Source of the DNA: an uncultured Sphingomonadaceae bacterium | GTDB taxonomy: Bacteria > Pseudomonadota > Alphaproteobacteria > Sphingomonadales > Sphingomonadaceae | Assembly: GCA_947488625.1 (NCBI GenBank) | Contig: CANKZR010000002.1 | Span: forward strand, 310,001-374,000 | Length of the DNA: 64,000 nt | Reading direction: 5' to 3' | Shown: one piece after another, positions 1-64,000 of the stretch | Position numbering within the stretch: the stretch's first letter is position 1 | How the letters are laid out: each line of letters begins with the position of its first letter | Position numbers and translations under genes: made by a program | Notes under the pieces: generated by a model | What the model was told of the DNA's origin: nothing | The model's database searches: none | What the model saw: only the letters and a program-made list of their open reading frames with translations

Positions 1-102
1 GATAGCTACGAGGCGCTGTTGCAATCGCTGGCCGAGGCGCGGCAAGGCATTGCCGAACAATGGGCCCGGCACTTTGATGAGACACTGGAGATAGAGACAT
101 GA
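1..102 (+). CDS. C-terminal end of an unidentified protein (5' cut by window edge)
   Basis: The frame is open from the first base and ends at TGA 100-102, giving 33 residues that end in DETLEIET. The fragment looks helical and acidic. Its stop overlaps the ATG of the next gene (ATGA), so the two are translationally coupled. In sphingomonads the gene before this type of peroxiredoxin can be glnE (glutamine synthetase adenylyltransferase), but this tail is too short to confirm that, and I give no symbol. Confidence 0.6.
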   Translation, partial: DSYEALLQSLAEARQGIAEQWARHFDETLEIET

Positions 103-575
103 GCGAGCACCAGATTCCGGACGAAGGCGACATGCTGCCCGATGTGGCGATGGAAGGGGCCGATGGGGCAACCGTGAAGCCATCGGACTTTCGCGGGCGC
201 AAGCTCGTGCTGTTCTTCTACCCGAAGGACATGACGCCCGGCTGCACCACCGAAAGCATCGACTTCAGCAAGGCGAAAGACGAGTTCGAAGCGGCGGGCA
301 CGGCTGTGCTGGGCGTATCGAAGGACACCTATGCCAGGCACGAGAAATTCATCGCCAAGCACGACCTTACCGTGCCGCTGGCGTCGGACCCAGAGAACGG
401 CCTCGCCGATGCGCTCGGCATCTGGACCGAGAAGAAGATGTACGGAAAGACGTTCATGGGCATGGTGCGCACCACCTATCTCGTGGATGCCGAAGGCCGC
501 ATTGCGCGGGTCTGGCGCAAGGTGAAGGTAAAAGGCCACGTCGATGAAGTGCTGGAGGCCGCGAAGGCACTTTAA
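99..575 (+). CDS. bcp: Peroxiredoxin, BCP/PrxQ type, with a single cysteine
   Basis: A 158-residue thioredoxin-fold peroxiredoxin that would reduce H2O2 and organic or lipid hydroperoxides in the cytoplasm. The peroxidatic motif TPGCTTE places the catalytic Cys at 49, after the FFYPKDMTPGC strand-loop typical of the AhpC/TSA superfamily. Many BCP/PrxQ proteins have a resolving Cys five residues later; here that position is Ile54 and I see no other Cys in the protein. It should therefore behave as a 1-Cys enzyme needing an outside thiol. The start overlaps the previous stop, and a DUF455 gene follows after 9 bases, so it is probably an operon. Length is normal for the family. The family call is strong; the partner reductant is unknown. 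Confidence 0.93.
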   Translation: MSEHQIPDEGDMLPDVAMEGADGATVKPSDFRGRKLVLFFYPKDMTPGCTTESIDFSKAKDEFEAAGTAVLGVSKDTYARHEKFIAKHDLTVPLASDPENGLADALGIWTEKKMYGKTFMGMVRTTYLVDAEGRIARVWRKVKVKGHVDEVLEAAKAL

Positions 576-584
576 GTTTCACGC

Positions 585-1373
585 ATGACCGATCTCTCGC
601 AGGCAATCCGCGCAACCTTGCTGACGGGCGACAAGCGCGGCAAGGTAATGGCCACCCGCGCCCTGGTGCGAAACTGGCGCACGGGTGCGCTGGCTACTGA
701 ATTTTCCACCGCAATGCCCGCCTCTCCCGCGTGGCCGCACGGGTTGGAGGTGCTGCCGCCAGGCCGGATGCCCAAGCGGGGCAAGGGCGGTTCCGCCCGC
801 AATCGCATCGCCCTGTGGCACAGCCTGGCCCATATCGAATTCGTCGCCATCGACCTTGCCCTGGATATCGTCGGCCGGTTCGGGGCGGAGATGGACGACG
901 CCTTCATTGCAGACTTCCTGGGCGTGGCCGCGGATGAGGCAATGCACTTCGCTGTGATCGAGCGACACCTCGCCAGGATGGGTGCGGCCTATGGCGACCT
1001 GCCGGTTCATGACGGGCTGTGGCAATCCGCCGCTGATACCGCGCACGATGCGATGGCCAGACTGGCTATCGTTCCCATGGTGCTGGAAGCGCGGGGACTG
1101 GATGTAACGCCGGCGACGCTGGACAGGGTGCGGTCACAAGGCGATTCGCGTGGCGCAAAGATCCTGCAGCGAATCCTTGACGACGAAATCCGGCACGTCT
1201 CTGCGGGCGCAAGGCATTTCAAGGCGCTTTGCCGCAGCCACGGTATAATCCCGAAAAACCACTGGAAAATGTTAGTAAAACGTTACTTCCGGGGAACGTT
1301 GAAGCCACCATTCAACGACTCGGCGCGTCTTGCAGCCGGTCTATCGCGCGATCTTTACGCTGGTATTGCCTAG
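585..1373 (+). CDS. DUF455 ferritin-like domain protein
   Basis: A 262-residue protein matching the DUF455 family, whose fold is a ferritin-like four-helix bundle. Acidic and histidine residues expected for a di-metal site are visible: HIEFVAIDLALD, DEAMHFAVIERH and DDEIRHVSAGARHF. The biochemical role of the family is not settled; one proposed link is to iron or tRNA-modifying chemistry, so I leave the function open. It begins 9 bases after the peroxiredoxin stop, probably co-transcribed, and the pairing with a peroxide-removing enzyme suggests a metal or oxidative-stress context (inference). The C-terminal sequence after about residue 225 is basic. Confidence 0.85.
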   Translation: MTDLSQAIRATLLTGDKRGKVMATRALVRNWRTGALATEFSTAMPASPAWPHGLEVLPPGRMPKRGKGGSARNRIALWHSLAHIEFVAIDLALDIVGRFGAEMDDAFIADFLGVAADEAMHFAVIERHLARMGAAYGDLPVHDGLWQSAADTAHDAMARLAIVPMVLEARGLDVTPATLDRVRSQGDSRGAKILQRILDDEIRHVSAGARHFKALCRSHGIIPKNHWKMLVKRYFRGTLKPPFNDSARLAAGLSRDLYAGIA

Positions 1374-1521
1374 TTAAGGAATCCCATCATACCTCACAAT
1401 TATCGAGACGGCGGAAGGTTCCGGGGGTCTCGGTCAAAACAGATGCGAAGCGCCATTTGGGCCAGCTCGCCGCAGACATTGTAGGGCGCTGAAAAGCGCC
1501 TGACGAAGCAAAAGGGATCGT

Positions 1522-2196
1522 ATGCTCGTCAAGATCGCAACCATTCTCGCCTTGGGCACAGCGGCTGTTGCCAGCCCTGCCATGGCCAAGGAAGCGCCTG
1601 CTGCCGGCGTAATCAACACCGCCAACGTCGCGGATGCCCCCTTGGGCGGTGCCGATGAATTCAACGAACTGTTCGCCAGCTGGGAAGTGCTGGAAGACGG
1701 CGGCCGTATCACCGCCGCTGGCGAGATCATCGCAGCGCCGCGTGTGACTGTCGCCGTTCCCTCGCGGATGCCGGTTGACGGCGTGAAGCTTACCAGTGCC
1801 TTCGGCATGCGCGATCACCCGATCCTGCGCCAGCGTCGCCGCCACAATGGTGTGGACCTTGCAGCCCCTAGCGGCACGCCGGTCTATGCGACGGCTGACG
1901 GCATGGTCGAAATGGCCCAGTATTACGGCTCTTACGGCAATTACGTGCAGATCGGCCACGGCGGCGATATGGAAACGCGCTATGCTCACCTTTCCAGCTA
2001 CACAGTTCGCGATGGCGAGCAGGTTCGCAAGGGTGACCTGATCGGCTATGTCGGCTCGACCGGTCGCTCCACCGGCCCGCACCTCCACTATGAAGTGCGT
2101 GTGTCGAACGAGCCCGTGAACCCCATCCCCTACATGGTGGCGCACAGCCTGGAAGCATCGGATGACGAGCAGGCTGCACGCGGTGGCCCCGAATAA
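1522..2196 (+). CDS. Secreted M23 (LytM-type) metallopeptidase
   Basis: A 224-residue protein with an N-terminal Sec signal peptide (hydrophobic core ATILALGTAAVA, likely cleavage after SPAMA) and a C-terminal M23/LytM domain. Zinc ligands and catalytic residues are visible: RHNGVDLAAPSGTPVYA (HxxxD) and GPHLHYEVR (HxH). Such enzymes cut peptide cross-links of peptidoglycan in the periplasm; some copies are inactive EnvC-like amidase activators, but this one keeps all metal ligands. There is no coiled coil before the domain, unlike EnvC. A strong hairpin terminator follows at 2228-2255. The 148 bases before the gene hold only a 6-bp hairpin (1485-1500) and no clear promoter. Confidence 0.9.
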   Translation: MLVKIATILALGTAAVASPAMAKEAPAAGVINTANVADAPLGGADEFNELFASWEVLEDGGRITAAGEIIAAPRVTVAVPSRMPVDGVKLTSAFGMRDHPILRQRRRHNGVDLAAPSGTPVYATADGMVEMAQYYGSYGNYVQIGHGGDMETRYAHLSSYTVRDGEQVRKGDLIGYVGSTGRSTGPHLHYEVRVSNEPVNPIPYMVAHSLEASDDEQAARGGPE

Positions 2197-2227
2197 GGGC
2201 AACCTGCAGACAATTGAATTCGTTAAG

Positions 2228-2255
2228 CGGCTGCTAGGTTTCTAGCAGCCGTTTT
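2228..2255 (+). terminator. Intrinsic terminator of the M23 peptidase gene
   Basis: A perfect 10-bp stem (CGGCTGCTAG / CTAGCAGCCG) with a GTTT loop is followed directly by TTTT at 2252-2255. It lies 31 bases after the M23 stop. The stem overlaps the last codons and stop of the convergent galU gene. On the minus strand there is no T-run, so it should work mainly for plus-strand transcripts. Confidence 0.85.
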
Positions 2256-3109
2256 GCCATGGCGCGTACTTCTGCGCCCATGTCTTCGCGCTCCAGCGCC
2301 AATGCCAGGGTCGCCTCCACGAAACCCAGCTTGCTGCCGCAATCGAAGCGGCGACCCTCGAAGGTGACGGCATTGAAGGCCTGCGTGCCGATCATCTTCG
2401 CCATCGCGTCGGTCAACTGGATCTCTCCGCCTGCGCCCTTGCCCTGGTTTTCCAGGGTGCGCATGACTTCGGGCTGGAGGATGTAGCGCCCGGATACGAT
2501 CTTGTTGGATGGCGCTTCATCAACCGGCGGCTTTTCGACCAGGCCCTTCACCTCGGTAAGCGCCCCCCTGGCCTCGCCCGGATCGATCACGCCGTAGCTG
2601 GAAACTTCATCGTGCGGCACTTCCAGCACGGAAATCAGGTTGCCGCCCACCTCGTTGTAGGCCTGCACCATCTGCGCCATGCAGCCCGGTTCACCCACCA
2701 TCATCTCGTCCGGCAGGAGGATGGCGAAAGGTTCGTCCCCCACGATGGCGCGGGCGCACCAGATGGCATGACCCAGACCCAGCGGCACCTGCTGCCGCAC
2801 CGTAATGATGTCGCCCGGCGTGGCGCGCGTGGCATCCAGCACGCTCATGTCCTTGCCGCGTTCGTTCATCGTGCTTTCGAGTTCGAAGGCGACGTCGAAA
2901 TGTTCGACGATGGCCGTCTTCCCGCGCCCGGTGACGAATATCATCTGCTCGATCCCGGCTTCGCGCGCCTCGTCGACGGCGTACTGGATCAACGGACGAT
3001 CCACGATCGGCAGCAGTTCCTTGGGAATTGCCTTGGTGGCCGGAAGGAAGCGCGTGCCAAGGCCGGCGACGGGGAATACGGCTTTGCGTATGGGTTTGCG
3101 TTTGGTCAT
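2234..3109 (-). CDS. galU: UTP-glucose-1-phosphate uridylyltransferase
   Basis: A 291-residue nucleotidyltransferase making UDP-glucose from UTP and glucose-1-phosphate. The N-terminal signature AGLGTRFLPATKAIPKE (about residues 15-31) is the nucleotide-binding and catalytic loop of bacterial GalU, and LPDEMMVGEP matches the metal/sugar-phosphate region. Length is standard. UDP-glucose from this enzyme would feed the nearby exopolysaccharide cluster as sugar donor and as precursor of UDP-glucuronate; the dehydrogenase for that step is not in this window. It is divergent from the small gene at 3242. Confidence 0.96.
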   Translation of the reverse strand: MTKRKPIRKAVFPVAGLGTRFLPATKAIPKELLPIVDRPLIQYAVDEAREAGIEQMIFVTGRGKTAIVEHFDVAFELESTMNERGKDMSVLDATRATPGDIITVRQQVPLGLGHAIWCARAIVGDEPFAILLPDEMMVGEPGCMAQMVQAYNEVGGNLISVLEVPHDEVSSYGVIDPGEARGALTEVKGLVEKPPVDEAPSNKIVSGRYILQPEVMRTLENQGKGAGGEIQLTDAMAKMIGTQAFNAVTFEGRRFDCGSKLGFVEATLALALEREDMGAEVRAMAKRLLET

Positions 3110-3241
3110 GCCGGATTTGTGCAGCGCGGCGCGCGTGCGGTCAACCGTGATCCTTTTGCCATTAAAGCAAGTTAAGTCGCATTCTCGTGCAGAACTTTCC
3201 TGTGTTCCGTGCGTTGAGCGGGAAAGGAAAGGATAACACTC

Positions 3242-3487
3242 ATGCTTATCAAACTCGCAGCACTCGGCGCCCTGGGTTACGCAGGATACCGCTATTACGA
3301 CAAGACCATGCGCAAGGACCAGAACGAGGCCTTTGCCTCGAACCAGGCAGGCGGATCGAACTTCCAGCAGATCCGCGATTCGGGTCCGAATGCGATGGCC
3401 GACAAGCCCAAGAAGGACACTTGGGATGAAGTTGACGAGGAGCTGGACGAATCATTTCCGGCCAGCGATCCGCCAGCCAACTACTGA
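3242..3487 (+). CDS. Small conserved-looking protein with DESFPASDPP tail
   Basis: An 81-residue protein with a short hydrophobic N-terminus (residues 1-18, LIKLAALGALGYAGYRYY), a polar middle and an acidic C-terminal stretch ending DESFPASDPPANY. The DESFPASDPP motif recurs at the C-termini of small proteins in alphaproteobacteria, but I know of no assigned function. An AAGGA ribosome-binding site lies upstream. Its stop overlaps the stop of the convergent ribbon-helix-helix gene by 7 bases. It may be membrane-anchored or membrane-associated; function unknown. Confidence 0.75.
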   Translation: MLIKLAALGALGYAGYRYYDKTMRKDQNEAFASNQAGGSNFQQIRDSGPNAMADKPKKDTWDEVDEELDESFPASDPPANY

Positions 3488-3744
3488 TCGGGTGGATTAC
3501 CGATCACACGCTGACGCAAGTCGGCGACCAGCCACAGTCTGATGGCAGTTGCGAGGCCGGGCGCAAGCTCGGCCTCGATACGTTCGGCGTCGATTTTCGC
3601 CACCAGTGCATTGACAGGCAGGCGGGCCCGCTCGGCGGCTTCCTGCAGCATGTCCCAGAACAACGGCTCGAGACTGATCGACGTTTTGTGTCCCGCAATC
3701 TCTAACGAGCGTTTGCGGGGTGGATGGTAGGGCGTACTGGTCAT
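3481..3744 (-). CDS. Ribbon-helix-helix domain protein
   Basis: I place the start at the ATG at 3744, giving 87 residues; the frame stays open to 3837, but the earlier part is not domain-like and overlaps phaB. The segment KTSISLEPLFWDMLQEAAER has the short strand followed by helices seen in ribbon-helix-helix (Arc/MetJ-like) DNA-binding proteins. It lies 89 bases downstream of phaB on the same strand and may share its transcript. Such proteins usually act as small dimeric repressors; the target is unknown. Confidence 0.75.
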   Translation of the reverse strand: MTSTPYHPPRKRSLEIAGHKTSISLEPLFWDMLQEAAERARLPVNALVAKIDAERIEAELAPGLATAIRLWLVADLRQRVIGNPPDQ

Positions 3745-3833
3745 CGCATCGGTCCGGTGCGCGATCGGCACATCAAGGGATGTGCGGGATCGCGCGTGGA
3801 AGAGCAGGGCGCCGTCGTATGGCACCCACCCCA

Positions 3834-4556
3834 TCAATACATGTGCTGGCCGCCGTTGATGCTGAGCGTGGAGCCGGTGACGAAGGCGCCCTCTTCCGAA
3901 GCAAGAAAACTCACGCCGCGTGCAATTTCACTGGCCCGACCAAGCCGCCCCACGGGGATCTTGGCGACGATCTTTTCGAGCACGTTCTCCGGCACGGCGG
4001 CGACCATGTCTGTATCGATATAGCCTGGGGCGATGGCATTTACGGTGATACCGTAGCGTGCGCCTTCCTGGGCAAGAGCCTTGGTAAAGCCATGGATTCC
4101 GCTCTTGGCGGCGGCATAATTCACCTGTCCGTATTGCCCTGCCTGACCATTGATGGAGCCGATGTTGATGATCCGGCCCCACTTGCGATCTTTCATTCCA
4201 GCGAAAGTGGCCTTCGCCATGTTGAAGCAGCCGCCCAGATTGGTGCGCATCACATCGTCCCACTCTTCATAGCTCATGCGCAGCAGCGTGCCGTCGCGAG
4301 TGATGCCCGCGTTGTTCACCACCACGTCGAGCGGGCCGACGTCTCCAGCGATCTTTTCGCAGGCGGCAAGCGTCGCCTCGTGGTCGCCAACATCGAACTT
4401 GTAGGCGGGAATGCCCGTTTCGTCGGTAAAGGCACGCGCCTTTTCATCGTTACCTGCATAGCTGGCAACAACGGTAAAACCGTCGTCTCGCAGCGATTCG
4501 CAGACTGCGCGACCAATTCCGCGGGTGCCGCCGGTTACGATAGCTACGTGTGCCAT
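3834..4556 (-). CDS. phaB: Acetoacetyl-CoA reductase (PhaB-type SDR)
   Basis: A 240-residue short-chain dehydrogenase that would reduce acetoacetyl-CoA to (R)-3-hydroxybutyryl-CoA with NADPH for polyhydroxyalkanoate synthesis. Visible features are TGGTRGIG at 8-15 (Rossmann), NNAGITRDGT at about 81-90, catalytic Ser134, Tyr147 and Lys151, and the C-terminal GSTLSINGGQHMY typical of PhaB. No thiolase or PHA synthase gene is in this window, so the pathway link rests on family resemblance. FabG is the main alternative, but the NGGQHM ending favours PhaB. Confidence 0.9.
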   Translation of the reverse strand: MAHVAIVTGGTRGIGRAVCESLRDDGFTVVASYAGNDEKARAFTDETGIPAYKFDVGDHEATLAACEKIAGDVGPLDVVVNNAGITRDGTLLRMSYEEWDDVMRTNLGGCFNMAKATFAGMKDRKWGRIINIGSINGQAGQYGQVNYAAAKSGIHGFTKALAQEGARYGITVNAIAPGYIDTDMVAAVPENVLEKIVAKIPVGRLGRASEIARGVSFLASEEGAFVTGSTLSINGGQHMY

Positions 4557-4625
4557 TTTCAGTCTCTCCAGATGGTTGCCGTCTTTTGCGCGACGTTAGC
4601 CATCCGTTGCGAAACGCGCAAAACA

Positions 4626-4647
4626 AAACCCCGCCGAAGCGGGGTTC
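4626..4647 (-). terminator. Intrinsic terminator of the 4670-5452 gene
   Basis: An 8-bp stem AACCCCGC / GCGGGGTT (4628-4635 with 4640-4647) and a CGAA loop. Read on the minus strand, it is followed by TTTTGTTTT. It sits 22 bases past the stop of the minus-strand gene and upstream of phaB, so phaB is probably transcribed separately. Confidence 0.85.
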
Positions 4648-4669
4648 CATTGCACATAATGCACCGGCG

Positions 4670-5452
4670 TCAGAAGCGGAATTGCGTGCCGATATAGACG
4701 GCCTGGCTATCCTGCTGTTCCAGATCGGGAACGGGAACCAGATCGCGGTCCTGCTCGTACCGCACGCCGGCGGTGATATCGAGGTTGCGCGTCAGGCGGT
4801 AGCTGCCTGCAACATCCAGCATCTGGTCGCTCAGGCTGCTGCCGGAGGTTGCCACGCTGTCCGATGCGCGATCTTCATCGAGTTCGATGCGAGCAGCAAA
4901 ACGGCTCGGCTCTTCATTCGTCCTGCTGCGCGGGGCGAAGTCGGAAAGATCGGGGATTTGCGCACGCGACAGGCTGCTGGACAGGTCAGGCGCGGCGACC
5001 TTGCGCGGCGAGGCCGAAACCTGCGCTTGCGCGAAGCTGGAATAACCACGGGCCAAGCCGAGGTTGTAACGCGTCGGCGCAACCCGCAAGCCAGCCACGC
5101 GAGAGTTGCCGGAGCGCTGCGAACCGATGGAATTGTTGGCAGCGAGCGCATCGGCCGTCTGCTGATCGACGCGGACAGCAACCGTTACCGATCGAGTGCT
5201 GGACGATTCGTCGGAACCGGCCGGCGTGAACCGCATCATGCGTGGATCGCCATGCTGCCGTGCGATGAATTCTGCGAGCCGGGGATCGGCATCGGCGGGC
5301 GTGAAGGCAACGAAGGTGTCGGGGACTTCAACGACATTGGCGTTCGAAAGTGCGCCAAAGGCGAAGCCCGCGCTTGGAAGCGCGACGGCCAGCAGCAGTG
5401 CAGACGCGCCGAACGCTGCCTTTCCTGCCAATCCTTTGCGCTTGTCAGTCAT
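4670..5452 (-). CDS. Secreted protein with beta-barrel-like C-terminus
   Basis: I choose the ATG at 5452 (260 residues) because it has a good GAGGC ribosome-binding site and opens a signal-peptide-like N-terminus (basic TDKRKGLAGK, then hydrophobic AAFGASALLLAVALPSAGFAFG). The middle is Ser/Ala-rich and probably disordered. The last 50 residues look like alternating beta strands (NLDITAGVRYEQ, SQAVYIGTQFRF) and end in Phe, as outer-membrane barrels do. It is short for a complete barrel, so it could be a small OMP or a periplasmic protein. I do not recognise the family. Confidence 0.7.
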   Translation of the reverse strand: MTDKRKGLAGKAAFGASALLLAVALPSAGFAFGALSNANVVEVPDTFVAFTPADADPRLAEFIARQHGDPRMMRFTPAGSDESSSTRSVTVAVRVDQQTADALAANNSIGSQRSGNSRVAGLRVAPTRYNLGLARGYSSFAQAQVSASPRKVAAPDLSSSLSRAQIPDLSDFAPRSRTNEEPSRFAARIELDEDRASDSVATSGSSLSDQMLDVAGSYRLTRNLDITAGVRYEQDRDLVPVPDLEQQDSQAVYIGTQFRF

Positions 5453-5763
5453 CTTGCCTCTATACCCCTGCTCTAATGGACTCTGAATGAACCACCGGGT
5501 TCCCAGTTTCTCGCGAGTCGCGATGAGCACTTCCTTAGCTACGACCGAAATGCGACAAATTCCAGACATCGCTTTGCAACCCAATGGCTTTTTTCGGAGT
5601 GTTGCAGCTTATCCACAGCGTGCCCTGGCCCGTTCCCGCGACATTAAGCGCGCGTTCACGGCGATTCGCGGCATTTGTGGCCTTACACAACGCTTCGCCT
5701 TGCCGCAGGCATCATGCCCGTTATAGAGGCTGACAGCTGCGACTTTTCGTGTTTACAGGACCA
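5453..5763. other. Divergent intergenic region (311 bp)
   Basis: Separates the minus-strand secreted protein from the plus-strand lipoprotein, so it should hold two promoters, but I see no clear -10/-35 pairs. It contains one perfect DnaA-box sequence, TTATCCACA at 5609-5617. There is no cluster of such boxes and no AT-rich unwinding stretch, so it is not an origin. I found no RNA gene. Confidence 0.5.
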
Positions 5764-6228
5764 ATGATGGCAATTTTCCCCGTTCGCAAAATCTCCCGCC
5801 AGTTTGCTGGTACCGCCATGCTGGGCGCCGCATCCCTTGCCCTGGCCGCTTGCGGGGGTGGTGACGACCAGCGCCTGCGCACCGATCTTGCCGCGGCACA
5901 GGTCACGTCTATCGGTGTGAATTCCTATCTCTGGCGCGCCAGCCTGGAGACATTGTCGTTCATGCCGCTCACCCAGGCGGACAGTTCCGGCGGTGTGCTG
6001 GTAACGGACTGGTATGCCGATCCTGCAAACCCGAACGAACGGGTAAAGGTCTCGGTCGCGATTCTCGATCAGGACCTGCGCGCCGATGCGCTGCGCGTTG
6101 CCGCCAGTCGCCAGGTGCTGCAGAACGGCACCTGGGTAGAGGCGCCCGTGCAGGCCGCCACCGTACAACGGCTGGAGGATATCATCCTGACCAAGGCGCG
6201 CGACCTGCGACGTTCCGCCATCGGCTAA
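5764..6228 (+). CDS. DUF3576 family lipoprotein
   Basis: A 154-residue protein starting at the ATG at 5764, which follows ACAGGA at good spacing; an in-frame GTG lies at 5749 and a second ATG at 5767. The N-terminus is a lipoprotein signal peptide with lipobox LAAC followed by Gly/Asp residues, so it is likely lipid-anchored. The rest (IGVNSYLWRASLETLSFMPL, GGVLVTDWY, KVSVAILDQDLRADALRV) matches the DUF3576 family of alphaproteobacteria, which commonly sits directly before leuS. Function unknown; an envelope role is likely given that lptE is two genes downstream. The gap to leuS is 21 bases. Confidence 0.88.
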   Translation: MMAIFPVRKISRQFAGTAMLGAASLALAACGGGDDQRLRTDLAAAQVTSIGVNSYLWRASLETLSFMPLTQADSSGGVLVTDWYADPANPNERVKVSVAILDQDLRADALRVAASRQVLQNGTWVEAPVQAATVQRLEDIILTKARDLRRSAIG

Positions 6229-6249
6229 ATTCCCCTGGGGGCACAAACC

Positions 6250-8769
6250 ATGACTGCTGAACGATTCGATCCGTCCGTTGCCGACGGTCGCTGGCAAGCC
6301 GCGTGGGACGAAGCCAAGTGCTTCGAAGCCGACAGCGCCAGCGAAAAACCCAAGACCTACGTGCTGGAGATGTTTCCCTATCCCAGCGGGCGCATCCACA
6401 TAGGCCACGTGCGCAACTACACCATGGGAGATGTGCTGGCGCGCTATCATGCCATGCGTGGCCGTGAAGTCCTGCACCCCATGGGCTGGGATGCGTTCGG
6501 CATGCCGGCCGAAAACGCGGCGATGGAAAAGGGCGTCCACCCCGGCGGCTGGACCTACGACAATATCGCCACGATGAAGGGACAGTTGAAGCAGCTTGGC
6601 TTCGCGCTGGACTGGAGCCGCGAGTTCGCCACCTGCGACCCTGAATATTACGGGCACGAGCAGGCCCTGTTTATCGACTTGTTCGAAAACGGTCTGGTCT
6701 ATCGCAAGCAGGCGGAAGTAAACTGGGACCCGGTCGACATGACCGTGCTGGCCAATGAACAGGTGATCGACGGCAAGGGCTGGCGTTCGGGCGCGGAAGT
6801 TGAGAAGCGCAAGCTGAACCAGTGGTTCCTCAAGATCACCGACTTTGCCGACGACCTGCTGGATGGCCTCGGCACCCTTGACGACTGGCCGCAGAAGGTG
6901 CGGCTGATGCAGGAAAACTGGATCGGCAAATCGCAGGGGCTGGAGTTTTCCTTCGACCTTTCCAGTGGCGACAAGCTGCCTGTCTACACCACGCGCCCCG
7001 ATACGATCTTCGGCGCCAGCTTCGTGGCCGTGGCCGCCGATCATCCGGTGGCGCAGGCCGTGGCCGAGAACGATGCAACGGCGCAGGAATTCATCGCGCT
7101 GTGCAAGCGCGGCGGCACCACCGCGGCAGAACTGGAGACGGCCGAAAAGCTGGGCTTCGACACCGGCATCACCGCGCGCCATCCCTTTACCGGGGCCGAG
7201 TTGCCGCTGTTCATCGCCAACTTCGTGCTGATGGATTACGGCACGGGTGCCATCATGGCGGTGCCGGGGCATGACCAGCGCGACTTCGAATTTGCCACCA
7301 AGTACAGCCTGCCCATCCCTCGCGTCGTCGCGCCCAGCGTGGACGAGGCTGGCAAGCCATTCGATGGCGAGGCCGAGGCGGGCGAGGGGGTTCTCGTCAA
7401 TTCCGACTTCCTCGATGGCATGGACGTCGAGGCCGCCAAGGCCGAGGTAATTGCTCGTGCCGAAAAGGGCCACTGGGGCAAGGGCACCACCGTCTGGCGC
7501 CTGCGCGACTGGGGCGTTTCGCGCCAGCGTTACTGGGGCACGCCGATACCTTTCATCCACTGTGACGCCTGCGGCGTGGTGCCGGTGCCCAAGGACCAAT
7601 TACCGGTAAAGCTGCCCGAAGATGTGTCTTTCGAGCAGCCTGGCAATCCGCTGCTGCGCCATCCCACCTGGAAGAATACCGAGTGCCCCAAGTGCGGCGG
7701 CACGGCGCAGCGGGAAACCGACACGCTCGACACCTTTGTCAATTCCAGCTGGTATTTCCTGCGCTTCGCCAGCCAGCCGGCGGACAAGCCATTCGATGCT
7801 GCGGAAGTCGCGCAATGGTTGCCGGTGGACCAGTATATCGGCGGGGTCGAACACGCGATCCTGCACCTGCTCTACGCCCGTTTCTGGACTCGAGCCCTGG
7901 CGCACTGCGGCAAGCTGGAGGTGAAAGAGCCTTTCGCCTCGCTGTTTACGCAGGGCATGGTGACGCACGAAACCTACAGCCGCAAGGATGGGCCGCGAGA
8001 GGTTTATTACACGCCCGCCGAAGTCGACCGCACGGGCAACGGCGCGGTGCTTACCGCCGATGGCCAGCCGGTGGAGATCGGCAAGGTCATCAAGATGTCC
8101 AAGTCGAAGAAGAACGTCGTCGACCCCGAAGACATCATTCGCGACTACGGCGCCGACGCGGTGCGCTGGTTCATGCTGTCCGACTCTCCGCCCGAACGCG
8201 ACCTGCCGTGGTCCGAAGCGGGTATCGAGGGATGCGGGCGCTTCGTTCAACGCCTGTGGCGTCTGTTCGGCCAGTTCGACGATACTGCGTCCGGCGAGGA
8301 CAAGGACCTCGCCCGCAAGACGCACCAGACCATCGCCGCCGTTGCCGAAGATATCGAGGCGCTGGCCTTCAACAAGGCCGTGGCCCGGATTTACGAACTC
8401 ACGAGCGCGGCGGAAAAGGCCAAGCCTTCCGCAGACCGCAACCATGCCATCCGCTCGCTGCTGCTGATCGCTTCTCCCATGATGCCGCACCTTGCCGAGG
8501 AAGGCTGGAGCGAAATGGGCGGCACCGGCCTCGTCGCCGAAGCGGACTGGCCGGAAGTTGACGAGACCTTGCTGGTGGAAGACGAGATCACCATCGCCGT
8601 GCAGCACAAGGGCAAGCTGCGCGACACGCTGACCGCGCCTGCCGATGCCTCGAAAGACGATCTGGAGGCGCTTGCACTTGCCAGCGAGAAGGTCCAGCGT
8701 TCGATCGACGGAGCGGAAATCAGAAAGGTGATCGTGGTGCCCGGCAGGCTGGTGAATATCGTCACATGA
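6250..8769 (+). CDS. leuS: Leucyl-tRNA synthetase
   Basis: An 839-residue class Ia synthetase charging tRNA-Leu. The HIGH signature is at residues 50-53 within [16 protein letters not shown], and the KMSKS signature is at residues 615-619 (KMSKSKKN). Between them are the CP1 editing domain ([20 protein letters not shown]) and a zinc-ribbon-like CDACG/CPKCGG pair; the C-terminal anticodon-binding region is complete. Length is normal for bacterial LeuS. The stop overlaps the lptE start (ATGA), and lptE-holA follow, the usual alphaproteobacterial order. Confidence 0.98.
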
Positions 8770-9272
8770 TGCGCATGGCCGCCCTTGCCTTGGCCCTTGC
8801 CGGTCTTTCTCTGCCCCTTGCCGGATGCGGCCTGCGGCCGATCTATGCAGGCGGCGGAAACGGCTACATCGCGCAGGAACTGGCCGCCATCGAAGTGCCC
8901 GCGATACCGGGCCGCGAAGGCTGGCTGGTGCGCAACGAACTGGAGGACCGGCTGAGCCGCGGCGCTTCGGGCAGCACTTCGCAATACCGCCTCGACATCG
9001 TCCTGGACGACGATCTCGAAGGCCTTGGCCTGCTGACGGACGATACCATCGGCCGCCAGCGCCGCATCCTGCGTGCCCGTTACCAGCTGGTGGATGTGAC
9101 GACGGACACGATCCTCGTCGATGCCACCGCCGGTTCCGACGCAGGTATTGATGTCGTGGGGTCCGAATTTGCCACTATTGCAGCAGAGCAGACCGCGCTG
9201 GAGAACCTTGCAAAGGAAGTGGCGGACCAGATCGTTACCCGCGTAACGCGCGCCCTTCGCGAAACGCAGTGA
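8766..9272 (+). CDS. lptE: LPS-assembly lipoprotein LptE
   Basis: A 168-residue lipoprotein of the LptE/RlpB family, the plug of the LptD outer-membrane translocon that inserts lipopolysaccharide. The signal peptide ends in lipobox LAGC with Cys21, followed by GLRPIYAGG, a typical LptE start of the mature protein. Its ATG overlaps the leuS stop; a second ATG at 8769 is also possible. lptA and lptC are 38 kb away in this window. It is followed 10 bases later by holA, an arrangement conserved in many proteobacteria. Confidence 0.9.
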
Positions 9273-9282
9273 GGCAGCGCCA

Positions 9283-10317
9283 ATGAAGGCGACCCAGCGC
9301 GATTACGCGCAGGCTGTGCAGAAAGCGGGCAAGGCTCTGCGCATCTGCTTTTTCTGCGGCGCCGACGAGGCCGGGGCATCCGCTGCTGCAAAGAAGGTGA
9401 TCGCCACGCTGGACGAACCCGGCGAAAGGGTGGAGCTTTCGGGCCAGGATCTGAAATCCGACCCCTCCCGCCTGCTCGACGAGGCGCGCTCCAAATCGCT
9501 ATTCGGCGATTCCCGGCATATTTTCGCGCGTGTATCCGGAGAAGATGCGCACGAGGCGATCAAGACCTACTGCGAACTGGCGGACCGGGGCGACGCCGAC
9601 GGCGCGTGGCCGATCTTCATCGTCGCCACCTCCGCCAGCGACAAATCGCGCAGCGCCAAGCTGCTGATCAAACGCGGCGACGCGCTAGTGGCCATGTTCT
9701 ACCCGCCCGATCTGCGATCCGTCACCGCCGATGTGCGCGCCATGGCAGACGCGGCAGGCATGCGCCTCACCGGCAATCTTGCCGAGCGCATAGCCCATGC
9801 GGCAGGGATGGATGTGCGACTTGCGCAATCCGAGGTCGACAAGCTGGCGCTCTATCTCGATGCCTCACCGCAATCGCCCAAGCAGGCGAACCCGGACAAT
9901 TTCGACATGATCGGCGCTTCAACCGAAGAAGATGGTTTCATGCCACTGGTGAATGCAGCCCTGGGCGGTGAGGTGCGCAAATTGCCTGCCGAACTGCGGC
10001 GGATGCGAGAGATATCATTGAACCCGGTTGCCGTTACGCTGGCGCTGGAAAGGCGCGCGGCGCAACTGGCGCGGCTGGCGGCCAACCTGCGCCCCGGAGA
10101 CGAGATGCAGCAATTTCTGAAATCGCAGGGCGTCTTCTTCCGCGAACATCGCGAGGTCGGCGACCAGCTGCAGCGCTGGAGTGGCGGAAAGCTGGAGCGG
10201 CTCGTCCCGCGACTGACGCAGTTGCATCGTGCGCTTCTTGCAAACAGTCAGACGGCAGAGCTGATCCTGGCGCAGGAACTGACGCAGATCGCACGATACG
10301 CTGCTGCGCGACGCTAG
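9283..10317 (+). CDS. holA: DNA polymerase III subunit delta
   Basis: A 344-residue clamp-loader delta subunit, which opens the beta sliding clamp. The N-terminal FFCGADEAGASAAAKKVIATL resembles the degenerate nucleotide-binding start of HolA; DARSKSLFGDSRHIF, ADVRAMADAAGMRLT and the C-terminal collar-like helical domain are in the expected order, and length matches (about 340). Last gene of the leuS-lptE-holA run. Possible weak hairpins at 10331-10348 and 10351-10368 follow it, without T-runs. Confidence 0.93.
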   Translation: MKATQRDYAQAVQKAGKALRICFFCGADEAGASAAAKKVIATLDEPGERVELSGQDLKSDPSRLLDEARSKSLFGDSRHIFARVSGEDAHEAIKTYCELADRGDADGAWPIFIVATSASDKSRSAKLLIKRGDALVAMFYPPDLRSVTADVRAMADAAGMRLTGNLAERIAHAAGMDVRLAQSEVDKLALYLDASPQSPKQANPDNFDMIGASTEEDGFMPLVNAALGGEVRKLPAELRRMREISLNPVAVTLALERRAAQLARLAANLRPGDEMQQFLKSQGVFFREHREVGDQLQRWSGGKLERLVPRLTQLHRALLANSQTAELILAQELTQIARYAAARR

Positions 10318-10563
10318 ACCCTTCCACTTACCTGACTTCCTGCTCAGGACATTGCCGTAGGTGGCAATATCATTTCGGCGCGAGGTCGATCATCGGCGGG
10401 CAACACAGCAAGTATCCCCGCCCAGCATTTCAGAGCGTTCGGTTTGAGCGATAACTCGCACTTGCGAAACAAAAGCGGGTGGAGTTAAGGAACCTTTAGT
10501 CTAGGTAGTTTTTCGTAACGGTATGCTGCACGGGCCGCAGCCTTCAAAGGCGAGGGATTAAAG

Positions 10564-12036
10564 ATGGATCTGCGCCGCAGTGAGGCAGAGGCGGTCGTTA
10601 CCGAAACCGATCTTTCGGACGAGATTACCATTGGCACGGTCGACGAGGCAGCGCCTCGCAAATTGCCGATTGCGCCTGCGGACGGATTGGCCGGTTCGCT
10701 GGAGCGCAGGAGACTGCAGCTTTACCTTGTTCTCATTCTGGCTGACACGGCGATCCTGTTCGGCACCTTCTTCGGTGTTACTGCCCTTTACTATGGCAAT
10801 GCGCTAACGCGTTCACTGATCGAAAGCGGGCTGCTGCCGGCTTTCCTGCTGTTGCCGGTGTATCTCACCGTGGCGCTGTATAATGGAACCTACTCGCAAA
10901 CCGGGCTAACCGACACCAACAAGTCCTGCCTCCGCATGGTTGCAGCGTTGCTGATAGCCGCGGCGCTGGTGAACTTCATTGCCTTCTTTGCGAAGATGAA
11001 CGCCGAATTCTCGCGCGTGATCTTCACTGCAGGGGTCATCGGAACGGCCCTTTTGATGACGGCGATCCGTATTGCGATTTCGGTCTGGATTACAAGGAAC
11101 TGGGGGCCGAAGCCTGTTAACCAGCTGGTCATTCACGCCGGTGGCCCGCAGTTCAGGCTTCCCTTTGCCTATCATATCGAGGCGTCGAGGCATGGCTTGA
11201 CACCCGATATGGACGATCCGGCCCAGCAAGACCGTATCGCCAAGTATCTGCACAACATGGACGAGGTGATCGTCAGTTGTGACGAGGAATCTCGTTTCCT
11301 GTGGGCCGAGATGCTCAAGGGATCGGGCAGACACGGGGAAATTATCTCGGAGTTCTCCCGAAAGATCGGAGCATTGGGTGTCGTCCACCATGACGATGCC
11401 AATGTCAGCGCGATCCTGGTTTCATCGGGGCATCTGGGTATCCGCTCCCGCGCCCTGAAACGCCTGTTCGACATCTCGATCTCCATGGCGGCTCTGCTGG
11501 TGCTCAGCCCCGTGATGATTGTCGTGGCGATTGTCATCAAGCTGCACGATGGCGGGCCGGTTTTCTTCCGCCAGCGGCGGGTTGGCCGGGGCAACCGGTT
11601 CTTCAATATCTACAAGTTCCGTTCGATGCGGGAGTCCGATGCGGAAGGTGGTCGTTCAGCTGCAAAGGACGATGATCGCGTCACGCCGGTTGGTCGCTTC
11701 ATCCGCCGAACCAGTATCGACGAGCTTCCGCAGCTTCTTAACGTTGTCAAAGGCGATATGAGCCTTGTGGGTCCACGGCCCCATGCCCTGGGATCGAAGG
11801 CGGGCAGCAAGTTGTTCTGGCAAATCGATCGCAAGTACTGGCAGCGCCATGGTCTTCGGCCTGGCATCACAGGTCTGGCGCAAGTGCGCGGCTATCGCGG
11901 GGCCACCGACAAGGAAAGCGACCTTACGGACCGGCTAAAGGCGGATCTTGAATATCTCCAGGGCTGGAGTCTCTGGCGTGACGTGAAGATCCTGTTCGCC
12001 ACGGCCAGTGTGCTGGTTCACGACCGGGCATTCTAG
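10564..12036 (+). CDS. EPS-initiating polyprenyl-phosphate sugar transferase (SpsB/GelB/GumD-like)
   Basis: A 490-residue membrane enzyme that would move a sugar-1-phosphate, probably glucose, from UDP-sugar to undecaprenyl phosphate, the first step of exopolysaccharide repeat assembly. The N-terminal half has about four or five membrane segments between residues 50 and 190, then a soluble CoA-binding-like domain. The C-terminal bacterial sugar transferase domain is clear: [47 protein letters not shown] and [22 protein letters not shown] ribosome-binding site precedes the ATG. It opens the EPS region; a stem-loop follows at the convergent junction with fcl. The sugar specificity is inferred from sphingan homologues. 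Confidence 0.92.
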
Positions 12037-12044
12037 GGTGGTCC

Positions 12045-12067
12045 GGCAAGCGACTTTATCGCTTGCC
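12045..12067. terminator. Hairpin between convergent genes
   Basis: A perfect 9-bp stem GGCAAGCGA / TCGCTTGCC (12045-12053 with 12059-12067) and a CTTTA loop, overlapping the fcl stop codon. Neither side has a strong T-run, so it may be a weak or Rho-assisted bidirectional terminator. Confidence 0.5.
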
Positions 12068-12994
12068 CTCGCCATTCAGAAAGGCGCGGTATGCGTCGGC
12101 TATGCCTTCGCGCAGAGCGATTTTCGGTTTCCAGCCCATGGCTGCAATCTTGTCGCCGCTCATCAACTTGCGTGGCGTGCCGTCGGGCTTGGTAACATCC
12201 GTCGTAATCGTGCCCTCAAAGCCCACGACCTCGCAGACCATTTCGGCAAGGTCGATGATCGGGATATCGATACCTGAGCCAAGGTTTACGTGCTCTTCGC
12301 CGGAATATTCCTTCAACAGGAACACGCACCCGTCGGCAAGATCATCGACGTGCAGGAATTCCCGACGGGGCGAACCCGTTCCCCAGATCTCGATCGAAGC
12401 TGCACCTGTTTCCCGTGCCTCATGCGCTTTGCGGATAAGGGCGGGAAGCACATGGCTGCTTTGCAGATCGAAATTGTCGCCCGGACCATAGAGGTTGGTC
12501 GGCATGGCGCTGATGTAGTCGCAGCCGTGTTGCCGCCTGTATGCCTGGCACAGCTTGATGCCGGCAATCTTGGCCACCGCATACCATTCGTTGGTCGGTT
12601 CGAGGGGCCCTGTAAGCAATGCATCTTCCGGAATGGGCTGCGGGGCCATCTTGGGGTAAATGCATGACGAGCCCAGAAACAGCAGCTTCTCCACGTTGTT
12701 GCGGAAGGCGGCTTCGATCAGGTTCGCCTCTATCATCAGGTTATCGTAGAGAAAATCGGCCGGGTAGCTATCGTTGGCCATGATGCCGCCAACCTTGGCT
12801 GCAGCCACCACCACCGCATCGGGCCGGTTGGCCGCATACCAATCGCGCACCGCAGCCTGATCGCGCAAGTCGACACTGCGATCAGCAGTGAGGACTTCGC
12901 AACCCTCCCCTTCGAGCCGCCGCACGATTGCCGATCCGACCATGCCCTTGTGCCCTGCGACATAAACGCACTTGCCAGCCAGATCGTAAGCCAT
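12056..12994 (-). CDS. fcl: GDP-L-fucose synthase
   Basis: A 312-residue extended SDR that converts GDP-4-keto-6-deoxymannose to GDP-L-fucose by 3,5-epimerisation and NADPH reduction. Seen: Rossmann loop GHKGMVG (14-20), LGSSCIYPK with the catalytic Ser near 109, catalytic Tyr138 and Lys142 (EWYAVAK), and the family motif [13 protein letters not shown]. The ATG overlaps the gmd stop by one base (TGATG), so the pair is translationally coupled. Together they supply activated fucose, consistent with the putative fucosyltransferase at 20441. Confidence 0.95.
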
Positions 12995-14055
12995 CAGTCG
13001 AAACCCGCGATCGGTTCTGCTTTCATCACCTCAAGGTCGGCAAGCACCATTTCACGTGCCAGTTCGCGCGGCGAGGTTTCATGCGTCCACCCGAGTTTTT
13101 CCTGCGCCTTGGTGGGATCGCCCAGCAGCAATTCGACCTCGGTCGGGCGAAAATAGCGCGGATCGACCTCCACGAGGCAGCGTCCGTCGCTTTTCGCGTA
13201 GCCTTTCTCGTCCACACCTTCGCCGCGAAATTCGAGAGGAATTCCGGCATCCTCGAACGCCCACAGAACGAAATCGCGAACATGGGTCGTCAGGCCGGTG
13301 GCCAGCACGTAATCGTCCGGCTCGTCCTGTTGCATCATCAGCCACATTCCGCGCACGTATTCACGCGCATGACCCCAGTCGCGCTGAGCATCAAGGTTGC
13401 CGAGATAAAGCTTTTCCTGCCTGTTGAGCGCGATGGCAGCAGCAGCGCGGGTGATCTTGCGGGTTACGAATGTCTCGCCGCGCAATGGGCTTTCATGATT
13501 GAACAAGATGCCATTGCTCGCGTGTATCCCGTAGGCTTCGCGGTAGTTCACCGTGATCCAGTAGCCATATAGCTTGGCAGCGGCATAGGGGCTGCGCGGA
13601 TAGAAAGGCGTCGTTTCGCTTTGCGGAACTTCCTGCACCAGCCCGTAAAGCTCTGACGTCGAAGCCTGGTAGAAACGCGTCTTTGTTTCCAGACCGAGGA
13701 TACGGATGGCTTCCAGCAGGCGCAAGGTGCCTATAGCATCGGCATTTGCCGTATATTCCGGTGTCTCGAAGCTGACGGCCACATGGCTTTGCGCAGCGAG
13801 GTTGTAGATTTCGTCGGGCTGCACTTCCTGCACGATACGGATCAGGTTGGTGCTGTCGGTCAGGTCTCCGTAATGGAGGTGGAACCGTTGGTTATCGACG
13901 TGCGGATCCTGGTATATGTCCTCGATCCGACCGGTGTTGAAGCTGGATGAGCGGCGTTTGACCCCATGCACTTCATAACCCTTGGCGAGCAGCAGATGCG
14001 CAAGGTACGCGCCGTCTTGTCCTGTAACGCCAGTAATGAGCGCAGTTTTTGCCAT
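12994..14055 (-). CDS. gmd: GDP-mannose 4,6-dehydratase
   Basis: A 353-residue extended SDR making GDP-4-keto-6-deoxymannose from GDP-mannose, the first step to GDP-fucose (or GDP-rhamnose). Seen: GVTGQDG at 9-15, catalytic Thr133/Glu135 in TSELYG, Tyr157 and Lys161 ([10 protein letters not shown]), and the GMD motif [15 protein letters not shown]. Length is standard. No gene for making GDP-mannose itself is in the window. First gene of a two-gene minus-strand operon with fcl. Confidence 0.96.
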
Positions 14056-14182
14056 AATTATTCATCCAATTCGGTCTGACGGCTGGTGTCGCCTCGTGGA
14101 AAACGCGTAGCCAACAAGAGGCTGGCGTCAATGGTTTCTTTCGCAGTGCACAATCAAGCGACTGGCACACTGGGCGCAAGGC

Positions 14183-15241
14183 CTAGGCTCCGAACTTTTC
14201 AGGCAAAGGCCGAGATCCGTCTTCGCTCAGGATAAGCTCCAGCCGCTCGGCGAGCTTCGTGTAATCGGTCGTCATCGGGCGGGGCATATATTCAGCGCAG
14301 CTTGCCAGAGCCTGCTTCAGGGACTCCTCGTCATGCGCCACAAACAGCAGGCCGCGTTGGCGAAAGCTCTCCGCAATTTCTGCCTGGTGATTGTCGTAAT
14401 GCTCGCCACGTTCGAAAATTCTTGGAATGACGATAACGCAGCAATGCTTGCGCAAGGCCGTCAGGATAGAGCCGGTGCCGCCATGACAAATCACCACGCT
14501 CGCTTTTTCGAGGTATTCCTGAACCCGGCCGAAGGGAAGGGTCGCCACGATCTCGGTGGTGTCGGCGCTTTCCTCCAGGGCGGCGGGAATTTCGGCATCC
14601 TCACCAACCTGCAGTACGAGTTTCTGCCGGATCGACCCGTCCGCTTTGGCTTGAAGAACGAGCTGCGTCAGGCGGGGAAACGGCAAGGTCGCCCCTACGG
14701 TTGCGAAGATCAGATCAGTCTTGTCGGGGCGGGGCGTATCGAGTTCGCGAAGCGGATTGAACACCTCCGCATTCTTCCATTTTCGCCCCGCGGCCTCGCT
14801 TTGGGAAAAACGGTGGTGAGCGAACCGGCCCGCCAGCCGTGCGAACGCACTCGGGCTGTCGAACCTAGCGAAACTGTCGATCAGGATGACTCGCGCACCC
14901 AGCAGTCGGCCCCATAAGACTATGAAGAGTTGGGAGCCAGCTCCGGTCGTTATGATGTAGTCGGGGCGTCGGCGCCACATGATGGCAAGAGATTGCCAGG
15001 CGCTGCGCCATGCTTGTGCCAGCATGCGAAACGGGGAGCCCAGTCGCGCCTGGCCCAACGCGAAATGCGGGACGAATTGCGTATCTTCGGTCTCAGCAAT
15101 CGAGCGACCGAGCGCCGTATCCTCCGTCACGAAAAAGTGGTCGTATCGCGACCAGAATTTTTCAAGATCAAGCAACTGTCGGATATGGCCGCCACCCGAT
15201 GCTGCGAGACAGACGACTGGACTGGATGCGTTTGTATTCAT
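14183..15241 (-). CDS. Fused PssD/PssE-like (Alg14-Alg13-type) glycosyltransferase
   Basis: A 352-residue protein from the ATG at 15241 (a longer frame begins at 15310). The N-terminal half carries the Alg14/PssD-type membrane-associated part (CLAASGGGHIRQLLDLEKFW; TTGAGSQLFIVLWGRLLGARVILIDSFAR). The C-terminal half carries the Alg13/PssE-type GT28 catalytic domain (FATVGATLPFPRLTQLVL; VICHGGTGSILTALRKHCCV). In rhizobia PssD and PssE are separate and act together as a glucuronosyltransferase; in sphingan producers a single fused protein adds the second sugar. So glucuronate transfer to lipid-linked glucose is the likely job, by family inference. It is a single gene between the gmd-fcl pair and a membrane-protein gene. 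Confidence 0.85.
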   Translation of the reverse strand: MNTNASSPVVCLAASGGGHIRQLLDLEKFWSRYDHFFVTEDTALGRSIAETEDTQFVPHFALGQARLGSPFRMLAQAWRSAWQSLAIMWRRRPDYIITTGAGSQLFIVLWGRLLGARVILIDSFARFDSPSAFARLAGRFAHHRFSQSEAAGRKWKNAEVFNPLRELDTPRPDKTDLIFATVGATLPFPRLTQLVLQAKADGSIRQKLVLQVGEDAEIPAALEESADTTEIVATLPFGRVQEYLEKASVVICHGGTGSILTALRKHCCVIVIPRIFERGEHYDNHQAEIAESFRQRGLLFVAHDEESLKQALASCAEYMPRPMTTDYTKLAERLELILSEDGSRPLPEKFGA

Positions 15242-15357
15242 GTGCGTTGAATTCGCCTTTTCGCGTTCAGAACCGAAGAAAGGTGCATCTCGGACTGACG
15301 TGTTAAACACCGAACCGATCTGGATTGGGTCGAATTTTCTGGTTTGTGTTCAAGGGA

Positions 15358-15903
15358 TCAAGGCCGCGCTTTCACGATCCGCATGTACAGAACGGCGGCG
15401 ACGCAGATCAGGCAGCTGAGCCCTACATCGGCGAACCAATTGAGCTTCAAAGGACCGTAAAGAAGCGCATCGATAGCGTGAAGGGAAATCATGCGAAGGG
15501 CGATCAGGAAAAGCATCGCGGCACCGCATATCAGCGCAAGCGCCACCGCTATGTTCCGGCGCCCCTGTATGCGCCTGCCCACGCGGTAGATCCAGGCCAA
15601 ACCGATCGAGAATGCAATCGCGATCACGGCAGCTGCCATGGGCCGCTGGAAATCGCGGCGGTTGTCGTAGCTTGCATCAGCGCGCAAGGCGGCCCTCAGG
15701 TTGTCCCGCATCAGCTCTTCTGCATCCAGTAACCGCGATATGATGAGCAGGCAGAACAGAAGACACAGAATTATCCAGCTGCGTGAATGCCAGGCCTGCT
15801 GGGCATTCGACTTTCCCACGGCCGCCGCAGCACCAGTTGCGATCATCACGAGAACATACAGGAAGGTGACCATCAGACTGAGCGATGATATGGCAGTATT
15901 CAC
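15358..15903 (-). CDS. Membrane protein of unknown function
   Basis: A 181-residue protein with four predicted transmembrane segments (about 8-29, 43-60, 90-108 and 117-140) plus a possible fifth near 158-176, starting at GTG 15903 behind a GGAAGGGA ribosome-binding site. I do not recognise the family. It ends 116 bases before the PssDE-like gene on the same strand and is divergent from the Wzc-type kinase, so an EPS-related membrane role is plausible but unproven. Confidence 0.65.
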   Translation of the reverse strand: MNTAISSLSLMVTFLYVLVMIATGAAAAVGKSNAQQAWHSRSWIILCLLFCLLIISRLLDAEELMRDNLRAALRADASYDNRRDFQRPMAAAVIAIAFSIGLAWIYRVGRRIQGRRNIAVALALICGAAMLFLIALRMISLHAIDALLYGPLKLNWFADVGLSCLICVAAVLYMRIVKARP

Positions 15904-16248
15904 CTAGATAGTCCCTTCCTCCGCACGACCGATTGCGCACTCTTCCTGCCGATAGTGCCGAGAGCATGCAGGACGCAATCGTGCTTGCGCAAATTGCTGT
16001 TTTACCGCGAAAGTTACAGTGGTCTGGACAGTGACGCGAGGTGAGTTGCGGCGCCGGGCCCAGAGGGCGTGATCCAGCAACATGTTGCGTTGCGGTAACC
16101 GAGTGTATATGCGCATTTCTAACTAGTCGTAAAGCAAGGCGAAGTGGTCCTTTATTGAGCAAATTGCACGCTCAATTCTGCCAGCCGGGATTCGCAGACA
16201 CCTTTTGCAACCAAGCGACCTCGTGCTGAAGGTTTGACGGTCTAAAAA
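15904..16248. promoter_or_regulatory. Divergent regulatory region upstream of the Wzc-type gene (345 bp)
   Basis: No coding sequence is convincing here. It holds a 10-bp palindrome CAACATGTTG (16078-16087) and a perfect inverted repeat ATTGAGC-N9-GCTCAAT (16154-16160 with 16170-16176), 72 bases before the wzc ATG. The second could be an operator or a leader hairpin. I see no confident -10/-35 pair. Confidence 0.4.
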
Positions 16249-18456
16249 ATGAACGAACGCTCTATAGTTTCCTCGGAGCCCGAGCCTCAGGGTAATTGGC
16301 TTGATAACTTCATGCCGAACAACCAGGTCGGGCATCATGAGCCGCGGCAGCAGTTCGTCGACATTGCTACTCTTCGCGGAATACTGTTTCGCCAGCGTTG
16401 GCTGATTGCAGGAGTGATTGCCGCAGCGGTGATCGCAGGTCTGGTCATCACGTTGTTGGCAACGCCATTGTACGTAGCCCGCTCCAGCGTGCAGATAGAG
16501 CCCTACGGTGCTGCTATTGTCGAGGGATCGGAACTGGATGGCTTCGTGCCTCCGAACCAGATCGACAGCTACCTTTCTACCCAGATGGCTGTCATCACCA
16601 GTCGCAGTCTGGCGCGGAAAGTCGCGGAAGATCTCGATCTGGCGCAGCGTGATGGCTTTCTGGCAGATGGTGCTGAAGGTGCCGCAAACGCCGGCAATCA
16701 GGCCGCGCAGAACGCCCGGCTGGAGGCTGCGACGAACAGGCTTGAGAATTCGGTATTGGCAGAAGTGCCGATGGAAAACTGGATCATCGAGATCGGCTAT
16801 CGGTCTGAGGATCCGGCCTTCGCCGCAGAAGTGGCTAATGCCTATGCGGACGCTTACGCCCGATTGGAAACAGAAGGTTCGCTCAGCGACAATGAATACG
16901 CGCGCGATTACTTGCGCGAACAGATCGATACCGTTCGACAGGAAATGCAGAAAGCCGAGCAAAAGGCCAATCAGTACGCTAGGGCCAATGGCATTGTCGT
17001 GGCACCGGTAAGCCTGGGAGACGGGGCGAGCGTCGGCACCACGATTACCGCGGCCAACCTGGGCGATATCAATGCGCGGGTTTCTGCGGCGCAAGCAGCC
17101 AGGATTGAGGCCGAGCAACGCTGGCGCTCCATCCAGGGTCTGCCCGCGACGCAGCTTGTAGAAGTGCAATCCAATGCCCTTCTGCAATCCCTTATTGCGG
17201 AAAGAGCAGCAAAGCAGACTGAACTTACGGAGAAGCGACAGCGATTGCTGGATACGCATCCGGACATCATCAGCCTGAACGCGCAGCTTGAAACGCTGAA
17301 CAATCAGATCAGCAGAACAACTTCCGACATCAAGTCGGCCGTCCGCAACGACTATGTAGTGGCGCGCAATCAGGAGCAGGCGCTGAAATCGCAGCTCAAT
17401 TCATCCAAGGGCGAAAGTCTGGAAGAGCAGGATCTTCGCGTCGAGTATGGAGCGCTGTACGGTGAGGCAGAGGCTCTGCGCACGCAGCTGGATGCTCTCC
17501 TCACCCGGTTCAACCAGCTCAACACGGCCAGTGATGTTGAAAGCACGTCGGTAAGGCTGCTCGACTACGCGACCGTGCCCCAGTCACCCGTATCTCCAAG
17601 CCTCCCGCGCAATCTCGGGCTCGCCCTTGTTTTCGGCATTGCACTGGCAGGCGGCCTTGCTGTCCTGCGCGAATCGCTGGATAACAAGATCCGTTCGCTC
17701 GAAGATGTCGAGCAGCGCGTCGGCATTCGTCTGCTTGGCCATACGCCAAACCTTGCCGAGAACGATATCGAGTACGACAGTACGAACAAGTTCAGCCCGT
17801 TGATCGAAGCCTACGCGTCGATCCACGCCGCGATGGATTACCTGATCCCGCGCGGAAACGCGGTCGTCCAGTTGACGAGTAGCCAGGCAACCGAAGGCAA
17901 GTCCACGACGGCAATAATATTGGCGGAGCTTTTTGCAGGTTCCGGTCGCAAGACTCTTTTGATCGATGGAGACCTTCGGCGCCCGTCAATCGCCTCGCTT
18001 ATGGATGTAAAGAAGCCCCGGTCCGGACTGGTGGAAGTTCTGGAGGGGCAAAGCACCCTGGAATCCGCGTTGCTCAAGGGCGCACACTATAATCTGGATG
18101 TCATTCCGATTTCCAAGAAACCCACGAACCCGTCGGAGGTCATTGGCTCTGCACAATTCCGGGAATTCCTCGAGGCCTGTCGGCAGAACTACTCGATGGT
18201 CATCATCGATTCCGCGCCCGTTCTTGGTTTGGCAGATGCGCCGATGATATCGCGCATGGTCGATGGTACGGTCTTCGTCATGGCGGCGAATGAAGTTAAC
18301 TTCGGCCAGATAAAGAATGCCAAACGCCGGCTGGAAAGTAGCGGCGGAAAGGTCATAGGCGGTATCCTTACGAAGTATCGCGCGCTGGAAGCAGGCGAGT
18401 CCTATGGCTACCAGTATGCGTACTACAAATACGACAGCAGTTCGAAGGACAGCTGA
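16249..18456 (+). CDS. Polysaccharide co-polymerase / tyrosine autokinase (Wzc type)
   Basis: A 735-residue inner-membrane protein that controls chain length and export of EPS. The N-terminal Wzz domain has TM1 at about 51-71, a long periplasmic coiled-coil-rich part (about 80-440), and TM2 at about 450-470. A cytoplasmic BY-kinase domain follows, with Walker A ATEGKST near 546-553, Walker A' LLIDGDLRRP and Walker B IIDSAPVLGLADAP near 652. The tail carries six tyrosines in a ten-residue cluster (YGYQYAYYKY), the usual autophosphorylation site. Kinase and Wzz parts are fused, as in Wzc of proteobacteria; in sphingan clusters they are often split (GelC/GelE). Its outer-membrane partner is probably the lipoprotein at 54544. 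Confidence 0.95.
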   Translation: MNERSIVSSEPEPQGNWLDNFMPNNQVGHHEPRQQFVDIATLRGILFRQRWLIAGVIAAAVIAGLVITLLATPLYVARSSVQIEPYGAAIVEGSELDGFVPPNQIDSYLSTQMAVITSRSLARKVAEDLDLAQRDGFLADGAEGAANAGNQAAQNARLEAATNRLENSVLAEVPMENWIIEIGYRSEDPAFAAEVANAYADAYARLETEGSLSDNEYARDYLREQIDTVRQEMQKAEQKANQYARANGIVVAPVSLGDGASVGTTITAANLGDINARVSAAQAARIEAEQRWRSIQGLPATQLVEVQSNALLQSLIAERAAKQTELTEKRQRLLDTHPDIISLNAQLETLNNQISRTTSDIKSAVRNDYVVARNQEQALKSQLNSSKGESLEEQDLRVEYGALYGEAEALRTQLDALLTRFNQLNTASDVESTSVRLLDYATVPQSPVSPSLPRNLGLALVFGIALAGGLAVLRESLDNKIRSLEDVEQRVGIRLLGHTPNLAENDIEYDSTNKFSPLIEAYASIHAAMDYLIPRGNAVVQLTSSQATEGKSTTAIILAELFAGSGRKTLLIDGDLRRPSIASLMDVKKPRSGLVEVLEGQSTLESALLKGAHYNLDVIPISKKPTNPSEVIGSAQFREFLEACRQNYSMVIIDSAPVLGLADAPMISRMVDGTVFVMAANEVNFGQIKNAKRRLESSGGKVIGGILTKYRALEAGESYGYQYAYYKYDSSSKDS

Positions 18457-18494
18457 GAAGCGCTAGCTGCAGTTTTTGGACGGGAGTTTCGGCC

Positions 18495-19370
18495 ATCACC
18501 GATCTGACCGAATTTACAGTCATAATTCCCGCCCACAACGAAGAGGCAGTAATCCGCAGGTGCCTTGACACATTGCTGGCCGGAGCACCGAAAGATCATG
18601 CAACGCAGGTCATCGTTGCGGCCAACGGTTGTTCCGATCGCACTGTAGAGATCGCCCGTGAAGCTGCGCCCAAGGCGCTGGTACTGGATATCGCCGAAGG
18701 CTCGAAGCCGCGCGCCATGAATCAGGCAAGTGCACAGGCAAAATTCCATCCGCGCATCTATCTCGATGCCGATGTGCAATGCGATTACAACTCGGCGTTG
18801 GCGCTCGCCACCGAACTGCGCAAACCTGGTGTCATGGCTGCTTCCCCTGCGATCAAGGTGGATCTGTCGCGTTCCAACCGCTTCATCAATTCCTATTACC
18901 GGGTCTGGACGACGCAGCCCTACGTCACCAACAAGATGGTGGGTTCTGGCTGCTACGGCCTGTCGCGCGAGGCGAGCGAGAGGATCGGGCCATTCCCGAT
19001 AATCATCGGTGACGACATCTGGGTGCATTCACGCTTCAGCGAAGATGAGCGTCGCAATGTATCACGCGATGAGGACGGTCGTGAGGTATTCTTCGTCGTG
19101 TCTCCCCCCCGGACTGCAACCGACCAGATTCGCGTCGAAACCCGTCGGCGCCTCGGCAATCAGGAACTGCTGCGGCTTCATCCCAGCCCGCACTATTCGG
19201 GTTCGAACAAGGCGACAGATTTGCCGCGCGCCCTGAAGAACGGGGCAAGCGTGCTCGATATCGTCATCTACCTGGGGATCAAGGTACTTGCTCGCCTGCG
19301 GATCGAAATCGTCAAGCGGCGACGCAAGACGATAGTCTGGGAGCGCGATACCGCGGCGAGAGAAGCATGA
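18495..19370 (+). CDS. GT2 family glycosyltransferase with apparent ATC start
   Basis: About 291 residues of GT-A-fold glycosyltransferase, with EFTVIIPAHNEEAVIRRCLD at the N-terminus, the DxD-type motif YLDADVQCDY, and a basic C-terminal tail that may contact the membrane. The conserved N-terminus demands a start near 18495-18505, but the frame has no ATG, GTG or TTG there; the first is a TTG at 18573, which would delete the nucleotide-binding strand. ATC at 18495 has a GGGAG ribosome-binding site at 18482-18486 with 8-base spacing. I therefore call ATC the start, or a mutated/misread ATG. The gene follows wzc by 38 bases and its stop overlaps the next gene (ATGA). Acceptor and donor unknown. 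Confidence 0.8.
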   Translation: MTDLTEFTVIIPAHNEEAVIRRCLDTLLAGAPKDHATQVIVAANGCSDRTVEIAREAAPKALVLDIAEGSKPRAMNQASAQAKFHPRIYLDADVQCDYNSALALATELRKPGVMAASPAIKVDLSRSNRFINSYYRVWTTQPYVTNKMVGSGCYGLSREASERIGPFPIIIGDDIWVHSRFSEDERRNVSRDEDGREVFFVVSPPRTATDQIRVETRRRLGNQELLRLHPSPHYSGSNKATDLPRALKNGASVLDIVIYLGIKVLARLRIEIVKRRRKTIVWERDTAAREA

Positions 19371-20377
19371 CGTCGGCTGACGAGGGTGTCGCAATCTCCG
19401 CTCACGATGAGTTGCCGACAAGCGTCCCGAAAGTTTCCATTTTCATTGTCGCGTACAATTCCGCCGATTTTATCGCAGAATGCCTCGATGCAGTTGCTGT
19501 CGCCGCCGCGGGTCATCCCCACGAAATCCTACTGGTCGACAATGGCGACGGATCGACTGAGCGAAAGGTCGAAGCGCAGTTCCCTGATGTCCGTATCGTG
19601 CCAAGCCAGGGCAACATCGGTTTTGCTGCTGGCAATAACCTTCTTGCTCGGCACGCCAGATCCGACCTGTTCCTTCTCGTCAATCCGGACATGGTTTGTG
19701 AGCCCGGAGCGATCGATGCCCTCGTGGCGAGTGCTAGGGCGCGACCAAATGCAGCAGCCTGGGGCGGGGTAAGTCTGGGGCACGATGGCAAGCCGGACAC
19801 CGGCAACGGTCTCGCCATTCCCACGCTGCACGAGCTCTTCACAGTGGCGCTCGGCAAATCGGCGATAGGAAGCGCGCCGGTAGCGGGCTTGGAAGAGGAC
19901 GCGAAAGTGGATGTCCTCATGGGCGGTCTCGTCATGGTCAGCAGGGATGCCTGGTCGCGCGCGAAGGGACTGGACGAGCGCTTCTTCCTGTATTGCGAGG
20001 AAGTGGACCTCTTCTACCGGCTGCGTCAGATGGGATATGACCTGTGGAGGGTTTCGGACGCCAGGGGCGTTCACGACGCCGCACACGGGCAAAGTTTTTC
20101 GCCCAGGCGCCAGTTGCATCGCATCACCGGCATCATGGAATTCGCACGCCACCATTGGAGCCGTCCGGCCATCTGGTTGGGCGCGCTTCTCATCTGGGTC
20201 GCCGCCATGACAAGGCTTGTGGCAGGCCGCCTCTTGGGCCGCTGGAAGCCCCGGCTGCGCAATCTAGCCGAATCGAACGTGATCGTCGCGAAATGGCCAG
20301 CGCTCTGGTTTCATGGCTACGACGAAAAGCGCGGCCTGCTGGCACAACTCAAGACGAAAAAGATCCCCGGTCTTTAG
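19367..20377 (+). CDS. GT2 family glycosyltransferase (rhamnosyltransferase-like)
   Basis: A 336-residue GT2 enzyme of the WbbL/RfbF-like group. Seen: FIVAYNSADFIAECLDA, QGNIGFAAGNN, LLVNPDMVCEPGA (DxD-like NPD), and the acceptor-site motif FLYCEEVDLFYRLRQMGYD. A C-terminal hydrophobic segment near 268-288 (IWLGALLIWVAAMTRLVAG) suggests membrane association. Proteins with this NPD and EEVDL signature often transfer rhamnose from dTDP-rhamnose, and rmlABCD lies 15 kb away, so rhamnosyl transfer is a reasonable inference. Translationally coupled to the previous GT2 gene. Confidence 0.88.
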   Translation: MTSADEGVAISAHDELPTSVPKVSIFIVAYNSADFIAECLDAVAVAAAGHPHEILLVDNGDGSTERKVEAQFPDVRIVPSQGNIGFAAGNNLLARHARSDLFLLVNPDMVCEPGAIDALVASARARPNAAAWGGVSLGHDGKPDTGNGLAIPTLHELFTVALGKSAIGSAPVAGLEEDAKVDVLMGGLVMVSRDAWSRAKGLDERFFLYCEEVDLFYRLRQMGYDLWRVSDARGVHDAAHGQSFSPRRQLHRITGIMEFARHHWSRPAIWLGALLIWVAAMTRLVAGRLLGRWKPRLRNLAESNVIVAKWPALWFHGYDEKRGLLAQLKTKKIPGL

Positions 20378-20440
20378 GACGCGCGACCTTGCTACCGATT
20401 GCCGGGGTTCTCTCGGCTACAAGAACGAGTTTCAACCTCA

Positions 20441-21433
20441 ATGACGACGCACACCGACGAATTGGCTTCCACCAAAAAGGCGCTGGTAATCAAAGCCAAG
20501 GGCGGTCTTGGCAACCGGATGCTCTCCGCCGTGACGGGGTTGGTGCTGGCACGGCTGAACAACCGCAAACCTTATATCGACTGGCGCGATGGCATGTATG
20601 TCGAAGTCGGTGAGAACCTCTATCCGCTGCTCTTCGATGCGGGCTGGATGGAGGACATCACTGCGCTGGATGGCGAGACCGATGTTGCACCGGCGATCTG
20701 GTCTGGCAGGCTGAACAAGCAGCCCGTCGATATCATCAGGAGCGAATTTCCGGGAAAGCACCAGGATCCGCTTCTGTACCGCAGGCTGTCGATCGATCTG
20801 AAACGCGATGACCCGCCGGAAGCGGTCGGCGTCTTCTGGTCTTATCTGCCGAAATTGAAGCGGCTGCGGTCGCGACTGAGGCGCAGTCCGGAATTCGCCC
20901 GCAAGCCCCAAGACACGATCATGAGCGATATGCTGGACGAATATTTCAGGCCGGTAGCTGGGGTGCGCGGGCAGGTGGACGTCATCATGGGCGAAATCGC
21001 ATCTCCTGTGATTGGAGTGCATATCCGTTTTACCGACCGCAAGGTTCCGCTCGACAAGATCATATCGAAACTTGCGAAGCTAAAGGAACGGCAACCCGCA
21101 GCGACGATCTTTCTGGCAACCGACAGCAGCGAGGCGCAAGATGCGATACTGGCACGCTTCCCGGACGCGAAGACGATCGACAAGGCGCTGGCTACAGATG
21201 GTCGTGCGCTGCATTTCTCGGCTGGAGGATTTTCCGACCCAGTAATCGAAGCGCGCAACGCTCTTGTCGACATGGTGGCATTGTCCCGGTGCGACTGGCT
21301 GCTGCACAGCCGGCACTCCACCTTCTCGGTTACGGCAGCGCTGATTGGGCGCATTCCAAAGAATCGCCAGATCGATATCGATCGGACGAATTTCAAAGTG
21401 CGAATGAAGCAGTTCCTGCAGGCCCGACTGTAG
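20441..21433 (+). CDS. Putative fucosyltransferase (NodZ/GT23-like GT-B fold)
   Basis: A 330-residue protein starting at the ATG at 20441. The N-terminal KGGLGNRMLSAVTGLVLA is the glycine-rich loop found in GDP-fucose-dependent transferases (GT11, GT23 and relatives). GVHIRFTDRK matches the HxR(x)D-type GDP-fucose-binding motif, and the C-terminal CDWLLHSRHSTFSVTAALI is the conserved end of the GT-B domain. With gmd and fcl in the same region, fucose transfer onto the EPS repeat is the likely function. NodZ modifies chitin oligomers in rhizobia; there is no nod context here, so NodZ itself is unlikely. It follows the GT2 gene by 63 bases, same strand. Confidence 0.72.
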   Translation: MTTHTDELASTKKALVIKAKGGLGNRMLSAVTGLVLARLNNRKPYIDWRDGMYVEVGENLYPLLFDAGWMEDITALDGETDVAPAIWSGRLNKQPVDIIRSEFPGKHQDPLLYRRLSIDLKRDDPPEAVGVFWSYLPKLKRLRSRLRRSPEFARKPQDTIMSDMLDEYFRPVAGVRGQVDVIMGEIASPVIGVHIRFTDRKVPLDKIISKLAKLKERQPAATIFLATDSSEAQDAILARFPDAKTIDKALATDGRALHFSAGGFSDPVIEARNALVDMVALSRCDWLLHSRHSTFSVTAALIGRIPKNRQIDIDRTNFKVRMKQFLQARL

Positions 21434-21456
21434 CCTGCCGCCCGATCGTTACCGCA

Positions 21457-22026
21457 TTACGGTTCGACCGGGTAAGGAATGGTCCTTTCGCTGACCACGC
21501 GGGCGGGAGACCCCGCAATAACACTCATCGGCGGAAACTCGCCCCGCACAACCGCCCCTGCAGCAACGATGCAGCCGTCGCCGATCGTGGTTCCGGGCAG
21601 GATCACCGCACGCGTGGCGAGCCAGACATCATTCCCGATCTTCACATCGGCTTCGGCCATCGCCTGCTGGGTCACGGGGCTGCCCGCGTTGTAGCTGTAA
21701 CTTGCCGCGGTAATCAGCACTTCAGGCCCGAACAACACGTCATCGCCAATCTCTATGAGCCCCTTGCTGGGTCCGGCCCAAAGGTGGCACCGTGATCCAA
21801 TCCGCACCCGATGGCCGATCGAAATACGCTCTGCATTGTCGAAAACCGCATCCGGGCTGATGTTGCGCGCACCTGCAAAGCGCACTTCGCGAAGCGGTGT
21901 GACGTGGGAATAATTGTAATAATTTATCATCTTGATCAGATGCAGGTAGCCCCTGGGATCGAGTGCCGATTTGACCAACCTCAGAAATCTCTGAAAGCGG
22001 CCCGGGCTCTTCTTTTTGACTGTCAT
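21457..22026 (-). CDS. Hexapeptide-repeat acetyltransferase (WcaF/LbetaH type)
   Basis: A 189-residue left-handed beta-helix acyltransferase. Repeating [LIV]G-x4 units run through the protein (ISIGHRVRIGSRC, IEIGDDVLFGPEV, VKIGNDVWLATRAVILPG, TTIGDGCIVAAGAVVRG), ending SVIAGSPARVV as in sugar O-acetyltransferases. A possible catalytic His is absent from the first coils, so which residue acts is unclear. It is transcribed opposite to its neighbours and would acetylate an EPS sugar using acetyl-CoA (inference). Confidence 0.85.
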   Translation of the reverse strand: MTVKKKSPGRFQRFLRLVKSALDPRGYLHLIKMINYYNYSHVTPLREVRFAGARNISPDAVFDNAERISIGHRVRIGSRCHLWAGPSKGLIEIGDDVLFGPEVLITAASYSYNAGSPVTQQAMAEADVKIGNDVWLATRAVILPGTTIGDGCIVAAGAVVRGEFPPMSVIAGSPARVVSERTIPYPVEP

Positions 22027-22306
22027 TGAACTCCACTCTTGATCCGATGGAGAACATTAGGAGATTGGCACGGTTCGGCAACGCCCATATTCGGCACTTT
22101 CGCAGGAATAAGTTCGAAGGCGTCGTTTCGGGTATAGCCGTCTTCCTTCATGGAGAAGGGTAAAGCAAAATCATCGGTATCTTTCGCGAAGAATCTTCTG
22201 CCCGACCTGATGCATCGGCACTCGAGCGCATTCTGCTTTCAAGTTCGGGTCACAAGGTGTTTCAGCCGGGCCGATCGTCTATTTCGCGGCGCTGTGGACG
22301 GTCTAC
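22027..22306. other. Divergent intergenic region (280 bp)
   Basis: Lies between the acetyltransferase (minus) and the FkbM gene (plus), so it should hold promoters for both. I see no clear -10/-35 pair, repeat or RNA gene. The frame leading into the FkbM gene is open back to a stop near 22208 but has no usable start codon before the ATG at 22307. Confidence 0.4.
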
Positions 22307-23041
22307 ATGGCGCTGGTCAAACTGCCCCACTACAGCCGATTGGAAACGGAAGGCGCTTTGCCTGGAATGTTGGTAAACACAAGACGGGCACTGCGGCGCG
22401 TCGAGCGTTTGATGTCCAGAGCGTGGCTTCGCACGCAAGTTTCGGACGAAAGCGAGCCTGTGCTTCGCTTCGGGCATGGCCACGCTGCATGGTGGGTGCC
22501 CGCCGATATTAAACCCGGATCGGTCGTGTATTGTGGAGGAGTGGGAAAGGACGCCACGTTCGACTTTGAGATAGCAGAATCGATGGGTCTCGAGGTTCAC
22601 AGCTTCGATCCGACACCCGCATCAATCGAATATATCAAACGGGAAAACAGGGGGCGCATACAGTTTCACCCTTGGGGTATCCTCGATAAGGACACCAAGA
22701 TCCGCTTTCACGCGCCGTTGGACAGATCTCATGCGAATTGGTTTATCGACAATCTGCACGGAACCGACGAATTTTTCGAAGCCCAGTGTTTCACCATCGA
22801 AACCATCATGCGCAAGCTGGATCACTCACGGATTGAATTGCTGAAGATCGATGTGGAAGGCAGCTGGGGCCAGGTGCTCGGCAGCATGCTGAGCAGCCGC
22901 GTCTTCCCTCGTGCGATCTGTGTCGAATTCGATTCCCCGGCGCCGCTTTCTCGTGTGCGCAATACAGTTCGGTCCCTGCAGGATGCAGGTTACAGGCTGA
23001 TCCGGCGAGACAAGGAGAATTGCCTTTTTGTACGTGACTGA
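22307..23041 (+). CDS. FkbM family methyltransferase
   Basis: A 244-residue SAM-dependent methyltransferase of the FkbM type. The SAM loop is YCGGVGKDATFDFE, the acidic strand is SFDPTPASIEYI, and the FkbM signature is ELLKIDVEGSW. These enzymes usually O-methylate sugars or secondary metabolites, and many are found in EPS clusters. The 104-base gap to the spike-base gene and shared strand suggest one transcriptional unit running 22.3-27.4 kb. Substrate unknown. Confidence 0.87.
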   Translation: MALVKLPHYSRLETEGALPGMLVNTRRALRRVERLMSRAWLRTQVSDESEPVLRFGHGHAAWWVPADIKPGSVVYCGGVGKDATFDFEIAESMGLEVHSFDPTPASIEYIKRENRGRIQFHPWGILDKDTKIRFHAPLDRSHANWFIDNLHGTDEFFEAQCFTIETIMRKLDHSRIELLKIDVEGSWGQVLGSMLSSRVFPRAICVEFDSPAPLSRVRNTVRSLQDAGYRLIRRDKENCLFVRD

Positions 23042-23145
23042 ACACGCATCAAGGCTCGCCTGTGAAAAGTTGAATCTGGGAAAACTCCTTTCCTACAAAG
23101 ATTTGCATGCACCAACGGGGCAGCGAAACTACAAAGGAGACCCAT

Positions 23146-23412
23146 ATGCAGTTCGACCCTTTTGCAGGCACTGGTGACAGCCTTGTCGCACCCGCCAAGC
23201 ATGTTTTCACGATCACGCCTGATGCCTTGGAAGACCTGCCAATGGCGACCAAGGCGCTTTATATCGGCTCCGGGGGCGATCTCGTAATGCGGGCTGTCGA
23301 TTCGGAAGAAGACGTAACTTTCGCCAATGTCGCGGCAGGCACGATCCTGCCCATTCGAGTGCGAGCCATTCGCACGTCCAGTACTGCTGCGAATTTCGTC
23401 GGGCTTGCCTGA
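23146..23412 (+). CDS. GTA/phage-type head-spike base protein (RCAP_rcc01079 family)
   Basis: An 88-residue protein starting at ATG 23146, behind an ideal AAAGGAG ribosome-binding site six bases away. The pattern DALEDLPMATKALYIGSGGDLVMR, then DVTFANVAAGTILPIRVRAIR, matches the family named after Rhodobacter capsulatus rcc01079, the base of the head spikes on its gene transfer agent. Those spikes bind the capsule of the recipient cell. No capsid, portal, terminase or tail gene is in this window, so the gene is an orphan. Its stop overlaps the start of the 1032-residue gene (TGATG). Confidence 0.8.
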   Translation: MQFDPFAGTGDSLVAPAKHVFTITPDALEDLPMATKALYIGSGGDLVMRAVDSEEDVTFANVAAGTILPIRVRAIRTSSTAANFVGLA

Positions 23413-26400
23413 TGCTGCAAACCGGAGTTCACACAACCGCGCTCTGGTCCCGGCCCGGAGCAATTCTCTCGCCTCCGCTCTCGCCCCCGGCCGATACCGG
23501 CGATGCGGACATCGCGCTCTCCGGTATTGGCGCGCAAGGACCTGCAACAGGCTTCATCCACACCCTTGGCGTAAGTGCCTATAGCGCCACCGATGGCCGC
23601 TATCGCCTTGCTGCAAATGGCTTTGCTTTATGCTCGGCTGACGAAGAGCGCCTTTGCTATAACAGCGATGGCACATTTCGCGGACAGTATCTTCAGGGCG
23701 GGGACACCTATTTCAGCGCGCCGTGGCACGATCCCGACGCAGGCAATGGGTCGGGCGATGCGGCCTATCTGGCAAGCAATGGCGGCGGCGCTGTTCAATA
23801 TGCGGGTGAGCATTCGGAAGCCGATATTTTCGGCGGCACAGGCGGCGGCGTCATCGTCACGCAGACCGATCCCGACGGCAGCTTTCACAATGCCAACAAT
23901 GTGAAGGCCAGCGGGGTGGTTGCCGGGGATTTGCTGCGTCACCACGCCATAATCGCGATCCCCGTAGCCGCGGAGGCATCGCAGATCGGACTGCGCGGCA
24001 GCGGCAATCGCGCCTTCGCTTTCGATTTCGATCATGATGCCAGCGGTAATATCACGGGCTTCAGTGAAAGCTGGAAATCCTACCGCGCCGGATACCACGA
24101 CATGGGTACGATCAACGGCAAGCGATGGTGGTATTTGTGGGTAGACCGGATGGCGGGCGGAGGTAGTGCCGAACAAGCGGTGGGCATCAACTTGCGCAGC
24201 CTTTCCGCCGATTGCACCGGGCGCAAGGTGCATGTTTGCGAACTGATGGTGCAGAAGAACCCGGCAACGCCGCCTGCCGCGGTACCGGTCTGTGCCGTTG
24301 CCAAGACGTTCGCCCCCGATACGCTGCACACGTCTTATGCCGGGGTCGGTTATTCATGCATCGGATTGGCGATGTCGCGTAGTCAGACACCAGGTGGGCG
24401 AATAGTCGCACCAGATGTCAGTATCGGTGTCCCCTATGAGCCTATCGAAACCCGGATAACTATCCATGATGCGATTGAGAACGATGATCGATCCGGCATC
24501 CTGCACAATGAAAACGAGGCGCTGTACAACCGCCCCTGGCAACTGCCGACCGACTTTGAAATCTTCTACGGCCCGACCTTCATGGCCGATGGATGGCTGA
24601 CCCAGAACGATGACAACGATACCTGCACGAATTTGGCTGTTGAGCCTGTATTCAAGTCGCGCAAGGACTTGCGCCCTATCCTCGGACGGCAGAACACGAG
24701 CCGCACTTTCATCACGGGCACGCTGAAAGCCGACGATTGCATATTTCTTGGCGTTGGTGACCCTGTCACCAGCTACTGGCAGCAAACCAGTATCCGGGGG
24801 TTCGGCACCAGCACCAGTTTCGCTCTGGGTGCGGGCACCCGTGTTCAGGCGCGCAACTGCCTCGTCATGGGCGGCACGCTGGATACGACGCGCGCTCGTC
24901 ATGAACGCCAGCAGGACGATCAGCCCGATCAGCAGGTCTATACAGGCGAGTTCTTTCCGCAGATCGGCGCGGATGGCAGCATCGACCTGTCGGGCACGCG
25001 GTTCGACCGCATGGCAAGGCTTGCGGTAAGCGGGACAACTGCCTCCGTCGCTGTCGCGCTCAACCTGTCAGGCACCGCTTTCGATTACGTGTGGTCCGAT
25101 CCGATCTATTATTCGATTGGTGCGTTTGATGCCCCCAACCTGTCGAACAGGTTCCATGCGCGCATCACGCTCATTCCCGGCATGTCCATGTGGCAAAGCC
25201 GAAAGGAGATCGAGGTCGATACAGGCAGCGGCTATGTGGACTTCTCCGCCTCTGGCTTGGCGCTGTCAGACCTGCCGCACGGGTTTCTGGCCCGACATGT
25301 CGGAACTTTCGACTTCGATACGTCCACTTTCACAGCAGCGCCCGATGCGGCGAAAGCCGTGCGCATCCGGTATTTCGCGGCAGCGTCCGGCGTCAATACC
25401 TCGCGCCCCGGTTATGAATGGCAAGCCGACCAGATGGACTACGGCGACCATCACCGCCACCCGGATCAGGGCGACGTGTTCGAAGTGGATGACGGCAAGG
25501 GAACCAGGCTGCGCGTCTACTTCGACAAGGGCCATTATGCCAACGGCCTCGTCTGGAATGCCGGCCCCAATCCCGCCTTGCTCAACACCGGCACGCATGC
25601 TGACAATGAACAGGTGAACCGCCAGAACGTCACGCTCACCAATGCGGCTGTCGAGAACGTGGTTTTCCTTAATCGCGGGCAGGGCATGTTCCATACCGGC
25701 GATCCTTCGATGCCCGCGAACGGCAGCGATATTAACGGCAACACTATCACCGGCCTTGTCGGCCTGCACGATGGCGCCGTGAACGCACATCGCTTCGATC
25801 ATTCCAGTTCGGCCAATGCGATGGAAACGCTCTCCAACGCCGTGTTCATCCAGGGCCATTCCGGCTACCGCTACAGCGACGGGAGCGGCATCTACATGTG
25901 CATAGGCGCCGCCGGGGTGAACAACACGCTCGTTCTGGGCGAAAACGTCTGGATTGCTACCAGCCATACCGATGGCACGGGCGATACGGGCGGCGGGACT
26001 ACAACCGGCACCCTTAAATTCATCGATCTGCCGCGTGTGTCGAATTACAATCAGTTTGACACTCCCGGCCAAGGGGACGCCCTGCTTTCGGACCTGCTGG
26101 AGCCAGGCACTATTCATGCGACAGGGCAGGCCAATGCCGTGGACGATCCGTGGAACTTCGCCTTTGCCAATACGGCAGCGGCAACGCTGGGTTTCGATCC
26201 CAACACCATTCTGACCATGGTGAAAGGCACGCACCAGCTTTGGGACGAGGTGACAGCCGAACTGGCCGCGGTCTATTTTCGCGAACCGGACCACTACACC
26301 GCAATTTCCAACAGTACGGCAGTGGGCACGGTGGTGGCCAGCGGCATCACCGCCAGTGGCTTCCACGCCCGCTACAGTGGGAACGGCGGGGGTTATTTCA

Positions 26401-26510
26401 CTCTCGAGGGCGAGGAGGTGAAAGTAGCCAAGGCGTTGACTGGCAAGGACAAGATATTCGTCATGCGACTGGCCGATGATCAGACGCTGGTGGTTGACGT
26501 AACGACGTAA
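23412..26510 (+). CDS. Large spike/fibre-like protein coupled to the spike base
   Basis: A 1032-residue protein with no signal peptide, rich in Gly, Asn, Asp, Ser and Thr, with few charged helices; it looks all-beta. Residues about 590-880 contain turn-rich segments (NAAVENVVFLNRGQG, NGNTITGLVGLHDGAVN, ETLSNAVFIQGHSG) compatible with a right-handed beta-helix as in tailspikes and polysaccharide lyases. The last 50 residues (FHARYSGNGGGYFTLEGEEV) resemble a cadherin-like or capping beta-sandwich. One-base overlap with the spike-base gene points to a complex with it. I cannot name a family. By context it may be a spike fibre, EPS-binding adhesin or EPS depolymerase. Confidence 0.7.
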   Translation: MLQTGVHTTALWSRPGAILSPPLSPPADTGDADIALSGIGAQGPATGFIHTLGVSAYSATDGRYRLAANGFALCSADEERLCYNSDGTFRGQYLQGGDTYFSAPWHDPDAGNGSGDAAYLASNGGGAVQYAGEHSEADIFGGTGGGVIVTQTDPDGSFHNANNVKASGVVAGDLLRHHAIIAIPVAAEASQIGLRGSGNRAFAFDFDHDASGNITGFSESWKSYRAGYHDMGTINGKRWWYLWVDRMAGGGSAEQAVGINLRSLSADCTGRKVHVCELMVQKNPATPPAAVPVCAVAKTFAPDTLHTSYAGVGYSCIGLAMSRSQTPGGRIVAPDVSIGVPYEPIETRITIHDAIENDDRSGILHNENEALYNRPWQLPTDFEIFYGPTFMADGWLTQNDDNDTCTNLAVEPVFKSRKDLRPILGRQNTSRTFITGTLKADDCIFLGVGDPVTSYWQQTSIRGFGTSTSFALGAGTRVQARNCLVMGGTLDTTRARHERQQDDQPDQQVYTGEFFPQIGADGSIDLSGTRFDRMARLAVSGTTASVAVALNLSGTAFDYVWSDPIYYSIGAFDAPNLSNRFHARITLIPGMSMWQSRKEIEVDTGSGYVDFSASGLALSDLPHGFLARHVGTFDFDTSTFTAAPDAAKAVRIRYFAAASGVNTSRPGYEWQADQMDYGDHHRHPDQGDVFEVDDGKGTRLRVYFDKGHYANGLVWNAGPNPALLNTGTHADNEQVNRQNVTLTNAAVENVVFLNRGQGMFHTGDPSMPANGSDINGNTITGLVGLHDGAVNAHRFDHSSSANAMETLSNAVFIQGHSGYRYSDGSGIYMCIGAAGVNNTLVLGENVWIATSHTDGTGDTGGGTTTGTLKFIDLPRVSNYNQFDTPGQGDALLSDLLEPGTIHATGQANAVDDPWNFAFANTAAATLGFDPNTILTMVKGTHQLWDEVTAELAAVYFREPDHYTAISNSTAVGTVVASGITASGFHARYSGNGGGYFTLEGEEVKVAKALTGKDKIFVMRLADDQTLVVDVTT

Positions 26511-26612
26511 GGCAACGGCAGGGCAGGCCGGGTGACCGGTGCAAAATTCGGTTTGCCTTACCTTCTTGGCATTGGCTATTGCGGTGCAACAATTTCAGAC
26601 GGAGAGATTTAC

Positions 26613-27425
26613 TTGTTGCTAGAAATTCCGGCACGATTCTGGCGCAATGCTCGCAAGGTACATCGTGACATTCGCCATCGGGTGCTGGGTGTTCCATGGA
26701 TGAACGTGAGCCCGGGAGACCGCTTTTTGTTCTCCTACCCGCGATCCGGCAATACATGGCTGCGGCATGTCCTTCTAGACCTAGCCTACCAGAAACTTCC
26801 GGCCGAGTACGAGGAACTGGAAGACCTGATGCCAACGATCGATGCGCTCGAATTCAAGGAACGTGTTGGGAAGTTACCACCTGAGTTGAGGCTGTTGAAG
26901 TCGCACCTGCAATTCGCGCCCTATTTTCTTGACGGCAAGATCGCTTACGTAGTGCGCGATGGGAGAGATGTGATGATCTCCTATTACGATTACTTCAAGA
27001 AGCTGAAAGGTTATGGGGGCAGTCTTGATGATTTTCAGCAGAAGTTCGCAAACGGGCCTTTGCGTTATGGAACCTGGCACGACAACGTTCGCTCATGGCT
27101 GGACCATGTAGATCACCCGAACATGATGCTTATCCGCTTTGAGGATTTGCGGGCTGGTCCTCTCGAGACAGTACGCCAATTGGCGGAATTCTTGAGCCTC
27201 CCAAGCGACGACAAACGACTGGAGCGGGCGCTCGAAGCCAGCTCTGTAGAAAAGGTGCACGCAACCATGCGTAGCTGGGTCTTCACCAAAGGCACCGAAT
27301 TCAAGGGCGGGGCCACTTCAGGAGGTAAGACGAACTGGCGGGACACCCTTACACAAGAGCAGAACGAGAAGTTTATCGAACATGCCGGCGACCTGCTGGA
27401 GGCGCTTGATTACCCGCTGCGATAG
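26613..27425 (+). CDS. Sulfotransferase (Sulfotransfer_1, PAPS-dependent)
   Basis: About 270 residues, starting at TTG 26613 (GGAG at 26601-26604 is well spaced; a GTG at 26532 would add 27 unlikely residues). Seen: 5'-phosphosulfate loop YPRSGNTWLRH, catalytic-His motif KSHLQ, 3'-phosphate motif YVVRDGRDVMISYYDYFKK, and the C-terminal GGKTNWRDTLT. These are the hallmarks of cytosolic-type sulfotransferases moving sulfate from PAPS to a hydroxyl. In this setting the acceptor is probably an EPS sugar. Its last 53 bases overlap the 3' end of the convergent Wzy-like gene. Confidence 0.9.
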   Translation: MLLEIPARFWRNARKVHRDIRHRVLGVPWMNVSPGDRFLFSYPRSGNTWLRHVLLDLAYQKLPAEYEELEDLMPTIDALEFKERVGKLPPELRLLKSHLQFAPYFLDGKIAYVVRDGRDVMISYYDYFKKLKGYGGSLDDFQQKFANGPLRYGTWHDNVRSWLDHVDHPNMMLIRFEDLRAGPLETVRQLAEFLSLPSDDKRLERALEASSVEKVHATMRSWVFTKGTEFKGGATSGGKTNWRDTLTQEQNEKFIEHAGDLLEALDYPLR

Positions 27426-28707
27426 CTGCGGGATCAGTTGGTTCGGCCATGGTCTTCGCCACGCTTACGATCAGGCCCAGCAGCAGAAAATACCAGACTT
27501 GCGCCGATAGCCAGATTGAAACCGAAATGAGCCCCAGCGCGAAGACGGCCATCGCGATCGCGAGCCCTCGTTGGAAAGTCTTGTCATGGCCTGCGGATGT
27601 CATCGATGTCCGGATGATCATCAGAATGCCAAGCAGAGTTGCGATGGCGATCAATATGCTGGCAGGCAGCCCGAACCGGATCGCTGTCAGCAACCAGTAA
27701 TGGTCGATCGATGCGACCATCCACACCGGACGCTGCCAATCGGCATAGCCGATTCCGAACCAAGGGTTTTGCGCAACATTTTCGGTGCCATAGCGCCAGA
27801 TGAGCACGCGATTGTACGAACTAGCGGTATTGAATGACGCGAAGCGGATGAAGGTTCCGAACACGCCTGGTCCTGTCCCGAGTTGGAGCGCCAAGGTCGT
27901 CAATCCGCTGAATATGAAGAACAGCTTCCAGGTCACATTGGCAATTTTCTCGGTTAACCAGTTGTAAAACAGCAGGCCGAGCCCGGCGACCAGAGATAAC
28001 AGGGTTGCCGAGCTAACTGTTACGATACTGCACATGGCGGCAAAAATCCCCATGCCCCGAACCCAGCCCTTGAACCCGGCGAGCCAATAGAGCGGCAGGA
28101 AGCTGCTGAGGAATATCCCGGCCGAGATGGGGTGGGGGAATGGCCCCTGCGCCCTAAGCAGGCCCATACGAGGGGATGATCGATAATCCACCGGAACGCC
28201 CGTAAGCGCGCTGGCTATCCCTTGAATGATATGGGTGTGCGTCACAGCCTCGATCACCATGATGATACCGGTGAGAGTGAGGACCGGAAGCATCAGGATC
28301 AGAAACTTGCGCACGTCATTCAGATTTCGGAACACGGTACGCGCGAAGAAATAGGAAAAGCCGATGTCGGCGATGTGCGCGATGCTGCCGGTCAGCGCGA
28401 CCTCGGTCGGCGATGAGACTGACATTGCCAGGCAGATCCATACCACCGCTGCGACAATTGCGGTATCTGCCCAGCAGAAGCTGATCTGTCCGCGAACAAC
28501 TTGCCTTATCGTGTAGAGCGAAGCGATAGCGATGAAAAACCGATAGGGCGGTATAACCGAACCTGCGATCACGAGGTTGAACTGGGGCGGTAGCAGTAGC
28601 AAATAGCCCAGCACGACTGCTGCATAGACCGGGAGATTCCCAGGAGCGCGCTCGGTATGCGCGCCGAATGTCCGGCCGACGGCTGGTGATTGATGAACAG
28701 ATGCCAT
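27373..28707 (-). CDS. O-antigen ligase/Wzy-like polymerase, copy 1
   Basis: A 444-residue polytopic membrane protein (about 11-12 segments) from the ATG at 28707; a longer frame reaches 28791. It has a large loop between TM segments with YNRVLIWRYGTENVAQNPWFGIGYADW, the Wzy_C/O-antigen-ligase-type motif (R...W..G....NP..GIG). Such proteins join repeat units in the periplasm. It is divergent from the Wzx-like flippase 139 bases away, which supports a polymerase role. Its 3' end overlaps the sulfotransferase gene. Confidence 0.85.
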   Translation of the reverse strand: MASVHQSPAVGRTFGAHTERAPGNLPVYAAVVLGYLLLLPPQFNLVIAGSVIPPYRFFIAIASLYTIRQVVRGQISFCWADTAIVAAVVWICLAMSVSSPTEVALTGSIAHIADIGFSYFFARTVFRNLNDVRKFLILMLPVLTLTGIIMVIEAVTHTHIIQGIASALTGVPVDYRSSPRMGLLRAQGPFPHPISAGIFLSSFLPLYWLAGFKGWVRGMGIFAAMCSIVTVSSATLLSLVAGLGLLFYNWLTEKIANVTWKLFFIFSGLTTLALQLGTGPGVFGTFIRFASFNTASSYNRVLIWRYGTENVAQNPWFGIGYADWQRPVWMVASIDHYWLLTAIRFGLPASILIAIATLLGILMIIRTSMTSAGHDKTFQRGLAIAMAVFALGLISVSIWLSAQVWYFLLLGLIVSVAKTMAEPTDPAAIAAGNQAPPAGRRHVR

Positions 28708-28846
28708 AACGCGTGTTTCTAGGCGTCTTCGTACCCTGCGCAAAGGACAAAGTCGCCCAATAGGCACCGGTTCATGCTCGGAATTCGCCATCTTTCAAAT
28801 AAGTCGGAGTGCCGGATATTTTGTACTCGCCCCCACGTGGAAAACG

Positions 28847-30223
28847 ATGCATTGGCGAAGAATGCCATCATCGGGAAGACTGGCAGGGGTTGCCGCATTG
28901 ACGCCAAGAAGCCTATTCAACCTGATCGCTGCCAAGGCGAGAGACGATAGTGCTGTCATCATAGCGTTGATAGTCCGCGGCTTGGCTGTCGTTGCGGGTT
29001 TTGCCGTGACCTATCTGATCGGCAACAGTCTGGGCCCGGAAGCGACGGGCCAGTTTGCACTTGTAGCGCAGACTGCCGTCTTTCTCTCGATCGTCGGATT
29101 GTTCGGACTCGACGTCAGTGCCGTCCGCCATTTCTCGAAGTCAAAGGCGACCGGTATGGGCATCGCCATTGGCTCGTTGGCAAAGCTTGTGGGGGCAAGC
29201 TTCGGGTTTATCCTGCTGATCGCGGCCGCAATGTGGCTGGGAGGAAACACGGTGTGGGGCTGGCTGTTTGGCGGCGTCGTCCCTGCGGATTTCCTGCTGG
29301 TGTTGTGCGTGATGTTGATCGGGCGCGCGGGCGCTGCCCTCTTCGGCGCAATCCTGCGTTCGCAACATGCCTTCACATTGGGTCAGATCGTCCCAGCCCT
29401 TGTCGTGCCCTTGGTCACTGCAATTGCTCTGGCAACGGGTATTGTCGATACCGTAAGAGGGGCCTTGTGGGCGACTGCTGCGGGTGGTCTCTTGGCGCTC
29501 ACCCTCGGCGCTGTCGCGACGTTCAGCCGCGCGGGCACTGATGGAAACGCCATACGTGTCGGAATGCGCCCGATCTTCGCATCGTCACTCCCCCTGTGGG
29601 GCGTGGGGGTGGTACAGAATATCGCCGCCTGGTATGGCCTGGCTGTAGCCGCGCAGATGCTGGGGGCGGCGGATGCTGGGCTTTACCGCGCCGCCATCCA
29701 GATAGCGGCAGTCTTGCAGATCGCCTCGATGGCGATTTTCTCGGTCTATTCCGCCAAGATCAGCACGGCCTTCCACGCCCAAGATCGCCAGGCTGCTGGC
29801 AGTTTCGCTGCACGATCGATGCGTCTGAGCGCTCTTCTCGCCGTGCCTGCCGGTGCTGTTCTTATCGTGGGCGGAAAATTCATCCTGTCGCAGATCGGGC
29901 CGGAGTTTGCCGCTGCCTACCCGATCCTTGTCGTTCTCGTCATTGGCCAGGTCGTCTTTGCATGTACGGGTCCTTGCGGAATGGTCCTCGCCATGTCGGG
30001 GAACGAAAAGACCAATTTGCTGATCTCGATATCGACCACGGCCTTGCTTTTGGTCGTAGCGCCAATCGCGGCGCATTTCGCCGGGCTGATGGGCGTTGCT
30101 GTTGCCATGGCGTCCATCCTGCCGCTGCGCAATTTCATTGCATTCATCATGGTGTATCGCCTGGAAGGGATTCATGTGTGGAGCGGCAGGGCCAAGCCGC
30201 TCCCGACCGACGAGCCTGCCTAG
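28847..30223 (+). CDS. Polysaccharide flippase (Wzx-like, MATE/MOP superfamily)
   Basis: A 458-residue membrane protein with about 12 transmembrane segments from residue 36 to 445. RGLAVVAGFAVTYLIGNSLGPEATGQFALVAQ is the typical first segment pair of Wzx-type flippases, and the second half repeats the six-helix pattern (LYRAAIQIAAVLQIASMAIFS). It would turn lipid-linked repeat units to the periplasmic side. It is the only flippase I see in the window. Another ATG at 28862 could be the start. Confidence 0.88.
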   Translation: MHWRRMPSSGRLAGVAALTPRSLFNLIAAKARDDSAVIIALIVRGLAVVAGFAVTYLIGNSLGPEATGQFALVAQTAVFLSIVGLFGLDVSAVRHFSKSKATGMGIAIGSLAKLVGASFGFILLIAAAMWLGGNTVWGWLFGGVVPADFLLVLCVMLIGRAGAALFGAILRSQHAFTLGQIVPALVVPLVTAIALATGIVDTVRGALWATAAGGLLALTLGAVATFSRAGTDGNAIRVGMRPIFASSLPLWGVGVVQNIAAWYGLAVAAQMLGAADAGLYRAAIQIAAVLQIASMAIFSVYSAKISTAFHAQDRQAAGSFAARSMRLSALLAVPAGAVLIVGGKFILSQIGPEFAAAYPILVVLVIGQVVFACTGPCGMVLAMSGNEKTNLLISISTTALLLVVAPIAAHFAGLMGVAVAMASILPLRNFIAFIMVYRLEGIHVWSGRAKPLPTDEPA

Positions 30224-30306
30224 ACGCCCCGTAGTCGCAGTTCAGCCTTGATTGCGACGAGGACCTGACATTACTGGCCAGACACCGCATTCAAATCGGA
30301 ATTTTC

Positions 30307-31161
30307 ATGCAAAGACAGCCGCTCACCACCACGCACCCGCATGGCTATCTTCTGGCGAGGCCGGACCGCGCGCTGGGGCTGATCAGAATTTCCAAGAATG
30401 CCTCGACCGAGAGCAAAGTGAGGCTGGGTTGCGAAGACTGGGTTTCTTTCACCCGCTACGACGGTCCTGTCGTCGCTTTTCTGAGAGAGCCGGTTTCGCG
30501 ATTCCTGTCATCGGTGCCGGAAACCATCCTTCGCATGACGGATTTTGCGACAGCACAGGACTGGCGCAAGGATCGCGTCGTGATCCCGGATGATACGCAC
30601 GGCGAACTTCTCGATATCGCGCGAGAGCGGGTTGGCGTGGTGCTTGAACGGTTCGTGGACCTGATCGAATACGCGTTCTTTGACGCCCATCATGAGCCTC
30701 AACACGCCTTCTTCGTCGATCGGGACATGGGACTGAGAATCGATCCCTATCTCTACCTGACTGAAAGTTTCGAAGCGGCTATCGCCCAGATCGAGCAACG
30801 CTGCAGTGTCAGCGTCCCTCCTGCCACCAAGCGCGGAAACGAGGGTGGTAAAAAGCCGCAAGCCGGCAAGAACATCGCTGTGGACCTTGCGCGCCGGGTC
30901 TCACGCACAGGTGTATACCGCAATGTTACCAATCCCGGCTTTCTTGGGCGCCGCTATGGCGACGCTGATGAAACCATTGCGCTGCATGAGCTGAACAGGA
31001 GGTGCAACCAGTTCGTTAAAGAACTCAAAGCGCATGATATCGATGAGAGCCTGCGCGCGCGGATATTGACAATCTATGCGGTGGACCACGCCCTGTGGCG
31101 CGAAGTGACAGATCGCGGCGGTGATGTGCGTGCCAGTGAAGCGTGGCCGCCGAGCCTTTAG
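30307..31161 (+). CDS. Sulfotransferase family 2-like protein
   Basis: A 284-residue protein with RISKNASTESK near the N-terminus (PAPS 5'-phosphosulfate loop of the carbohydrate sulfotransferase / Sulfotransfer_2 group, KNAST) and VAFLREPVSRFLSSV (3'-phosphate-binding motif R(E/D)P..R..S). The rest is divergent, including a basic stretch near 175-200. It is unrelated in sequence to the sulfotransferase at 26613, so the EPS may carry sulfate at two positions (inference). The stop overlaps that of the convergent SDR gene by 4 bases. Confidence 0.78.
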   Translation: MQRQPLTTTHPHGYLLARPDRALGLIRISKNASTESKVRLGCEDWVSFTRYDGPVVAFLREPVSRFLSSVPETILRMTDFATAQDWRKDRVVIPDDTHGELLDIARERVGVVLERFVDLIEYAFFDAHHEPQHAFFVDRDMGLRIDPYLYLTESFEAAIAQIEQRCSVSVPPATKRGNEGGKKPQAGKNIAVDLARRVSRTGVYRNVTNPGFLGRRYGDADETIALHELNRRCNQFVKELKAHDIDESLRARILTIYAVDHALWREVTDRGGDVRASEAWPPSL

Positions 31162-31895
31162 CTGCGCAGGACGACCCGCTTGATCGCGGCTTTCCAGCTT
31201 TCCCCGATGCGGACTTCGCGCCCTTCCTGGAAAAATCGACCGTGCGGCCCTTCCATGTCGCACTCTATCAAAGGGGCGAGCATGCCGAAAATCTCGTCGG
31301 GATCATGTCCGTGATCGCTCATCGCGGTGCGCGTCGCACCTGGATTGAACTCGTTGACCAGCACGTTCGGATAGCGATCCCGATCAATTTCGCCGGCGAT
31401 GCCGCGAACCAGCGAATGCAGAGCTCCCTTCGAAACCGAGTAGGCAATGGAGCCGGGTAGCGGGTTGAGATCGGCGAGGGAGCCGAACACGACGACCCGC
31501 CCGAAGTTACGCTCAAGCATTTCCGGCAGAGCTTCATGCAAGGTGTTGGCCACGCCCATGACATTGGTTTGCAGGGCATGCTCCAGTTGCTCGGCGCCCT
31601 CATCCAGGAAATGGGCCTTCGGATAGATCGCCGCCGCCGCAATGACATGCGTCACCGGGCCATGTGCTTCACGGGCCTGCTTGAACGCTTGGGCGGCCAG
31701 TTGCCGATCCGCCATGTCGGCGGCAAAACCGGCTATCGCGCCGTGTTTGTCCGCCAGATCTGAGAGGGCCTGCGCATTGCGCCCTATTGCAGAAACCTTG
31801 AAGCTTGCCTCGGCAAATTGCCTTGTCAAAGCGCTGCCAATACCGCCGGTAGCACCGGTAATCAGGATGTGTTTGCTGGTGCCGACTGTAGTCAT
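31158..31895 (-). CDS. Short-chain dehydrogenase/reductase
   Basis: A 245-residue classical SDR from the ATG at 31895; the frame extends upstream but overlaps the GMC gene. Seen: TGATGGIGSALTRQ (TGxxxGIG), a VFGSLADLNP strand with the catalytic Ser, YSVSKGAL (Tyr-x3-Lys), and the NPGATRTAM motif after the active site. The ATG follows the GMC stop by 2 bases, and the ribosome-binding site AAGGGA lies inside the last GMC codons, so the two are coupled. Substrate unknown; acting in series with the GMC oxidoreductase is a reasonable guess. Confidence 0.88.
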   Translation of the reverse strand: MTTVGTSKHILITGATGGIGSALTRQFAEASFKVSAIGRNAQALSDLADKHGAIAGFAADMADRQLAAQAFKQAREAHGPVTHVIAAAAIYPKAHFLDEGAEQLEHALQTNVMGVANTLHEALPEMLERNFGRVVVFGSLADLNPLPGSIAYSVSKGALHSLVRGIAGEIDRDRYPNVLVNEFNPGATRTAMSDHGHDPDEIFGMLAPLIECDMEGPHGRFFQEGREVRIGESWKAAIKRVVLRS

Positions 31896-31897
31896 TT

Positions 31898-33547
31898 TTA
31901 AATAGTCCCTTCTTTCGTCGCGCGATCTGCATCCATTGAGGCCCGCACTTGATCGGAACCGGTTTCGCGGCTTTTTACGATGGCTTCGGCAACGCGCACG
32001 GCATGGGCGGCGACAGTCAGCCCGGGATTGAGACCCAGAGAACCAGGGAACACCGATGCGTCGGCAACATACAGGCCGGGCTTCTCCCAAACCTGCCCTT
32101 GAGCGTCGGTAACAGAGTCGCTGGGGTCATGCCCCATACGGCAGGTCCCCATCGGATGGCCCAGATTGGGTTCACCAAGGCCGGTGAGGAACCGCACCTT
32201 GAGAGGGCTGAACGACGCTTTCATGTGTTTCCTGAAGAGCCTTGCCCGCACAAGCAATTCTGATCGCTTGTGATAGGTGACCGCAATCCGCTCGCTTCCG
32301 TCGTCCGCCAGTTCCGTGGTCACGAGATTGTCGCGATAGGGCAGATCCTGGATATTGGCGGTGAACAGTTCGGCCTTGCGGAAGATGCGCTGTGCGATCT
32401 CTCCCACGGGGCGCAAAGCCACGCGCTTGAACGGCCCGAGGTTCAAACCCGCGCGCCGCAATTTCTCGGAGAGGAAGTGCGTGATCATTCCCGGGGCGGA
32501 CACCATTCCCAGCGATTGGCATTCAGCCAGCGGGGCAGGTCCGTCAAAGTAATGGTCGCGAAATGCCATGACTTTGCGCGGTCCCCAGAGCTCTTCGAGA
32601 CCGGACCCTGATACCGCGAAGACTTCGCTGGCATGAAACATCAGCCCGCGGCCGACCATCTCTGGAACGCCGCCGTCCCATATCCCGGCTGACTTGAGCA
32701 AAAGGCGCGGCGAATTCAGCGCGCCCGCCGCGAGCACGAGGTGGCGGGCCCTGAATTCATGGGTATTTCCTTCGCTGTCGACAGCATGGACGACCCAGTC
32801 ACCATGTTGCCCCTGCTCCAGCCGCGTGACGGTAAACCCCTTGTGGAGCGTGATCTGTGCACCAGCGCGCAAGGCGGGTTCAAGGCCGCGATTGAAGCCA
32901 TGTGCCTTGCAGTCGCGGATGCACGTGTTGCCCTGGCATTCGCTGCAGCCCGGTCGATAAGCTATCCCCACGTGCATGTGATAGGGATGCCGTCCATTGG
33001 CTCGCAGTGTTTCGATGATGAACCGGTGCGCCGGAGAGATCGCGGGAGGGGGTGACAACGGTGCGTCATCCTCTGGATCGAGCCGGTTTGGCGTACCCAC
33101 CACGCCCAGCATTTTCTCTGCTTCGCGATAGGCTTCGAGAAACTCGCCGTAGCTTACGGGCCAATCGTTTCGCAGTGCGGTTTCCGAGGTGTCGGCCCAT
33201 TGCGCTGGTTGAAAGTCGCGCTCGAAATCAGCACGTTCAGCGCGGCCAAGCGCCGCACCATAAATCCGGCCCGAGCCGCCCGGCCCAATGCCCAATACCG
33301 AACCGATATTGACCGGTTTTGCGCCTCTGCGTTTACGAAAGCGCGTTTCTGAGGGCCAGCGCTCGCCACCGCGATCGTCCTGGCCGCCGAACAGCCGCGC
33401 CAGTCGGCCCTTGGCAGGTGCCGCTTGCGACGGATTTCCTTTTTCGAGGACAGCCACTGTCATGCCCGCATCGCCGCAACGACCTGCTACGATGGAGCCA
33501 CCCATCCCAGCGCCCACGACCAGAACATCGAGAATATTATTGTCCAA
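31898..33547 (-). CDS. GMC family FAD-dependent oxidoreductase
   Basis: A 549-residue glucose-methanol-choline-type flavoprotein. Seen: the FAD-binding motif VVGAGMGGSIVAGRCGDAGM, GPGGSGRIYGAALGRAERADF in the flavin region, a Cys-rich loop CSECQGNTCIRDC at about 201-213, HPMGTCRMG, and the C-terminal signature LGLNPGLTVAAHAVRVAE. The start is TTG 33547; no ATG or GTG lies between it and the upstream stop. Related proteins oxidise alcohols of sugars or lipids; the Cys loop could bind a metal or cluster, which is unusual and resembles cholesterol-oxidase-like GMC relatives. It is coupled to the SDR gene. Confidence 0.88.
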   Translation of the reverse strand: MDNNILDVLVVGAGMGGSIVAGRCGDAGMTVAVLEKGNPSQAAPAKGRLARLFGGQDDRGGERWPSETRFRKRRGAKPVNIGSVLGIGPGGSGRIYGAALGRAERADFERDFQPAQWADTSETALRNDWPVSYGEFLEAYREAEKMLGVVGTPNRLDPEDDAPLSPPPAISPAHRFIIETLRANGRHPYHMHVGIAYRPGCSECQGNTCIRDCKAHGFNRGLEPALRAGAQITLHKGFTVTRLEQGQHGDWVVHAVDSEGNTHEFRARHLVLAAGALNSPRLLLKSAGIWDGGVPEMVGRGLMFHASEVFAVSGSGLEELWGPRKVMAFRDHYFDGPAPLAECQSLGMVSAPGMITHFLSEKLRRAGLNLGPFKRVALRPVGEIAQRIFRKAELFTANIQDLPYRDNLVTTELADDGSERIAVTYHKRSELLVRARLFRKHMKASFSPLKVRFLTGLGEPNLGHPMGTCRMGHDPSDSVTDAQGQVWEKPGLYVADASVFPGSLGLNPGLTVAAHAVRVAEAIVKSRETGSDQVRASMDADRATKEGTI

Positions 33548-33619
33548 CGTAGAGGGATCCTGGCGTTTTGCAGGCAGAAAGGTCGGCGTTCACGTGTCGT
33601 CCGCGCGCGATGGTATCGG

Positions 33620-34444
33620 TCACTTGATCCGCTTGGCGAACCTCAACAGGGCAGGCGGTACGAGATCCCTGACGAGTTCGCGCGACTTCACGGTAAAGTC
33701 TTCCTTGTCGCCCGATCCCGGACGGCGTTTGAAGTTGGTGGTCCGGTCGGGCTGGTCAGCCAGTGTCTGTGCAGAGGTATAGTAGTAAGTCGCGATCGAG
33801 CGGCGCGTCTTGCCCTCGGGCGTGGTCAAGGGATCTGGATGACCGTGATAGCTATCGAGATCGGTATTGAAAATGACGCAACGCCCGATGATCGGCGCGA
33901 CCTTTTGCTCCACGGTCTTCATATCCTTCGACCATAGTTCAAGATCGCCCCCGTATTCCTCCTTCCAGTCGCTGTTGAGGTAGATCAGGACATTGATCCT
34001 GCGGCGGACATTCATCCGCTTGTGACGGTTGAAATCGGCATGGACGCCAAGATGGCCGCCGCGCAGTGTCTCGTGCAATCCGCCGCCCGCAAAATAGGGA
34101 TCCGCGATCAGGCCATCGATACCTGTAAGCTCCGACAGAAATGTGAGGAAGGGTTGGCTGTTGAGAGCAGCAAACAGGCTGAAGGTCACATCCTCGAGAT
34201 CGTCAGGATGAAACTGGTATTTCAGCTTCTCCTGATTGCGGGTGAAGGAAACCGATTTTTCCCGCGAGGGGAACTGCGCATCGATCCTGCGCAGGACATC
34301 CTGCGACACGAAATCGTCGATCACGATATGCGGGAAAGGGCTGGCATCGCGATATTTCCCGGCAAGCCGCTTGCCCTCGGCCTCGCACTGGTCCTGCGCG
34401 AACCTGGGGTGAGTATCGGAGCCGATGAAATCCAGAACGGCCAT
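33620..34444 (-). CDS. 2-oxoglutarate/Fe(II)-dependent oxygenase (prolyl-4-hydroxylase-like)
   Basis: A 274-residue double-stranded beta-helix oxygenase. The iron ligands are His135 and Asp137 (GVHADF) and His200 (DSYHGHPDP), and Arg214/Arg215 (TRRSIATYYYT) would bind 2-oxoglutarate. NVLIYLNSDWKEEYGGDLELW is the family strand between them. Such proteins hydroxylate peptides, lipids or sugars and occur in EPS and LPS clusters. It sits between the GMC gene and the rml operon on the same strand. Substrate unknown. Confidence 0.87.
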   Translation of the reverse strand: MAVLDFIGSDTHPRFAQDQCEAEGKRLAGKYRDASPFPHIVIDDFVSQDVLRRIDAQFPSREKSVSFTRNQEKLKYQFHPDDLEDVTFSLFAALNSQPFLTFLSELTGIDGLIADPYFAGGGLHETLRGGHLGVHADFNRHKRMNVRRRINVLIYLNSDWKEEYGGDLELWSKDMKTVEQKVAPIIGRCVIFNTDLDSYHGHPDPLTTPEGKTRRSIATYYYTSAQTLADQPDRTTNFKRRPGSGDKEDFTVKSRELVRDLVPPALLRFAKRIK

Positions 34445-34500
34445 GATAGGGGGGACTCCTTGGACTTTGTGTTTCTGGCCCTGACGCGGAAGGACCCTTT

Positions 34501-34519
34501 GCCCCTTAAGCCAAGGGGC
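34501..34519 (-). terminator. Hairpin after rmlB
   Basis: A perfect 7-bp stem GCCCCTT / AAGGGGC with an AAGCC loop, 22 bases past the rmlB stop and before the oxygenase start. No T-run follows, so termination may be partial. Confidence 0.4.
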
Positions 34520-34540
34520 GACTGTTTACAGGAACACGCC

Positions 34541-35590
34541 TCAACTAAGGGCGCGCCACCATTCTTCATTCTCAAGATACCAGCGCAACGTCTTGCGCAA
34601 TCCGTTTTCGAAACCGTGAACGGGGCTATAGCCCAACTCGTCTCGCGCTTTGGTCTCGTCGATCGCGTACCGCCGGTCATGTCCGGCACGATCCGTGACG
34701 AAGGTTTTCAGGCTGGAAGTCTCCTGCCCGTTGGCGGCAGGCGCGTCGGGATATCGCTGTGACAGACCGTCGATTTCCCTGAATGCCAGGTCGACTTCGG
34801 CACATACCGTATCGATGACCGTCATATTCGGTAACTCGGCGCCGCCACCGATATTGTATACCTCGCCCGGCTGGCCTTTCGAGAGGCAGGCTTCGATGCC
34901 TCGGCAATGGTCTTCGACATGAAGCCAGTCGCGCACGTTCATTCCATCGCCGTAGATCGGCAGGTTACGGCCGTGCAACGCGTTGAGCAGGAACAGCGGG
35001 ATCAGCTTCTCGGGATATTGGTAAGGCCCGTAATTGTTGGAACAATTGCTGGTTGTTACCTCCAGCCCGAAGGTGTGATGATAGGCCCGCACGATGTGGT
35101 CAGAGGATGCCTTGGAGGCGGAATAGGGGGAGTTCGGCTGATATTGCGTCGTTTCGCTGAACGCCGGATCGTTCGGGCCGAGCGAACCGTACACTTCATC
35201 GGTGGAGATGTGGTGGAACCGGTGCGGCTTCCCGTCGCCTTCGTCCAGCCAGACGGTGCGCGCTGCTTTCAGCAGGCTGTTGGTCCCGAGAATATTGGTT
35301 TCGATAAACGCGTCAGGCCCGCTTATCGAGCGATCGACGTGACTCTCCGCAGCGAAATGGACGATCGTTTCGATGGTCCGCTCGCGCAGCAGCTTTTCTA
35401 CAAGTTCGGTGTTGCGGATGTCTTCCACCACTAACTCTGCCTGCTCGACGCCCGCAATCGTGGACTCGTTGCCCGCATAGGTCAGGCAATCAAAGACGAT
35501 CAGCGTGTCGTCGGGGTGCTTCTGCGACCAGTGGTGGACGAAGTTACCGCCAATGAAGCCGGCACCTCCAGTGATGAGAAGGTTAGCCAA
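34541..35590 (-). CDS. rmlB: dTDP-glucose 4,6-dehydratase
   Basis: A 349-residue extended SDR, second enzyme of dTDP-L-rhamnose synthesis. Seen: TGGAGFIGGNFVHH at the N-terminus, catalytic Thr130-Asp131-Glu132 (STDEVYG), Tyr156 and Lys160 (YSASKASSDH), and GDGMNVRDWLHVEDHCRGI. Last gene of a four-gene minus-strand operon A-C-D-B; it overlaps the rmlD stop by 8 bases. Confidence 0.97.
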   Translation of the reverse strand: MANLLITGGAGFIGGNFVHHWSQKHPDDTLIVFDCLTYAGNESTIAGVEQAELVVEDIRNTELVEKLLRERTIETIVHFAAESHVDRSISGPDAFIETNILGTNSLLKAARTVWLDEGDGKPHRFHHISTDEVYGSLGPNDPAFSETTQYQPNSPYSASKASSDHIVRAYHHTFGLEVTTSNCSNNYGPYQYPEKLIPLFLLNALHGRNLPIYGDGMNVRDWLHVEDHCRGIEACLSKGQPGEVYNIGGGAELPNMTVIDTVCAEVDLAFREIDGLSQRYPDAPAANGQETSSLKTFVTDRAGHDRRYAIDETKARDELGYSPVHGFENGLRKTLRWYLENEEWWRALS

Positions 35591-36431
35591 GTGCTGCTTC
35601 CTCTTTCAGCATTTTGCGCAGGTTGACACGCCAGTGGGTATGCCCGTCATCCAGCAAATCGCGCGTCTTGCTGCAGTCCAGCAGGGAGAACGCAGGGCGC
35701 TTTGCCGGGGTGGGGTAGGCGCTTGTCGGAATGGGCGTGATGGGAATGGCGCGAGGCAACAGGCCGATCTCCAGCGCCTCTTCCTGGATGGCGACGGCGA
35801 AATCATACCAGCTGGCAACACCCGCATCACTGTGATGGAAAGTGCCGCTGGCATCCTTTGCAACAAGCCCCCAAATGGTGGCGGCAAGGCCCGGCGCCCA
35901 TGTCGGCGCGCCAATCTGGTCTGCTACGACATTGAGCGCAGGCTTCTCCGCCATCAGCCGCAGCATGGTCCGCACGAAGTTTGCGCCACCTGCCGTGTAG
36001 ACCCATGCCGTGCGAACCAGGATGTCGCCCTTGCGGACATGGTTCTCACCCTCGGCCTTGGTACGGCCATAGGCGGATAGTGGGTTTCGTGCGTCGTCCG
36101 GGCGATAGGCCTGGCTCGCATTGCCGTCGAACACGAAATCGGTGGAGACGTGAACGAGCTTGCCGTCATGCGCCGCGGCAAGCGCGGCGACGGCTTCGGC
36201 ATTGATGGCGCGTGCCGTGGCTTCGTCGTTTTCCGCCTTGTCGACCGCGGTGTGGGCGGACGCATTGATGATGAGATCGGGGGCGACATCTTTCACCAGC
36301 GCACGAATTGCCGCTGCATCGGTAAGGTCGCATTCGTCGATGTCGACAGGATGCAACCGGGCCGTTTCCGGTGCAGCGGCGATCAATCCGCGACCCAGCT
36401 GGCCCTTGGCCCCGGTTATGAGAACCTTCAC
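35583..36431 (-). CDS. rmlD: dTDP-4-dehydrorhamnose reductase
   Basis: A 282-residue SDR, last enzyme of dTDP-L-rhamnose synthesis, reducing the 4-keto group with NAD(P)H. Seen: GAKGQLGRGL at 7-16, STDFVFDG, YGRTKAEGE (Tyr-x3-Lys) and ILVRTAWVYTAGGANFVRTM. It overlaps rmlC upstream by 4 bases and rmlB downstream by 8, so the whole operon is translationally coupled. Confidence 0.96.
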   Translation of the reverse strand: MKVLITGAKGQLGRGLIAAAPETARLHPVDIDECDLTDAAAIRALVKDVAPDLIINASAHTAVDKAENDEATARAINAEAVAALAAAHDGKLVHVSTDFVFDGNASQAYRPDDARNPLSAYGRTKAEGENHVRKGDILVRTAWVYTAGGANFVRTMLRLMAEKPALNVVADQIGAPTWAPGLAATIWGLVAKDASGTFHHSDAGVASWYDFAVAIQEEALEIGLLPRAIPITPIPTSAYPTPAKRPAFSLLDCSKTRDLLDDGHTHWRVNLRKMLKEEAALG

Positions 36432-36973
36432 GAGAACGCTTCCAACCGGGCGAGCGGGCTACCCTGGCGATCCTTCGCGGAAAGCTGGACGTCGAGGCCT
36501 GCTGTCGGCCAGTCTATGCCCACATCAGGGTCATCCCAGGCCAGCGAATGTTCGTGCTGCGGCGCGTATGGCGCATCGCATTTATAAAGGAAGTCGGTGT
36601 CATCTTCCAGTGTGAGGAACCCATGGGCAAAGCCTTGCGGCACCCAGAACATGCGCTTGTTTCTGGCCGATAGCTCTACGCCGACCCATTTGCCGAAACC
36701 GGGTGAGGATCGCCGCAGGTCGACCGCCACATCGAATACCGCACCATTGGCCACACGAACGAGCTTGCCTTGCGGCCCCGGATTTTGAAAATGCATTCCT
36801 CGCAGCACGCCTTTATGCGAGCGGGAGTGATTGTCCTGCACGAAGTCGATATCGAGACCCGCCTCCGCGAACCTGGATGCACTCCAGCTTTCCATGAAGA
36901 ACCCGCGTTCGTCACCGAACACTTGCGGTTCGACAATCAACGGGCCTTCGATTTCGCATTCTATGATCTTCAT
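36428..36973 (-). CDS. rmlC: dTDP-4-dehydrorhamnose 3,5-epimerase
   Basis: A 181-residue cupin epimerase from the ATG at 36973, chosen because the conserved [16 protein letters not shown] opening starts there and it overlaps the rmlA stop (ATGA). Seen: [19 protein letters not shown] with catalytic His61, [20 protein letters not shown], Tyr130 as the second catalytic residue, and [12 protein letters not shown]. Standard length. Confidence 0.96.
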
Positions 36974-37863
36974 TGCCGCCGCCCCTCGGACAGCAGTGCC
37001 ATGAGGTATTCGCCATAACCGGACTTTTTCAGCGGTGCCGCAATCTCTTCCAGCCGCGCATCGTCGATGAAGCCCTGGCGCCACGCAATCTCTTCCGGAC
37101 AGCAGATTTTCAGCCCCTGCCTCTCTTCGGTAATCCGGACATAGGTCGCCGCGTCCAGCAACGACCCATGGGTGCCGGTGTCGAGCCAGGCATAGCCGCG
37201 CCCCATGATCTCCACGGAAAGCTGTCCATCATCCAGATAGAGGCGATTGAGATCGGTGATCTCGAGCTCACCACGCGCCGATGGTTTCAAATCACGTGCG
37301 CGATCAACCACCGTGTTATCGTAAAAGTAGAGGCCAGTGACGGCGTAGTTCGATTTCGGTTTAGCTGGCTTTTCCTCCAGCGATGAGGCGGTGCCCTTGC
37401 TGTCGAAATCGACGACGCCATAGGCACCCGGATCATTGACCCGGTAGGCGAAAACACTTGCACCCTGCTCTCGGGAAACGGCGTTCGATAGCAGTTCGGG
37501 CAGGCCGTGGCCGTAGAAAATGTTGTCCCCCAGAACCAGCGCGCTGGGATCGTTGCCGATGAAGTCCGCGCCGATATGGAAGGCCTGCGCCAGGCCGTCC
37601 GGACTGGGCTGCACGGCATAGCTTAGCGCTACGCCGAAATCGGATCCATCACCCAGAACACGCTGGAACTGGTCCTGATCTTCGGGAGTGGTGATGATCA
37701 GTATCTCGCGGATGCCAGCCATCATCAGCGTGGAAAGCGGGTAATAAATCATGGGTTTATCGAAAACCGGCATGAGCTGCTTCGAGACACCGCGCGTAAG
37801 CGGGTAAAGCCGCGTGCCAGAGCCCCCGGCCAGGATAATGCCTTTGCGTTTCAAGTCAGTCAT
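36970..37863 (-). CDS. rmlA: Glucose-1-phosphate thymidylyltransferase
   Basis: A 297-residue nucleotidyltransferase, first and feedback-regulated enzyme of dTDP-rhamnose synthesis. I start it at the ATG at 37863 ([23 protein letters not shown]); the frame is open further upstream but without conserved sequence. [20 protein letters not shown] is the nucleotide loop, with the downstream LPELLSNA and [11 protein letters not shown] regions intact. First gene of rmlACDB. Confidence 0.96.
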
Positions 37864-38175
37864 TTTCCGAAGTTGGTTTCCGCTTATGGCTCTGTGTGTG
37901 GGTTTACCGCAGTGCAGCATCCGCGGATTACAGGATGTCCGATTGACGTCAAAGCCATTATTGCCTCTGGCAGGACGGGGAAGACACGGCATGGCTGGAC
38001 ACCAAGCGATATAGGCAATTGCGCGTATTCGTCTTTGCATTTGATGGTGCACCTATTTAACCCGGTGGCGAACATGAACGGTTGGGGCTTTCAGCGGGAA
38101 GGCACTTCAGTCGTCGTCACTTGTCTTCATCGTGGTCCCCTGCAACTTGCGGGTATTCACATTCTGGATCTCTGC
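37864..38175. other. Divergent intergenic region between rmlA and a Wzy-like gene (312 bp)
   Basis: Should contain the rml promoter and that of the 38176 gene. The frame of the plus-strand gene is open through it (possible starts at 37873 and 38074), but that part is not membrane-like or conserved in appearance. I see no clear promoter, repeat or RNA. Confidence 0.4.
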
Positions 38176-39567
38176 ATGAATATCCCAAGTTCGAGAACAC
38201 GAGGCAGAACCGGTTCAAATATCGCGCAGTCTGGCCCCTTGGGCAGGGAAGCGCGCGTATTGCTAATCCAGCTGCAGGTTCTGATCGCAGCTGCCATACT
38301 TCTTGGAGGGGGTGGCTCTGCTTACGGCCTGCGTAATCTGGCGGTACAGCTCGTCGCTTTGACGATTTTGGGTCTGAATACCGGTCTGGTCCTGAAATTC
38401 CTGCGCGAAGCGCCCCGTCCGCTGCTGGCCCTGGTTATCGCCAGCATGGCGTTGCCGCTTCTCCAGATCATCCCCCTGCCTGCTGACGTGTGGCAGGCCT
38501 TTCCGGGCCGTGGCCCGGTGGCGGAAAGTTTCGCCATAACTGGTCTCGGGGCTGATCGCTGGTTCTCTCACAGCGTGAACCCGATACGTACCCTTGTCGC
38601 ATTCAGCGCGACGCTCGCGCCGGCAGCGATTGTCACGCTCGGGTATTCACTCGATCGGCCTGGCCGTCTGCTGCTGGCCTGGACCGTGGTCGGCGGAGCT
38701 TTCGCAGCTTTTCTGATAGGCACTGTGCAATTGTCGACCGGGAACACTTTCGGGCTATTGTTCGATGAACGGTCTGCGCCGAACATCCTCTACACCACCT
38801 TTGCGAATCGCAATTCGACGGGGCTGTTCTTCGTGATCGCCCTTTGCCTGCTGTGCGGAATGCCACTGTCGAAAAACCCGGCGATCCTGGGTGCGAAGGT
38901 GGCGGCAGGGGTTCTTCTTCTTATCGGCACCATCCTGACCCAGTCACGTACCGGTATCACTCTCCTCGCTATTCCGCTGGGTCTCGTCGTCCTGCGGTTC
39001 TGGCTTGGCTTCACAAGCAAGTCGCCTGATAGCGCCAAGTGGCGACCGGCGCTCTGGCTGGGTGCCGGACTGGTTGCCATAGCCTTGGGTACCGTTGCTG
39101 TGTCCACCGTCACTGGTGGACGCGCTGCCGACAGCTTCGCGCGTTTCGCCACAACCATGGAATCGGATCGCCCGGAGATGTGGGAGGACGGTGTTTATGC
39201 CGCCGGCCAGTATTGGCCGGTGGGTTCGGGCATCGGATCGTTCGATGACGTTTTCCAGATGCACGAATCCCTCGAATATGTCTCTCCCCGCCGCGCGGGA
39301 CGGGCGCACAACGATTACATAGAACTGGCAATCGAAAGCGGGATCATCGGTCTTGCAATTGCTGGCCTGTGGCTGGTGTGGTGCGCCTTTGCAGCGCTGC
39401 GGCCCGGCCCGGTTGCAGACCGATACATGCGTTTTGCCGCAGGCAGCGCTGTTGCGGCGATAGCGCTGCAATCCCTGCTGGATTACCCGTTGCGGAACCA
39501 GACGTTGCTGTGCGTGGCAGCGGTGCTGGTGGTTCTACTTACCAGACCGAAAGAAACCGAGGCATGA
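38176..39567 (+). CDS. O-antigen ligase/Wzy-like polymerase, copy 2
   Basis: A 463-residue membrane protein from the ATG at 38176, with about ten transmembrane segments. The Wzy_C-type loop is clear: LTQSRTGITLLAIPLG, ESDRPEMWEDGVYAAGQYWP then VGSGIGSFDD, and RRAGRAHNDYIELAIESGI. This R...H.(D/E)....E.G pattern belongs to O-antigen ligases and EPS polymerases. It overlaps a TPR-like gene (ATGA). The start is uncertain because the frame is open to 37873. Together with the copy at 27373 the window has two candidate polymerases. Confidence 0.85.
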   Translation: MNIPSSRTRGRTGSNIAQSGPLGREARVLLIQLQVLIAAAILLGGGGSAYGLRNLAVQLVALTILGLNTGLVLKFLREAPRPLLALVIASMALPLLQIIPLPADVWQAFPGRGPVAESFAITGLGADRWFSHSVNPIRTLVAFSATLAPAAIVTLGYSLDRPGRLLLAWTVVGGAFAAFLIGTVQLSTGNTFGLLFDERSAPNILYTTFANRNSTGLFFVIALCLLCGMPLSKNPAILGAKVAAGVLLLIGTILTQSRTGITLLAIPLGLVVLRFWLGFTSKSPDSAKWRPALWLGAGLVAIALGTVAVSTVTGGRAADSFARFATTMESDRPEMWEDGVYAAGQYWPVGSGIGSFDDVFQMHESLEYVSPRRAGRAHNDYIELAIESGIIGLAIAGLWLVWCAFAALRPGPVADRYMRFAAGSAVAAIALQSLLDYPLRNQTLLCVAAVLVVLLTRPKETEA

Positions 39568-40277
39568 TCGTTCGCGCCCTTCTTATCGTGGGCCTCTTGG
39601 CGGCAGGCGTATTGGCAACCTTCGCGCAACTGGACCAGCAGTCGCGCATCTCTCCTGCCTATGCAGGCTTCGTACCCGAACTTTTCAGCGGGAACGCCGC
39701 CCGCGAAAGGAGCAAGCTTGCCCTCCAGACTGGCGATGGCCAGCGATCGGTGCAGGAGGCGCGGACGCAGGTTTCACTTCGCCCGATGCCTGCAGAAAGC
39801 CTGTCGGTCCTTGCACTCGCGGCATTGACGACAGGCGATGGCACTATGGCCAGCGAAGCGCTTGGCGCGGCCAGCCAACGCGGTTGGCGGGAGCCGATCT
39901 CTCAATTGGCGAGCGGGCAGGCGGCGCTGCAGCAGGGGGAGTTCGCAATCGTGGCGCAGCGTGTCTCTGCCCTGCTCGCGACCGGCGAATTGCGCGAACC
40001 TGCGATGGCATTGCTGGCCGAACTGCTCGAACAACCTGACGGGCGAACAGCCTTTGCCAACCAGATAGCGTCTACGGGCTATTGGCAGTCCAATGCCCTG
40101 GTCCCGATTTCCCGCGTGGTCGACAAGGGCCATTGGGCGCAGACGCTGGCCCTGGCGCAGGACAGCGGGGCGGAGCTGGATTGTCGCCGCCTGCAAGCCT
40201 TGGCCAACGTCTATCGCAACGATGGGCGGGCAGCAGACGTGGCCCTTTTCTGGCGCGCTGATTGCGAGACCGCCTGA
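39564..40277 (+). CDS. Secreted or membrane-anchored helical-repeat protein coupled to Wzy-like gene
   Basis: A 237-residue protein with an N-terminal hydrophobic segment (IVRALLIVGLLAAGVLATFAQ, signal anchor or signal peptide) and then Ala/Leu-rich helices in pairs (ESLSVLALAALTTGDGTMAS, LASGQAALQQGEFAIVAQR, EPAMALLAELLEQPDGRTAF) like TPR units. Its ATG overlaps the stop of the polymerase-like gene, so it is probably made together with it and may help polymerisation or chain handling in the periplasm (inference). No named family recognised. Confidence 0.75.
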   Translation: MIVRALLIVGLLAAGVLATFAQLDQQSRISPAYAGFVPELFSGNAARERSKLALQTGDGQRSVQEARTQVSLRPMPAESLSVLALAALTTGDGTMASEALGAASQRGWREPISQLASGQAALQQGEFAIVAQRVSALLATGELREPAMALLAELLEQPDGRTAFANQIASTGYWQSNALVPISRVVDKGHWAQTLALAQDSGAELDCRRLQALANVYRNDGRAADVALFWRADCETA

Positions 40278-40291
40278 TCGCCGCGCGGCGA
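40278..40291. terminator. GC palindrome between convergent genes
   Basis: A perfect 14-bp palindrome TCGCCGCGCGGCGA lies between the 40277 stop and the UDP-xylose synthase stop at 40299. It could fold as a 5-bp stem with a GCGC loop. No T-run on either side, so the terminator role is tentative. Confidence 0.35.
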
Positions 40292-40298
40292 CGCGTTA

Positions 40299-41264
<966 letters not shown>

Positions 41265-41392
41265 GGTGCTGCCCTTGGTAATTTGTTCTGTGATCTGGTG
41301 GAGTTACCGGCGGCCCGTAGAACTTGCAATGACCCTCCGGCAGTTGCCGAACTTATGCCCAATCGATGCACTTGCGGCCGGGTTTACCTTTA

Positions 41393-41423
41393 CCTGAGAT
41401 GCGTCAGGCCATCAGATCTCAGG
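41393..41423 (-). terminator. Stem-loop at the end of the RiPP operon
   Basis: An 8-bp inverted repeat CCTGAGAT / ATCTCAGG with a 15-base loop, 3 bases past the stop of the nucleotidyltransferase gene. No clear T-run follows on the minus strand, so it may stabilise the 3' end rather than terminate. Confidence 0.4.
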
Positions 41424-41425
41424 CG

Positions 41426-42652
41426 CTAGTCACAATCCGTCCTGATCCAGTCCCGCAATGCCTGTGCAGATCGGCCGTCGGCATTGCGGACCGCGAAATA
41501 GCGGCGCAGCCGGGTTATCGCCCAGCGAGGATAGGCCGTATAGCGGTACGGATCATCGGCTGTCGTATTGGCCAGCTTGCCCAATTCAACCGGGTCGGGA
41601 GAAAAGGCATTCCAGGCTGCCTGCCGCAGGGATATCGTGCTGCCTGCCTCCCGCCCCTGCCGGCGCAGCATGTCCATTTCCTTGTTTCCCTCCTCGTCCA
41701 GCAACATGGTTCGTGCAGCTTCTGTGCACAGTTCGGACGGCACGGCATCGTGCGGCAAGGCATCTTCGGGCACCCATCGTGCCCCATGCAACCGGGCGAC
41801 TGCCGCGAGCAGATGCAATCCACGCTCCAGCCCGAACTCCCTGGCACGCGCAGTAACCGTGTTCCAGTCGAGCGCTTGCGAATGGGCCAGGTAATGGAGG
41901 TCCGCCAACACCAGGGGACCGTTGGCAAAAAGGTGGTGGACCGTGGCATGGGCAACCAGGTGGAGCAGGTTCGCCTCGTCCGATGGCACGCGGAACCGGC
42001 GCCCGAACAATTCGATCTCGCGTGCCGTTCCTTCGATGTAGTCTTGCAAGGTATCCAGCTTGGGCGTTGCGTAACGGTTCGCCCGGTGGTGGACCTCGTA
42101 GATTACGCCATGCTGTGGATCTTCGATCTCGGGCAGGTGGTGCATCCGCTCCACTCCGTAATGCCCCGCATTCGCGATCGTCCGGAACCCGGAGCCGAGC
42201 AGGAGGTGCCGTGCGCTCTCGGCTCTCTCCTTCGCGAAAAGCATATCGATATCGCGCATCGGCCGAAGGCCGGGCTCGGGGTAATGCGCGAATGCAAGAC
42301 CAAAGCCCTTGAGCAGGATGAACGGCAGGTTCGCTTCTTCCAGGCGCGATGCGGCAAGCATCAAGGAGCGCGACTGGACAAGCGCATAGCGCATACTTTT
42401 CTGCCGCGCGTCCAACAGTTTTTCCAGGCCATCCGAAATGGACGCCGGGTTGCTGACGATCAGCGCACGATGGAGGAGCGGGGCGGTGCGGGTCGTGAAA
42501 GACAGCACCACCAGGCTTTCGAACCATGCGGGGTCACAGGTTGCGCCATCCAGTTCGATAGCCGCATCGGGATTGGCGCAAAGTCCTAGGATCAGGGCGC
42601 TGATATCGGGTTCGCAATTCAGTCCGACGTCGGTGTTAGAGGCGCTTCCCAT
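41426..42652 (-). CDS. Nucleotidyltransferase family protein of the RiPP operon
   Basis: A 408-residue protein from the ATG at 42652, chosen because the longer frame lies inside the cyclase gene and is not conserved-looking; it still overlaps that gene by 17 bases. LKGFGLAFAHYPEPGLRP then MRDIDMLF (Lys115, Asp134, Asp136) is the Pol-beta-type active site of the uncharacterised NTP_transf_5 group. Such proteins accompany some lasso-peptide operons together with HPr-like kinases. It may add a nucleotide or phosphate to the peptide or a carrier; the real substrate is unknown. Last gene of the operon. Confidence 0.8.
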   Translation of the reverse strand: MGSASNTDVGLNCEPDISALILGLCANPDAAIELDGATCDPAWFESLVVLSFTTRTAPLLHRALIVSNPASISDGLEKLLDARQKSMRYALVQSRSLMLAASRLEEANLPFILLKGFGLAFAHYPEPGLRPMRDIDMLFAKERAESARHLLLGSGFRTIANAGHYGVERMHHLPEIEDPQHGVIYEVHHRANRYATPKLDTLQDYIEGTAREIELFGRRFRVPSDEANLLHLVAHATVHHLFANGPLVLADLHYLAHSQALDWNTVTARAREFGLERGLHLLAAVARLHGARWVPEDALPHDAVPSELCTEAARTMLLDEEGNKEMDMLRRQGREAGSTISLRQAAWNAFSPDPVELGKLANTTADDPYRYTAYPRWAITRLRRYFAVRNADGRSAQALRDWIRTDCD

Positions 42653-44594
42653 CGTTGCGGCCTTCCATGTAGTTGACAAAACGCGCGGCGGCCACAGCCC
42701 GACCGATGCCATTGTAGATCGTGGTGCGATGATTGGCGAACCGGGCATCGGTACCATCCCATTCACGCAGATTTCTGATCAGTCGATCGGCATCGAAAAT
42801 GCTATTGAGCCGGGGATTGTCCCGCATGCTTTCCAATTCGCTTTCCAGCCCTTCGCGGTAACGACCGAAATGGATGAACCAGTCCGCGCTATCGTCTCCT
42901 GTTCGCCTTTCCTGCCAGATTTTTTCTGGAAGGCGCTGTGACAGCAGCCGCCTTGCGAGCCATCGATCGGTTCCCTTGCGCACGAACTGATCCTGCGGGA
43001 CGCCCCAACAAAATTCGATGAAGCTGCGGTTGGCCATCGGCAGGCGCTTTTCAATACCGGTAGCAAGTCTGGTGCCGAGGTACATTTCGGCCAGGTCGCT
43101 GTTGGCAAACGCGCGATACAACAGACGCGATGACTTGGGATCGGCGGCCAGCAGAAACTCGGGATCGAAGTCATTCGCGGCGGCGCGCTCCAACGCACCG
43201 TTTTCGCGGGCACAGTCTTCCTTCAACGGGCTCCAGTTTCCGAACGGCGTGTCGAGCGTGCCGCGCCAGCGCAGGAATGCCCGGTGAAGCGAGCGGGGCA
43301 GGTTGGGCGCGATCGCACGCCGGAAAAGCTTGCTGAGAAAAGGGTGCTCGACGGGGTCGTGGCGCAGTTCATCCAGCAGCCGCCCCCAGCGCATCGTGCG
43401 AAACCAGATTGCGAAGGCGGAGTCCCCATTGTCGCTGAAGGTGGGATTGCCGTATCCACCCTGGAACAGCACGTCGTTGCCGTCACGCGCAGCTTGTTCG
43501 AACAAGGCGAAGGGCCAATTGCCGCCGCTGCGTGGCGGCGAGGCGGCCAGCATGAAGTATTTTTCAAGGTAAAGACCGTACGGATCCTCGCCTTCCTGAA
43601 GGAAGCGGGGTTCCAGTGCCGGATATTGCGCTTTCAGCGCTTTTACATGGCTCGATTCATCAACGAAATACTGCGGCCTCGTCCCATCTTCGGTAAATTC
43701 GTCGAGCGGAACCCATGTGTACGAACGCAATTTCTGGCCGTCGGAAAGCTGTTGCAACACATAGCTGGCAATGGCTGGCGAATCGAGACCGCCCGACAGC
43801 ATAATCGCCGGTTGGCGCACGCCCTCCATCGCGGCGGAAACGGCCTGCGCGAAACGCTCGTCCAGGGCTTCGACATAGTCCTCATCGGCGGCGAAGTGCA
43901 CTGGCTCTATGTCGTCATAGCTCCAGCACTCGTGGACTGTCCTGGAAGAGAGGCCAAGCTCCACAACGGTGCCCCCGGCCACACGGGCATGATCGACGAA
44001 CCAGCTGGCAGTCTCGTCCGAAAAATTGACGAGCATCGCATCCACCAGCCTGCGATCATCGACCTGGCTGGGCGCGCCGGCAGCGAAAAGGCTGCGGGCA
44101 TTCGACGATACGACAACCTTGGCACCATCCCGCCAGTAATGAAGGGGCTGCATGCTGAAGGGCGAACGCGACAGGCGCAGGCGACGCTGGTCGGGAAACC
44201 ACACGATCGCTGCATAGTCACCGTCCAGGCGACGATCGGCATCCAGACCCCATCGCGCTACCGCCTCGCAGTATATTTGCGCATTGGGTGTCTGCTTGGG
44301 CAGGCCCAGGGCCGCGCAGGTTTCCGCACGATCATTAAGGCGTCCGGCGAACACGGCGTATGCACCCGACGAGTGGCGCTGCCACGTCCTGGGGATCGAG
44401 GATGACGAGGTACGGCCAGGCCGCGAACGCTTGCCAAGCCGGGCAAACAGGATGCCCGACGGCACTGGCCCCATCTCGACTTCGCCACCGTGGCCAACGC
44501 CCATGCTGGCGGCGATGCGCTGGCCAGTGTCCTTGGAATCAGTATCCAGGTCGCCATCCATGTCGACCAGCGCACTGGCAAGGAAATGGGTCAA
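42636..44594 (-). CDS. Asparagine-synthetase-like enzyme (lasso cyclase C type)
   Basis: A 652-residue AsnB homologue starting at TTG 44594, which overlaps the peptidase stop by 4 bases. The ATP-pyrophosphatase loop MLSGGLDSPAIAS is intact (Ser267-Gly-Gly-Leu-Asp271-Ser272). The N-terminal glutaminase-like domain lacks the catalytic Cys at position 2 (it begins M-T-H-F), as in lasso-peptide cyclases, which adenylate a side-chain carboxylate and let the N-terminal amine attack it. Length fits C proteins. True asparagine synthetase is unlikely given the missing Cys and the neighbours. The problem is that the linked precursor has no acidic residue in its predicted core. Confidence 0.87.
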   Translation of the reverse strand: MTHFLASALVDMDGDLDTDSKDTGQRIAASMGVGHGGEVEMGPVPSGILFARLGKRSRPGRTSSSSIPRTWQRHSSGAYAVFAGRLNDRAETCAALGLPKQTPNAQIYCEAVARWGLDADRRLDGDYAAIVWFPDQRRLRLSRSPFSMQPLHYWRDGAKVVVSSNARSLFAAGAPSQVDDRRLVDAMLVNFSDETASWFVDHARVAGGTVVELGLSSRTVHECWSYDDIEPVHFAADEDYVEALDERFAQAVSAAMEGVRQPAIMLSGGLDSPAIASYVLQQLSDGQKLRSYTWVPLDEFTEDGTRPQYFVDESSHVKALKAQYPALEPRFLQEGEDPYGLYLEKYFMLAASPPRSGGNWPFALFEQAARDGNDVLFQGGYGNPTFSDNGDSAFAIWFRTMRWGRLLDELRHDPVEHPFLSKLFRRAIAPNLPRSLHRAFLRWRGTLDTPFGNWSPLKEDCARENGALERAAANDFDPEFLLAADPKSSRLLYRAFANSDLAEMYLGTRLATGIEKRLPMANRSFIEFCWGVPQDQFVRKGTDRWLARRLLSQRLPEKIWQERRTGDDSADWFIHFGRYREGLESELESMRDNPRLNSIFDADRLIRNLREWDGTDARFANHRTTIYNGIGRAVAAARFVNYMEGRNDGKRL

Positions 44595-45061
44595 GACGCT
44601 TCTCTGGAGAGACTTTCTGGTCGCATCGGCAAATCAGGCTGTTCACCGAAGCTGGCGAGCGGGTGGTAAAGGGTACGGTCGCAGTGCCCGATGATCATGG
44701 TGGACTGCAATTCGACCCAGGCATGCAGGGGATCTGCATTGTGCTCCTGCGTCTTGCAGACAGACGCAATCACCAGCCGTGCGGCTATACCTCGACGGCG
44801 CAGCATCCACATGGCCACGATGGCCTTGGGCAAGCATTTCGTACCGCCGCCCATGCGCCAGCTAGCACGTTCCACGCTGCGACCGATCTGTGAAGCGATC
44901 TCCAGGCGTTCCGCAGCGCCGAGTTGATTGGCGGCACCGGACAAGGAAGCACCCAGAGTATGCTTCCAGCGCCCAATCTTCACGAAGCGCACAAGCAAAC
45001 GGGCCAGTGGCAGAAGCGCGATTGCCTCCGCGACTAGCCTGCGTCTGGACCAAAGTTTCAC
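44591..45061 (-). CDS. Lasso-peptide B2-type leader peptidase (transglutaminase-like)
   Basis: A 156-residue protein of the transglutaminase-like B2 family that cuts the leader from RiPP precursors. Catalytic Cys76 is in GTKCLPKAIVAMWMLRRRGI and His113 in PLHAWVELQS; the acid is probably Asp128 in IIGHCD. The N-terminal 35 residues are basic and hydrophobic. Start is GTG 45061. It lies 26 bases after the PqqD-like gene and overlaps the cyclase start, the classical B1-B2-C order. Confidence 0.88.
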   Translation of the reverse strand: MKLWSRRRLVAEAIALLPLARLLVRFVKIGRWKHTLGASLSGAANQLGAAERLEIASQIGRSVERASWRMGGGTKCLPKAIVAMWMLRRRGIAARLVIASVCKTQEHNADPLHAWVELQSTMIIGHCDRTLYHPLASFGEQPDLPMRPESLSREAS

Positions 45062-45087
45062 GAATTGCGGCTCCTGAAACGCCCGCC

Positions 45088-45351
45088 TCAGCAGTATCGG
45101 GCGAGCCCGAGTTCGACGAGGCGCGTCACAAATGCTTCCACCGACGGGCGAATTTCGCTCTCGTCGGCGTCGTATTCGTCAGCCAAATTCCGGCAAACCG
45201 CGTCAATATCAGCCTCGTCATCGAGGCGCTGCCAGATATCCAGGCCCGTGTCCTTCAACGCGAAAAACTGGCCGGTCTCGGCATGAATCAGGACAAATTC
45301 GCCGTCAATTTCCGCGCCCTGATAGCTTTTCTCAAGCTTCCGGATTTTCAC
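45088..45351 (-). CDS. PqqD-like RiPP recognition element (lasso B1)
   Basis: An 87-residue winged-helix PqqD-family protein. The strand-turn pattern GEFVLIHAETGQFFALKDTG followed by LDIWQRLDDEADID and helices is the RRE fold that binds RiPP leader peptides through edge-strand pairing. It would hand the 44-residue precursor, 22 bases upstream, to the B2 peptidase. Start is GTG 45351. A stand-alone B1 next to B2 is standard in proteobacterial lasso clusters. Confidence 0.88.
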   Translation of the reverse strand: MKIRKLEKSYQGAEIDGEFVLIHAETGQFFALKDTGLDIWQRLDDEADIDAVCRNLADEYDADESEIRPSVEAFVTRLVELGLARYC

Positions 45352-45373
45352 GGTGTACGGCTTTTAGAACTGA

Positions 45374-45508
45374 TTAGCTCTGGCCGCCCGACTTGAAAGA
45401 CGTACCGCCAGCCTGGCTGTTCATACCAGAAGTGCCCGCAACCGACGAAAGATCGATCGGGAGTTCATCTACCACGGGGGCGGACCAGGTTTTTTTCTCA
45501 ACAGTCAT
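45374..45508 (-). CDS. RiPP precursor peptide with lasso-type leader and acid-free core
   Basis: A 44-residue peptide from ATG 45508 to TAA 45374-45376, between the kinase and PqqD-like genes. The N-terminal part has KK then Trp8-x2-Pro11 followed by hydrophobic Val12/Leu16, matching the Y/W-x2-P recognition motif read by B1 proteins. Thr26 would be the penultimate leader residue, as in known lasso leaders, giving a core beginning at Gly28: GMNSQAGGTSFKSGGQS. This core has Gly at position 1 but no Asp or Glu; the only acids (Glu4, Asp14, Glu15, Asp19) lie in the leader. It ends in Ser44, the type of residue phosphorylated in paeninodin-like systems. A promoter candidate lies directly upstream. 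Confidence 0.8.
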   Translation of the reverse strand: MTVEKKTWSAPVVDELPIDLSSVAGTSGMNSQAGGTSFKSGGQS

Positions 45509-45548
45509 AATTCAACGTCCGTCTAATTAGGGAAAATCTCTATAAACG

Positions 45549-45577
45549 TATATAAACAGCTGTGTGCTGCATTGCAA
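45549..45577 (-). promoter_or_regulatory. Candidate promoter for the RiPP precursor
   Basis: On the minus strand, TTGCAA (45577-45572) and TATATA (45554-45549) are separated by exactly 17 bases in an unusually AT-rich stretch between the kinase stop and the precursor ATG. Each box matches four of six consensus positions. It would give a leader of about 35 bases and let the precursor be made in excess over its enzymes. Confidence 0.4.
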
Positions 45578-45579
45578 CG

Positions 45580-46431
45580 TTATACGGGCGCGGTGGTCGC
45601 TTGTTCCAAGATATCGCTGAAAGCGTGGGTGAATTCCATGTTCCTGGGCCTGGTGCCTTTCCAGAACCGCACGTTCCGGGCCAACTGCGTTAACAACTTG
45701 GCGTTCTCGATAGGGCTGTTCACCGCGCGCTGGACGAAAGCAAAGTACAACGCCCCACTGGCATAGCGCATCTTATCCGCGCCGACGATGGGTTCCAGCG
45801 ACACGTCGTCGCCGAATTCCAGGAACACGAGGTCGGTAAGGGGCACCGGGTCCGTCACGCTATCGGTCGGATCGACATAGAACTTGCCCGGCACGAAGGC
45901 GATTTCGCGCTTCGGAGCTACGCCCAGGTGTTCGACCGCGTCACCCCACAACTTCCGCGGCTTTCCATCGGGAAGTGCGAGCACTTGCGAATCGCTACAT
46001 TGCAAAACGAGCGTGTCATCACACAGGTGCCGATATCCGCGCTCGGCGAGGCTAGCCGCCAAAGTAGACTTGCCACCGCCGGAATCGGCGGTGAAGGCCA
46101 CCGTCCGGCCATCCTTTACCACTGCGCTGGCGTGAAGGGGCAGGAGACCATTCATCCAGCTTACCGTGCCCAGAACCGCTCCGACGAGATACATATTGAA
46201 CTCATCCTGCAGTGCCGGGTTCGGCAGGTCGACCGTCAGGCCCTCGCCCTTGCGGTAAAGGAACATCACGCCGTTGGCCGTTTCTGCACGAAACATCGAA
46301 TCGCGGATCTGGAAGCCGTCCCCGTCGTCGAAATCGGGCTGGTCCAGATATTCCGGTACCTTGCCAGATTTCACCTGCATCTCTCGATTGAGTGCGCGAA
46401 GCGGATCAGCGGCAAACCCGTTACTGCTCAT
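45580..46431 (-). CDS. HPr-kinase-like serine kinase of the RiPP operon
   Basis: A 283-residue protein with the catalytic core of HPr kinase/phosphorylase: LLPLHASAVV with His100, Walker A ADSGGGKST at 115-123, and HLCDDTLVLQ with the acidic pair Asp138-Asp139. It lacks the N-terminal domain of true HprK and has no PTS gene nearby. Homologues in lasso operons phosphorylate the C-terminal Ser of the precursor, and the peptide encoded next door ends in Ser. First gene of the operon, divergent from 46608. A lipid A/EPS-linked kinase role is an alternative but less likely. Confidence 0.85.
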   Translation of the reverse strand: MSSNGFAADPLRALNREMQVKSGKVPEYLDQPDFDDGDGFQIRDSMFRAETANGVMFLYRKGEGLTVDLPNPALQDEFNMYLVGAVLGTVSWMNGLLPLHASAVVKDGRTVAFTADSGGGKSTLAASLAERGYRHLCDDTLVLQCSDSQVLALPDGKPRKLWGDAVEHLGVAPKREIAFVPGKFYVDPTDSVTDPVPLTDLVFLEFGDDVSLEPIVGADKMRYASGALYFAFVQRAVNSPIENAKLLTQLARNVRFWKGTRPRNMEFTHAFSDILEQATTAPV

Positions 46432-46530
46432 AGAAATTCTGCCTTTTCGATGCTGGCACGCACATTTCGGGAAACCTTCCCTGCGTCAATCCATTCCCTT
46501 CACGTGTGCTTAGGCAATTTTCCTTAAGTG

Positions 46531-46554
46531 GCATTGCGTAGTATTGTGCAATGC
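46531..46554. promoter_or_regulatory. Operator-like inverted repeat between the RiPP kinase and a small membrane-protein gene
   Basis: A perfect GCATTGC-N10-GCAATGC repeat (46531-46537 with 46548-46554) lies in the 176-base divergent region, 100 bases from the kinase ATG and 54 from the other gene. Arm length and position fit a dimeric repressor site. No regulator gene is adjacent. Confidence 0.4.
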
Positions 46555-46607
46555 GATACAAGCACGTTTGAACAGATGAAATTTGGCCTCTCCACAGGAG
46601 CCCCACG

Positions 46608-46880
46608 ATGATTAAGAATATTCTCGCCGCGACCGCAGCAGCCAGCCTTACCCTGGCTCCGATTGCAGCCCAGGCCAACACCCGCGCCGCTGATGCTGGT
46701 GTTGCTATCCAGATGCCGGAACGCGCTGGCGCGTCGGTTGAGGAATCAGAAGAGGTTGGTTTCGGACTTTCGGCGGCGTTCATCGTCCTGCTGTTCGGTG
46801 CAGCCGCAGCGGCTGTCGTGATCTTCATCGAAGAAGATGGCGACGAACCTGTCGATCCCCCGGCCTCGCCCGGCGCCTGA
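46608..46880 (+). CDS. Small secreted/single-pass membrane protein
   Basis: A 90-residue protein with a Sec signal peptide (IKNILAATAAASLTLAPIAAQA, cleavage near QA-N), a short polar part, one transmembrane segment (about 54-74, LSAAFIVLLFGAAAAAVVIF), and an acidic tail EEDGDEPVDPP. An ACAGGAG ribosome-binding site precedes the ATG. Proteins of this design are common in sphingomonads with no known role. It is divergent from the RiPP operon, so a link such as immunity is conceivable but not supported by more than position. Confidence 0.75.
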   Translation: MIKNILAATAAASLTLAPIAAQANTRAADAGVAIQMPERAGASVEESEEVGFGLSAAFIVLLFGAAAAAVVIFIEEDGDEPVDPPASPGA

Positions 46881-47148
46881 CACGTTCCAGCCCTGAAGGC
46901 GGGCTTATCAGGTTGAATGGTGTTCGGCCTTGATTTTGAAAAGAGCGCGTATCAAACGCAAGCAGTCGCCGTTACGGGGGCTATGAGAACAGGTCGCGGT
47001 GGTAGGCTTTTCGGGTCTCCACCAGCGGCCTTTTTCAATTGCGGGCCGGGCTAATCGCTTTAAACGATCGAGTTGGGCTCTCGGGAGGCGACCCGCCAAC
47101 CGCTCGGTGGCTGCGCGATTGCCTTTTCAACTAAGGCGCATTCCCCGT
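46881..47148. other. Intergenic region (268 bp) between convergent genes
   Basis: Both flanking genes end here (small membrane protein and lptA). It holds a weak hairpin AGCCC-N7-GGGCT at 46889-46905 and a GGTGG/CCACC pairing in 47001-47025 ahead of GGCCTTTTTC. These may be 3' ends or a small RNA, but I cannot support a defined RNA gene. Confidence 0.35.
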
Positions 47149-47733
47149 TCACTCACCTTCGGGAACCGCGAAGGTACCTGAAACCCGTCCTTGCTGGCCG
47201 CTGGCCGTATTGCCCGCACCATCCACGCTCGACAGGCCAGAATTCAGGTCGATCACCAGGCGCCCGCCGTCCAGCGTATCGGAACCGCGACGCAAGGCGA
47301 CATTCCCCGAAAGCACGATGACCCGGCGGTTGAAATCATAGACTGCGGCGCTTCCGCTGGCGCGTTCGTTACCGCGCACGACTGTCACACCGCCTGTTGC
47401 GTCGATCCGCTGGATACGAAGGCTGCCTGCGTCGGTGTAGGCGACGGTGGTGCGCGCAGCGGTAAGTCGCAGATCGCCCTGCGTGATCACGACGTCGCCC
47501 GAAAGGACGACCCGGTTCTGCCGGTCCTGCAACTCGATACGGTCTGCCGCATAGTTGACGGGCTGGTTGGAATTGAATGCAGCGATGGACTGGGCGCCAG
47601 CTACCGAACCAAACGACAGCGCGGCAATCGCGCCCGCAAGCAGGCCGCCCGTCAAACCGCGCACGGCAAGCTTCCTGATCGAAGGGTTTGGCACGACACA
47701 AGGGGCAGTCGGCTTCATCGTAGGCTCCATCAT
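47149..47733 (-). CDS. lptA: LPS transport periplasmic protein LptA
   Basis: A 194-residue periplasmic OstA-type beta-jellyroll protein that bridges LptC and LptD in lipopolysaccharide transport. A signal peptide (LTGGLLAGAIAALSFGSVAGAQS) precedes the repeated beta strands: ADRIELQDRQNRVVLSGDVV, LRLTAARTTVAYT, ASGSAAVYDFNRRVIVLSGN. Its start overlaps the lptC stop by 4 bases. The usual lptB-rpoN genes do not follow; a 268-base gap and a convergent gene do. Confidence 0.92.
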   Translation of the reverse strand: MMEPTMKPTAPCVVPNPSIRKLAVRGLTGGLLAGAIAALSFGSVAGAQSIAAFNSNQPVNYAADRIELQDRQNRVVLSGDVVITQGDLRLTAARTTVAYTDAGSLRIQRIDATGGVTVVRGNERASGSAAVYDFNRRVIVLSGNVALRRGSDTLDGGRLVIDLNSGLSSVDGAGNTASGQQGRVSGTFAVPEGE

Positions 47734-48386
47734 TGCATTTCCGTAGGCAGGCGCAAAAGACCCGGTACCATCCGCAGCCGGGCGTTTCCGATAAGGGCAA
47801 AGCTGCGCTCCTCCAGATCGGCGCGCATTGCATTGGCGGAGAAAGTGCCAGCGGGAATTGCACCGCTTACCTGTCCATCACCTGCCAACGTTCGGGTGGG
47901 CAGGTCTATCGTGACGTTGCGCGCCACGAATTCGTAACCGTCCGACGCTGTAAAGCGCACGATGCCGGGAATACCCATCTGCGCGTCATCGATATCATAT
48001 ACGCCGCGCGGCGCGGTCAGCAGTGCAGGACCGCCCGATAGCACGATTCGCGCGGTCAGATCCTGCAGCTGTACCAGCGGCACCGTGTTGCTCTGCTGGA
48101 CAGCTTCGCCGGCGACGAGCGAGAAGGGGCGGCCTTCGCCATCCTGCCCGCGGTACATGGCATTATCGACGCGCATCCTGTCATCGGCGATGGCAACCTT
48201 GTTGCGATCAAGCAGGAAGCTGATCTCGCCGCGGGGGGAAAGCGGGGTGATCAGCATCATCGCTGCGATCACACCCACCAACGCGGGCAAACCAACCGCC
48301 AGTAGGCGCACGATTCGGTCGAGCGAACTGCCCGGAGCGGCGAATGCCTGGCGCCTGTTGCGCATCCTGTCGGCAGCTTTGGTCAT
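47730..48386 (-). CDS. lptC: LPS export system protein LptC
   Basis: A 218-residue bitopic inner-membrane protein: cytoplasmic basic N-terminus, one transmembrane segment at about 30-50 (AVGLPALVGVIAAMMLITPL), then a periplasmic OstA-like beta domain (NTVPLVQLQDLTARIVLSGG; LLTAPRGVYDIDDAQMGIPG). It receives LPS from LptBFG and passes it to LptA, encoded next and overlapping. rnd lies 22 bases upstream on the same strand, a common alphaproteobacterial order. Confidence 0.9.
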   Translation of the reverse strand: MTKAADRMRNRRQAFAAPGSSLDRIVRLLAVGLPALVGVIAAMMLITPLSPRGEISFLLDRNKVAIADDRMRVDNAMYRGQDGEGRPFSLVAGEAVQQSNTVPLVQLQDLTARIVLSGGPALLTAPRGVYDIDDAQMGIPGIVRFTASDGYEFVARNVTIDLPTRTLAGDGQVSGAIPAGTFSANAMRADLEERSFALIGNARLRMVPGLLRLPTEMQ

Positions 48387-48408
48387 GCAATCAATCTAGC
48401 GCCAGAGT

Positions 48409-49029
48409 TTATGACTCGTGGCTGAAAATGTCCTTGTCTGCCCATCCGGCTATATCAAGTCGCGCGCGGGCGGGGAGGAAATCGTAACACGCCTGTGCAA
48501 GCTCCAGCCGATCCTCACGTTCCAGGCGTTCGATCAGTATCTCGCGCAGGCGATGCAGATAGCGCACGTCGGACGCGGCATATTCGCGCTGCGCATCGTT
48601 GAGAGAGGACGCGCCCCAGTCACTGGATTGCTGCTGTTTTGACATGCTTTCGCCCAACAGTTCTTCCGTCAGGTTCTTCAGCCCGTGACGATCGGTGTAG
48701 GTGCGGGTCATCTTGCTGGCGATCTTGGTGCAGAATACGGGCGCTGCCACCACACCCAGGTAATATTCGATCGCGGCCAAATCAAACCGGGCAAAGTGGT
48801 AGATCTTCACCCGCTGCGGATCGGCCAACACGGCCTTCAGGTTGGGCGCGTCATAGCTACTGCCCTTGGCGAAACGGACGAGATGCTCGTCACCTTGGCC
48901 ATCGCTGATCTGCACCACGCAAAGCCTGTCTCGCGGGGTCACGAGACCCATGGTTTCGGTATCGACGGCAACCGGGCCATCGGCAAGCACGCCTGCGGGC
49001 AGGTCTTCTTCATGATAAATTACGCTCAT
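48409..49029 (-). CDS. rnd: Ribonuclease D, short form
   Basis: A 206-residue DEDDy 3'-5' exonuclease from the ATG at 49029. Exo I is AVDTETMGL (Asp23, Glu25), Exo II KIYHFARFDLAAIEYYL, and Exo III ASDVRYLHRL with the Tyr of the DEDDy type. The C-terminal HRDC domains of E. coli RNase D are missing, which is normal for the short alphaproteobacterial form. It trims tRNA and other stable RNA 3' ends. Upstream of lptC-lptA, probably one operon. Confidence 0.93.
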   Translation of the reverse strand: MSVIYHEEDLPAGVLADGPVAVDTETMGLVTPRDRLCVVQISDGQGDEHLVRFAKGSSYDAPNLKAVLADPQRVKIYHFARFDLAAIEYYLGVVAAPVFCTKIASKMTRTYTDRHGLKNLTEELLGESMSKQQQSSDWGASSLNDAQREYAASDVRYLHRLREILIERLEREDRLELAQACYDFLPARARLDIAGWADKDIFSHES

Positions 49030-49142
49030 GGTGGATTGCCTTAGGCAATAACCCCGCCGGGTGGAAGGGAAGATACCCGTCCGGCCAAATGGTACGGCGA
49101 ACTTGCGCGCAGACGATTTCGTGGCCAAACGTCGCACGGATC

Positions 49143-50870
49143 ATGACCTTGCGAGAAATGATAAGGCGCGCATCGCGTTACAAGGGCAGGCTGACCACTA
49201 TCGCCATCCTCGCCTTGCTTGGTTCGGCCAGCCTGCTGTCGATACCTGCACTGGCCGGTTCGCTGCTGGGCGGAGCGGTATCAGGCTTTTCGGTGGGCGC
49301 GGGTATGGTTACGCTGATGCTGGTGGTTGCGCTGGCGCTGACTGCCTTCTTCGTCCTTGCGTCCAGCATGGTCACCGCCAGCACTTCTGCACGTATCCTG
49401 GCAGATCTGCGGTGCGAGATATTCGATCACGTCGCCCGTCTCCCGCTGGAATTTCATGATTCGAGCGAACAGGGCGATCTTATCGCGCTGGCGACCCAGG
49501 AAGTCAGCAAGCTCAGCGGCTTTCTCACCTCCACGCTGGCCAACGTTCCTGCGATGCTCGCCACATCGTTGGGTGCCACGATCATGCTGTTCTTCATCGA
49601 TCCGGTCCTCGCGCTGGTCATTCCCGTCCTCGTTCCGATGTTCTACGTGTTGCTCAAGCTTGTATCCCGGAAGCTGCGAAAGCTGGCGGCCAGGGCGCGA
49701 GAGGCCGAGGCGAAAGTCTATTCCGAGGCCGAAAGCCATTTGCAGATGACAATGGTGGCAAAGTCCTTCGCGGCAGAGGACGCGCAAAGCACGCGTTATG
49801 CCGCCGTGGTCGAGGAAGCGCGCGGCAGGATGGTTGCGGTAAACCATGCAGGCGCGGCAATCGGCCCTCTCACCGGCCTGCTGGCAGGCTGCGCGGCGAT
49901 CTTCGTCATCGTCATGGCAGGCAACCAGCTTTCCGGCGGTGAGAAAAGCCCGGCCGAGCTGTTCACTTTCCTGTTGTACGCTGCCCTGCTGACAAGACCC
50001 ATTGGCGCACTGACGAATGTCTACGGCCAGTGGCAGATCGTGAAAGGCACGCTGGCCCGGCTGCGCGAGGTGCTTCATCTGCCGCTGGAGCCGGGATATC
50101 GCTTCGAAAGGCAGATCGATGACGTTCGCGGTGCTATTGCCTTCGAAGGCGTAAGCTTTGCCTATGAAGGCAGGGCAAGGCTGCTGCATGATCTGGACCT
50201 CGCCATATTACCGGGACAAACCGTCGCGATCGTTGGCGAAAACGGTTGCGGGAAGTCCACCTTGGTCAAGCTTCTGCAGCGATTCTACGATACGGACGAG
50301 GGGCGCATCACGCTTGACGGGGTGGATATAACCCAGCTCGACGTGCGTTTCCTGCGGCGGCAGATCGGCTATGTCCCGCAGCGCGCACTCCTGTTCAACG
50401 GTACGATCCGCGAGAATATCCTGTTCGGCAGCCAGTCGGCGGACGGCGAACGGCTGGAGCGGACATTGCAACTGGCGCAGGCGAAAGATTTTATCGCGCG
50501 TTTGCCCGATGGGCTCGACACGAGGATCGGCGACAACGGTGTGCGCTTATCGGGCGGTCAGCGTCAGCGCATCTCCCTTGCGCGCGCGCTGCTTTCCGAT
50601 CCTGCGGTTCTGGTCTTCGACGAGGCGACAGCAATGTGGGATCTGGAAAGCGAGGCTGCTTTTGTAAGCTCCTGCAAGGAAGCGCTGTCCGGACGCACCG
50701 TTCTTGTCATCACCCACCGCCCGGCCAGCCTTGCCCTGGCGAACCGGGTCATCGCCCTGGTTGACGGTCAGTGTACGGAACTGGCTGGCCCCTCCCTCGA
50801 AAAGGTTCTTTCCGGGCGTGTGGAGGAAGCCGTGGCACAAGTTGCCGAAACCGACGCGAGCAAATCGTGA
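49143..50870 (+). CDS. ABC exporter (fused membrane and ATPase domains)
   Basis: A 575-residue type I half-exporter from the ATG at 49143 (an ATG at 49089 is also in frame). Six transmembrane segments span about 18-300, including [19 protein letters not shown]. The ATPase has Walker [16 protein letters not shown], signature [16 protein letters not shown], and Walker [13 protein letters not shown], where the D-loop is AMWD instead of the usual SALD. No C39 peptidase domain is present. Substrate unknown: lipid, polysaccharide, or conceivably the RiPP encoded 3 kb away. Its stop overlaps the ung start (GTGA). Confidence 0.9.
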
Positions 50871-51556
50871 GCCTGGATGACCGCATGCCCTCCGGCTGGG
50901 CTCACGTACTCCGCCCGGCTCTCGCTACCGAAACTGCGCGGCATCTGCGCCAGTGGCTCGACGCGCAGGAAGCGGCGGGCGAAGTGGTCTATCCGCCGCC
51001 CGGCTGCCGGTTGCGGGCGCTGGAGCTTACGCCGCTGGACGCGGTGCGCGTCGTGATCCTGGGGCAGGATCCCTACCATGGGCCGGGACAGGCGCACGGG
51101 CTTTGCTTCTCCGTGGCCGATGGCATTCCCCCGCCGCCCTCGCTCAAGAACATCTTCAAGGAACTGGAAAGCGACCTGGGTCTCACCCGGCCCGATCACG
51201 GCAATCTCGAACATTGGGCGCGGCAGGGTGTGCTGCTGCTCAACAACACGCTGACCGTTGCCGAGGGACGGGCGGGCAGCCACGCGGGCAAGGGGTGGGA
51301 AGCCATCACCGATGCCTGCATCGCGGCCGTGGCAGAGCGGGAGGAACCGACGGTGTTCATCCTGTGGGGTAGCCACGCACAGGCCAAGGCTGCGCGAATA
51401 CCCGAACTGCGCGATGCCCGCCGGCACTTGCTGATCGAAAGCCCGCACCCCAGCCCGCTTTCCGCCTATCGCGGCTTCTTCGGTTCGCACCCGTTTTCGC
51501 GGGCCAATGCCTTCCTGGAGGAGCACGGGCGCAGCAGTATCGACTGGCACCTTTGA
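50867..51556 (+). CDS. ung: Uracil-DNA glycosylase
   Basis: A 229-residue family-1 UDG that removes uracil from DNA. Seen: catalytic water-activating Asp68 in [42 protein letters not shown], and the intercalation loop [18 protein letters not shown] with the catalytic His. Start at GTG 50867 overlaps the ABC exporter stop; an ATG at 50885 is possible. The link with the exporter is probably only transcriptional. Confidence 0.96.
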
Positions 51557-51590
51557 CAAGCATGCAGCTTGTAGGACATCGTGCCGCGAT

Positions 51591-51926
51591 ATGACCGAGG
51601 ACGACGCCCGCACTGCGCTGACCCGGCGCCTTGCCGAACTGGAGCGGCTGGACGCCTTGAGCGAGGAAGGCCGCGCGCCCGTTACGCTGCAGCAGAACAG
51701 CGTAGGCCGCCTCAGCCGCATGGACGCGATGCAGCAGCAGGCGATGGCTCAGGCGGAAGAACGCCGCCGCCGTGCAGAGCGCACCCGCATCACCGCTGCG
51801 CTTGACCGGCTGGACGAGGGCGAGTGGGGCTATTGTGGCACTTGCGGGGAGGGGATTGCAGCAGGGCGCCTGCGCAACGATCCCAGCGTCGTGCAATGCC
51901 TGGACTGTGCCGCCCGGCGTGATTGA
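51591..51926 (+). CDS. DksA/TraR family zinc-finger protein
   Basis: A 111-residue protein from the ATG at 51591. A helical N-terminal part (TALTRRLAELERLDALSEE) and helix AMAQAEERRRRAERTRITAA precede the four-cysteine zinc finger YCGTCGE ... QCLDCAARRD, typical of the short DksA/TraR group. These proteins bind the RNA polymerase secondary channel. It lacks the long coiled coil of DksA, so a TraR-like or general C4-finger role is more likely. 34 bases after ung. Confidence 0.87.
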   Translation: MTEDDARTALTRRLAELERLDALSEEGRAPVTLQQNSVGRLSRMDAMQQQAMAQAEERRRRAERTRITAALDRLDEGEWGYCGTCGEGIAAGRLRNDPSVVQCLDCAARRD

Positions 51927-52054
51927 GGGCCCTTGGCGCCAGCAAGATTTCCCGACCCGGCAGGAACGCTTCTTAAACGCTTCGCACCCTATGGTTGCCG
52001 CTGAATTAGGCAATCCGCGCGCCGTCAACGGCTGCGTGCGCACAGGGATAACGC

Positions 52055-53365
52055 ATGTACATCAACCAGACCCAACTGGCCGACCCGAAAGGCCAAGTGG
52101 AAGCAAGCGATGCGATGGTGGATCGTTTCGACGTGGCGATGATCGGCCTTGGCTATATCGGCCTGCCGACCGCCGCCATCATCGCGCGCGCGGGCCTTTC
52201 CGTGCGCGGCGTGGATATTTCGCGGCGGATCGTGGATCTGATCAACCAGGGTGAAGTGCATATCCAGGAAACGGATCTCGATGCGCTGGTGAAGAACGTC
52301 GTTACCGACGGGATGCTGACCGCGTCTACAGAGCCGCCGGTGGCCGACGTGTACCTTATTGCCGTGCCCACGCCCCTGGCAGAGGGAAATACGCCCGATA
52401 TCTCGATGGTGCTGGATGCCGCGCGGCTTATCGCGCCTGTTCTGCCTGCTGGTGGCTGCGTTATTCTGGAATCCACCTCGCCCGTCGGCACGACGCAGCA
52501 GATTTGCGCGGTGCTGGCCGAGTTGCGCCCCGATCTCGCGATCCCCGGCCACTGCGGTAACAAGACGCCCGACGTTCACATCGCCTATTGCCCGGAGCGC
52601 GTCCTGCCCGGCAAGATCATCGAAGAGCTGGTGGCGAACGATCGCGTGGTGGGCGGCATGACGCCCGAGTGTGCGCGCATGGCGCAAAGTTTCTACACCC
52701 GTTTCGTGCGCGGCGATTGTATCACGACTACGGCCGGCGTTGCCGAAATGGTGAAGCTGACAGAGAACAGTTTTCGTGACGTGAACATCGCCTTTGCCAA
52801 CGAACTGTCGCTGGTGGCAGAGCACATGGGCATCGATGTGTGGGAAGTGATCCGGCTGGCCAATCGCCATCCGCGCGTGAATGTTCTGCAACCCGGCCCC
52901 GGTGTGGGCGGCCATTGTATCGCTGTGGACCCGTGGTTCCTCGTCTCCAGCGCGCCGGAACAGGCAAGGGTAATCCGCACCGCGCGCGAAGTGAACGATG
53001 CCAAGCCCGATCACGTCGTCAGCCGTCTCACCGCCATGCTTGAAGGCAGTCCGGGCGCCAAGATCGCACTGCTGGGCCTCGCCTTCAAACCCAATATCGA
53101 CGATTTTCGCGAAAGCCCCGCGCTGGCAATCGCGGCGAAGGTGGCGGCGCGATATGGCGAGCGCGTGCTGGTGGTGGAGCCTTTCACAAAGGAACTCCCC
53201 GCCCCGATGACGACAACCGGAGCACGCCTGGTAAAATACGAAGAGGCCATGGCAGAGGCCGACCTTGTGGGCTTGCTGGTGGATCATGATGCCTTTCGTT
53301 CGGCACCACGCTATCTCAGCGCCGACAAGATCATCTACGATACCAGGGGCATGTGGGCGCAATGA
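52055..53365 (+). CDS. wecC: UDP-N-acetyl-D-mannosamine dehydrogenase
   Basis: A 436-residue UDP-sugar dehydrogenase making UDP-ManNAcA. It parallels E. coli WecC through its whole length: IGLGYIGLPTAAIIA, VDISRRIVDLINQGEVHIQE, LESTSPVGTTQQ, AYCPERVLPGKI, KLTENSFRDVNIAFANELS and PGPGVGGHCIAVDPWF with the catalytic Cys. The gene overlaps wecB (ATGA). ManNAcA occurs in ECA-like glycans and some EPS, so this pair may serve either the main EPS or a second glycan. Confidence 0.95.
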   Translation: MYINQTQLADPKGQVEASDAMVDRFDVAMIGLGYIGLPTAAIIARAGLSVRGVDISRRIVDLINQGEVHIQETDLDALVKNVVTDGMLTASTEPPVADVYLIAVPTPLAEGNTPDISMVLDAARLIAPVLPAGGCVILESTSPVGTTQQICAVLAELRPDLAIPGHCGNKTPDVHIAYCPERVLPGKIIEELVANDRVVGGMTPECARMAQSFYTRFVRGDCITTTAGVAEMVKLTENSFRDVNIAFANELSLVAEHMGIDVWEVIRLANRHPRVNVLQPGPGVGGHCIAVDPWFLVSSAPEQARVIRTAREVNDAKPDHVVSRLTAMLEGSPGAKIALLGLAFKPNIDDFRESPALAIAAKVAARYGERVLVVEPFTKELPAPMTTTGARLVKYEEAMAEADLVGLLVDHDAFRSAPRYLSADKIIYDTRGMWAQ

Positions 53366-54519
53366 AAGAAGCGGATACCGCGATGCCGCGCATTCTCGTG
53401 TGTTTCGGTACGCGGCCCGAGGCGATCAAGATGTTCCCCGTGGTCCATGCCTTGCGCGAGCATGGCGGCATGGACGTGCGCGTTGCCGTGACGGCACAGC
53501 ACCGCGAAATTCTGGACCAGGTGCTGCAGGTCGGCGGCATCGTGCCGGACATCGACCTGGACCTTATGCGGCCCGATCAATCGCTGGACGAACTTGCAGC
53601 CCGCATTCTCACCACCTTCGGCAAGGCGCTGGACGAGTGGCAGCCTGCGCGCGTGCTCGTTCACGGCGATACGCTCACCACGATGATGGTGACGCTGAGC
53701 AGCTATTTCCGCAAGATCCCGGTCGGCCATGTCGAGGCCGGTCTGCGCAGTGGCAATATCTATTCGCCATGGCCGGAGGAAGTGAACCGCAAGGTGGCGG
53801 GCGCCATCAGCGACCTGCATTTCGCACCAACCGATGGCGCGGCGGCAGCCCTGCGCGCGGAAAACGTGCCGCAAAGCGCAATTCATGTCACGGGCAATAC
53901 GGTGATCGACGCGCTGTTCGCCACGCGCGACAAGGTGGCGGACGAGCCAGCGCTGGCGTCCGGTTTAGACATGGTGGCGGCGCGGTTTGCAGGCAAGCGT
54001 ATTATCGCGCTGACCGCGCATCGACGAGAGAATTTCGGCCAGGGCATGCAGGATATCGCGCAGGCCATATCCGACCTTGCGACCCGCAATGATGTGGCCG
54101 TGATCTTCCCCGTCCATCCCAATCCCAATGTTCGCCCCGTAATGGAGGCAGCGCTGGGCGGGCGTGAGAACATAGCCCTCATCGAACCGCTGGATTACCC
54201 GCACTTCGTCCGCCTCATGGAAATGGCCGACTTGTTGCTGACGGATAGTGGCGGCGTACAGGAAGAGGGACCGAGTTTTGGCAAGCCGGTGCTGGTTATG
54301 CGCGATACGACCGAACGGCCCGAGGGAATTACCGCCGGAACCGCCAGGCTGGTGGGTACGGATCGCGCGCTGATCGTTCGCGAAGCCACGCGCCTGCTGG
54401 ATGACAGAGATGCTTACAACGCGATGGCCCGCGCGCATAATCCCTATGGCGACGGCAAAGCATCACGACGGATCGCGCGGGCAGTGGCCGCCGCTCATGG
54501 TGTCGGTACCCCGCGCTAG
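53362..54519 (+). CDS. wecB: UDP-N-acetylglucosamine 2-epimerase (non-hydrolysing)
   Basis: A 385-residue GT-B-fold epimerase converting UDP-GlcNAc to UDP-ManNAc, the substrate of WecC. Seen: FGTRPEAIKMFPVV, VHGDTLTTMMV, GHVEAGLRSGNIYSPWPEE, LTAHRRENFG, and DSGGVQEEGPSFGKPVLVMR with the TERPEG motif. I start it at ATG 53362, which overlaps the wecC stop; a GTG at 53353 is in frame. Length is normal. Confidence 0.95.
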   Translation: MKEADTAMPRILVCFGTRPEAIKMFPVVHALREHGGMDVRVAVTAQHREILDQVLQVGGIVPDIDLDLMRPDQSLDELAARILTTFGKALDEWQPARVLVHGDTLTTMMVTLSSYFRKIPVGHVEAGLRSGNIYSPWPEEVNRKVAGAISDLHFAPTDGAAAALRAENVPQSAIHVTGNTVIDALFATRDKVADEPALASGLDMVAARFAGKRIIALTAHRRENFGQGMQDIAQAISDLATRNDVAVIFPVHPNPNVRPVMEAALGGRENIALIEPLDYPHFVRLMEMADLLLTDSGGVQEEGPSFGKPVLVMRDTTERPEGITAGTARLVGTDRALIVREATRLLDDRDAYNAMARAHNPYGDGKASRRIARAVAAAHGVGTPR

Positions 54520-54531
54520 TCGTTCGCGCGG
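54511..54531. terminator. Hairpin between wecB and the Wza-type gene
   Basis: A 6-bp stem CCGCGC / GCGCGG with a 9-base loop at the end of wecB, before the convergent stop at 54544. No T-run; weak evidence. Confidence 0.3.
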
Positions 54532-54543
54532 AGCAACCGCCTG

Positions 54544-55263
54544 TTAGAAGGGCCGGAACACGCTCAGCAATGGGACCGTCTGGATGATGTCGCGGAATGT
54601 CTGCCGGGTCCGCGAACCATCGACCACGATGATATCGCCGCGGTAGATAGCCGGATCAGGCTCCTGTCCACGGCGGATGGTCGTGAGGTCGAATCCTGCG
54701 GCCATGCGCTGGCCGTCGATCTGGCGGAACACGATAACGGTGCCGGCATTGGCGTTCTGGTCCAGCCCGCCGCCAAGGGCGATGGCCTGGAGCAGGCTGA
54801 TCTCGCCGAAGGTCGGATAGATACCCGGTTCGTTGACGGAACCTTCCACCGTGACGGAGCTGCCGGTCGCTTCCATCACGCCCACCGTGACATCGGGATC
54901 GCGCAGATACTGCTCCGACAATGCGGCCGTGAGGGTTTCCTGAAACTCGATAGTCGTCTTGTCGGCGGCAGAAACGCTGCCGACCAGCGGCATTGCGATA
55001 TTGCCGGTCAGGTCGACCTGGTATTCGCCCGAAAGCTCCTCCACCTGGAAGACGTTGATCGAAAGCTTGTCGAGCGGAGCGATCCGGTAGTCTTCGGTGA
55101 GCCGGTTCATGGTCGGGGCATCGGGCCGACCGAAGCCTGCCGTGTCGTAGGATACGTAATCGCTGCGCGAGTTTCCGGCGCAGGCAGACAACAACACGGC
55201 AGCGCCCACGACGCCCGCCCACTTCACTGATCGCAAGGATTCAGGTTTCGTACGACCAATCAT
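54544..55263 (-). CDS. Polysaccharide export lipoprotein (Wza/GelD-like, short form)
   Basis: A 239-residue outer-membrane export protein from ATG 55263, with GGAGA at good spacing. Lipoprotein signal peptide with Cys28 in LLSACAG, then the Poly_export domain (YRIAPLDKLSINVFQVEELS; YQVDLTGNIAMPLVGSVSAA) and one SLBB domain (SVTVEGSVNEPGIYPTFGE). It is shorter than E. coli Wza and lacks the C-terminal amphipathic helix that forms the Wza pore. This is common in sphingan-type exporters, where another protein may form the channel. It is the likely partner of the Wzc-type kinase at 16249, 36 kb away. Confidence 0.9.
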   Translation of the reverse strand: MIGRTKPESLRSVKWAGVVGAAVLLSACAGNSRSDYVSYDTAGFGRPDAPTMNRLTEDYRIAPLDKLSINVFQVEELSGEYQVDLTGNIAMPLVGSVSAADKTTIEFQETLTAALSEQYLRDPDVTVGVMEATGSSVTVEGSVNEPGIYPTFGEISLLQAIALGGGLDQNANAGTVIVFRQIDGQRMAAGFDLTTIRRGQEPDPAIYRGDIIVVDGSRTRQTFRDIIQTVPLLSVFRPF

Positions 55264-55452
55264 CAAATCATCTCCATTCAGGGCAAGGCTTTCGCTTAGA
55301 TAGCCGCGCCTCGCAACCTAAAAATCATCGGGTACCAGAGCAATAGCCTATCTGCGATCGCTGACCGGACACCTGTCGTTGCGCCAAGGCTGAAGTGCGG
55401 GTGGATGGCCCATCCGGTTTTGACCTGACCTGAACGATTACGGCAAGTTAGC

Positions 55453-55686
55453 CTAATCCACGTGGAGAAAGGCGGCCAGCGGGTAGCGTCCGACGACTGC
55501 ATCGTTGCAATCGAGGACAGTGACATCCTGCGCCATGTGCAACCGCCCCGTGCCGATCTCGCAGGAGGCGTAATGCCGGGCAACGCTTTTCGCGACGAGG
55601 CCCACAACCGTCGCATCGGGCAGGTCCATGCAAACCTCCCGTGTGCGCCTGTTGCCACGCTCCAGATAGAATCGAAAGTCCGGCAT
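55453..55686 (-). CDS. Small DUF6894-like protein
   Basis: A 77-residue protein starting MPDFRFYLERGN, with MDLPDATVVGLVAKSVARHYAS in the middle and VTVLDCNDAVVGRYPLAAF at the end. This strand-helix-strand layout resembles the small DUF6894-type proteins that alphaproteobacteria carry in many copies. Function unknown. The 186 bases separating it from the Wza-type gene hold nothing I can name. Confidence 0.6.
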   Translation of the reverse strand: MPDFRFYLERGNRRTREVCMDLPDATVVGLVAKSVARHYASCEIGTGRLHMAQDVTVLDCNDAVVGRYPLAAFLHVD

Positions 55687-55750
55687 CGCGTTCCCTTCCC
55701 CCCGGACTCACAGCAGCGATGTTACGGTTTGATGACAATCGGGGTGCAAG

Positions 55751-55951
55751 TTGCCGAACCTGCGCTATGACACTCGCATGGCCGCTTTTGGATGCATCCT
55801 GCTGATGGTACTGCCGCTGCTGGGGCTGGTTATCGGCGGCTGGCTGGCCGGACCCGACGGCATGATCTGGGGCGCGGTCGCCGGGTTCGTCGTGGCTTTG
55901 GCCATCATCGGCGTTTTGGGATACGGCCTGGTGAAGGCACGCCGCCGCTGA
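55751..55951 (+). CDS. Small membrane protein
   Basis: A 66-residue frame from TTG 55751, or 57 residues from ATG 55778, with two hydrophobic segments (FGCILLMVLPLLGLVIGGWLA and WGAVAGFVVALAIIGVLGYG) joined by a GPDG turn and ending KARRR. The hairpin design with a basic tail suggests a real two-pass membrane peptide. Family and function unknown. Confidence 0.5.
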   Translation: MPNLRYDTRMAAFGCILLMVLPLLGLVIGGWLAGPDGMIWGAVAGFVVALAIIGVLGYGLVKARRR

Positions 55952-56103
55952 ATGGCCTCAGGCCTGGAAATAAGCTTGAGATAGGGCGAAATCACGAAAA
56001 ACAGCGCTGTGACCCGTTGCTACAGCATGATCGCTACAAGAAAGGCGGCAACCGCTCGCGACAACTGGCCGGAAAGGACATCGTGAATGGCACGCAAGCC
56101 GCG

Positions 56104-57540
56104 CTATCGCGGCAGTTCGGTAACGCCCATCAGCGCCTCGTCCACTGAGGCTGCACATTGGCGACCTTCGCGGATGGCCCAGACGACCAGCGACTGGCCC
56201 CGGCGCATGTCACCACAAGCGTAGATCGCCGGGTCCGAAGTGCGGTAGTCCTTCACGTTGGCATCCACGTTGCCGCGATCGGTCAGTTCCACGCCGCTCT
56301 GTTCCAGCATGCCCTGCTTGCGCGGGTGGACGAAGCCCATCGCCAGCAGGATGAGGTCGGCGGGCAAGGTGAATTCGCTTCCCGGCACTTCGGTCAGCTT
56401 GCCCTCAGACCAGTCTGCACGCACGCACTTCAGGCCCGTGACCTTGCCGTCTTCGCCCACCACTTCCTTGGTGAGAACGGCCCAGTCGCGCTCCACGCCT
56501 TCTTCATGGCTGCTGGAGGTGCGCAGCTTCATCGGCCAGTCGGGCCAAGTCAGCAGCTTGTTTTCCTTCTCGGGCGGCTGCGGCATGATCTCGATCTGGG
56601 TCACGCTTCTCGCGCCCTGCCGGTTCGACGTGCCCACGCAGTCTGAGCCGGTATCGCCGCCGCCGATCACGATCACGTGCTTGCCCGTGGCGGTTAGCGA
56701 ACCGCGCGGGGCGGCGCGGGTCTCGTCGTCGCCAGCGTTGCGCTTGTTCTGCTGTGTGAGAAATTCCATCGCCAGACGCACGCCGGGCAATTCCGCACCG
56801 GGGATTTCCAGCATGCGGGGATGTTCGGAGCCGCCGGAGAACACGATGGCGTCGAAATTCTCCTTCAGGTTCTTCACCGAGATATCGACGCCCACCTCGG
56901 TGCTGGTGCGGAAGGTGACGCCTTCGGCCTCCATCTGCACCGCGCGGCGATTGATCTGGCTTTTCTCCATCTTGAAGTCAGGAATGCCATATCGCATCAG
57001 CCCGCCCACGCGGTCGCTCTTCTCGAACACGGTGACCGAATGGCCCGCGCGCGCCAGCTGCTGTGCACATGCCATGCCAGCGGGGCCCGATCCGACCACC
57101 GCCACGCTCTTGCCGGTCTTTTCCTCCGGCACCTGCGGCTTGACCCAGCCTTCCTTCCATCCGCGATCGATGATCGCGCATTCGATGCTCTTGATGGTTA
57201 CCGGCTCGTCCGTGATATTGAGCGTGCAGCTTGCCTCGCACGGGGCGGGACAGATGCGGCCCGTGAATTCGGGGAAGTTGTTGGTGGAATGCAGCACTTC
57301 CAGCGCGTTCTTCCAGTCGCCTTCGTAGACGAGGTGGTTCCAGTCCGGGATGATGTTGTTCACCGGGCAGCCGTTGTGGCAATAGGGAATGCCACAGTTC
57401 ATGCAGCGGGCGGCCTGGTTCTTCAGGCCTTCCTCACTGTGCGGAATCATGAACTCCTTGTAGTGCTTCAGCCGTTCTTCCGGCGCATCATAGCTGCGAT
57501 CCTGGCGATCGATCTCGAGGAAGCCTGTTTCTTTTCCCAT
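56104..57540 (-). CDS. gltD: Glutamate synthase, small (beta) subunit
   Basis: A 478-residue NADPH-dependent flavoprotein feeding electrons to GltB. N-terminal Fe-S motifs [13 protein letters not shown] and CPAPCEASC are intact; FAD loop [19 protein letters not shown] and NADPH loop [14 protein letters not shown] follow. Length matches bacterial GltD. It lies 11 bases after gltB on the same strand. Confidence 0.97.
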
Positions 57541-57551
57541 CGTGCTAACCC

Positions 57552-62207
<4,656 letters not shown>

Positions 62208-62411
62208 TCTTCAACTTCCTGTGCCGCGTGCATGCTCCGGGCGGAAGAATAGCACGCCCCGGAACCGGTTTCACCGGTAACGAAACGCGAATCAACAGCC
62301 TAAAGCTGCACGAAAATTTCGCGAAGCGCCCTCATGGCGACAGGAAGCAATTTTTGCAAGGTTTGGTGCACCGCAAAATAGCTTCGCGGCGGAAAAGTTC
62401 GGGTTTGCGAG

Positions 62412-64000
62412 TTACTTGCCCATGCGTTGCAAATTCATCAGCGCTTCGCGCAAGGCCCGCTCGTTGTCATCGTTCGAAGGCTTGGCGCGTTCTGCCCGTT
62501 GCGCGGGGGCGGTATTGCCCTGCATACGAGGCGGATCGAACGCACGCGATGCAGGCGCCCTGGTCGCCCGGCCGGACTGGTTTGGAAACAGCACCGCAGG
62601 CTCGGCGCTGCCTTCTTCAGGCTCCGGTTCGTCGATGCGGACGAATTCCTCGGCGTCGCGCTTGAAAGGATTGATCTGGGCGACTGGTGCTAAGTCCGCA
62701 GGTTCGTCCTCTTCGACTTCGCTACTTTCTATAACTGCACCTGCGGTGTGTGATGGGGCCGGCTGATCGAAAGCAGGGCGCGGCGTGGGCTCTGGCTCGC
62801 CCTCGCTGGTCAGCGGCAACGTGAAGGATGCGGCGAGGTCGTTGATTTCGTCGTCCTCGTCGTACTCTTCGCCCATGGCGGCGGCGGCGATGCCGGTCAG
62901 GGCACCGTAACGCTGGCCCGGAACCGCATCGGTATATCCGGACGAGATGCCGAAACCGGGCTGTGCCGATGCGTCGGCGACCTCGAGAGTTTCTGGCTGA
63001 ACCTGCGAACGTGTCTCCCGCTCGAAGGCCAGGGGCTCGGGCTGTGCTTCGGGCTTCCTGGCGTGATTGCCGAAATAGGCCGCCATCGCCTGCGCGGCTT
63101 CATCCGCTGCGGCGGTATCGAATTCGTCCGGCACCGGCGCTTCTGCCATTTGGGTATGGCTCTCGTCTTCGCCATTTTCTTCCGCGAGTTCGATTGCGGG
63201 CGAAGCCGTCGCGATTCTGCCTGCAGCCTTCTCGGCACTCCATTCACGGTGCTTTTCCAGCGTTGAGCCGAGGCGCTGTACGAGCTGGACGAGGCCATTG
63301 GAATGCGCTTCCGTTTCGTCCGCTTCCACGGCCGCGACAGGAGGGTCCGTGTCCCCGCCAGCATCGGGCGCGAAGTGCTTGTTCTCCATCTCCTCTGCCG
63401 GGTGCGACGATGCTTTGAAAATCTGCTTGTCGGACACACTATCCTCGCTCTCTTCCCCGAACTCGTCTTCCGGGGCGAATTGTCGCTCTTGGTCATGATC
63501 GACGGGCGTGTCGCTCATGGGGTCGCTGTTGTCGGTGCCTTCGTCATGTCGGGCCATGGATGGCGGCGAGAAGGACAAGGGTTCCCCGGCGGTCGCGCAG
63601 GATTCCACCGCCTTGCGATAGCCGACTTCGATTACAGGACGGGCTGAATTTCCGGAGGCGATGAAGTCCTGCCGCTCGTTCCGGGTGGCCTCGACCTGCT
63701 GCGACGTTGGTTCGCCATCGATCAACTCCGAGTCGGAATCGAGGTCGAGTGGCTCTTGCGCATCTCCGGTTTCCTGTTCGAGCTGCCGGGACGTTTCGTC
63801 GTGAAGAGAGGTATCCGAAACAAATTCCTGCCTTGCTGGCGCGGCTTCCGGTTCGGCGTTCTCGTCCACCTCCTGGTTCTCTTCCACCAGCGCATATTCT
63901 TCATCCGTCGCATATGCATCGGCATCATGCGGCTCTTCGCAAGCGCCGGGAAGTGGAGCGATGTTGAGGTAGTCGCTTGGACCTTCCTCTTCGGTAACCG
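62412..64000 (-). CDS. Long acidic low-complexity protein (5' part beyond window)
   Basis: The frame runs from the stop at 62412 to the right edge without a stop, about 529 visible residues; it starts outside the window. It is very rich in Glu, Asp, Ala, Pro and Gln, with no transmembrane segment or recognisable domain in the visible part. The C-terminal tail NDDNERALREALMNLQRMGK is a basic amphipathic helix that might be the conserved functional piece. A coiled-coil-prone stretch lies around GLVQLVQRLGSTLEKHREWS. I do not recognise the protein. Confidence 0.65.
   Translation of the reverse strand, partial: VTEEEGPSDYLNIAPLPGACEEPHDADAYATDEEYALVEENQEVDENAEPEAAPARQEFVSDTSLHDETSRQLEQETGDAQEPLDLDSDSELIDGEPTSQQVEATRNERQDFIASGNSARPVIEVGYRKAVESCATAGEPLSFSPPSMARHDEGTDNSDPMSDTPVDHDQERQFAPEDEFGEESEDSVSDKQIFKASSHPAEEMENKHFAPDAGGDTDPPVAAVEADETEAHSNGLVQLVQRLGSTLEKHREWSAEKAAGRIATASPAIELAEENGEDESHTQMAEAPVPDEFDTAAADEAAQAMAAYFGNHARKPEAQPEPLAFERETRSQVQPETLEVADASAQPGFGISSGYTDAVPGQRYGALTGIAAAAMGEEYDEDDEINDLAASFTLPLTSEGEPEPTPRPAFDQPAPSHTAGAVIESSEVEEDEPADLAPVAQINPFKRDAEEFVRIDEPEPEEGSAEPAVLFPNQSGRATRAPASRAFDPPRMQGNTAPAQRAERAKPSNDDNERALREALMNLQRMGK

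Follow-up and report, generated by a model that had tools for sequence, protein, structure and literature searches.

Organization of the Operon

Six open reading frames, all on the minus strand, encode a kinase (K), a precursor peptide (A), B1, B2, an AsnB-like cyclase (C) and a nucleotidyltransferase (N) in a 64,000-nucleotide stretch of DNA from an uncultured Sphingomonadaceae bacterium (the window, to which all positions refer). The original prediction of a lasso-type operon was borne out by the location of the six frames and by the family scores of B1, B2, C and N. All genes had also been described as overlapping; this is the case for B2 and C (4 nt) and for C and N (about 17 nt), whereas gaps of 71, 22 and 26 nt separate K from A, A from B1 and B1 from B2, respectively. 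The components of a lasso operon, namely a precursor with leader and core, B1, B2 and an asparagine synthetase (AS)-like cyclase with a PP-loop, are all present.

According to its ORF and family scores, K (45580..46431, minus strand, 283 aa) is HPr-kinase-like. A His-Lys-Asp-Asp motif is described as a feature of lasso tailoring kinases (PMC9266682), and candidate residues for it were assigned by eye in K (H100, K121, D138, D139). The precursor (45374..45508, minus strand, 44 aa) consists, in the register of its homologs, of the leader MTVEKKTWSAPVVDELPIDLSSVA and the core GTSGMNSQAGGTSFKSGGQS. B1 (45088..45351, minus strand, 87 aa) is a PqqD-like leader-binding protein by family scores (PF05402, 66 bits, cut-off 23.4). 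With respect to the HPr-rel-A system (TIGR04352/TIGR04353), B1 exceeds the cut-off of its PqqD family TIGR04353 (40.1 bits, cut-off 35) and K has its best NCBIfam match in TIGR04352, but at 46.1 bits K stays far below the cut-off of 200. B2 (44591..45061, minus strand, 156 aa) scores as a leader peptidase (NF033537, 64.5 bits, cut-off 33) of transglutaminase fold (PF13471), with a candidate triad C76-H113-D128 assigned by eye. N (41426..42652, minus strand) is nucleotidyltransferase-like (PF14907, 141.7 bits), its probable start, the ATG at 42652, having been chosen by eye.

The cyclase C (42636..44594, minus strand, 652 aa) matches PF00733 with 72.8 bits and NF033535 with 121.5 bits, far below the cut-off of 525; among 289 genomes of the class, none contained an NF033535 match over the cut-off, and weaker matches occurred in 179. 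Its PP-loop SGGLDS (residues 267-272) is intact, the predicted model shows a complete fold (pLDDT 93.7), and the best PDB matches of this model are AS-family enzymes. In beta-lactam synthetase, Lys443 is catalytic.

The Predicted Core Lacks an Acidic Ring Acceptor

The leader (residues 1-24; 45437..45508, minus strand) carries a B1-binding-type motif (W8..P11.V13) and probably ends with Val23 at position -2 and Ala24 at -1, the register common to the relatives being Val or Ile at -2, one further residue and then the core. The first core residue would then be Gly25. Cleavage after Thr26-x, as originally expected, is probably wrong, because alignment with relatives carrying Asp8 puts Val23, and not Thr26, at -2. 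Precursors with Ile or Val at this position have been reported in Sphingomonadales (PMC10368454); the bacterial order and the penultimate residue are as here and these precursors may overlap the groups described below, while the acceptor residue is unstated in the part of that article dealing with them.

The predicted core (residues 25-44; 45377..45436, minus strand) contains neither Asp nor Glu, and this part of the original prediction holds under the Thr26-x cut as well as under the Ala24/Gly25 cut. In published descriptions, it is an Asp or Glu on which the ring of a lasso peptide closes (PMC8498205, PMC10368454). Core positions 7-9 of the window precursor, which begins GTSGMNSQAGG, hold no such acid; in the homolog register the ring-acceptor position 8 is occupied by Gln32 (CAG, 45413..45415, minus strand). 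Searches of the open PMC library brought up no report of a Gln acceptor in lasso peptides. At E values up to 1, NCBIfam and Pfam yielded no family for the window precursor. Neither it nor the precursor of its ortholog L092 matched the paeninodin precursor model NF033524, for which the relative L004 reached 13.3 bits of 27.

Gln Is Conserved at Core Position 8

A pattern requiring Val or Ile at -2 and a terminal Ser or Thr parsed 79 precursors, so that V/I at -2 is built into this set. They fall into two groups: group B, to which the window and L004 belong, and group A, a second group from Sphingomonadales. In the V/I(-2) register, group B carries Asp8 in 11 of 14 precursors, Asp9 in one and Gln8 in two, the window and L092. 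The 65 distinct group-A precursors comprise 51 with Gln8, six with Gln9, four with Glu8, three with Asp9 and one (L048) with neither an acid nor Gln at position 8 or 9. Among the precursors missed by the pattern, and thus outside the 79, Asp8 was read by eye in L057, L059, L066, L085, L118, L122 and L124 and Asp9 in L097, while L047, L051 and L141 were not parsed. The conserved acid-free Gly/Ser core expected in homologs is not general (40 of the 57 group-A Gln cores are acid-free); what is conserved is Gln at core position 8.

Among the first 12 core positions, entropy across all 65 group-A cores was lowest at position 8 (1.36 bits, followed by position 1 with 1.56); these figures were used in place of a value of 0.72 bits computed on cores selected for Gln, which is circular. 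After thinning to 33 dissimilar cores, 24 of them with Gln8, position 8 was still narrowly the lowest (1.59 vs. 1.62 bits). Shuffling within the 65 cores yielded a mean of 5.3 and a maximum of 14 Gln8 cores in 2000 trials, compared with 51 observed. The Gln codons of the 53 Gln8 precursors (42 CAG, 11 CAA) are each one base from a Glu codon, and Glu8 is limited to two small sub-lineages of group A. Since Gln is kept despite this one-base path and Glu8 is rare, the amide nitrogen probably matters.

Beyond these groups, the B2 family NF033537 was matched in 28 of 289 genomes of the class, and 20 stretches were examined. Reading by eye gave Asp8 or Asp9 in 12 of them (L230, L232, L233, L238, L240, L241, L244-L249), Glu8 in three (L235, L236, L237) and, in L243, two ORFs with Glu7 or Glu8, one of which also has Asp9; in the remaining four, no acceptor-bearing precursor was read. 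The Glu7 and Glu8 readings are thus examples of an ordinary Glu acceptor among distant relatives. A Priestia paeninodin-family cluster shares A, B1, B2 and C with the window and has a core with Asp9 by eye.

The paeninodin-type systems (pade, thco, syan, psm, bsf), as far as they are described in PMC9266682 and PMC10368454, resemble the window in the split B1/B2, the AS-like cyclase, the HPr-kinase-like K, the C-terminal Ser of the precursor and, in some of them, N. In contrast to them, Gln8 takes the place of Asp or Glu in the window and in most relatives of group A, the penultimate leader residue is Val/Ile and not Thr, and NF033524 is unmatched by the window precursor.

If ordinary lasso chemistry were at work and cleavage took place elsewhere, the acceptor acid would lie in what is here assigned to the leader, and such candidates do exist: Asp(-3) occurs in 61 of 65 group-A precursors, and the window leader carries D14, E15 and D19, of which Asp19, for example, could be the acceptor. 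However, Asp(-3) accompanies the core acid in all seven group-A precursors with Glu8 or Asp9 and therefore behaves as leader, and it is absent from 12 of the 14 group-B precursors, most of these with Asp8. Moreover, with the acceptor at that point, the first residue of a 7-9-residue ring would fall within or beside the W..P.L leader motif. We consider this explanation very unlikely.

Phylogeny of the Cyclase

The cyclase set comprised 108 ORFs of at least 450 aa, distinct by sequence end, some of which are one gene from two cuts; 91 were labelled by acceptor type (8 by eye) and the 17 others excluded. The cyclases of the window and L092 form a pair (SH-aLRT 100) nested in a clade of 13 rows (100) that otherwise carries Asp8 or Asp9. 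A single clade of all Gln, Glu and acceptor-less types was rejected (p-AU 0.008, 84 rows), the grouping having been named after the tree was seen; seven near-duplicates were dropped for this test and kept in the tree and in the comparisons of residue 568 and of conserved columns below. On the cyclase tree, the putative Gln acceptor arose at least twice.

Of the Gln-type cyclases, 61 of 62 contain a narrow PP-loop pattern, as do 18 of 23 of the Asp type. In the loop RRTGDDSADW (563-572), C has D568 where its near Asp-acceptor relatives carry Gln: within the tree set, all 23 cyclases of the Asp-acceptor type have Gln at 568, as do 7 of 20 distant cyclases and one Priestia enzyme. The remaining 13 distant cyclases carry a different residue; they include those with Glu8 precursors, which have Thr, and several with Asp8 precursors, alignment being poor at that distance. 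One Gln9 cyclase does have Gln at 568. A sign test on this residue cannot reach significance because there are only two independent contrasts. Instead of Gln chemistry, this correlate may mark a clade, or set Asp apart from the longer residues Glu and Gln, which weakens it as an argument for closure on Gln8.

The Operon Is Maintained

The ortholog L092 has an acid-free core in which 16 of 20 residues are identical to those of the window, and pN/pS values of 0.19-0.39 point to purifying selection on all six genes, which speaks against a chance reading frame. It had been considered that relatives might all carry Asp or Glu and the window copy be decayed; group B indeed mostly carries Asp8, but the conserved ortholog and the purifying selection contradict decay, which we reject.

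An inactive operon, or a linear phosphopeptide made beside a cyclase that no longer cyclizes, would fit the long branch of the window-pair cyclases (0.79) and their changes in 36 of 165 group-B-conserved columns, compared with 22 of 148 and 16 of 143 in control pairs, a column being counted when changed in both cyclases. Against this stand the selection on the six genes, the intact PP-loop, the confidently predicted complete fold and the presence of Gln8 in both orthologs, and Gln8 in group A would stay unexplained. Such a loss of function seems unlikely.

No second, normal lasso precursor was found to serve the operon. When the window precursor was searched against its own genome, only the precursor itself came back with a credible score; the next matches (E 0.05 and 0.55) lacked a precursor-like W..P ORF by eye, and a second precursor was rejected. 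A second lasso-type cluster of the genome (contig C4, L248) is equipped with a separate B-like protein and a separate cyclase, and its precursor can be read by eye as Asp8.

Proposed Product and Ring Chemistry

We propose that the product is a phosphorylated lasso-type peptide with Gln8 in place of the Asp/Glu ring acceptor. B1 would bind the W..P.V leader motif and B2 would cut between Ala24 and Gly25. K would phosphorylate a Ser, most likely the C-terminal Ser44 (codon 45377..45379, minus strand), which is expected as the site from the Ser/Thr ends of relatives and the paeninodin precedent (PMC9266682). This terminal Ser is typical of paeninodin-type peptides; among the parsed precursors, 77 of 79 end in Ser and two in Thr, S/T having been a parse condition. 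BsfK has been reported to phosphorylate Ser3 (PMC10368454), and core Ser3 is a possible alternative. Like PsmN, N could then modify this phosphate, possibly by attaching a sugar. Finally, C would join the Gly1 amine to the Gln8 side chain in an ATP-dependent reaction, giving an 8-residue ring. We infer all of these steps, ring formation by either route set out below, and threading from the genes and their relatives.

As the original prediction recognized, a core without an acid acceptor calls for closure of another kind, unless there is no closure at all; the group that it gave as an example, the C-terminal carboxylate, is replaced here by Gln8, which lies at the Asp8/Glu8 position of the relatives. 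With modest confidence, we favor a ring closed on Gln8, by one of two routes that are about evenly likely. In the amidine route, C would adenylate the Gln8 carboxamide oxygen to an AMP-imidate, and attack by Gly1 would close an amidine ring, with one water lost overall (-18.01 Da). In the lactam route, the Gln8 nitrogen would leave as ammonia (-17.03 Da), giving the same isopeptide ring as Glu8. Several observations argue against closure on Gln8. AS-like cyclases normally activate a carboxylate; Asp at position 7 and/or 9 could be a normal acceptor in 14 of the 57 group-A Gln cores (11 at 7, 4 at 9, one both); nine of these cores, whose lengths range from 12 to 26, have only 12-14 residues, which is short for a threaded tail; L048 has no candidate acceptor at 8 or 9; and the window's Gln8 lineage consists of two operons only. 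In addition, the Bsf cluster is reported never to have yielded a detectable lasso peptide in heterologous hosts (PMC10368454).

Amide-like oxygens are activated by argininosuccinate, GMP and TilS synthetases. PesC, an AS-like nitrile synthetase acting on a ribosomal peptide, is proposed to form an AMP-imidate from an amide (nitrilobacillins, PMC13060819), but its target is the C-terminus, where elimination of AMP produces a nitrile and no ring. Both the persistence of Gln and the Glu8 sub-lineages would be accounted for by an amide-activating cyclase able to take Glu as well. That AS-like lasso cyclases activate the Gln8 side-chain amide to make amidine-locked lasso peptides, with at least two origins in Sphingomonadales, is a tentative proposal that may well prove wrong. 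Metanodin is a lasso peptide with an unusual ring residue too (PMC12670498), but its novelty, as described there, is Asn at position 1, on the amine side, and its ring-closing acid is Asp.

Deamidation or transamidation, in which Gln8 loses ammonia by hydrolysis to Glu or by Gly1 attack and an ordinary Glu-type isopeptide ring results, would be in keeping with the transglutaminase fold of B2 and with the replacement of Gln8 by Glu8 in two group-A sub-lineages, as expected if the ring is the same. No deamidase was recognized among the six window genes with NCBIfam and Pfam profiles, though, the N-terminal glutaminase-like domain of C has Thr, not Cys, at position 2, and, if the product were identical, it would be unexplained why Gln has persisted so long when Glu is a single base away. 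This route, one half of the favored explanation, is by itself possible but rather doubtful.

C might also form no ring at Gln8 and act on the C-terminal carboxylate, by head-to-tail closure or amidation, with Gln8 serving recognition or folding. The window core and the acid-free Gln cores of group A have no carboxyl group other than the C-terminal one, and AS-like RiPP enzymes are described that turn C-termini into amides or nitriles (PMC13060819). This reading appears improbable to us: it does not explain why Gln lies exactly at the Asp8/Glu8 position of relatives, the length of the Gln cores varies, K is expected to phosphorylate the C-terminal Ser, and C lacks the Cys at position 2 for glutamine-dependent amidation.

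Taken together, the dozens of operons with Gln at the acceptor place, from two origins, would represent either an undescribed lasso ring chemistry, amidine-forming or ammonia-releasing, or a repurposed lasso enzyme. Amidine and lactam closure differ by 1 Da in mass. Mining rules that require Asp or Glu at core positions 7-9 would discard Gln8 precursors or misplace their cores and, if the proposal is true, amidine-locked lasso peptides escape acid-based genome mining.

Organization of the Operon

The operon comprises six minus-strand genes running from 46431 to 41426 in the order K, A, B1, B2, C and N, which encode an HPr-kinase-like kinase, a 44-residue precursor, a PqqD-like leader-binding protein, a transglutaminase-fold leader peptidase, an AsnB-like cyclase with the motif SGGLDS at 267–272, and a PF14907 nucleotidyltransferase, respectively. 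The original prediction had described these genes as all lying on the minus strand with overlaps; the strand was correct and B2/C and C/N do overlap, while the other neighbours are 22–71 nt apart. With respect to the HPr-rel-A system, B1 scores above the NCBIfam cut-off of its PqqD protein, whereas K falls below the cut-off of its kinase model. C reaches 121.5 bits against the NCBIfam lasso cyclase model, far below the cut-off of 525, and beta-lactam synthetase and asparagine synthetases align with a profile built from 53 cyclases. An AlphaFold2 model of C, obtained from this profile alignment, has a mean pLDDT of 93.7, and in the PDB Foldseek places it closest, at 11–16% identity, to the hydroxyamidotransferase TsnB9 and to beta-lactam, asparagine and carbapenam synthetases.

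Divergent from and adjoining the kinase gene is a 90-aa ORF on the plus strand (46608–46880) that begins with a signal-like segment and contains a hydrophobic stretch; comparison with NCBIfam gave weak matches only, all below the cut-offs. By eye, similar DNA is present at the same place in the homologous locus L092 (∼2700–2985).

Precursors and Residue at Core Position 8

Homologous loci were collected with the window cyclase in the family (298 genomes, 47 with a match at E ≤ 1e-40), with the cyclase of locus L020 in the order (396 genomes, 48 with a match at E ≤ 1e-50), and from a contig collection, which yielded cyclase homologs at 39 loci. Many loci contain a nearby short ORF whose leader carries W..P.[LVI], followed at a fixed spacing by V/I and usually Ala. 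In total, 79 distinct precursors were parsed using two leader patterns that demand V/I at −2 and a final S/T and leave the core letters before the last residue free. They comprise group A (n = 65), with Trp at −16, and group B (n = 14, including the window), with Trp at −17. PMC10368454 describes Sphingomonadales precursors with Ile/Val(−2) and a related B1/B2 pair that acts with Ile(−2). This register gives GTSGMNSQAGGTSFKSGGQS as the window core.

At core position 8, the ring-acceptor position, group B has Asp in 11 of 14 precursors (Asp9 in one), and Gln8 occurs only in the window and L092. Group A displays Gln8 in 51 of 65 precursors, Gln9 in 6, Glu8 in 4, Asp9 in 3 and none of these in 1. 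No Asp or Glu at all is found in 40 of the 57 group-A Gln cores, while 14 have Asp at position 7 or 9; one group-A operon with an acid-free core is that of Qipengyuania proteolytica (L116). Position 8 shows the lowest entropy among core positions 1–12 (1.36 bits over all 65 group-A cores, against 1.56 for position 1); after thinning to 33 cores it remains narrowly the lowest (1.59 against 1.62), with Gln8 in 24. When residues were shuffled within the 65 cores (2000 trials), Gln8 was obtained 5.3 times on average and 14 times at most, compared with the 51 observed.

By eye, the more distant relatives L118, L122 and L124 have Asp8 following Thr(−2), and some of other kinds, L235–L237, read as Glu8. 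These three and L243, whose precursors also read by eye as Glu acceptors, are distant loci of lasso type within the class, and their cyclases carry Thr or Ser at the site corresponding to residue 568 of the window cyclase.

L046 and L082, which are one and the same place, hold two tandem precursors beside a single group-A cyclase, GKPVPFRQAHNNRKS and GKPVPVLQDAGNRKS, both with Gln8. The group-A-like precursor of L048, GPQGGFTSNGSNPDRRS, has neither an acid nor Gln at position 8 or 9, and the branch leading to its cyclase is very long (1.66). In L025/L135, L138, L139 and L029, the Gln-type cores contain two cysteines and could thereby gain a disulfide, a feature known from some classes of lasso peptide. 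Nine of the 57 Gln cores are 12–14 residues long; in L163, L104 and L106 (Gln8, 12–13 residues) the 4–5 residues beyond the ring may not thread.

The alternative that the window operon serves a normal precursor is unsupported: when the window precursor was compared with the whole genome, the only match with a credible score was the precursor itself. A second lasso-type cluster in this genome (L248, contig C4, ∼3597–6110) has a separate B-like protein and cyclase. The L248 precursor ends in ...SVETKGNALFDIDVSSGRLSYATGLAED and may be read, on visual inspection, as having Thr(−2) with Asp8.

Phylogeny and Conservation of the Cyclase

In a maximum-likelihood tree of 91 cyclases, near-duplicates included, the window enzyme pairs with that of L092 (SH-aLRT 100) within a clade of 13 rows (100), in which the remaining rows are 10 with Asp8 and one with Asp9. 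The group-A cyclases, except for three with Asp9 that are placed elsewhere, form a set of 66 rows (98) with Q8 in 55, Q9 in 5, E8 in 5 and none in 1; Glu8 occurs at two places within the Gln clade. A single clade of all Gln, Glu and none rows was rejected (p-AU 0.008; 84 rows after removal of 7 near-duplicates), in a grouping chosen after the tree was seen and with long branches present. Gln at position 8 thus arose at least twice, once inside an otherwise Asp clade.

Position 568 of the cyclase lies four residues past the one that aligns with the catalytic Lys443 of beta-lactam synthetase. Every one of the 23 Asp-acceptor cyclases in the tree set has Gln there, and so does a Bacillota paeninodin-family enzyme. 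The 62 Gln-acceptor rows have His (55), Trp (3), Asp (2, the window and L092), Pro (1) or Gln (1), and the five Glu8 rows have His (4) or a gap (1). Residue 568 is a possible active-site correlate of the acceptor, and may track Asp versus longer side chains or merely clade. Arguments against a causal role are that there are two independent contrasts only, that His is common to the Glu8 rows, and that Gln is missing at this position from 13 of a further 20, more distant cyclases, including ones with Glu8- or Asp8-reading precursors.

L092, on an uncultured Sphingomonadaceae contig, contains all six genes, with the same order from K to C, a cyclase 74% identical to that of the window and the core GTSGFNSQNAGRSFKSGGQS. 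L165, from a genome of the window's genus, is judged by its length (38570) to be the same contig, so that there is one ortholog and not two. Decay of the operon was rejected given pN/pS values between the window and L092 of 0.29 (K), 0.32 (A), 0.19 (B1), 0.39 (B2), 0.24 (C) and 0.33 (N), at a dS of 1.5–2.1 with synonymous sites near saturation. Among the 165 group-B-conserved cyclase columns, 36 are altered in the window pair, which is more than in either control pair (22/148 and 16/143) and indicates that the enzyme diverged while its PP-loop was kept.

Proposed Maturation and Ring Closure

In the most likely scheme, B1 and B2 would remove the leader after Ala24. K would phosphorylate either the C-terminal Ser, as described for paeninodin before cyclisation (PMC9266682), or Ser3, the residue reported for BsfK (PMC10368454); the window core has both. 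N would then modify the phosphate, by analogy with PsmN, which adds a hexose in pseudomycoidin (PMC9266682). Finally, C would join Gly1 to Gln8.

Since Gln has no carboxylate, two closure routes are possible. C might adenylate the Gln8 carboxamide oxygen, with Gly1 displacing AMP to give an amidine. Other PP-loop ligases activate amide-like oxygens. PMC13060819 proposes that the AS-like PesC forms an AMP-imidate on a peptide amide. Further points favour the amidine: many species retain Gln though Glu is a single base away (the 53 Q8 precursors have 42 CAG and 11 CAA codons), and sub-lineages carry Glu at this very position; Pfam and NCBIfam revealed no deamidase among the six window genes; and C lacks the position-2 Cys that glutaminase activity would need. 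Alternatively, Gln8 may lose ammonia to give an ordinary isopeptide, which needs no new kind of product. We regard the two routes as about equally probable, each by itself being less likely than not.

No Gln acceptor was found in the open literature covered; the supplementary precursor list of PMC10368454, outside this coverage, might hold some unremarked. The novel ring feature of metanodin (PMC12670498) is Asn at position 1 and not the acceptor. In its mode of action the window operon would resemble phosphorylated lasso operons of the paeninodin type, but its core is missing the defining acid acceptor, and its product is therefore not filed as a lasso peptide.
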